Source of the DNA: Undibacterium sp.
GTDB taxonomy: Bacteria; Pseudomonadota; Gammaproteobacteria; Burkholderiales; Burkholderiaceae_D
NCBI GenBank assembly: GCA_025359635.1
Contig: JANYFV010000074.1
Coordinates: forward strand, 1 to 35,934
DNA length: 35,934 bases
Reading direction: 5' to 3'
Below the pieces are notes generated by a model. It was given only the letters and a program-made list of their open reading frames with translations, had not been told where the DNA came from and did no database searches. Below, one piece after another: positions 1-35,934 of this stretch (position 1 is the first letter of the stretch; each line of letters opens with the position of its first letter). A program made the position numbers and the translations under genes.

Positions 1-1811
1 GGCTGTTGCGCCGTTGGCAAGCGTATCTGCACCCGGTTGAGTTTTTCACGCCAGCTTGTTGCGACCAACTCCTCTTGTGCTGAAAAATACTGCTCCGCCG
101 TATCGATGACTTGCGGTAGCTCGCTAAGAGTACCCGTCATAGGCAAGGCGATGACTATCGATTTACTTTCCCCAGGAGCTAAACTCAAGGGATAAAGCAA
201 AGCGCCCGATGCTCGTCCGCCAGCGTCATGCACGCTAAACACTTCTGGCAAGCTTGCAACAACGTCGAGTCGCTCAGTAATTTGACCTGCATCGAAACTG
301 CTGGCGATGAATTTATCTGCTTTACTCAAGCTACGCAGGCCAAGGCTGGCATTGACCAGAACGTCCTGATGATGAAATTCGAGCTGCTTGATATCGCTGG
401 CACCGCCGACGGTATTTAAAAATTGTGCCGGTGGATTGACTTGAAAAGGCCGTATCGCCAACGCCAAAGTGCGCGTGAATGCATGCTTGCTTAGATTGCG
501 CATGGTATAGCGCGCCATGATCTGCGATTGCCTGGCGCTGCCGCTGGCGAAGCTAACGATGTCTAGTGACAGGTCTTTGGTCTTCCATCTCACTTTGGGT
601 ATCGGTAAATAGCCTTCGCGCAGGCTTTGCGTTGAACTGACGTTGGCCCAACTCAAGACGGATTTGCCGCCGAGAATAAACGGCTCCACAGAAAAACCGC
701 CCTTATGTGATTCGATTGCGCCATCTTCGCCGATCAGCCCGGTAGCCTCGCCGCCATCGATACCGAGAATTGTCCAATACGTTTGTTCGCCCATAAAACC
801 ACGCGGATAACGGCCGCGCGGCGCTTGTTTTGCAATGGCTTGGATGAAGGTATTGGTGCTGCTACCAAAAGTGAGATCTTTTACTTCCAGCTCTTGAAGT
901 CTATAAAATTTCTCTGGCCCCGCTTGCAAAATCAAACGCAAAAAGCGCGCATCTGATTCTGGTAAATCAAGCGGGTCATCGCCGCCATTACCGTCAAATA
1001 CCTCACGCACGGTCTGCCATTGCTGCCCATCGTCGGACAATTGCACCAGGTATCGGCTGGCAAAATACTTAGCCGCCCAATGCAGAACCACGCCACCAAA
1101 TTCGCGTTTATTTTGAAAATCCAGTGTCAGGGTTTGTGCAGCACCCGGGTCACTTTGCCATGCGCTGACACGCTTGCTATCCAAAATGAAATGGGCGCTA
1201 GCTTGACCCGAGCTGGCGATAATCGTCGGTATCTGTTTTTGACTTAGCTTTGCATCCACTTCAAATAATCGTAATTGATTGAAGCAGACCGAGCCTGTAC
1301 CGCCATCTTTTCCAGCAGCCAAAACCAGCTCTAGCCTTGCGCTATGGTGCAAGCGATGATCAAGCGCTGGTCCCCAGGCAAACTCAATGTGGCGTTTCTT
1401 GACGCGCAAAGTTTGCCATTCTGGCGACGGTAAAAAATCTGCCTTGTTTTGCCACCAGACGTTTTCTCCTGACGCATCGACCAACTTGATTTGCAAATGA
1501 TTGCGCCCGCCCGTGCCCTTCACTTGCAACTCGAAAGCATATTCATCAGGGAAATCAATAGCCATGGCACGGCTGGCTGCTGCGTAGCCAGAAACGCCAT
1601 TAAAATCGTAGTCTATGCACATCGCATGATTACCCGAGGCGTCGGCGGCTGCAGATCGTAAATTTGCCTTGACCTGATCAGTTGCCTGTATTTTCCAATC
1701 GACCAGCTTATCAAATCCATCCAGCAGGCGCGGATTATTATCTCTGGCATGTGCCAACTGTGTACAAAGCAAAGTAAGCAGTGCCACGCGTTTAAAAAAA
1801 GAGTTGAGCAT
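1..1811 (-). CDS. Secreted discoidin (F5/8 type C)-like / carbohydrate-binding multidomain protein, truncated by window start
   Basis: Manual translation of the minus strand from ATG at 1811-1809 reads open to the window edge: MLNSFFKRVALLTLLCTQLAHARDNNPRLLDGFDKLVDWKIQATDQ... then ...ASAHFILDSKRVSAWQSDPGAAQTLTLDFQNKREFGGVVLHWAAKYFASRYLVQLSDDGQQWQTVREV (discoidin-like). Not in the ORF track because the stop is outside the window. Start overlaps the upstream permease stop (TGATG). Confidence 0.75.
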   Translation of the reverse strand, partial: MLNSFFKRVALLTLLCTQLAHARDNNPRLLDGFDKLVDWKIQATDQVKANLRSAAADASGNHAMCIDYDFNGVSGYAAASRAMAIDFPDEYAFELQVKGTGGRNHLQIKLVDASGENVWWQNKADFLPSPEWQTLRVKKRHIEFAWGPALDHRLHHSARLELVLAAGKDGGTGSVCFNQLRLFEVDAKLSQKQIPTIIASSGQASAHFILDSKRVSAWQSDPGAAQTLTLDFQNKREFGGVVLHWAAKYFASRYLVQLSDDGQQWQTVREVFDGNGGDDPLDLPESDARFLRLILQAGPEKFYRLQELEVKDLTFGSSTNTFIQAIAKQAPRGRYPRGFMGEQTYWTILGIDGGEATGLIGEDGAIESHKGGFSVEPFILGGKSVLSWANVSSTQSLREGYLPIPKVRWKTKDLSLDIVSFASGSARQSQIMARYTMRNLSKHAFTRTLALAIRPFQVNPPAQFLNTVGGASDIKQLEFHHQDVLVNASLGLRSLSKADKFIASSFDAGQITERLDVVASLPEVFSVHDAGGRASGALLYPLSLAPGESKSIVIALPMTGTLSELPQVIDTAEQYFSAQEELVATSWREKLNRVQIRLPTAQQ

Positions 1812-2665
1812 CACTTCACTGCCCCCATCAGCAAGCCCTGAATATAGAAGCGTTGCAAACCAAGGAACAACAGCAGCACCGGCAAGATCGTCACTACCGC
1901 GCCTGCCATCATCAATTCGCTGTCTTGCACATGCTCACGCGAGAGTGCAGAGAGTGCCACCGGCAAGGTATGCAATGCACTGTCGGTCAGGACAATCAAC
2001 GGCCACATAAAATCGTTCCAGCTGCCCAAAAATGTGAAAATGGCCAAGGTCGCCAGCACGGGCTTAAGAATCGGCAAGACTATTTTTACAAAGATCAGCA
2101 ATTCTCCGGAGCCATCCATGCGTGCCGCTTCCAGCAGATCATCAGGGATAGTTTTGGCGTACTGGCGCACCAAAAAAATCCCGAAAATTCCTGCCAGGCC
2201 AGGAATCAAAACCCCTGCATAGGAATTGACCAGGCCCATTTGCTTGAGCATCAAAAACAAGGGCAGCATAGCGACTTGGCCAGGGATCACCAGCGCACCG
2301 AGCATCAAATTAAAAATGCGCTCGCGCCCGGCGAAATGTAATTTAGCAAATGCGTATCCGGCCGCCACATTAAACACCAGAGACATGGCAGTGGTCAGCG
2401 TTGCCAGCAACAGGCTATTAAAGAAAAATCCGCCCATGCCTCCACGGGTAAATAGCACCTCGTAATTATGCAAACTGGCCGTGGCAGGCAACAGCGGTGG
2501 CGGGAAATTACCCGACTCACCTGGCGCCATGAAAGAGACCGACAGCATCCAGAGCAAGGGCGCCATGCTGAGAAAAGCGATGCCGAGCAATAGACTATTG
2601 ATAATCGCTTTTTGGCTAAAATCAGACCCGGGTATTTTCCTTTGGACTTGCTTAGCGTCGCTCAT
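1811..2665 (-). CDS. Carbohydrate ABC transporter permease (MalG-type)
   Basis: ORF 1811..2770, probable start at internal MSDAKQ (2665), which overlaps the upstream stop as ATGA. EAARMDGSGELLIFVKIVLPILKPVLATLAIFTFLGSWNDF is the conserved permease EAA loop. Confidence 0.92.
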   Translation of the reverse strand: MSDAKQVQRKIPGSDFSQKAIINSLLLGIAFLSMAPLLWMLSVSFMAPGESGNFPPPLLPATASLHNYEVLFTRGGMGGFFFNSLLLATLTTAMSLVFNVAAGYAFAKLHFAGRERIFNLMLGALVIPGQVAMLPLFLMLKQMGLVNSYAGVLIPGLAGIFGIFLVRQYAKTIPDDLLEAARMDGSGELLIFVKIVLPILKPVLATLAIFTFLGSWNDFMWPLIVLTDSALHTLPVALSALSREHVQDSELMMAGAVVTILPVLLLFLGLQRFYIQGLLMGAVK

Positions 2666-3540
2666 ACCGCCTCCGTGCGCTGCGAAAAATGCAGCAAGGT
2701 TTTGGTCAGCACTGCCATGATAACAAAGAGAATGAAGGCAACCGCGGATGCCGATCCCAGGTTCCACCACTTAAAACCCTGGTCATACATCAGATACAAA
2801 ACGCTGTAAGTGCTTTGCAAAGGGCCTCCCTGGGTCATCACATACGGTTCTGCAAACATCTGAAAATAGCCCGCCAGCGTCATAATGCCGACCATGAGCA
2901 TGGTCGGTGCCAGCATCGCTAAAGTGATGAAGCGAAATTGCTGCCAATGCGAGGCACCGTCTATACGTGCCGCCTCGTATAAATCCTCAGGAATACTCTG
3001 CAACGCAGCGAGAAAAATAATCATGTTGTAGCCAAAATTCTTCCAGACTGCAAATAGGATAATCGTCGGCATTGCCCAAGTCGGATCACCCAGCCAATCT
3101 ACCGGTGAGATCCCAACATAACTCAGGAGATAATTGATCAGGCCATAACGCATATGAAACAAATAGCGCCAGATCACGGCCACAGCGACGACCGTAGTAA
3201 CGACAGGCGCAAACATAGCGGTACGAAACAGCGGCTTGGCCAGCGCCAATCTGGAATGTAATAACATCGCACTGGCAAGCGACATCGCCATCGACAAGGG
3301 CACGCCTACCACGACGAAATAAAAAGTATTTCCTAGTGATTTCCAGAATAATGGCAGCTGTAAAATATCGACATAATTCTTGAACCAGACAAAGCGTAGG
3401 TTATTTAAATCGGCCAAGGCATACAGATCAAAATCGGTCAGGCTCAAGGTAAATCCAACCAGTACCGGCAAGACAAAAAACAGGCCGATCACGATCAAGG
3501 CAGGAGCGGCGAAGAGCCAGGCTGCGACGCTCTTTTTCAT
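2662..3540 (-). CDS. Sugar ABC transporter permease (MalF/UgpA-type)
   Basis: ORF 292 aa, multiple TM segments, EAA loop LYEAARIDGASHWQQFRFITLAML; overlaps neighbours by 4 bp. Confidence 0.92.
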   Translation of the reverse strand: MKKSVAAWLFAAPALIVIGLFFVLPVLVGFTLSLTDFDLYALADLNNLRFVWFKNYVDILQLPLFWKSLGNTFYFVVVGVPLSMAMSLASAMLLHSRLALAKPLFRTAMFAPVVTTVVAVAVIWRYLFHMRYGLINYLLSYVGISPVDWLGDPTWAMPTIILFAVWKNFGYNMIIFLAALQSIPEDLYEAARIDGASHWQQFRFITLAMLAPTMLMVGIMTLAGYFQMFAEPYVMTQGGPLQSTYSVLYLMYDQGFKWWNLGSASAVAFILFVIMAVLTKTLLHFSQRTEAV

Positions 3541-4859
3541 TGTTTAGCTCCGCCATCTGCTGGTTTTTTACCACGCTGCTGATCCATCATCCAGCGCCGT
3601 TTTTCTAGCCAGCCATTGACCGTTGCATCCAATTCCGCCTGATAAGTTTTGGCGTTGGTATGGAGATTTTTCTCTTGCGCGTACACGGTCTTGGCTGCGC
3701 TCAATTGCATCTCATTGACGATACGCTCCCATTGCGGCACTTTGGGCGCGGCCTTTACTCTGTCCAGCTGATCCCGAAAAGCCTGCGCATAAACGTCGTT
3801 GGCCAGACTGGCATCTTGCCAAATACTCCGGCGCGGCGGCATATTGCCGGTCAACTCATGAAAGCGTAACTGGATATCTGTGCGCGACAAATATTCAATC
3901 AGTGCCCAAGCTTCTTTTTTGTGTTTAGCGTTTTTAAAAATCACCATACTGGCACCGCCCGCCGTCGAGGCCGAAGGGCCGCTAGGACCAGGCAAAGGCG
4001 CAGTCATCCAGGCATCTTGTAAATTGGCTGGCATACGGCGTTTGAACTCACCGATATTCCATGGCCCGGTAATGTAAAAAACAAAGCTGCCCTTGGCAAA
4101 CTCGTCCCAGACATTGGCGATTTGATTATTACTGAGATTGCGCGCATAGCCCTTGGCAAAAATTTCATTATAAAAAGCTAGGCTAGTGCTAAATCCTTTT
4201 CCCGAAAAGTTAGCGTAGCGTGCGTCGTCACGTAATAAATCATCTGACTGTTGCAAACTCATCGCAAGCAATGGCTCAAACTCATTCACCGGTAACAAGA
4301 TGCCCATGCGCTGCCCTTGCCATTTGCTTGAGATCGCGGCAAACATCGCGCGCCATTCGTCCCAGTTTTTTGGCGGATGATCGTAACCCGCCTGCGCTAA
4401 CAGATCGCGCCGGTAAAACAGCAGGCGGGTATCTACATACCAGGGAATTCCAAACAAGTCTTTATCCAGACGATTGGTATCGAGTATGCCGCCAAAAAAA
4501 TCATCGAGTTTAAAAGCAGTAGAATTTTTCGTATAAGGCGCGAGGCCTTCAAGCGCATTCAGCGCGCCCATCTCTGGTATCCATGAATTGCCTAGCTGCG
4601 CCATATCGGGCAAGGCATCACCGGCATACGCGGTGAGCAGTTTTTCATGCGCGGCAGACCACGGCAACTGCTCCAATTTAACTTTAATCGCCGGATGCGT
4701 GCGCTCAAATTCTGGTAATAATTGCGCGACAAATTCGCCTTCGCTACCCATTACCCAAAACGTCAACACCGTTTCGTGCTTAGTGCATGATGCAATGCTG
4801 ATACTCAGCAATACAGCACAAAAAATAATGCGCGAAAATTTGATCAAAATTTCAATCAT
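3537..4859 (-). CDS. Extracellular sugar-binding protein of ABC transporter (family 1 SBP), probable lipoprotein
   Basis: ORF 440 aa; N-terminus ...LLSISIASC with lipobox-like IASC; LTFWVMGSEGEFVAQLLPEFERTHPAIKVKLEQLPW and FYITGPWNIGEF are typical of sugar SBPs; overlaps the permease by 4 bp. Confidence 0.9.
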   Translation of the reverse strand: MIEILIKFSRIIFCAVLLSISIASCTKHETVLTFWVMGSEGEFVAQLLPEFERTHPAIKVKLEQLPWSAAHEKLLTAYAGDALPDMAQLGNSWIPEMGALNALEGLAPYTKNSTAFKLDDFFGGILDTNRLDKDLFGIPWYVDTRLLFYRRDLLAQAGYDHPPKNWDEWRAMFAAISSKWQGQRMGILLPVNEFEPLLAMSLQQSDDLLRDDARYANFSGKGFSTSLAFYNEIFAKGYARNLSNNQIANVWDEFAKGSFVFYITGPWNIGEFKRRMPANLQDAWMTAPLPGPSGPSASTAGGASMVIFKNAKHKKEAWALIEYLSRTDIQLRFHELTGNMPPRRSIWQDASLANDVYAQAFRDQLDRVKAAPKVPQWERIVNEMQLSAAKTVYAQEKNLHTNAKTYQAELDATVNGWLEKRRWMMDQQRGKKPADGGAKQ

Positions 4860-6393
4860 TAGTGCAGCTCGCTTGCGCCGGCTTGCAAGTCACTTTATTT
4901 AACCACCCGCCAGTAAATCCGGCACGCTGTAATCCGCGCACAATATACGGATTCTTACGCATCGTACGCCAGACCAGTTCATTTCTATAGTTGGCAATCA
5001 TTGCCAGAATTGGTCCCTGGTCGATACCAATATAGTCAGTGGCTACCCAGCCCTTACCTTCGATGACTTGCCCATCGCTAAGGCGCGCCTTATTGTTGGT
5101 AAAACTAGGATTAATCGCATCGAGAAAACCGTAGGTCGCATACAGAGTCGTGCCATATTTTCTGTGCATTTCCTCCACCGCCGGAATCACGATTTCTGGC
5201 GCAAAAGGTAGCGAACCTAAGGCCGCCGTAGGCGCGATAGTGCCGTCATCAAATGTGTGACGAATTCCTGCACCACGGGCAGAATAATCGCGGAAATTCT
5301 TTTGTACGCCCGCATAGTTAGCCGTCACCATGGTGCCTGGCCCATCGCTGGCGGTCAGACCCCAGATATTCGCGCTGTAATCTTTCCATTGCCCGGGATT
5401 AGCGATCGCATAGCTGCGTTGGGCATAGGTAGCGCGACGGCTGTTCTCAAAATAATCGATGCCTTTCTTGCGCATGAAGTCATCCTTGATGCCACGAAAA
5501 TCTATCCATACATGCGAATACTGATGGCCAAACATCGGTGCAAAGCCGAGGTGCTCTTGCCCCATATAACTACCCCAGGTCTGTTCGTAATTTTTGCTCC
5601 AAGCTTTCCATGCCTCTGGCGCTATCGCGTGCTCTGGCGGCGCGCCAAGTGCAAGTATATACACCAGCATAGCTTCGTTGTAGCCCTCCCAATCATGTGC
5701 AATAAAGCCATGCTCGGGGTCAAAGCCCATGCTGATTAAGGGAGAGCGCTGCTGTGCCCACTTCCAGTCTATGCGCTGATAAATTTGATCGACTAACTGA
5801 CGGATTTCCACTTCCGCTGTATCGTCACCATCAAAGTAGGACTGTACGAATAGCATGCCCGCCAAAAGCAGGCTGGTATCAACTGTCGACAGCTCGGTAG
5901 TGTCTTGCCTTAGGCCGTTCTTGGCATCCAGGAAGTGATAAAAGAATCCCTTGTAACCCGCGATGCCAGACTTGGCATCGCCTTGCGGTGCCTTATTAAA
6001 AAACCGTAAAGTCATCAGCACACGTTCGCGCGCTTGTGCGCGTGTGATGTAGGCGCGCTCCACACCTATCGGATAGGCAGTGAGCGCAAACCCAATCGCC
6101 GCGATACTGGCAAAAGTTTTTTCTGGATTGGGGTAACGATCCGGCGTCATGCCATTTTGGGGATTTGTTGTCTGCCAAAAGAAGTTGAATGTACGACGTT
6201 CAGTATCATCAAATAGCGGCGGTAATGTACGGGCTGATTTGGCCTGAACAAGTATATCTTTTGCAGAGACTACGCTCGCACTAATACGATCAAGCGGATC
6301 AGCTAACCCTGAACTATTTAGGCCAAAAATCAGTAACAGATCAGCAAATATGCAGGTAAATAAGCTTGGGCGAAAAAACACGCTTTTTTTCAT
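4852..6393 (-). CDS. PF10091 'glucoamylase' family protein, GH144-like (candidate beta-1,2-glucan hydrolase), secreted
   Basis: ORF 513 aa with signal-peptide-like N-terminus; DDTERRTFNFFWQTTNPQNGMTPDRYPNPEKTFASIAAIGFALTAYPIGVERAYITRAQARERVLMTLRFF resembles PF10091/GH144 proteins; 8-bp overlap with the SBP gene. Confidence 0.82.
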   Translation of the reverse strand: MKKSVFFRPSLFTCIFADLLLIFGLNSSGLADPLDRISASVVSAKDILVQAKSARTLPPLFDDTERRTFNFFWQTTNPQNGMTPDRYPNPEKTFASIAAIGFALTAYPIGVERAYITRAQARERVLMTLRFFNKAPQGDAKSGIAGYKGFFYHFLDAKNGLRQDTTELSTVDTSLLLAGMLFVQSYFDGDDTAEVEIRQLVDQIYQRIDWKWAQQRSPLISMGFDPEHGFIAHDWEGYNEAMLVYILALGAPPEHAIAPEAWKAWSKNYEQTWGSYMGQEHLGFAPMFGHQYSHVWIDFRGIKDDFMRKKGIDYFENSRRATYAQRSYAIANPGQWKDYSANIWGLTASDGPGTMVTANYAGVQKNFRDYSARGAGIRHTFDDGTIAPTAALGSLPFAPEIVIPAVEEMHRKYGTTLYATYGFLDAINPSFTNNKARLSDGQVIEGKGWVATDYIGIDQGPILAMIANYRNELVWRTMRKNPYIVRGLQRAGFTGGWLNKVTCKPAQASCTND

Positions 6394-6504
6394 AAATTAA
6401 GTAGTGGTACTGTGTTGCTGGAATCTATCCAAATAAACATTGGCCCGTCAAAAGAGAAAAGAAATGATTCACTGATGACGGGCTACATGACATTAAACTA
6501 CCTA

Positions 6505-9402
6505 TTAAAACACGTAACGCAAACTTAATTTTACTGTACGCATAGGGCCACCGATTCCATTGACTTTACCTAAATTGGCATTGTCGCCACCCAGGTAATT
6601 TTGTGGATTACCCGGTCCTCCACCCCAATCGTCGGCACCGCCATAATTAATGGTGTTGAACAAGTTGGCAATATCCGCCCTGAAGATCATTTTTCCGATG
6701 CCAGTAGCGATATTCTTGGACAAACCAAAATCGACTTGACGGAACGAAGAGCCATCGCCTTCAACCGAAACACAACTATCCCAACCTTTTGAGCAGTCTG
6801 TAATGCGATGTGGCAAGCCAGAACCAAGCGTCACTTTACCCGACATCATCAAGCCCCATGGTAGCAAGTTATCAGAGAATGCAGATGCCACCAGGCGATG
6901 ACGCTCTACATCTTTGGACGGATTAAATCCTGCTGTAGAACGACCGTAGGTCCAGTTAAAAATATCGTTAGTCCATTCCTTGTTGGTAGTTTTTCCATCA
7001 CTGAATGTATAGGTGATGCCAGTTGTCCAACCCGAGGCCGAAGTGTATGGCTTATCAGCCTTCAAATACAGAGTGCTAGTCTTCGCCTGCGAAATAAAAT
7101 CACCGAGAATTAAAGTGCCGTAACCTGGTACTGATCCCCATAACGGATCGATCGGGCTTTGTGTGCCCCAGCCACCTTTTGGATCGCGATTGCCGCCATA
7201 CCAGTTGAACTGGTTTTTGCTATGCGAATAAGTCGCGCCAACTTCACCATTCCACTCACCCAAGGCCTGACGCAAACCGGCACTTAACTGATCGGTAAAT
7301 GGCATTTTGTAGTCGTTTTTGATCATCCAGATTTCGCCACCCGCCTGCATATTTTTTTGCATTTCATCCAAGGCATGATTGGCCAGCGTGCGATCGTAGG
7401 AGCGACCTATGCCACCAAAGACGATAGAGCTACGATCACCACTCACATCATATGAAAAACCTAAACGTGGAGCCAGCGCACCAGCAAACGCCTTGCGGTT
7501 GCCAGTACTGATATAACCAGCAATATCCACGCCGCCTTTCGCCAATGATTGCGCATATGTCTGGCCTGCTGGCGCGCCATCACGAGGGTCTTGTTGATTG
7601 AAGATGGCGGCGCGATCTGCTGGCGTGACATAGCTATTGTTAAGCATGTTGGTTTCATAGTCCCAACGCATACCCAAGTTAAGTTCTAACTGCTTAGATA
7701 CTTGCCAGTCGTCTTGCAAATACATGCCAAACTGATTGTCTTTATATTTAACAGCGACAGGTGCCAACGCTCTATCGATTTGAAAATAATCCGCAGTCAG
7801 GTTATCTGAGAGCAAACCTGTAATCGGCTGCCCAGTCGTGTTATTGAGCAATTTACTTAGCACATCGACGGAGCGCGACGTACCCGACAAATCAATATCA
7901 ACTGCTTTGAATTTAGCACCGCCTTTGACACTATGACCTTGCCAGCCATTGTAGGTCAGATCATCTTGCAATAAGAACGCGCTCTGACGACGATTTTGCG
8001 CATCGGGTGAACCGCCAGTCCAGATCACATCGCGCTTGCCCTCTAAGGTATTGGTTGGTGAAATATAGTATTGAACCAGCGGTGAGGTACTGTTTGAATG
8101 CGGATTAAATGTATAGCTCTCATAACCAACCCGTGCTTCATTTTGCAACAGATTATTCGTCCAGGTATGTTTGACGTCGAAACGGGTTTCATCGTTGATA
8201 CGTGCCTTGTCATTGCCTGGTGCGCTCAAACCAGAATTTTCTGCTACCAGATCATTTTCACGACGAATACGTGCGCTCATTTCCAGTCGCTGATTCTCGT
8301 CAATTTCCAGATCAATTTTGCCAAATAGAAGATCTTCGTTAAATACCTGATTGTGTGAACCCTGCATGCCATAGAAGCTACTAGCGACCCCGGCATTGGG
8401 TAAAATACTCGCTACCGAAGCTAGGCCTACATTGCGCGGCGTCTCTATGCGCTTGCCTTCGTATGACAAAAAGAAATGTGCAACATCTTCTTTGATCGCG
8501 CCACCGATACTGGCGCCATATTGATTTTGCTTGAAGCTAGCACGGTCACTGCCATTCGCCTTATTTTCTTTTTCAAATGGACTGTAAGCAGTAAATTTAT
8601 CGCCAGTTTGATCAAAGAAAACTTCACCATGCAATTGATTGGTGCCTGACTTAGTAACCGCAGTGATAGCCGCGCTACTCACCTGATCAAATTCAGCTTT
8701 GTAATTTTGTGAAATGACCTTGTATTCGGCCAAAGCAGATTGCGGAAACGGGTTGCCACGGCTAGCATCCAAACCAGCTACACCACCACGCAAAATATAG
8801 TTCTTTTGGCTAACACCATCGATGAAGACATTGACGTTATCCTGATTTTGCGAACCACTTTGCATCTTGCCTATGCCTGATGCATCAACATCAAATCGCA
8901 CACCTGGTGCCAGATCGGCAAAGGCCAAAAAGTTACGACTCAGCTGAGGCAAATTTTCAATTTGTCTGCGCGACACGCTAGTATTGACTTCGGAACTTTT
9001 CACATCATTGCGATCTAGCCTGCCCGAAATGGTGACCTGTGCAATTGCTTCACCCTGATTTTTACTGGCATCTGCAATGGCCAAATCCAAGGCGGCAGTT
9101 TGCCCCAGACTGACCGTCACGAGGCTGGATTTATCTTTACTGTCGGCCACATGAATTTCGTAAGTGCCTGGCGCTAGTCCGACTAAAACGTAACGTCCAT
9201 CCGCATCCGTCATGGCTTTGTAACGCGCGCCGTTGTCGATGTTAACGGCAACTATAGACGTCGCAGCTTTGGCGGGCGCACCACTCTGCGTAATTTGCCC
9301 GCGTATTGTGGCTGAACTTAACTGTGCTAACGCTGGCTCTGCAAACAACATACCGACAGCGACTGCAATTGCTAAACGTCTGAAATTATTTTTCTTTGAC
9401 AT
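6505..9402 (-). CDS. TonB-dependent receptor with N-terminal carboxypeptidase-regulatory-like domain (Oar-like)
   Basis: ORF 965 aa; signal peptide ending PALAQ; SSATIRGQITQSGAPAKAATSIVAVNIDNGARYKAMTDADGRYVLVGLAPGTYEI; plug-like segment; C-terminus VKLSLRYVF typical of outer-membrane barrels. Confidence 0.9.
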   Translation of the reverse strand: MSKKNNFRRLAIAVAVGMLFAEPALAQLSSATIRGQITQSGAPAKAATSIVAVNIDNGARYKAMTDADGRYVLVGLAPGTYEIHVADSKDKSSLVTVSLGQTAALDLAIADASKNQGEAIAQVTISGRLDRNDVKSSEVNTSVSRRQIENLPQLSRNFLAFADLAPGVRFDVDASGIGKMQSGSQNQDNVNVFIDGVSQKNYILRGGVAGLDASRGNPFPQSALAEYKVISQNYKAEFDQVSSAAITAVTKSGTNQLHGEVFFDQTGDKFTAYSPFEKENKANGSDRASFKQNQYGASIGGAIKEDVAHFFLSYEGKRIETPRNVGLASVASILPNAGVASSFYGMQGSHNQVFNEDLLFGKIDLEIDENQRLEMSARIRRENDLVAENSGLSAPGNDKARINDETRFDVKHTWTNNLLQNEARVGYESYTFNPHSNSTSPLVQYYISPTNTLEGKRDVIWTGGSPDAQNRRQSAFLLQDDLTYNGWQGHSVKGGAKFKAVDIDLSGTSRSVDVLSKLLNNTTGQPITGLLSDNLTADYFQIDRALAPVAVKYKDNQFGMYLQDDWQVSKQLELNLGMRWDYETNMLNNSYVTPADRAAIFNQQDPRDGAPAGQTYAQSLAKGGVDIAGYISTGNRKAFAGALAPRLGFSYDVSGDRSSIVFGGIGRSYDRTLANHALDEMQKNMQAGGEIWMIKNDYKMPFTDQLSAGLRQALGEWNGEVGATYSHSKNQFNWYGGNRDPKGGWGTQSPIDPLWGSVPGYGTLILGDFISQAKTSTLYLKADKPYTSASGWTTGITYTFSDGKTTNKEWTNDIFNWTYGRSTAGFNPSKDVERHRLVASAFSDNLLPWGLMMSGKVTLGSGLPHRITDCSKGWDSCVSVEGDGSSFRQVDFGLSKNIATGIGKMIFRADIANLFNTINYGGADDWGGGPGNPQNYLGGDNANLGKVNGIGGPMRTVKLSLRYVF

Positions 9403-9444
9403 GGTATCTCCTCAACAATGATTTGAATTTAAACTAAAATTGAA

Positions 9445-9460
9445 ATGAAAACGATTACAT
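9445..9460 (+). promoter_or_regulatory. LacI-type operator copy 1 (ATGAAAACGATTACAT), upstream of TonB receptor
   Basis: Begins 43 nt upstream of the receptor ATG; 15/16 identical to copies 3 and 4; central CG typical of LacI-family operators. Confidence 0.75.
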
Positions 9461-9531
9461 TTATTGACAAAACCCTACTCGTATATAACTCTTCACCATC
9501 CACCCCTCCTTTTCCGACAATCTGCGCAATC

Positions 9532-10545
9532 TCAGCGTGTTTTTACGCCACACGAACTTCTAATCACTAACTCTGTCCGCAAAATATGCGGCACCACAAT
9601 TTCATCTGACTTTGTCATCTGCTGCTCTTCAATTTTGGAGACTAGGCATTGAAAAGCCAAACTACCCATTTCAGCAATGCGTACTCGCACTGTCGTTAAT
9701 GGTGGCGAGATAAAACGTGAAGTCGGAATATCATCGTAACCCACCAAGGCGATATCATTTGGCACTTTTAATCCGGCATCAGTCAAGGTAGATAAACAAC
9801 CGATTGCCATCATGTCATTCGCCGCAAAAATCGCATCCGGACGCACACGCATCGAGATAACCTGCGCCCCTACTTTCCACCCTGACTCTTCGGTAAAATC
9901 ACCGATCCAGACTTGCGGTTTTGCCTTAGGCACAAAATCCTTTAAAGCATCGCGATATCCACGTAAGCGCTCTTGTGCTTCAAAATTTTTCTCTGGTCCC
10001 GCGATCATCGCAATATTTTTATGCCCCTGCCCCACCAAATGCCGAACCATACTGTAAGCACCACCATAGTTATCGACAATAAACGACGGTAAGCTACTGT
10101 CTGCGATACGCGTATTCATCAATACTGCCGGCAAACCCAAGGGTAGCTTACTAGTCAAAAATTCTGAGTTCAAATGCGGTGACATCACCAACAATCCATC
10201 CACTCTTCCTGCCATTGCTTTAATTGCCGCTTCAGCCTCATGCACATCACCATGCGAACTAGAGACCAATAAATGAAAAGCCTTGCCTCTCGCTGCCTGA
10301 TCGATACCGCGTATCAATTCCGAAAAAAACTCTCCATGCAAATCTGGCAGTAATACACCTATCGTTTCGGTACGACGTGTGATCAAACTACGCGCAGCAT
10401 TTGACGGCACAAAACGCAATTCAGCTGCGATATTTTTAATCTTGAGTGCGGTCTCCGGCCTCACCTTTATATCGTCATTCAAAGCACGTGAAACGGTAGC
10501 AATCGACACCTTCGCCAGACGAGCAATATCCCGAATAGTTGTCAC
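9532..10545 (-). CDS. LacI family transcriptional regulator
   Basis: ORF 337 aa; MTTIRDIARLAKVSIATVSRALNDD HTH and periplasmic-binding-like effector domain (DAIFAANDMMAIGCL...VGYDDIPTSRFISPPLTTVR). Confidence 0.96.
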   Translation of the reverse strand: MTTIRDIARLAKVSIATVSRALNDDIKVRPETALKIKNIAAELRFVPSNAARSLITRRTETIGVLLPDLHGEFFSELIRGIDQAARGKAFHLLVSSSHGDVHEAEAAIKAMAGRVDGLLVMSPHLNSEFLTSKLPLGLPAVLMNTRIADSSLPSFIVDNYGGAYSMVRHLVGQGHKNIAMIAGPEKNFEAQERLRGYRDALKDFVPKAKPQVWIGDFTEESGWKVGAQVISMRVRPDAIFAANDMMAIGCLSTLTDAGLKVPNDIALVGYDDIPTSRFISPPLTTVRVRIAEMGSLAFQCLVSKIEEQQMTKSDEIVVPHILRTELVIRSSCGVKTR

Positions 10546-10665
10546 GCAATATTTCCCGTCGCCATCAAAAAATTTGCCTTACTTTGTTCCTGGCATTTCA
10601 CTAAGTTACTCCCTAAATTACTCACTGATTTTCTCCCCAAATTTCTCCGTATTACGACTTCAGAA

Positions 10666-10680
10666 GGTAACCGTTTTCAT
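10666..10680 (-). promoter_or_regulatory. LacI-type operator copy 2 (minus strand ATGAAAACGGTTACC), upstream of lacI-type gene
   Basis: GGTAACCGTTTTCAT on + strand, about 121 nt upstream of the LacI start; inverted relative to the other copies. Confidence 0.7.
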
Positions 10681-10753
10681 TTTGAAAGTAAACCATTTAT
10701 AGGGAACTACCATTGAACAGCTCATTTATGCGACAGTCTTTCATTTGAGAAAT

Positions 10754-12124
10754 TTATCCATAAAAAGGCATCGCTTGATTCAACACCTCACCTTTACTCG
10801 CAATTACTTTGGAGTAAAACCAGGCGCTCTCTTTCGGCGTTCTTTCCTGCGTCTCAAAATTAACGTGTACCAGACCAAAACGTTTGGAAAACCCGAGTGA
10901 CCATTCCAGATTATCCATAAATGACCAGGCAAAATAGCCTTTTAAGTTAACACCTTTTTCCATCGCCACATGCATTTCACGCAAATGCTTGTACAGATAA
11001 TTGACACGTAACGGATCAATCACTTTACCGTTCTCAGCGCGTGGCGCATCGTAGAATGCAGAGCCATTTTCTGTCACATATTGCGGTATATTTCCATAGC
11101 GATTTTTTACCCAGAGCAAGATCTCACTCAAACCTTCAGGAAATACTTCCCAACCGGTTTCGCTATAGGTCGCGCCAACTTGCTTTACGTAACCAGCCTT
11201 CACTGGCCATGCAGATTCTGAATGCTCGAATACACCACGGGTATAGTAATTAATACCGACAAAATCAATCGGCTGACGAATTAAATCAAAATCTTCAGCA
11301 GGCCAAATTGGCCACGCTTCGCCAAAAATCTCTGCCATCTCATCTGGATATTTTCCGAGAAAAACCGGATCGAGATATTGCCGGTTAAAATAAGCCTCAG
11401 TACGGGCAACAGCCGCCAAGTCTTCCGGCTTCTGTGACGCTGCATATTTAGGTTCAAGATTCACCACGATGCCAATTTCATGCTGGCCGACAGAACGATA
11501 TCTTTGCACCGCAGCGCCATGTGCACGCAAGAGATTATGCGAGGCGATAGGCGCTTCAAACAGATTACGATGGCCTGGTGCAAGCGCACCATGCAAATAA
11601 CCGCCATCGGTCACGACCCAAGGCTCATTCAATGTCGCCCAAAGCTTGACCCTGTCATCGAGTTTTCTGAACATCACTTCAGCGTAGTCGGCAAACCAAT
11701 CGGCGATATCGCGATTTAACCAACCACCTTGATCATCCAGTGCCGCCGGCAAATCCCAATGATAAAGAGTGGCATTTGGCGCGATGCCGTTTTCCAATAA
11801 ACAATCGACCAGGCGATCATAGAAACCCAGGCCTTTTTCATTGATCGCACCGCGCCCAGACGGCATGACGCGTGCCCAGTTAATGCTGAAGCGATAACCT
11901 TGCATGCCAAGCTGCTTCATCAAGGCCACATCGGTAGCATAGCGATTGTAATGATCACAAGCGACATCACCAGTATCACCGTTGACCATCATCCCCTTGG
12001 TACGAGTAAAGCGTTGCCAGATACTGGCACCCGCACCATCCGCCAAGGGCGATCCTTCTATCTGATAGGCCGATGTGGCGCTGCCCCATATAAAGTCTTC
12101 AGGGAATAGAATATTTGAACTCAT
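10754..12124 (-). CDS. GH1 family beta-glucosidase, cytoplasmic
   Basis: ORF 456 aa; FPEDFIWGSATSAYQIEG N-terminal signature, TLNEPW acid/base and VTENG nucleophile motifs; no signal peptide. Confidence 0.96.
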   Translation of the reverse strand: MSSNILFPEDFIWGSATSAYQIEGSPLADGAGASIWQRFTRTKGMMVNGDTGDVACDHYNRYATDVALMKQLGMQGYRFSINWARVMPSGRGAINEKGLGFYDRLVDCLLENGIAPNATLYHWDLPAALDDQGGWLNRDIADWFADYAEVMFRKLDDRVKLWATLNEPWVVTDGGYLHGALAPGHRNLFEAPIASHNLLRAHGAAVQRYRSVGQHEIGIVVNLEPKYAASQKPEDLAAVARTEAYFNRQYLDPVFLGKYPDEMAEIFGEAWPIWPAEDFDLIRQPIDFVGINYYTRGVFEHSESAWPVKAGYVKQVGATYSETGWEVFPEGLSEILLWVKNRYGNIPQYVTENGSAFYDAPRAENGKVIDPLRVNYLYKHLREMHVAMEKGVNLKGYFAWSFMDNLEWSLGFSKRFGLVHVNFETQERTPKESAWFYSKVIASKGEVLNQAMPFYG

Positions 12125-12166
12125 ATCGTGTTAATCCTTTTTGCCACAGCTTAAATTTCTGAATAA

Positions 12167-12182
12167 ATGAAAACGGTTACAT
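12167..12182 (+). promoter_or_regulatory. LacI-type operator copy 3 (ATGAAAACGGTTACAT), upstream of GH1 gene
   Basis: Begins 43 nt upstream of the GH1 ATG, the same spacing as copy 1. Confidence 0.77.
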
Positions 12183-12351
12183 TTTATATCTGAGAAAATA
12201 TTTTGTGTTGAAAATTTTATCCTTTCATTCGTTTTCTCAAAAACGCAACACTAATACACAATGTCCTGACGATGCCACGTACAACCAAGACAATTTGGAC
12301 ACTTAACAATAACGATTAATCAATATATAAAGCCACTGTAAAAATGTTTTT

Positions 12352-12771
12352 TTAACTGAGCAACAATTGTCCAGCGATAGTTAGTTGAGCGGCAAACCCG
12401 GCAATAAAAGCAAGTGTCCGTATCCATGGAATGGCGAACGTGTACGCCAATGCGTGAATGATCCTGGCAAAAAAATAGGCCATGCACGCTATCGCCGTGT
12501 TTGTGTTTGTTAAGCCCTGGGCATTGGCAACGAGTACCAGGGTCGCAAATACAAGCAGATTTTCAACCGCATTTGCATGCGCCTTCATCAAGCGCCGCGA
12601 CCAATCCGACTGAGGCTTGGGGTCTACTGGGTAGCCAACAGCACTAAGCAAACCACGAATAATAACCCGGTCAAGCACATACGGCACCCACAAAATTGCA
12701 GTGAACACAGTCACATATGTGAGGTACAAGAGTTCTATTTTCATCATTTTCTTTCTAGGATTAAGGTGCAA
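12352..12771 (-). CDS. MAPEG family membrane protein
   Basis: ORF 139 aa, four TM-like segments; RLMKAHANAVENLLVFATLVLVA and ACMAYFFARIIHALAYTFAIPWIRTLAF are MAPEG-like. Start may be at an internal Met (MMKIELLY). Confidence 0.83.
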   Translation of the reverse strand: MHLNPRKKMMKIELLYLTYVTVFTAILWVPYVLDRVIIRGLLSAVGYPVDPKPQSDWSRRLMKAHANAVENLLVFATLVLVANAQGLTNTNTAIACMAYFFARIIHALAYTFAIPWIRTLAFIAGFAAQLTIAGQLLLS

Positions 12772-12871
12772 TTGAAGTTAAAGGCATTTGCATCGGACCT
12801 TGTCTTGCCTGACACATGATCAACAAATGGAAATGACTGGTATTTGATAAAGCTCAAAAAAATACAGTGAA

Positions 12872-12887
12872 ATGAAAACGGTTACAT
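12872..12887 (+). promoter_or_regulatory. LacI-type operator copy 4 (ATGAAAACGGTTACAT), between MAPEG gene and ABC ATPase gene
   Basis: Identical 16-mer to copy 3; 98 nt upstream of the ATPase ATG, in the divergent intergenic region. Confidence 0.75.
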
Positions 12888-12985
12888 GCTATCTTTATTA
12901 CAAAGCCTTGCCTACAAAAATTTTTAAAATAATGATTAAGTGTAGCCGGATGTAAAAATACAACGCGACAAAATAAGGAAAAATA

Positions 12986-14110
12986 GTGATTAAAGTGAGA
13001 CTAAACAAAGTACAAAAAACCTATGAAAACGGATACTGCGCAGTCGTCGATGCTAGTTTCGAGATCCAGGAAAAAGAACTGTTAGTGTTGGTAGGTCCAT
13101 CAGGTTGCGGTAAATCGACGCTATTAAGGATGATTGCTGGTTTAGAGTCAGTCTCATCCGGAACCATAGAAATTGATGGCAGAATAGTCAACGACATCGA
13201 TGCCAAAGACCGCGATATTGCTATGGTTTTTCAGAGCTATGCGCTGTACCCGCATATGACTGTGGCTGAAAATCTGGCCTTCAGTTTGCAGTTGCGAAAA
13301 CTGTCAAAAAAAGAAATCGATGAAAAGGTTGCCAGCACTGCAGAAACTTTAGGTCTGCAAGATTTAATGGGGAGGAGACCCGCCCAATTATCTGGCGGGC
13401 AACGCCAACGTGTTGCACTTGGTCGCGCGCTTATTCGCAAACCCTCCGTTTTCCTATTGGACGAACCTTTATCGAACCTTGATGCAAAACTCAGAATGTC
13501 AATGCGCATCGAAATTGCACGATTGCATCGCCAATTAGAGGCAACGATGATTTACGTCACCCACGATCAGATTGAAGCCATGACCTTGGGGCAGCGCATT
13601 GTGGTTTTCCAAAGTGGCCGCATTCAACAGATCGATACACCGATGCAGTTATATACCAAACCCTGTAACGTATTTGTCGCCGGTTTTCTAGGAAGCCCTT
13701 CGATGAATTTTTTCCACGGAACACTCATCGAGGACGCCAACGATAGCACTCGCTATGCACTGGATCTAGGTAAAGTTCACCTACCCTTGCATGGCCTTGC
13801 CGTACAAAATAGCGCCTTATCGAACTATCTGAATCGCCCCATCATTTTAGGTGTACGTCCAGAGGATTTATTATTGCATCATCAATTGCAGCAAGATAAA
13901 ACCTACCAATCTGTCAGCATGAATCTGGACGCAGTAGAACCCATAGGTAATGAGATTTTTTTACATCTTCGCTATGCGAATCAGGATGTCGTGTCACGCG
14001 TCCCGCCTGATCAAGTACCGGTCACGGGTAAAAATATTATCCTGCACTATGCATTAGATAAACTGCATTTTTTTCAATCTGACGGAGATTCAGAACGCAT
14101 TCATTTTTAA
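12986..14110 (+). CDS. Sugar ABC transporter ATP-binding protein (MalK/UgpC/MsmK-type)
   Basis: ORF 374 aa; Walker A GPSGCGKST, signature LSGGQRQRVALGRAL, Walker B VFLLDEPLSNLDAKLR, C-terminal TOBE-like regulatory domain. Confidence 0.94.
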   Translation: MIKVRLNKVQKTYENGYCAVVDASFEIQEKELLVLVGPSGCGKSTLLRMIAGLESVSSGTIEIDGRIVNDIDAKDRDIAMVFQSYALYPHMTVAENLAFSLQLRKLSKKEIDEKVASTAETLGLQDLMGRRPAQLSGGQRQRVALGRALIRKPSVFLLDEPLSNLDAKLRMSMRIEIARLHRQLEATMIYVTHDQIEAMTLGQRIVVFQSGRIQQIDTPMQLYTKPCNVFVAGFLGSPSMNFFHGTLIEDANDSTRYALDLGKVHLPLHGLAVQNSALSNYLNRPIILGVRPEDLLLHHQLQQDKTYQSVSMNLDAVEPIGNEIFLHLRYANQDVVSRVPPDQVPVTGKNIILHYALDKLHFFQSDGDSERIHF

Positions 14111-14215
14111 TTAAATATTCCACGGATAGACCATCTATGAATGTCGTAACGTAATGGTTCAATATCGAAACCTATAAATTAAATCAACTGTTGGTTGATG
14201 GCGATTCTGTATATT

Positions 14216-14254
14216 AAAAAAGCACGATGGAGTTTTCTTCAAGGTGCTTTTTTT
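14216..14254. terminator. Rho-independent terminator between convergent genes
   Basis: AAAAAAGCAC ... GTGCTTTTTTT hairpin with A-run/T-run, between ATPase (+) and acyl-CoA dehydrogenase (-). Confidence 0.65.
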
Positions 14255-14265
14255 GACGACTAATG

Positions 14266-15489
14266 TCACTTTGTCTTATATTTTTTCAACTCCATCTTAC
14301 CGATTTGATTGCGGTGCACTTCATCCGGACCATCGGCCAGGCGCAAGGTACGCGCCTGTGCATAGCTATATGCCAGGCCAAAATCATTCGATACGCCAGC
14401 GCCGCCATGCGCCTGTATCGCCCAATCGATCACAGTGCAGGCCATCGTTGGCGCGGCGACTTTAATCATCGCGATTTCTTTGGCTGCCGCTTTATTTCCA
14501 ACGGTATCCATCATCTGCGCGGCATTGAGCACCAGCAAACGCGATTGGTCTATCATGATGCGCGAATTGGCGATGCGCTCTAGTGTTACGCCCTGCTCCG
14601 CCACTGGCTTGCCAAACGCGACACGGCTTAAAGTGCGTTTGCACATGTCTTCCAATGCGCGCTCTGCCAGGCCGATCAAACGCATGCAGTGATGGATGCG
14701 GCCAGGTCCAAGGCGACCCTGGGCGATTTCAAATCCACGGCCTTCTCCCAGTAAAATATTCGACGCCGGTACGCGTACGTTCTCAAACAAGACTTCACCA
14801 TGGCCGTGCGGTGCATCGTCGTAGCCGAATACCGGCAAGGCGCGCAAAATCGTCACACCCTTGGTATCACGCGGCACGATAATCATCGATTGCTGCTGAT
14901 GCCGATTGGCGTTGGTGGGATCGCTCTTACCCATAAAGATAAATACTTTACAGCGCGGGTCGTTTGCTCCAGACGACCACCACTTGCGGCCATTCACCAC
15001 GTATTCATCACCATCACGCACGATGGAGGCTTCAATATTCGTTGCATCTGAGGAGGCGACTGCTGGCTCGGTCATGGCGAAGCAAGAACGTATCTCGCCA
15101 TTCAGTAAAGGCTTGAGCCATTTTTCCTGATGTTCCGGCGTACCATAACGTGCGAACACTTCCATGTTGCCGGTATCGGGTGCGGCACAGTTGAACACCT
15201 CGGCCGACCATAAAGAGCGCCCCATGATTTCGCATAGTGGAGCGTATTCAAGATTGGTCAACCCTGCGCCGTGGCTAGATTCTGGCAAGAACAAATTCCA
15301 CAGATCAGCAGCACGGGCTTTTTCTTTGAGCTGCTCAACTATTTTTGTCGGTATCCAGGCATTGCCCGCCTTACGGTTGGCTTCGATTTCGCCATAAAAT
15401 ACTTTTTCATTGGGATAAATATGTTCGTCCATGAAAGCGATCAAACGTGCCTGCAAGGCGATAACTTTGGGGCTGTATTGAAAATCCAT
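14266..15489 (-). CDS. Acyl-CoA dehydrogenase family protein
   Basis: ORF 407 aa; [40 protein letters not shown] and [44 protein letters not shown]. Confidence 0.95.
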
Positions 15490-15525
15490 TTTATGTTTCC
15501 TGGGTTAGATAAATTTTTGAAAAAA

Positions 15526-16263
15526 CTAAACGTAGCTAATAAGCTCTGGCTGATTGAGTTGCTCCAGATGTGAAAAATTATTCAGATACGCCAGAGCCAT
15601 TCGCGCTGGCTTTTCCGTTGATTCTGCAGGCTGCAAATGAAAGCGCGTAACAGCACTATTCACCAGCGACCAGTTGAGTTCAGCAAAGCGCGTATCAGGG
15701 AAACCCAACACATGCTGACACAGCGCCGAGATGGTGCCGCCTGAGGTAAAGATCACGATGTTTTTAGCTGGTTCAGGATCAGCGATCTGACGCACCAAGG
15801 CTGCGACACAACGTATTCGAAACGTCTGCCAGGTCTCGGTATATTCATGATCAAACAAGCCTGACATCCAGCGCGCTATCGCTTGCGAAAAAATATCTTG
15901 GAATGCCTGTTTGCCATTGGGCGTATTCATCAAAAATCGCTTCACTTCAGCGGGGTCGTCGAAGGCAGGAACATGCCTGGCCAGCACTTCGTGATGATTG
16001 TATTCATTAAAGCCAAAATCGCTGTGCCAATTCGCGGTATTGAGCTGACTTTCAGACTGGCCTTGCAATTGGCCGATGCAGGCGCGCGCGGTTTGCAGAT
16101 GTCTTTGCAACTTACCGGTGACTACCCGTGATACCGACAAATCACGTGCCGCCCACCAACGTCCTAAATGTTGGGCCTGCAGAGTTCCAAGATCTGACAA
16201 CTGATCGTAATTCTGGCTACCGAAAGAAGCCTGACCATGTCGAACCAGATAAATTTGCGCCAT
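15526..16263 (-). CDS. Histidine phosphatase family protein
   Basis: ORF 245 aa; IYLVRHGQASFGSQNYDQLSDLGTLQAQHLG (RHG motif) and VIFTSGGTISALCQ. Confidence 0.9.
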   Translation of the reverse strand: MAQIYLVRHGQASFGSQNYDQLSDLGTLQAQHLGRWWAARDLSVSRVVTGKLQRHLQTARACIGQLQGQSESQLNTANWHSDFGFNEYNHHEVLARHVPAFDDPAEVKRFLMNTPNGKQAFQDIFSQAIARWMSGLFDHEYTETWQTFRIRCVAALVRQIADPEPAKNIVIFTSGGTISALCQHVLGFPDTRFAELNWSLVNSAVTRFHLQPAESTEKPARMALAYLNNFSHLEQLNQPELISYV

Positions 16264-16328
16264 TGTTGATGCCTCTAAAAAATCTCTGATGAACTCAGTG
16301 TAAAGCTCGCGTTATAATTTATCAAATG

Positions 16329-16347
16329 AATAGTTATTATCATTCTC
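16329..16347 (-). promoter_or_regulatory. Candidate Fur box in divergent promoter region
   Basis: Minus strand GAGAATGATAATAACTATT matches the 19-bp consensus GATAATGATAATCATTATC at 15/19 positions by eye. Confidence 0.45.
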
Positions 16348-16357
16348 AATTAATTTT

Positions 16358-17272
16358 ATGCATATATCTCAAGTCGATTTAAATCTTTTTACGGTATTCG
16401 ATGCCATCTATACTGAAGGCAGTGTCACTCGTGCCAGCCAGCAATTGCACCTGACGCAACCGGCTATCAGCCATGCGCTGGCGCGCCTGCGTTTGATTTT
16501 TGATGATCCCCTATTCGTGCGTCAAGGGCATGCCATGGTATCGACACCTTTGGCGCGCAGCATCATCGAACCGGTGCGTGCGGCCTTGCGCGGTTTGGAA
16601 GTGACTTTGGCCGATGCCGGCAAGTTTGATCCCACTCAGGCGAGCAAACAATTTAATCTCGCCCTGCGTGATGTGCTGGAATCCACTGTTTTGCCACCTT
16701 TACTGAAAAGCATTACCCAACAGGCGCCACATATCAATCTGGCGGCGATCCAGGTTGAAAGAAGAGAGTTGGTAAGTGAGTTGGCAGCAGGTACGATCGA
16801 TCTCGCCATTGATATGCTGTTGCCTTTACCAAACGATATACAGCGGCAAAAAATTGTGCAGGACACCACCGTTGTCATTGCCCGCAAAGGACACCCGTCC
16901 ATCAAAAATAAAACCAAACTGGATCTGAATACGTATTTAAAAGCGGAACATATCCTGGCAAGTTCAAGACGCAAAGGCATGGGTCTGGAAGATTTCGAAT
17001 TGAGTCGTTTGGGCCTGCAACGCCGCATCCGCTTACGATGTCAGCACTATTTTGCGGCGTGTCGTGTCGTCAGCCAGACGGATTTACTACTGACCATGCC
17101 CGAGCGCTACGCGCGTATCGCCAATGAACAGTTCAACAATCAGATACTGGCGCTACCTTTGCCTATGCCGTCTTGGGATGTGTATTTGTACTGGCATCAA
17201 AACGTAGAAAATGATCCAGCGAATCGCTGGCTACGCGAACAAGTCACGCAAGCATTCTTGATAAAACTATAG
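16358..17272 (+). CDS. LysR family transcriptional regulator
   Basis: ORF 304 aa; DLNLFTVFDAIYTEGSVTRASQQLHLTQPAISHALARLRLIFDDPLFVR HTH. Confidence 0.96.
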   Translation: MHISQVDLNLFTVFDAIYTEGSVTRASQQLHLTQPAISHALARLRLIFDDPLFVRQGHAMVSTPLARSIIEPVRAALRGLEVTLADAGKFDPTQASKQFNLALRDVLESTVLPPLLKSITQQAPHINLAAIQVERRELVSELAAGTIDLAIDMLLPLPNDIQRQKIVQDTTVVIARKGHPSIKNKTKLDLNTYLKAEHILASSRRKGMGLEDFELSRLGLQRRIRLRCQHYFAACRVVSQTDLLLTMPERYARIANEQFNNQILALPLPMPSWDVYLYWHQNVENDPANRWLREQVTQAFLIKL

Positions 17273-17277
17273 GAAAT

Positions 17278-17625
17278 TTATTTATCCGCTTGATTCACTG
17301 CAGCAAGATCAGGCAATAAACATGCATCGATGATTTGCAAATCATTGTCTTTGGCAAAACTCAACACAAAGTGATACGCCAAGGGCTCTATCTCACGCAA
17401 AGCTTCATTCACCACCACAGAACGTACGCCATTTAGCAACAATGGGCACACATAAGGTGAGTAAACCAAATGCGCATTTCTACCTGCGTCAGGGCGAAAA
17501 ATGGACATGGCACCACACAGGCGTTCAGCCCAATCGCTAGGGCGAAACTGTTTGCCATCACTGGTAAGGCCGTGAATAAAAAATTCACGTTTTGGTGTCG
17601 AATTATTTTTAATAGTATCAGCCAT
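17278..17625 (-). CDS. DUF3579 domain-containing protein
   Basis: ORF 17278..17667, likely start MADTIKN at 17625; FFIHGLTSDGKQFRPSDWAERLCGAMSIF is the DUF3579 signature. Confidence 0.85.
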   Translation of the reverse strand: MADTIKNNSTPKREFFIHGLTSDGKQFRPSDWAERLCGAMSIFRPDAGRNAHLVYSPYVCPLLLNGVRSVVVNEALREIEPLAYHFVLSFAKDNDLQIIDACLLPDLAAVNQADK

Positions 17626-17813
17626 GTGATCGGCTTGCCCTGAAGCTAAAAAACACGATAAACGCAAAAATGATCAGCAAGTACCCCCTGCGCCAAGCTT
17701 TAAAGTACTTATGTATTATATCTTATAGAAGACTCAAAAGAAAAATGCATCAAAGATTTATCGATGATGCACTGAGAGCAATGTTACTTATTTACTATAG
17801 TGCATTTTCCCAC

Positions 17814-18116
17814 TTAGTAAAGAAATGAAGGAGATAAGAGCCCCGAGATAGCTGCAAGGTTTGCCATCACACTTAGGTAAAAGACCACACGAAACAGTGG
17901 CTTCTTGGTTTTATGGCGAAACAACTGTTGTGCAAGAATTGCACCGGGCCAGCCACCAAGCAATCCCCAAGTGATCAAACTTACTTCAGAAACGCGCCGG
18001 CGGCCGGCAATTGCAGCGGATTTGTCGAATGCGTAAACACCAAAACAAATCAGGCTAGCCAACAGGTACCAGATTGCTATCCAGTGGGAGATGTGCCAAC
18101 GCGTGTCAAACATCAA
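17814..18116 (-). CDS. DUF1294 family small membrane protein
   Basis: ORF 100 aa; YAFDKSAAIAGRRRVSEVSLITWGLLGGWPGAILAQQLFRHKTKKPLFR. Confidence 0.88.
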   Translation of the reverse strand: MMFDTRWHISHWIAIWYLLASLICFGVYAFDKSAAIAGRRRVSEVSLITWGLLGGWPGAILAQQLFRHKTKKPLFRVVFYLSVMANLAAISGLLSPSFLY

Positions 18117-18128
18117 TTTGTAGAAAAA

Positions 18129-18662
18129 CTAAACACACGGTCCATGTGGTGAGCGGCATTCGAAATGCAGCAGGTCTCCCCACGCATCATTGAAATACAT
18201 ACTTTGCACAGCACGGCCATAAACGGAAAATCCATTTTTCTCCAGCACGCGTATCGAGCCAGGATTATCCTCACGCACTTGCGCTTCAATCCGCCACAAC
18301 CCAAGGCCATTGAACGCCTCATTCAGCAGCAAATTTACCGCCTGGGTGCCTACACCTTTACCACCATGACATTCGCCTATCCGATAGCCTAGGGTTGCCT
18401 TGTTATAGTAGCGCTTAACGACTCCGCTTAAATTTATTCGACCAAGAATTTCACCTGACGACTTAATCAGGTATTGGTAGCCAGTCCCTAAAATACGATG
18501 CTGGCTGGCTTCTTCAATCGAATAGCGCACGGTTGCATAACTGTAAAAATTGGCTGGCCTGGCGTTAATTTTCGCTTCAAAATAAGCGCGATTTGCCAGT
18601 TCAAAATCTAGCAATGCTGTCGCATCTGCGATAGTGGGTGGAGAAATTTCTAGCCGCAACAT
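18129..18662 (-). CDS. GNAT family N-acetyltransferase (RimJ/RimL-type)
   Basis: ORF 18129..18737, likely start MLRLEIS at 18662; LGYRIGECHGGKGVGTQAVNLLLNEAFNGLGLWRIEAQVREDNPGSIRVLEKNGF. Confidence 0.92.
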   Translation of the reverse strand: MLRLEISPPTIADATALLDFELANRAYFEAKINARPANFYSYATVRYSIEEASQHRILGTGYQYLIKSSGEILGRINLSGVVKRYYNKATLGYRIGECHGGKGVGTQAVNLLLNEAFNGLGLWRIEAQVREDNPGSIRVLEKNGFSVYGRAVQSMYFNDAWGDLLHFECRSPHGPCV

Positions 18663-18678
18663 ACCTGGCAATAAAATT

Positions 18679-19629
18679 TTATAGCCAGACAGAGAAGGAC
18701 AATAACAAAAGTAACAGCATCCACAATAGCAGAGCACGCCAGACTAAACCGACCGCACTTTGCAGTGACCTAGGTGATGCTTCCAAACCCGGCTGACTTT
18801 CTAATTCCAGACTATCCATATCTAATGCACTTGCATCCGCAGTCAATATAATCGCCTTGGTTTCCGGCTCACCCAGACGTACACCGATTGCACCACCACC
18901 GGAGGATAAAATAATACCCACCAGCTCATCAGGCCAACGAGCAGCATAATTGCGCCAGGAGTAAATCGCATCTTCAAAATTACCTACTACGGCAAACGCG
19001 ACTGCAGTCAAACGTGCTGGTATCCAATCAATCCAGTAAAAAACCTTGGTCGCATATACGCCGAATTCTTCGTTCTTCATATGCTCAGGTTCACTCCATG
19101 CTCTGGCAAGAAATTCGGCTAAGCGGTACATCACAGCGCAAGCAGGCCCGACTGGCATGAGGAACCAAAAAAACACGCCAAAAACATTGCGATGCGAGGC
19201 GATCAGTGAACGCTCTACCGCGAGTCTGGAGATTTCTGTGGTATCTAAATCTGTGGTATCGCGATTTATCCACTCGGCCAGAAATTTTCTGGCAGTGGCT
19301 TCATCGCCCGCACTCAAAGCGACTTGTATCGAGGTGAAATAATGACTGTAACGACGAAAACCAAGGGTGAGGTAAACAATGATCACATTCCACACCAGTG
19401 CAGCAAGCGGATTGAAGTACATGCACAGCCAATAAATCAGCGCTGTTGGTACCGTCAAGGCCCCGATTACTATCCACCATCCGGTACGCCCGTGTACCGC
19501 CTTACCCGCATTGCACCAACCTTCCACCTTCGCCGCCAGATTTTGAACTTGCAAATAGATCGGATTATCCACTCTCAATGGCTTCAATTGTTCGATGAAT
19601 AAGGCAAAAAGTATGGAAAGAAATGTCAT
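18679..19629 (-). CDS. CobD/CbiB-like (AmpE-related) membrane protein
   Basis: ORF 316 aa; MTFLSILFALFIEQLKPLR, multiple TM segments, FYWIDWIPARLTAVAFAVVGNFEDAIYSWR. Confidence 0.82.
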   Translation of the reverse strand: MTFLSILFALFIEQLKPLRVDNPIYLQVQNLAAKVEGWCNAGKAVHGRTGWWIVIGALTVPTALIYWLCMYFNPLAALVWNVIIVYLTLGFRRYSHYFTSIQVALSAGDEATARKFLAEWINRDTTDLDTTEISRLAVERSLIASHRNVFGVFFWFLMPVGPACAVMYRLAEFLARAWSEPEHMKNEEFGVYATKVFYWIDWIPARLTAVAFAVVGNFEDAIYSWRNYAARWPDELVGIILSSGGGAIGVRLGEPETKAIILTADASALDMDSLELESQPGLEASPRSLQSAVGLVWRALLLWMLLLLLLSFSVWL

Positions 19630-19770
19630 GGCTGGTTGTTTTCAATCGTTTCCGGAATGAAATAAATGTCTGAATCCGGCAAGTGTAAACTGATTTGATC
19701 AGATTTTGAAGCCTACTGCTTGCCTAAAGCAAATTGCATTCAAATTTATCCTAAAGCAAACCGATAAATA

Positions 19771-20457
19771 TTAAGCTCGCATCAGGTGAAATAGATTTCT
19801 GAGCATGCCAGCGGTTGCTCCCCAGATGAAATGCTGCTGATATGGCATGGCGTAAAAAGTGCGTATGCCAACACCGTTTGGTAATTCCAACGAACGTCGT
19901 TGATGGTTTTTTGCATCCATCAAAAAACTGAACGGCACCTCAAAAATAGAGGCGACTTCAAATGAATCTGGCGTCAAAGTAAACGGTGGCTGTATCAAGG
20001 CAATAACAGGCGTTACATCGTAACCAGTCGCGGTACGATATTGCGGCAGTGAGCCAATGACGTCCACATGCTTGCGACCAAGGCCGATCTCTTCTTGCGC
20101 CTCTCGTAGAGCGGTTTCTATATTTGAAGCGTCATTGGCTTCAACACGTCCACCAGGGAAACTGATTTGTCCGGCATGGTTATTTAAGTGCGTCGTTCTA
20201 TGCGTCAGCAATAAACTTAATCCCTCATCGCGCATAACCAAGGGGATTAAAACCGATGCCGACTTGAACGTTGACATAGTCGCAAGTAAATGTTCATCGA
20301 CTATCTCCGGCGTCCATACTGGCGGCTGAGACAAGCGCTGGCGTAACCATTCAGCATTAAGGCGAGCAGGCGGCACAGCACCTTCATTCGCGATCGAATG
20401 TATTGGTAAGTCCTCAGGAATAAAAACCAGTTTCGTCAAAATATTTTCTGTATGCAC
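19771..20457 (-). CDS. CoA pyrophosphatase / NUDIX hydrolase
   Basis: ORF 228 aa; NUDIX box GGRVEANDASNIETALREAQEEIGL. Confidence 0.92.
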   Translation of the reverse strand: MHTENILTKLVFIPEDLPIHSIANEGAVPPARLNAEWLRQRLSQPPVWTPEIVDEHLLATMSTFKSASVLIPLVMRDEGLSLLLTHRTTHLNNHAGQISFPGGRVEANDASNIETALREAQEEIGLGRKHVDVIGSLPQYRTATGYDVTPVIALIQPPFTLTPDSFEVASIFEVPFSFLMDAKNHQRRSLELPNGVGIRTFYAMPYQQHFIWGATAGMLRNLFHLMRA

Positions 20458-20470
20458 GAGCTAAAATAAA

Positions 20471-20497
20471 AAAAGGATGCCAACGGCATCCTTTTTT
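20471..20497. terminator. Rho-independent terminator downstream of rplS
   Basis: AAAAGGATGCCAACGGCATCCTTTTTT; 7-bp perfect stem, A/T runs on both sides. Confidence 0.88.
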
Positions 20498-20519
20498 CAA
20501 CGCACCATCAAAGCAAATA

Positions 20520-20906
20520 TTACGCTGCTTTTGGAGCTGCTGTCTTACGGCTTGGCAATTTCTCTTTAATACGAGCAGATTTGCCTGAACGTTCACGCAA
20601 GTAGTACAACTTAGCACGACGTACGTCACCACGACGCTTAACTTCGATCGAAGCGATCAACGGAGAATACAATTGGAATGTACGCTCAACGCCTTCACCA
20701 GATGAAATTTTACGAACGATGAAGTTTGAATTCAAACCACGGTTACGACGAGAAATCACAACGCCTTCGTAAGCCTGAGCACGCTTGCGTGTGCCTTCAA
20801 CTACATTAACATTAACGATTACTGTGTCGCCAGGTGCGAAATCAGGAATCTTCTTACCGAGGCGAGCAATTTCTTCTGCCTCTAAAGTTTGGATTAAATC
20901 CATTTT
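20520..20906 (-). CDS. rplS: 50S ribosomal protein L19
   Basis: ORF 20520..20924; likely start [74 protein letters not shown]. Confidence 0.97.
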
Positions 20907-21043
20907 TATTACTCCAATTACCATCTTGCTGACGCTATAAAAACATTGCTCAGTAGAGGATGGGGTTTAACATGTGAATTCAGTTGATACCGATTTCACT
21001 CTTTAATGCCAGACCATACGATCTGGCGGTACAACAAACTATT

Positions 21044-21790
21044 TTACAAACTACTTAAAAAATTTTCGTCAGCCTTACTGAGCAAACCAGCTGCACGTGC
21101 CTGAACGATTAAATCCGGACGTTTTTGCCAGCTAGCCTGCAGCGATTTCTGACGACGCCATTTTTCAATTTCAGCGTGATTACCGCCTAACAACACCGCT
21201 GGTACGGCCTGATCATCTAACATTTCTGGACGAGTGTAATGCGGGCAGTCGAGCAAACCATTGACAAAACTATCTTCAACAGCAGAAGCATCATCGTGCA
21301 AAACACCAGGCAACTGCCGTATCACCGCATCCATCAATGCCATTGCAGGCAACTCGCCACCAGACAATACGAAATCGCCGAGGCTAATTTCTTCATCAAC
21401 ATACTGATCTAGCAAGCGCTGATCCACCGCTTCGTAACGTCCACACAACAAAACCAAACCGGCTTGCTGAGAAAAATTCATCACTCGCTGATGCGTCAGA
21501 GGCTTCCCTTGCGGCGACAGATAAATCACCCGCGATGAAGCTGCATTCAATTGCGCCTGTCGCTCCTTGGCTGCAAGAATAGCCGCTTGCAAGGGCTTCG
21601 CCAGCATCACCATACCGGGGCCACCGCCATACGGCCTGTCGTCCACGGTACGATGTCGATCGGTCGTGAAATCACGCGGATTCCACAAAGCCAACTCACA
21701 TTTTTTTTGTTCAAATGCTCTTCGCGTAATCCCTGACTGAGTCAGAGCGGTGAACATTTCGGGGAACAGCGTTATGACATCAAACTGCAT
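21044..21790 (-). CDS. trmD: tRNA (guanine-N1)-methyltransferase
   Basis: ORF 248 aa; [28 protein letters not shown] ... [27 protein letters not shown]. Confidence 0.98.
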
Positions 21791-21823
21791 AGCTTTCTGA
21801 TCTCATAAACACGCTCCACCTTG

Positions 21824-22396
21824 CTAATAATCCAGACCCCAGTCAACCGTGATCTTACGAGTTTTTTGATCAACTTCTTTGACAAAATTATCAACGAAGG
21901 GAATCAAACGTTCACATTTTGCCAGTTCACTCTCGGGAACATCGGCAGCTGCAACGCGCAAAATCGGGTGGGCGCCGTTATCCATCAAATCGCGTACTTG
22001 CCCCAGACTTTCGCCTTGCAAATTCTCGACTGACAAACCAATCAGATCCAGCCAATAGAATTCGCCGTCAGGCAATACGGGGAAATGCTTGCGCGAAATC
22101 TTAACCGTCGTACCTTTAAGCGCTTCAGCAGCATTTCTATCTGCAACACCAACTAGTCTTGCAACAACATCTTCACCATGAATTTTGCATTCCATACGCT
22201 CAATGTCGCGCAACTCTGGCTGCTGCGGGCTTTCTAACCACCAGGTCTTAGCAGACAACACTGCATCTGCTGTCGATGAATAAGGGCGGACCTTTACCCA
22301 GCCTTGAAGACCAAATGCTCCTGAGATATAGCCCACAAGGACCAAATCATCAGGAGCAAGTGTATTAGCCAAACCTTCAGCTAAATTAACAGACAA
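21824..22396 (-). CDS. rimM: Ribosome maturation factor RimM
   Basis: ORF 190 aa; LVLVGYISGAFGLQGWVKVRPYSS ... GEFYWLDLIGLSV; between rpsP and trmD. Confidence 0.96.
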   Translation of the reverse strand: MSVNLAEGLANTLAPDDLVLVGYISGAFGLQGWVKVRPYSSTADAVLSAKTWWLESPQQPELRDIERMECKIHGEDVVARLVGVADRNAAEALKGTTVKISRKHFPVLPDGEFYWLDLIGLSVENLQGESLGQVRDLMDNGAHPILRVAAADVPESELAKCERLIPFVDNFVKEVDQKTRKITVDWGLDY

Positions 22397-22400
22397 GCTA

Positions 22401-22649
22401 TTAAGCTGCTTTGCCAGTCTGAGCTACCAGACGTGCAACTGCTGGCGACAACTGTGCGCCAACGCCTTGCCAGTAAGCCAGGCGATCAGCTGCGACACGC
22501 ATAGTCTCAGCATTGCCAGTTGCTACCGGGTTGTAAAAACCGATACGCTCGATGAAGCGACCATCACGACGATTGCGTGAATCTGCAGCAACGATATTGT
22601 AAAAAGGGCGCTTTTTTGCACCACCACGAGCCAAACGAATAACGACCAT
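22401..22649 (-). CDS. rpsP: 30S ribosomal protein S16
   Basis: ORF 82 aa; [41 protein letters not shown]. Confidence 0.98.
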
Positions 22650-22983
22650 AATATTTCCAAAAAATGTCTAAAGACGGAAAAAGCCGTAAATTATAGCCTG
22701 CATACGTCAAACTATGCAAGGACTATCCTCGAAAAAGTCTGTGACCACAGGCAAATTTTAGCGTTTTTTGCACACAATTATCATTGAAGTAAGATTTTAA
22801 CCATTTAAAAAAAGCAGCCGAATTGCAGGTACAACGTAGATGAAAAACAAGCCCACCTCTACTAGCACGATCCAATATTTCAATCTCACAAGTACAAATC
22901 CTATAAAATCAGACTTTCTTCGTTAAACACTCGCATCTGCGCAGTATGCCAACGTAGTCTTTCCTCTCAATTTAGATAAGCCA

Positions 22984-23400
22984 ATGACAACAAAACATAA
23001 AAACAAAACAATAGCCACCTTGTTAGCTGCGACCTTAGGCAGCTTAGGTGCGCACCGATTTTATCTCTTTGGCAATCGTGATCAATTGGCCTGGTTGCAA
23101 TTCATTAGCTTACCCATTTCTTTGCTGCTGACGAATTTACTGTTCAACCTGCCATTGCTGTTCACTATGAGCCCTTGGGCGCTCTCACTTCTCATTGGCT
23201 TGTTTACCGCCTTGATGCTTGGACTGAAATCAGATGAAAAATGGGACGCACTATACAACCCAGATTCCAGTCAAAAGAGTGAATCTACCTGGCCATTGGC
23301 ACTGATACTAGTCTTGACAATGGCATTTGGCGCGTTCGCATTAATTTTTGTTTTGGCGCGTGGATTTGCCTTACTTTACACTGGCGGAGTTGACGGATAA
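22984..23400 (+). CDS. TM2-domain-like membrane protein
   Basis: ORF 138 aa; KNKTIATLLAATLGSLGAHRFYLFGNRDQLAWLQ resembles the TM2 motif; several TM segments. Confidence 0.75.
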   Translation: MTTKHKNKTIATLLAATLGSLGAHRFYLFGNRDQLAWLQFISLPISLLLTNLLFNLPLLFTMSPWALSLLIGLFTALMLGLKSDEKWDALYNPDSSQKSESTWPLALILVLTMAFGAFALIFVLARGFALLYTGGVDG

Positions 23401-23420
23401 TTTCCCATAAAGTGCAAACA

Positions 23421-23451
23421 AAAAAGGCACAAGAAATCTTGTGCCTTTTTT
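23421..23451. terminator. Bidirectional rho-independent terminator
   Basis: AAAAAGGCACAAGAAATCTTGTGCCTTTTTT between convergent TM2 and acyl-CoA dehydrogenase genes. Confidence 0.9.
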
Positions 23452-23468
23452 GTCTAAAGATACGTTAA

Positions 23469-25259
23469 TCAAAATTGATCTTCACTCATCGCAAGCACAC
23501 CTGCACTACCATCCACGATCGACGAGCGCAAGCCTTGCGCTGCAGACAAGATGTGATCTGCAAAGAATCTTGCCGTCGCAATTTTTGCTTTGTAAAAGCC
23601 AGCATCGCCCTCACCCGCCTGTAGCTTTTGCTCTGCAATCAAAGCTGCGCGAGCCATTTGCCAGCCACCCAGGACAATACCAGCGAGTTTCAGATACGGC
23701 ACACTCCCGGCAAAAACGCCTTTAATGTCGCTCTTAAAATTAGTCACGACAAAGTTGACGACGTCTTCCAAGGCAGCCGAACCCAAGACCAACTGGCGCC
23801 CGATTGCCTGCAAATCAGTCGATTGACTATCGGCCAAAGCCGCTTCAGTCGCACGCACTTGTACCATCAGGGATTTTGCAACCGCACCGCCATCACGCGC
23901 GGTTTTTCGGCCGACCAAGTCATTCGCCTGAATCGCTGTCGTGCCTTCGTAAATCGTCAGAATTTTTGCATCACGATAGTGCTGAGCAGCGCCCGTTTCT
24001 TCGATAAAACCCATACCGCCATGCACTTGCACACCGGTGGAAGTGACATCCAAAGACATCTCAGTCGACCAGCCTTTGACGATAGGCACAAGATATTCAT
24101 AAGTCGCATGATTGACTTTGCGTGTCGCTTCATCTGGATGATGATGCGCAGCATCGCTCAAAGCCGCAGCCACATAAGCCAAAGCACGCGCCCCCTCGAT
24201 CTGCCCGCGCATTGACATCAGCATACGACGCACATCAGGGTGATGAATGATCGTCACAGGGCCGGCAGAACCGGCCAGATCACGAGACTGCACGCGATCT
24301 TTAGCATAACCAACAGCCTTTTGATAGGCGCGTTCCGCCACACCTATGCCTTGCATGCCGACACCGAAACGTGCTGCGTTCATCATGATGAACATGTATT
24401 CCAGGCCGCGATTCTCCAACCCGACCAAAGTACCGATCGCGCCGCCATTGTCGCCAAATTGCAAGACTGCCGTCGGGCTGGCCTTGATGCCTAATTTATG
24501 TTCGATGGAAACACAGTGTGCATCATTGCGTTCGCCCAGCGATCCGTCCGCTTTGACGAGAAATTTTGGCACGATAAACAGAGAAATACCCTTGACGCCT
24601 TCCGGTGCATCGGGCGTGCGCGCCAATACCAGATGGATGATATTTTCAGCCATATCGTGCTCACCATAGGTGATGAAGATCTTGGTGCCGAAAACTTTAT
24701 AGGTACCGTCGCCCTGCGGCACTGCACGGGTACGCACTGCGGCTAGATCGGAACCAGCCTGCGGCTCGGTCAGATTCATGCTTCCGGTCCATTTACCTGA
24801 AATTAAATTCTCCAGGTAAATCGCCTTTTGCTCATCGCTGCCGGCGGTCAACAGAGCTTCAATCGCGCCATCGGTTAATAATGGACATAAAGCGAAAGAG
24901 ATACTCGCCGAATTCAACATTTCTATGCACGGTGTTGCGACCAGCTTAGGTAAGCCTTGGCCGCCAAATTCTGCCGGATGCTGCACTCCTTGCCACCCTG
25001 CCTCACCAAACAGCTTGAAGGCTTCTTTGAAACCCTTGGTGGTAAAGACCTGGCCATCTTTCCAATAGCTAGGCGCTTGGTCACCAAGCCAATTCAATGG
25101 TGCAACGACTTCACCGGCAAATTTGGCGTTTTCTTCCAGTACGGCCTCTACCGTTTCTGGTGTGGCATCTTCACAATTCGGCAAGGCATTCACTGCGGCC
25201 AAGCCAGCAAGTTCGTTCATCACAAACAGCATGTCTTTTAACGGGGCAACATAACTCAT
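23469..25259 (-). CDS. Acyl-CoA dehydrogenase with C-terminal extension (about 600 aa type)
   Basis: ORF 23469..25271, likely start MSYVAPLKDM; GSMNLTEPQAGSDLAAVRTRAV, GVQVHGGMGFIEETGAAQHYRDAKILTIYEGTTAIQANDLVGRK. Confidence 0.95.
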   Translation of the reverse strand: MSYVAPLKDMLFVMNELAGLAAVNALPNCEDATPETVEAVLEENAKFAGEVVAPLNWLGDQAPSYWKDGQVFTTKGFKEAFKLFGEAGWQGVQHPAEFGGQGLPKLVATPCIEMLNSASISFALCPLLTDGAIEALLTAGSDEQKAIYLENLISGKWTGSMNLTEPQAGSDLAAVRTRAVPQGDGTYKVFGTKIFITYGEHDMAENIIHLVLARTPDAPEGVKGISLFIVPKFLVKADGSLGERNDAHCVSIEHKLGIKASPTAVLQFGDNGGAIGTLVGLENRGLEYMFIMMNAARFGVGMQGIGVAERAYQKAVGYAKDRVQSRDLAGSAGPVTIIHHPDVRRMLMSMRGQIEGARALAYVAAALSDAAHHHPDEATRKVNHATYEYLVPIVKGWSTEMSLDVTSTGVQVHGGMGFIEETGAAQHYRDAKILTIYEGTTAIQANDLVGRKTARDGGAVAKSLMVQVRATEAALADSQSTDLQAIGRQLVLGSAALEDVVNFVVTNFKSDIKGVFAGSVPYLKLAGIVLGGWQMARAALIAEQKLQAGEGDAGFYKAKIATARFFADHILSAAQGLRSSIVDGSAGVLAMSEDQF

Positions 25260-25398
25260 TTTTAACTCCAAAAAATATGGACAGGATGAACAGTATCATC
25301 TCAGAACCACAGAAAATCTTCTGTCAGTTGCACGACAAACCTGCCCATCCTGTCCAAATTAAATCTTAAGTGTTGTAAAGCAAACGCCTTGTGTTCGA

Positions 25399-26328
25399 TT
25401 AGCCCAACTCTGCAATCAATTGCGGCACAATTTCAAACAGATCGCCGACAATACCGTAATCAGCCACTGAAAAAATCGGCGCTTCAGGATCTTTATTGAT
25501 AGCCACGATGGTTTTAGAATCTTTCATACCAGCCAAATGCTGAATCGCACCTGAGATACCGACTGCGATATACAAAGCTGGTGCGACGATCTTGCCGGTC
25601 TGACCCACTTGCCAATCATTTGGCACGTAACCCGCATCCACCGCTGCGCGCGACGCACCCATTGCTGCGCCTAGTCGATCGGCCAAAGGCTCAAGCAATT
25701 TGAACGCTTCTCCAGAGCCCATACCGCGACCACCAGAAACAATCACTTTTGCCGCTGTCAATTCTGGGCGATCTGATTTGGCTACTTCACGTGACACGAA
25801 TACAGACTTACCTGAATCAGCGACCGCAGCAATGCTTTCTATAGCAGCAGAACCGCCAGTGACGGCAGCATCAAAACCAGTGCTACGCACGGTAATGACT
25901 TTAACCGCATCAGCGGATTGAACTGTTGCGATTGCGTTTCCTGCGTAGATTGGGCGCTCAAATGTATCAGGCGCATCCACCTTGGTGATTTCCGAGATTT
26001 GCGAAACATCTAATTTTGCCGCGACGCGTGGCAAAATATTTTTACCATATGCAGTTGCTGGTGCCAGAATATGGCTGTACGCAGACGCAATAGACAGAAC
26101 TTGTTCGGCAATATTTTCCGCCAGACCATCGGCAAAATAAGCTGCTTCTGCGTGCAAGACTTTGGCGACGCCGGCAATTTGCGCTGCGGCTTGCGCTGCT
26201 GCGCCGGCATTATGCCCGGCAACTAATACATGGACATCGCCACCGCATTTGATTGCAGCAGTAATGGTATTGAGGGTGCTGCCTTTAAGGCTAGCATTAT
26301 CGTGTTCAGCGATGACGAGTGTAGTCAT
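25399..26328 (-). CDS. etfA: Electron transfer flavoprotein subunit alpha
   Basis: ORF 25399..26340, start [85 protein letters not shown]. Confidence 0.98.
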
Positions 26329-26411
26329 GATGTTTTCCACTTAGTACGGTACAAAATGTCGTCATTTCGTACCGGGATTATTCTTAAAATTCGAAAAGTT
26401 CAATACTGGTA

Positions 26412-27164
26412 TTAAGCGATAACTTTCGCTTCGTTCCTGAGTTTTGCGACCAAAGTCGCTACGTCAGGTACTTTAATACCAGCAGAGCGCTTGGCAGGCT
26501 CGACCACTTTCAAAGTCTTGACGCGAGAAGTCACATCAACACCCAGATCAGCAGGTTTGACGTTATCCAGTTGTTTTTTCTTCGCCTTCATGATGTTAGG
26601 CAAAGTCACATAACGTGGCTCGTTCAAACGTAAATCTGTCGTAATAATGGCTGGCAGAGTCAGGCTCAAAGTTTCGAGACCACCATCGACTTCGCGCGTG
26701 ACGATCGCTTTACCATCGGCAATCACCACCTTGGATGCAAATGTCGCTTGCGGCCAACCGAGCAAAGCTGCCAGCATCTGGCCAGTCTGGTTGCAATCAT
26801 CATCAATCGCTTGTTTACCCAGAATAATCAATTGCGGCTGCTCTTTATCGGCCAAAGCCTTGAGCAATTTCGCTACAGCAAGCGGTTGCAACTCAACATC
26901 GGTCTCGACCAGAATCGCACGATCAGCGCCAATCGCCATCGCGGTACGCAAGGTTTCCTGACATTGCAATACACCACACGAGACGGCGATAACTTCAGTC
27001 ACCACGCCAGCCTCTTTCAAGCGCATGGATTCTTCAATCGCAATCTCATCGAAAGGATTCATCGACATTTTGACGTTGGCGATATCGACGCCAGAGCCAT
27101 CGGATTTGACACGGACTTTAACGTTATAGTCGACTACACGTTTAACTGGTACCAGGACTTTCAT
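26412..27164 (-). CDS. etfB: Electron transfer flavoprotein subunit beta
   Basis: ORF 250 aa; [51 protein letters not shown]. Confidence 0.98.
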
Positions 27165-27320
27165 GGTTCTGCCTTTATTTAATAATGAGCTAGATTTTGA
27201 ACAGAGATGATGCTTCGATTTAATACAAAATGAATTGAATATTACAAGCAGGTTTTTTCTTCTTGCTTTTTACTTGTCGCGTGTTGTTTGCTGCCGAATA
27301 TCACGATTAATCGCGGCTAA

Positions 27321-27336
27321 TTGACGTAAACGTTAA
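27321..27336. promoter_or_regulatory. Candidate LiuR/MerR-type operator upstream of etfBA
   Basis: TTGACGTAAACGTTAA, near-perfect 16-bp palindrome about 157 bp upstream of the etfB start. Confidence 0.4.
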
Positions 27337-27472
27337 CTATGTCGATTATAGAACGAAAAGCCCCAATAGTCGCTAATTTAGCACGACCGTTCTTTTTAAT
27401 CCATCATCAGAATAGAATAATTCGCCTAAAAAGGCTAAACCGTTGCGTCGCGTTGACACTAAATTCCGGACA

Positions 27473-27507
27473 AAAAAAACCCTAGCAATTTTTCTAGGGT
27501 TTTTTTA
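27473..27507. terminator. Rho-independent terminator
   Basis: AAAAAAACCCTAGCAATTTTTCTAGGGTTTTTTT downstream of the TusA-like gene. Confidence 0.88.
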
Positions 27508-27565
27508 CAACAAAATTTATTGTAGCCAAGCGAACCCGACCAAACAAAGAACTCATTTTGAGCGC

Positions 27566-27793
27566 TTATTTACGCTTGATGAAATACTCAAACTCTTTGC
27601 TGTTTTCAAGATGGGAGAGTAATTCGTTCCCTGTTTGTTTTGAGAATGCCTTGAAATCCCGCACTGAGCCTGGGTCTGTCGCCATGACGCGCAACACTTC
27701 TCCCGTGATCATATCGGCGAGCGCCTTCTTGGTCTTTAAAATGGGAAGTGGGCAGTTTAATCCGCGCGCGTCCAACTCTTTATTGAATTGCAT
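27566..27793 (-). CDS. TusA-like sulfurtransferase family protein
   Basis: ORF 75 aa; ELDARGLNCPLPILKTKKALADMITGEVLRVMATDPGSVRDF (CPLPI motif). Confidence 0.94.
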   Translation of the reverse strand: MQFNKELDARGLNCPLPILKTKKALADMITGEVLRVMATDPGSVRDFKAFSKQTGNELLSHLENSKEFEYFIKRK

Positions 27794-27951
27794 GATTTTT
27801 CCAGTAGCGAAAAAATAGAATAAACAAATTCGAAAAACTATCGATGACTTATTCTACCGGAAAATATACGTGAATGGTGCATCGCAACAAACTAAAATAT
27901 ATCAATAAAATATTGACAACTTTTTTAAGCTACATTGCGATGCAGTTTTAA

Positions 27952-30564
27952 TTAAAGACGCGAACTCAACCAATCAGCCACATCAGCCAAGGCTTTCGGC
28001 AATCCTGCCGGATCAGTACCGCCAGCCTGCGCCATATCCGGGCGTCCGCCACCTTTACCGCCCACTTGCTGCGCGACAAAATTCACCAGGTCACCGGCTT
28101 TAACTTTACTGGTGCAATCAGCAGTCACACCTGCTACCAGACTCACCTTGCCATCTTGTACTGAGGCGAGCACGATCACGGCGCTCTTCAATTGTTCTTT
28201 CAGGCGAATAACCGTATCACGCAAGGCGTTGCCATCAGCATCATCCAAAGTGGCCGCAAGGACTTTAATGCCTTTGATCTCTAGCGCTTGCGCGACCAGT
28301 GCATCACCCTGATTTGCCGCTAGTTTTGATTTCAAGCCGATAACTTCTTTTTCCAGCGACTTCATATGCTCTTGCGCTTGCACGATACGCTGAGTCAATT
28401 CTTCTGGTTGGGCTTTCAGTACCGCTGCCGCTTCATTCATCCGGCTATCCAGATTTTGCACCAAACTTAAAGCGACCTCGCCAGTCACCGCTTCCACCCG
28501 ACGAATACCCGCTGCGATGCCGCCCTCGGCAACTATCTTAAACAAGCCGATATCACCGGTACGCGACACATGAGTACCACCGCAGAGCTCGCGCGAAGTA
28601 CCGATATCAAGCACACGCACTTCGTCGCCATATTTTTCACCGAACAAAGCCATCGCACCATGTTTAACCGCATCGTCAAACGACATCACTTGTGCCTGCG
28701 CTGCCACGTTGGCCAAAATTTCGCGATTGACGATGGTTTCAACCTGACGAATTTCATCGCTACTCATCGGCGCGTTATGACTAAAGTCAAAACGTGTTTT
28801 ATCAACATCAACCAAAGAACCTTTTTGCGCTACGTGTGCGCCTAAAACCTCGCGCAAAGCCTTATGCATCAAGTGGGTTGCCGAGTGATTGCGTACTGTT
28901 TGTGCACGTACTTCGATAGCGACCTGAGCGCTCACACTTTGACCTATCTCCAATGAGCCAGAGGTTAATTCGCCGTGATGACCAAACACATCGGCCTGGA
29001 TTTTTTGTGTATCGGCGACCTCAAACAAAGCGCCAGCAGCATTTTTTAAGACGCCGGAGTCACCACATTGACCGCCTGATTCCGCGTAGAAAGGAGTCAC
29101 GTCGAGGACCACGATCGCCGCTTGCCCGGCGCTGATTTGCTTGACTGCGCTGCCATCGACATACAAGGCAATGACTTTACTTTCATGGCTCAATTGCTCG
29201 TAACCGACAAATTTACTTTTCTCGCCGCTATATTCAATCGCTGCCGCCATCTTGAATTTACCAGCAGCGCGCGCCGTTTGCTTTTGATGCGCCATGGCAG
29301 TATCGAATCCGGCTTCATCCAATACCACATTGCGTTCGCGGCAAATATCGGCTGTCAGATCGAGCGGGAAACCATAGGTATCGTACAAAGCAAACGCCGT
29401 GCTGCCATCCAAATTTTTACTGTCTTTGGCTAGCGCCGCCTCGAGAATTTTCATGCCGTGTTCCAGCGTTTCACCGAAGCGCTCTTCTTCTTGCTTCAGT
29501 ACTTGGGCAACCCGCTCGCCTGCTTCAGTCAACTCAGGATACGCAACACCCATTTCTTTCACCAGATCCGCCACCAGCTTGTAGAAAAACGGTTTGGTTT
29601 GACCCAATTTGTGACCATGACGCAGTGCGCGCCGGGTAATACGACGCAGCACATAACCGCGACCTTCGTTACCAGGAATAATTCCGTCAACGATTAAAAA
29701 TGCGGCGCAACGGATATGATCGGCGATGACTTTAAGCGAATTATTATTCAGATCAGTGCAAGCAGTTTCACGTGCCGCAGCCTTGATCAGGTTTTGAAAA
29801 ATATCGATTTCATAGTTGGAATGCACATGCTGCAATACCGCTGCAATACGCTCCAGACCCATACCGGTATCGACGCATGGCTTAGGCAATGGATGCAAGA
29901 CACCTTGCTCGTCCTTGTTAAACTGCATGAACACCAGATTCCAGATCTCGATGAAACGATCACCGTTTTCGTCTGGCGAACCAGGAGGTCCACCCCAGAT
30001 ATCTGCACCGTGGTCATAAAAAATCTCGCTGCAAGGGCCGCATGGACCTGTGTCGGCCATTTGCCAGAAATTATCTGATGCGTAACGCGCACCTTTGTTG
30101 TCACCAATCCGGATAATGCGCTCGACTGGTACGCCGATTTCGTTTTGCCATATTGCGTAGGCTTCGTCATCTTCCTGATACACCGTAACAGTCAATTTGT
30201 CTTTCGGCAAACCGTACACGACTGTCAGCAATTCCCACGCATAATGAATCGCATCACGCTTGAAATAATCGCCAAACGAGAAATTACCCAACATCTCAAA
30301 AAAAGTATGGTGGCGCGCTGTGTAGCCGACGTTTTCCAGATCATTATGCTTACCACCAGCGCGAACGCTACGTTGCGAAGTCGTGGCACGTGTATAACTG
30401 CGTTTGTCTTGCCCCAAAAATACATCTTTAAATTGCACCATGCCTGAGTTAACAAACAATAAAGTCGGATCATTACTAGGAATTAAACTAGATGAACGGA
30501 CGATGCTATGGTCCTTGGATTCAAAAAATTTAAGGAATTTATCGCGAATTTCTGACGAGTTCAT
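27952..30564 (-). CDS. alaS: Alanine--tRNA ligase
   Basis: ORF 870 aa; [51 protein letters not shown]; editing-domain motifs [16 protein letters not shown] and [13 protein letters not shown]. Confidence 0.99.
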
Positions 30565-30593
30565 AGTTTCAATATCTGTAAAATAATTCCATT

Positions 30594-30679
30594 TCTAACT
30601 CATTCGTGTCTAGGCGACAAGCCGAAGACAGTGCTGTAGCACGGCGAGGCGAAGGCAACAACGACACGAATGATTTAGA
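30594..30679. repeat. Intergenic long dyad / possible dispersed repeat element
   Basis: Arms TCTAACTCATTCGTGTC (30594-30610) and GACACGAATGATTTAGA (30663-30679), 16/17 complementary, enclosing a 52-nt internally structured segment. Confidence 0.6.
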
Positions 30680-30750
30680 ATTAGAATAAGGGGCAAAAAG
30701 TGGATTTAACCGTCGATTATACGTGATAAGGACATAAGTTTTGCGCCAAA

Positions 30751-30795
30751 AATACAAAACCCAGCCAGTATTCGATACTGGCTGGGTTTTGTATT
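30751..30795. terminator. Strong hairpin, probable terminator of the small exported-protein gene
   Basis: AATACAAAACCCAGCCAGTAT-TCG-ATACTGGCTGGGTTTTGTATT; 21-bp perfect stem with 3-nt loop. Confidence 0.75.
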
Positions 30796-30849
30796 TAAAC
30801 TTGGGGTTAGCGCTTTTTATTCACGCCAAATCATCAATTTATCTCGAAT

Positions 30850-31182
30850 TTAGGTCGATGGAGTTGTTGCGCTTGCATTATGTTTTTTTGCGTGAATTTT
30901 CCGACTGGCTCTATTTTCTTCATGTTGCAACTTAGCGCGCTCAGCTTTTGTTACTTTTCCATCCGCTTTAGCAGCTTGCTCATCCGTTGCGATTTTCGCT
31001 TCACGCTTTTCTAAATTTCCAGCTTCTTTCGCTGTCAGAGCACCGCTATTGATACCGTCGGCAATACGACCTTGTTGGTTAGCTTCACGCTTATCAACAT
31101 TAGGAGTATTGGTATTTTGTGCAAAAGCTGGGATTGCGAACATCGATGCAAGAACGATAGCTGCGATTTTTACTGTTTTCAT
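30850..31182 (-). CDS. Small exported Lys/Glu/Ala-rich protein of unknown function
   Basis: ORF 110 aa; signal peptide MKTVKIAAIVLASMFAIPAFAQ, then highly charged helical sequence. Confidence 0.8.
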   Translation of the reverse strand: MKTVKIAAIVLASMFAIPAFAQNTNTPNVDKREANQQGRIADGINSGALTAKEAGNLEKREAKIATDEQAAKADGKVTKAERAKLQHEENRASRKIHAKKHNASATTPST

Positions 31183-31369
31183 GATTTGCTTTCTGAGAAA
31201 AATTAAGTTTAGTTGATACCGCTTGCGACTACTGAATTATTACTACTAATTTGCTAAATGAGCGTCTTGCTCATGAGCCTATAACGAGTCTAGTTAAAAA
31301 CCCGATGACAAAAACAAATGTAATCCGAGTAAGGAATTGTAAGTATCAAAATGTAGCAACCGAAGAAAA

Positions 31370-32101
31370 TTAAAAATTGGCCGGAATCAAATCTATTCTA
31401 TCCGTGCAAAACGCATCGACGCCCCAACTGCTTATCTCAGTTGCGCGCTCCGGTGTATTCACCGTGTAACACAACAGTCCATATCCGGCAGCCTTAATTT
31501 CAGCTGCCATTGCGGCGCTTAAATATTTTTGATTGGTGTGTAGCGCGACGGCATCTAGCTCTTGCAAAGCTTTTAACCAACCAGCTTCAATCTGGTCAAT
31601 TAAAAATCCGCGCGGAATATCTGGAGCCTCTTCTTTGGCGCTGATTAAAGCAGCAAAAGAAAATGAAGAAAAAAGCGGCAAGTTACCGCCGAACGCGAGC
31701 AGTTCTTTGCTGACACGTGCCACCGTCCGCCCGGTTTCCTCTTCATAGCCTGGTACCGGTTTGATTTCCACATTCATCCAGATTCCATGCAACTGGCAGA
31801 AACGGAAAATTTCTTCATAACTGGGAACGCACTCCCCGGCAAAACGCTCGGCAAACCAGCTGCCGGCATCCATCTGCAGCAAATCAGAAGCCAGCGTAGT
31901 TACGACCCCACCAACACCGCTCACGGTGCGGCCAAATACGGGATCATGCATCAGCACAGGGATGCCGTCTTTTGACAGCATCACATCGAACTCGACGGCA
32001 TGAAAACCGTAATCGAGACCACACTGCATGGCCGCAATGGTGTTTTCCGGTGCAAGCGTGCCACCACCACGGTGTGCGATGACTTTAGGATATGGCCACA
32101 T
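31370..32101 (-). CDS. ugpQ: Glycerophosphodiester phosphodiesterase
   Basis: ORF 243 aa; PKVIAHRGGGTLAPENTIAAMQCGLDYGFHAVEFDVMLSKDGIPVLMHDPVFGRT. Confidence 0.93.
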   Translation of the reverse strand: MWPYPKVIAHRGGGTLAPENTIAAMQCGLDYGFHAVEFDVMLSKDGIPVLMHDPVFGRTVSGVGGVVTTLASDLLQMDAGSWFAERFAGECVPSYEEIFRFCQLHGIWMNVEIKPVPGYEEETGRTVARVSKELLAFGGNLPLFSSFSFAALISAKEEAPDIPRGFLIDQIEAGWLKALQELDAVALHTNQKYLSAAMAAEIKAAGYGLLCYTVNTPERATEISSWGVDAFCTDRIDLIPANF

Positions 32102-32133
32102 TATTTTCTTCCTAGGATAGACATCCTTTAATT

Positions 32134-33084
32134 TTAACCCTCATCGCGCCAGTGGCGAAGCTTAATTGCGGTGAAAATCATAAGCACACCGGCAACAACG
32201 CCAACCCACATTTCCGCATCCGCCAGACTCATCCACGCATTGGTGAGCATGTTGCCCATGTCGGCTCCGTGTTCATGTTGGCTCATCACCATTTGTTTCG
32301 CGCCATCCTGAAATCCTAGCCAAATCCCAGGAAATAGACCACCAAGAACACGCAACACAATATGATGAGAAAACCAATGCACATCCAGATTCAGCTTAAA
32401 CACAAAATCCGCCATCTTAACCACGAGCAAACCAAGCACAGGCACGCCAACCGCCCATAAAAATACTTTGGATCGTGCCCATGCCGATACCATCAACAAC
32501 CAGCCTACCGTTGGTATCGCCCACAAAATATATACCGGCCACATGCCGATCAGGCGCAAAGGTGTTAAGTAGAAATCTCCGTTAGAAAATAAAACGCCAA
32601 AAAAATTAAGGCCTTGAAATGCCATCACGACACACATCATCATCAAAATTACAAACGACGTAATAATACCGACAGCAATGCTAATCAATGGTGCAACAAC
32701 CAATGCCAACGCCACTTTGGACAATACTGTCATCTGGTCCGACACCGGCAATGACTTCCAAAACAAAATACTACGGTCGCGCCTCTCTTCAAACATGGCA
32801 CCAAGACAGTAAAAAAACACTAAGGCACCCAACATCATAAACACTGGAACTGAAGCGGCGATATAGTTATTAGCCATCACTGCCACAACTTCAGCCTTAT
32901 GCTCTAAGACAGCAGTCATATTATGTCCATCAAAACTCATGCCCTTCCCGCCTGAGTAAATCAAAATACCAACTAGCAAGGCAATCATAATCAAAGCTAG
33001 ACGCACAGGCGCCCAGAAAAACATACCCTTGTACTCCCAAAATTCGCGCCTGACTAACCACTCCATCGTTTTCAAGGTTTTCAT
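32134..33084 (-). CDS. ABC transporter permease (ABC-2-like), YtrA-type operon
   Basis: ORF 316 aa with about six TM segments; FEERRDRSILFWKSLPVSDQMTVLSK; next to the ATPase gene. Confidence 0.88.
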   Translation of the reverse strand: MKTLKTMEWLVRREFWEYKGMFFWAPVRLALIMIALLVGILIYSGGKGMSFDGHNMTAVLEHKAEVVAVMANNYIAASVPVFMMLGALVFFYCLGAMFEERRDRSILFWKSLPVSDQMTVLSKVALALVVAPLISIAVGIITSFVILMMMCVVMAFQGLNFFGVLFSNGDFYLTPLRLIGMWPVYILWAIPTVGWLLMVSAWARSKVFLWAVGVPVLGLLVVKMADFVFKLNLDVHWFSHHIVLRVLGGLFPGIWLGFQDGAKQMVMSQHEHGADMGNMLTNAWMSLADAEMWVGVVAGVLMIFTAIKLRHWRDEG

Positions 33085-33938
33085 TAGTAAGTTCCTTTCA
33101 TCGTTGCAACAAACAAATCGGCAACATTTGGCTGTCGGGTTTCGCCGAATGCGGCTAATTGGGTACGTGGCACACCGTCAAACAACATCACGGTTTTACC
33201 AAACACACTGCGTTGATCGATAGGTTTTAAAGCAGTGGCCGCCGCGACGTCATCTGACGCTACCATCACTTCGGTATAGCGGTCTGCCACGGCATCCATA
33301 CTGCTAGATAAAATAATCTTGCCATCACGAATGAACATCAGATCCGTCAAAATATGTTCGACTTCTTCCACCTGATGTGTAGTGATGACGATAGTTTTAT
33401 TTTCGTCAAAATAATCTTCCAGAAGATTTTGATAAAACTGTTTGCGATACATGATATCCAGGCCTAGCGTAGGTTCATCCAGTACCAGCAGCTTGGCATC
33501 GATCGCCATCACCAAAGCCAAATGTAGCTGGACGATCATGCCCTTGGACATGTTCTTCACTTTCATGTCTGGCTGAAGTTTGGTGCTGGCAATATAGCGC
33601 TCGGCCTTGGCACGATTGAACTTGGGATGCACGCCCTCGACAAAAGCTATCGCCTCACTTACCCGCAACCATTTCGGCAAAATCGCTACGTCAGCGATAA
33701 AACTCACATCCTGCATCAAGGCATCGCGCTGGCTGCGTGGGTCGAGACCCAGCACCGATAATTCACCTTCAAATGGAATTAGGCCAAGCAGAGCTTTTAA
33801 GGTAGTCGTCTTGCCAGAGCCATTCGGCCCGATCAAGCCGACGATACGGCCAGGGGCAATCTCAAAACTGATGTGGTCAACCGCGACTTGCTTGCCATAG
33901 CTCTTACTAAGTCCTTTGGCTGAAATTACGGCACTCAT
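33084..33938 (-). CDS. ABC transporter ATP-binding protein
   Basis: ORF 284 aa; Walker A GLIGPNGSGKTT, MSKGMIVQLHLALVMAIDAKLLVLDEPTLGLD. Confidence 0.94.
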   Translation of the reverse strand: MSAVISAKGLSKSYGKQVAVDHISFEIAPGRIVGLIGPNGSGKTTTLKALLGLIPFEGELSVLGLDPRSQRDALMQDVSFIADVAILPKWLRVSEAIAFVEGVHPKFNRAKAERYIASTKLQPDMKVKNMSKGMIVQLHLALVMAIDAKLLVLDEPTLGLDIMYRKQFYQNLLEDYFDENKTIVITTHQVEEVEHILTDLMFIRDGKIILSSSMDAVADRYTEVMVASDDVAAATALKPIDQRSVFGKTVMLFDGVPRTQLAAFGETRQPNVADLFVATMKGTY

Positions 33939-34312
33939 GCTGCACCTCCAAGTTTTTCAACGCTGCCAGAACCGGGCAACTGCGTTACATCCAGTCCAAG
34001 ACGGCGGATGCGTTCCAACATGGCGGGCCATTCTTCACGGATAAAGCGCTCACGCTCACTGGCAAGTAAATTCTCGCTGGCGCCATCAATAACAAACATG
34101 CCGATTCCCCTTCGTTTTTCCACAAGATTGTCATCCACCAGCTCCTGGTAGGCGCGTGAGACGGTAATCGGATTAAGCTGATACTCAGCCGCAATTTGTC
34201 TCACCGAAGGCAAAGGATCGCCAGATTTCAGCGCCCCATCCAGTATCATCCCAATGACCCGCTCTTTAAGCTGGCGATAAATCGGGGTATTGTCATTCCA
34301 ACCGATAGTCAT
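33935..34312 (-). CDS. GntR family transcriptional regulator (YtrA subfamily)
   Basis: ORF 125 aa; PIYRQLKERVIGMILDGALKSGDPLPSVRQIAAEYQLNPITVSRAYQELVDDNLVEKRRGIGMFV; 4-bp overlap with the ATPase. Confidence 0.94.
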   Translation of the reverse strand: MTIGWNDNTPIYRQLKERVIGMILDGALKSGDPLPSVRQIAAEYQLNPITVSRAYQELVDDNLVEKRRGIGMFVIDGASENLLASERERFIREEWPAMLERIRRLGLDVTQLPGSGSVEKLGGAA

Positions 34313-34456
34313 TCTTTACTCTCCTTGCGTGGCGATTCGGCGTTATACAGACAGATCAAGACGATAAGCACGCCCAGATCAAATCCTGATTGATGTAAAA
34401 ACTGTAGCAACATACAAGTTCATAGGTTAGTTACAGAACTAGTGATGCGGTAAAGT

Positions 34457-34480
34457 AGTGTTGTATGTAACCATAACACT
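34457..34480. promoter_or_regulatory. Candidate YtrA-type operator
   Basis: AGTGTT-N12-AACACT inverted repeat upstream of the GntR gene. Confidence 0.5.
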
Positions 34481-34694
34481 TGGATTTTACTTGTCAACCT
34501 TATTTTTACTTAATGTTGCGACCAAGACAATGAAGTGACGAGGTGGTGTCGACACGACGGATAGACGTCGATTGTGCTACGGCTGGGAGAGTGAACTGGC
34601 TCTACTTAGGATCGAGCGAGAGTTAATATTTGAAAAACTTGTTTAAGCGAAGTTGCTGTTGGTGCAGCTGCAAATTGCAAAATTACTTCAGTTT

Positions 34695-34732
34695 GCTCTG
34701 CCACATTTAAAATGTGGCAGAGCAGCTTTTTT
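34695..34732 (+). terminator. Strong rho-independent terminator oriented to the + strand
   Basis: GCTCTGCCACATTT-A-AAATGTGGCAGAGC (14-bp perfect stem) followed by AGCTTTTTT; no equivalent T-run on the minus strand side. Confidence 0.8.
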
Positions 34733-34770
34733 GACTATGTCATATCAAGTTCAATTACTAAGCAACTTGA

Positions 34771-35430
34771 TTAAAGCGGACGGCAGATGCTCCAGGTATT
34801 CACAATGAGCGTTTCATTGTAAGCAGTTGCCACTGGCACTGCAGCCACAGGTGCCAAAGGATTGGCGGCACCATTGATACCACGGGCGTCACCAAGATTA
34901 TTTCCTTCGGAACCGTCGATTACTGTATCAATACCACGAGCCTGTTTGGTGGTGAGCCCTGATACACAGGCAGAAATACCAGTTAATCCATATGGCCCGA
35001 CAGCCACACCAATAACGCCGCCTGTACCGGCTTTTGGTAAAGCAGCAGCACCGACAGCAGTAGGGTCACCAGTGGTAAAGTTGGCCGCACGTAAAGCCTG
35101 CCAAAAACCAGGTTGTTCGCCAGCATTGGTGAACGCCTGTGCAGGTGTTATTGCAAGCACGCTATTACCGTTACCACCAACCGTAGAAGGCCAACCGCGT
35201 CCCGTCATCGTCACAAGTGTTTCATCACCTGGAATGGCATGAAAACGATCAACATAACTATTGTACGCAGCGGAGACACCGCGCATATCGGCAGCAACTG
35301 CTTTTATCCGTGAGTTTTCAATCATTTCCTGTCCTTTCAGTACGCCGCCCAGCAGCAAACCGATGATGACAAGAACAATGGCAATTTCAACCAAGGTAAA
35401 ACCTGATTGTTGACGTTTAATAAATTTCAT
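34771..35430 (-). CDS. Prepilin-type N-terminal cleavage/methylation domain protein (pseudopilin-like)
   Basis: ORF 219 aa; MKFIKRQQSGFTLVEIAIVLVIIGLLLGGVLKGQEMIENSRIKAV, class III signal and helix. Confidence 0.93.
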   Translation of the reverse strand: MKFIKRQQSGFTLVEIAIVLVIIGLLLGGVLKGQEMIENSRIKAVAADMRGVSAAYNSYVDRFHAIPGDETLVTMTGRGWPSTVGGNGNSVLAITPAQAFTNAGEQPGFWQALRAANFTTGDPTAVGAAALPKAGTGGVIGVAVGPYGLTGISACVSGLTTKQARGIDTVIDGSEGNNLGDARGINGAANPLAPVAAVPVATAYNETLIVNTWSICRPL

Positions 35431-35551
35431 ATGTGCTCCGAAAAGTTAGGAAATCAAAAATAGATTCCGCAAGGCTATAAATTACCACAGCCCAATTATT
35501 CCGCAAGATGTCTAAATTATTTACATGTGGAAACATTCTCATGGTAAATAA

Positions 35552-35934
35552 TCATTTTTTTACATGAATCAAAAATTGCAGTTGTCCAGTTTCAGTAGGT
35601 CTTACCTTGATTGTCCCTTGGCACATTTCCAACATTTGTCTACTTTGATACAAGCCTATCCCCAGCCCCTCTGGGTCACTACTCCAGAATGGTTCAAATA
35701 AGCGTTCTATATGCGCTATGGGTGCAGTATTTGAAGCTGAGATACCGATTTCGACCTCGCTTGCATTTTCATGAATGTGAATGGTCACCAGCGGTTTAGC
35801 CCCACCATCGCGCTGGCTGAGATCACTGTAGTTTTTCAGCACATTGTCCAATGCGCTATCCAAGGTGTTCTGCGGTACGGTAATCTGGGCACTGCCGGTA
35901 ATCGCACACTCCAGGTGATACAGCTTGCATATTT
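35552..35934 (-). CDS. Sensor histidine kinase, C-terminal ATPase domain, truncated by window end
   Basis: Frame is open to the window edge (ICKLYHLECAITGSAQITVPQNTLDSALDNVLKNY...); N-box-like LDNVLKNYSDL and G-box DPEGLGIGLYQSRQMLEMCQG. Confidence 0.85.
   Translation of the reverse strand, partial: ICKLYHLECAITGSAQITVPQNTLDSALDNVLKNYSDLSQRDGGAKPLVTIHIHENASEVEIGISASNTAPIAHIERLFEPFWSSDPEGLGIGLYQSRQMLEMCQGTIKVRPTETGQLQFLIHVKK

What the first reader, a model, noticed from the sequence alone, without database searches (positions are those of the whole stretch)
1..14110. Candidate beta-1,2-glucan / sophorose utilisation locus
A GH144-like secreted enzyme, a TonB receptor, a lipoprotein SBP with two permeases and a lone ATPase, a cytoplasmic GH1 beta-glucosidase and a LacI regulator form one coherent pathway: glucan binding and cleavage outside, oligosaccharide import, then hydrolysis to glucose. 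Seen: gene order and motifs. Established: PF10091/GH144 includes endo-beta-1,2-glucanases that release sophoro-oligosaccharides, despite the 'glucoamylase' label. Inferred: that beta-1,2-glucan (for example rhizobial cyclic glucan or osmoregulated periplasmic glucan) is the actual substrate, and that a TBDR+ABC system for it exists in this lineage.
Basis: partly seen in the sequence, partly recalled or inferred. Interest (0 to 1): 0.75.

Follow-up and report, generated by a model that had tools for sequence, protein, structure and literature searches.

The report
Beta-1,2-glucan utilisation regulon with unassigned hydrolase
This stretch is a complete gene set for eating beta-1,2-glucan, a sugar polymer that other bacteria make for osmotic adaptation and for interacting with plants and animals; the pathway type is already known, but the set also contains a conserved secreted sugar-enzyme that fits no described family.

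Summary
The 4852-6393 protein is GH144, 64% identical to XcSGL (XCC2207), an enzyme shown to be specific for beta-1,2-glucan; all defining and candidate catalytic residues are kept. The binding protein's closest PDB relative of known ligand is Lin1841, the Listeria beta-1,2-gluco-oligosaccharide binder. The order LacI-TBDR-GH144-SBP-MalF-MalG-DISC recurs across Xanthomonadaceae and Burkholderiales. One LacI-type operator precedes TBDR, lacI, GH1 and the detached ATPase gene; in the 4.5 Mb genome, matches with at most one mismatch occur only here. In 146 genomes of the family it occurs in exactly the 7 that carry this GH144 clade. The locus is a new member of a known kind; DISC is a candidate new glycosidase family. 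Specificity of SBP, GH1 and DISC is inferred. The genome lacks MdoG and GH94 matches, so the glucan is probably foreign.

The parts
3..1814 (-). DISC: signal-like N terminus, F5/8-type-C carbohydrate-binding domain plus start of a beta-sandwich/(alpha/alpha)6 glycosidase-like region; truncated by the contig end (a variant of the rest lies on contig C591 = L096:14-2020, 93% identical in the overlap)
   Evidence: full-length homologues; models; Foldseek; 4-nt overlap with MalG
1811..2665 (-). MalG-type ABC permease
   Evidence: PF00528; start corrected
2662..3540 (-). MalF-type ABC permease
   Evidence: PF00528
3537..4859 (-). Lipoprotein solute-binding protein, predicted beta-1,2-gluco-oligosaccharide binder
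   Evidence: PF01547/PF13416; best PDB hits 3uor Xac-MalE 458 bits, Lin1841 202 bits, next 110 bits; lipobox SIASC
4852..6393 (-). GH144 endo-beta-1,2-glucanase, signal-like N terminus
   Evidence: PF10091; 64% identical to XcSGL/8xul with all key residues
6505..9402 (-). Outer-membrane TonB-receptor-like transporter (CarboxypepD_reg + OMP_b-brl_4, no canonical plug hit)
   Evidence: synteny
9444..9459 (-). LacI-type operator TGTAATCGTTTTCATT upstream of TBDR
9532..10545 (-). LacI-family regulator
   Evidence: PF00356/PF13377
10666..10681 (+). LacI-type operator GGTAACCGTTTTCATT upstream of lacI
10754..12124 (-). Cytoplasmic GH1 beta-glucosidase (no signal peptide seen; E167, E352)
   Evidence: PF00232, TIGR03356 above cut-off
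12166..12181 (-). LacI-type operator TGTAACCGTTTTCATT upstream of GH1
12871..12886 (-). LacI-type operator TGTAACCGTTTTCATT upstream of the plus-strand ATPase gene
12986..14110 (+). MalK/UgpC-type ABC ATPase
   Evidence: PF00005, OB_MalK, TOBE_2; NF008653 above cut-off

Best explanation
A LacI-controlled locus for using beta-1,2-glucan made by other organisms. The exported GH144 endo-glucanase cuts the glucan into sophoro-oligosaccharides; the TonB-receptor-like barrel brings glucan or oligosaccharides across the outer membrane; an exported, so far unclassified (alpha/alpha)6 glycosidase with a carbohydrate-binding domain (DISC) processes them further in the periplasm or outside; the lipoprotein binder with MalF, MalG and the MalK-type ATPase imports oligosaccharides; the cytoplasmic GH1 enzyme releases glucose. 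When the sugar is absent, LacI sits on one shared operator in front of TBDR, lacI, GH1 and malK. Shown by sequence: gene content, operon overlaps, catalytic residues of GH144, the operator set, and conservation of the set. Inferred: substrate of SBP, GH1 and DISC, cell location of each step, repression and its inducer.
For: GH144 64% identical to XcSGL, with E240/D172/F288/Y370 kept, and XcSGL acts only on beta-1,2-glucan (PMC12102758). The SBP is much nearer to Lin1841 (202 bits) than to any other binder of known ligand (110 bits or less). Genes overlap by 4-8 nt. The operator is found 4 times in the 4.5 Mb genome at no more than 1 mismatch, all here; the motif TGTAANCGNTTNCA occurs 117 times in 80 homologous loci against 8 after shuffling, mostly before LacI/TBDR/GH144/GH1/MalK. 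Synteny in 80 loci. In 146 genomes DISC and this GH144 clade coincide in 7 of 7, in the other six on one contig about 3 kb apart, as in the window. Cluster logic of the same kind is described in Listeria, Streptomyces and Ignavibacterium (PMC12369401, PMC8861115). In the closest relative a glucokinase gene follows DISC. The host genome lacks MdoG and GH94 hits, so it probably does not make the glucan.
Against: No activity or binding was measured for any protein of this locus. The best SBP hit, Xac-MalE, is called a putative maltose/trehalose binder (specificity listed as unknown in PMC7676653). By eye the GH1 enzyme has Glu (in NLEP) where SGR_2426 has the specificity residue Gln229, so its preference is open. 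Many xanthomonad loci lack GH1 within 10 kb. The genome is a 602-contig assembly; DISC is split across two contigs that differ by 7% in the overlap.
Confidence: 0.88

Rival explanations
1. The locus takes up and uses alpha- or beta-1,4-glucosides (maltodextrin, trehalose, cellobiose), as the labels glucoamylase, MalE/F/G/K and beta-glucosidase suggest; GH144 is incidental.
For: Database labels (PF10091 'putative glucoamylase', Xac-MalE, NF008653 UgpC/MalK); the GH1 enzyme resembles many beta-glucosidases without a beta-1,2 label.
Against: XcSGL gave no activity on soluble starch, CM-cellulose, laminarin and others (PMC12102758); the SBP is nearer to Lin1841 than to maltose, trehalose or cellobiose binders; no alpha-amylase or cellulase family was seen in the locus.
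Confidence: 0.06
2. [quoted passage not shown]
For: Some Burkholderiales and Xanthomonas make cyclic beta-1,2-glucans (PMC11842490); in a family member (G007) another GH144 clade lies about 14 kb from a GH94-containing gene.
Against: The own genome (99.8% complete) has no MdoG (PF04349) and no GH94 (PF17167) match; the outer-membrane transporter and the LacI operator set point to uptake from outside.
Confidence: 0.08
3. DISC is not an enzyme of the pathway but a binding protein, with the glycosidase fold kept only for binding.
For: It carries an F5/8-type carbohydrate-binding domain; no catalytic residue has been proven.
Against: Strict conservation of acidic residues (D322, E370, D372, E436, D448, E562, E599 in the L073 catalytic-domain numbering are invariant in 44 sequences), as in an active site; strict linkage to the endo-glucanase.
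Confidence: 0.2

Closest known systems
XcSGL (XCC2207), GH144 endo-beta-1,2-glucanase of Xanthomonas campestris, PDB 8XUL (PMC12102758)
   Same: 64% identity, same catalytic and clan-defining residues; homologous Xanthomonas loci have the same gene order
   Different: Other organism; the window protein ends soon after the barrel, without the disordered C-terminal tail described for XcSGL
Sophoro-oligosaccharide cluster of Listeria innocua (Lin1839-Lin1841)
   Same: Related SBP and ABC import of Sopn followed by intracellular breakdown
   Different: Listeria uses a GH94 phosphorylase and GH3; no outer membrane; GH144 and DISC are not described there
Streptomyces griseus SGR_2422-2427 cluster (PMC12369401)
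   Same: Lin1841-like SBP, ABC transporter, GH1 beta-glucosidase and an endo-beta-1,2-glucanase homologue in one cluster
   Different: The glucanase is GH193; Gram-positive; GH1 there has Gln229 at the specificity position
Ignavibacterium album GH144 cluster (PMC8861115)
   Same: GH144, TonB-dependent transporter and ABC importer with a Sopn-binder homologue proposed as one path
   Different: Has GH3, GH94 and a GH35 transglycosylase; DISC not described there
CUT loci of Xanthomonas (PMC1790865)
   Same: TonB receptor, enzymes, inner-membrane transport and LacI-type regulator in one locus; XCC2208, named there as lacking a canonical plug, is numbered next to XCC2207
   Different: In the passages read, no substrate is given for XCC2208; the sux system uses an MFS transporter, here an ABC importer
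GH94, GH15 and GH116 (alpha/alpha)6 enzymes, for DISC
   Same: Fold: Foldseek E down to 1.6e-16, TM about 0.6
   Different: 11-12% identity; no profile match above cut-off to these families; DISC has a signal-like N terminus and N-terminal carbohydrate-binding domains

Membership tests
GH144 | PF10091 catalytic domain above curated cut-off | tested here: met
   280 bits vs cut-off 27
GH144 | SGL-clan residues E239, F286, Y367 (XcSGL numbering) | tested here: met
   E240, F288, Y370 (PMC12102758)
GH144 | Acidic general-base candidate at the position of CpSGL E142 | tested here: met
   D172, as in XcSGL
GH144 | Nearer to endo-type members than to the exo-type GH144 BDI_3064 | tested here: met
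   671 bits to XcSGL vs 152 bits to BDI_3064
GH144 | Endolytic activity specific for beta-1,2-glucan | not testable with these tools
   needs an enzyme assay
Sopn-binding SBP (Lin1841 type) | Closest sequence relationship among solved SBPs of known ligand | tested here: met
   202 bits to Lin1841; next 110 bits. The very best hit, 3uor, has unknown specificity
Sopn-binding SBP (Lin1841 type) | Ligand-contact residues of Lin1841 | not tested
   structure paper not held
CUT1 ABC importer | SBP, two PF00528 permeases and an ATPase with MalK-type OB/TOBE domains | tested here: met
   ATPase tied to the locus by the operator
Sopn-specific GH1 (SGR_2426 type) | GH1 domain with two catalytic Glu, no signal peptide | tested here: met
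   E167, E352; TIGR03356 above cut-off; signal peptide judged by eye
Sopn-specific GH1 (SGR_2426 type) | Subsite +1 residues Trp291, Gln229, hydrophobic 171 | tested here: inconclusive
   Trp at nucleophile-27 and Val at acid/base+3 fit by position; the Gln229 position reads Glu by eye, no structural alignment made
TonB-dependent receptor | Canonical Plug domain | tested here: not met
   No Plug hit in Pfam; CarboxypepD_reg and OMP_b-brl_4 only. It is therefore described as TonB-receptor-like
TonB-dependent receptor | Outer-membrane beta-barrel of the receptor type | tested here: met
   PF25183 E 4.8e-54
GH94 / GH15 (for DISC) | Significant family-profile match | tested here: not met
   No GH94 or GH15 match above cut-off; PF00723 sub-threshold in 5 of 44; TIGR01577 42.7 bits vs cut-off 820.7; no PDB sequence at E<=10
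(alpha/alpha)6 glycosidase superfamily (for DISC) | Beta-sandwich plus (alpha/alpha)6 barrel fold | tested here: met
   model pLDDT 91.6, pTM 0.93; Foldseek 1.6e-16 to GH94

The most novel reading that the evidence does not exclude
DISC is the founding member of an undescribed glycoside hydrolase family dedicated to beta-1,2-glucan breakdown. One specific, untested possibility is that it removes what the endo-glucanase and GH1 cannot, for example the alpha-1,6 closure of the alpha-1,6-cyclised beta-1,2-glucans made by Xanthomonas and Ralstonia.
Probability: 0.4. Interest if true: 0.62.

Novelty: new member of a known kind. Interest (0 to 1): 0.42.

Why it matters
Beta-1,2-glucans are factors in symbiosis and infection, and who degrades them in nature is poorly mapped. 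This gives a regulon-level signature (operator plus gene order) that predicts beta-1,2-glucan use across Xanthomonadaceae and Burkholderiales, suggests that the structure filed as Xanthomonas 'MalE' (3UOR) is really a sophoro-oligosaccharide binder, and offers a concrete, strictly co-conserved candidate for a new glycosidase family.

Tried and rejected
Hypothesis that the enzyme belongs to one of the newer families GH192-194: rejected, XCC2207/XcSGL is classed as GH144 in PMC12102758. GH94 versus GH15 assignment of DISC: the 11-sequence model pointed to GH15 first and the better 44-sequence model to GH94 first; profile-profile comparison gave weak, comparable scores (68.7% vs 42.2% probability; in an earlier run, the GH94 sequences were read in the wrong frame and that comparison is void), so neither is claimed. 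Search for other beta-glucosidases in loci without GH1: the long ORFs picked in GC-rich genomes were often spurious and nothing relevant was found. MAPEG gene as part of the system: rejected, it does not lie between GH1 and MalK in L073. Papers on the Lin1841 and Xac-MalE structures are not in the library. Generic promoter and terminator scans gave no clear excess over shuffles.
Full report
Observation. The gene list in the finding is correct. On the minus strand, in transcription order, lie GH1 (10754-12124), LacI (9532-10545), an outer-membrane TonB-receptor-like barrel (6505-9402), GH144 (4852-6393), lipoprotein SBP (3537-4859), two permeases (2662-3540 and 1811-2665) and a gene cut by the contig end (3-1814, called DISC here). 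A MalK/UgpC-type ATPase (12986-14110) is on the plus strand. The five genes GH144 to DISC overlap by 8, 4, 4 and 4 nt, so they form one coupled operon. A MAPEG gene (12352-12771) sits between GH1 and the ATPase; in the closest relative (L073, GH144 77% identical) the ATPase gene is directly divergent from GH1.

The glucanase. The nearest solved structure is XCC2207/XcSGL (8xul, 671 bits, 64% identity over 440 residues). XcSGL was shown to hydrolyse beta-1,2-glucan and none of the other polysaccharides tested on it, soluble starch included, and it is placed in GH144 (PMC12102758). The residues that define the clan (XcSGL E239, F286, Y367) and the general-base candidate (CpSGL E142 position) are E240, F288, Y370 and D172 in the window protein.

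The importer. The SBP's best PDB hit is Xac-MalE (3uor, 458 bits), listed in a later paper with binding specificity 'Unknown' (PMC7676653). The second is Lin1841 (202 bits), the Listeria binder of beta-1,2-gluco-oligosaccharides; all further binders, among them a set labelled maltose, trehalose or acarbose binding, follow at 110 bits or less. Inference: both this SBP and Xac-MalE bind sophoro-oligosaccharides. The outer-membrane protein has no canonical Plug match. XCC2208, numbered next to XCC2207, was noted in 2007 as a TBDR without a canonical plug (PMC1790865).

The regulator and its operator. Upstream regions of TBDR, LacI, GH1 and the plus-strand ATPase each contain TGTAA[C/T]CGTTTTCATT or GGTAACCGTTTTCATT. 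In the window, 5 matches with up to 3 mismatches were found against 0.65 expected. In the 4.5 Mb genome the only matches with at most one mismatch are these four; the three further two-mismatch sites are within background, since the reversed control pattern gave 10 hits in all at that tolerance. The general form TGTAANCGNTTNCA (at most one mismatch) occurs 117 times in 80 homologous loci and 8 times after mononucleotide shuffling, mostly next to LacI, TBDR, GH144, GH1 or MalK. This ties the detached ATPase and GH1 to the locus. That LacI binds this site is inferred.

Conservation. In 80 GH144-containing loci from other genomes, 77 keep SBP+MalF+MalG, 73 keep DISC, 32 keep GH1 within about 10 kb and 12 a MalK gene. 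They come from Xanthomonadaceae, Duganella, Massilia, Rugamonas, Rhizobacter and Rhodoferax among others. Two Sphingomonas loci lack SBP, permeases and DISC. In 146 genomes of the window's family, DISC occurs in exactly seven, the same seven with the XcSGL-like GH144 (59% identity or more), with both genes close together on one contig; 18 genomes with only a more distant GH144 (44-51%) have no DISC. None of the seven other genomes of the same genus has either gene, so the locus is patchy.

DISC. The window holds the N-terminal 604 residues: signal-like N terminus, an N-terminal beta-rich region, an F5/8-type domain (PF00754; nearest PDB chains by profile are carbohydrate-binding domains of a glucanase/chitosanase) and the start of the main domain. 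Contig C591 of the same genome holds a C-terminal part; the 610-nt overlap is 93% identical, so the two contigs are strain variants, paralogues or a misassembly rather than a clean join, and a short repeated piece lies at the C591 end. Full-length homologues are about 1,060 residues. The main domain has no PDB sequence relative at E<=10 and no NCBIfam family above cut-off; in the Pfam scan of the closest homologue only the F5/8-type domain passes. Weak matches are mostly to (alpha/alpha)6 enzymes (GH78 in 40 of 44, amylo-alpha-1,6-glucosidase in 17, GH95 in 14, GH15 in 5, best E 1.9e-7 for GH78; TIGR01577 oligosaccharide amylase at 42.7 bits in 41 of 44). AlphaFold2 on 44 homologues gives pLDDT 91.6, pTM 0.93; Foldseek finds GH94 phosphorylases, a GH15 dextran dextrinase and GH116 at TM about 0.45-0.6 and 11-12% identity. 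Acidic residues are strictly kept. Since it looks exported, hydrolysis is more likely than phosphorolysis. Which bond it cuts is open; the alpha-1,6 closure of Xanthomonas and Ralstonia glucans (PMC11228985, PMC11842490) is one untested idea. In C591 an esterase-like gene follows DISC, and in L073 a glucokinase. Both would fit handling of substituted glucans and of released glucose.

Source of the glucan. The genome (99.8% complete) has no MdoG (PF04349) and no GH94 (PF17167) match, although some relatives have GH94-containing genes of cyclic glucan synthase size. A foreign source is therefore likelier than recycling.

What is known and what is new. Beta-1,2-glucan clusters with GH144 or GH193, Lin1841-like SBPs, ABC importers and GH1 or GH3 beta-glucosidases have been described (PMC12369401, PMC8861115), including a proposed TonB-plus-ABC route. 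This locus is a new member of that kind. The regulon signature and the strictly linked unassigned glycosidase were not found in the papers searched; CAZy itself could not be queried, so an existing assignment of DISC there is not excluded.

Noticed in passing
L096:2010-2876 (contig C591 of the window's genome): An esterase-like alpha/beta hydrolase gene with a signal-like N terminus overlaps the end of DISC; it could remove acyl groups known to decorate beta-1,2-glucans.
   Followed up: partly
L096:3012-5519: A 7TMR-DISM hybrid histidine kinase with receiver domain lies downstream of the esterase gene.
   Followed up: no
window 1-610 versus L096:63-672: The two contigs overlap at 93% identity with a 70-bp repeated piece at the C591 end, a sign of strain mixture or an assembly fault.
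   Followed up: partly
G007:C1:2012196-2028449: A more distant GH144 (about 50% identical) lies about 14 kb from a GH94-containing gene of cyclic-glucan-synthase size, in a genome without DISC.
   Followed up: no
window 6394-6504: GCCCGTCA...TGACGGGC inverted repeat with a long loop between TBDR and GH144; may set relative expression of the two.
   Followed up: no
PDB 3UOR (Xanthomonas citri MalE): Filed as a putative maltose/trehalose binder, but its homologues sit in beta-1,2-glucan loci; probably misnamed.
   Followed up: partly
L077, L079: Sphingomonas loci carry this GH144 without SBP, permeases or DISC, so import there must differ.
   Followed up: no
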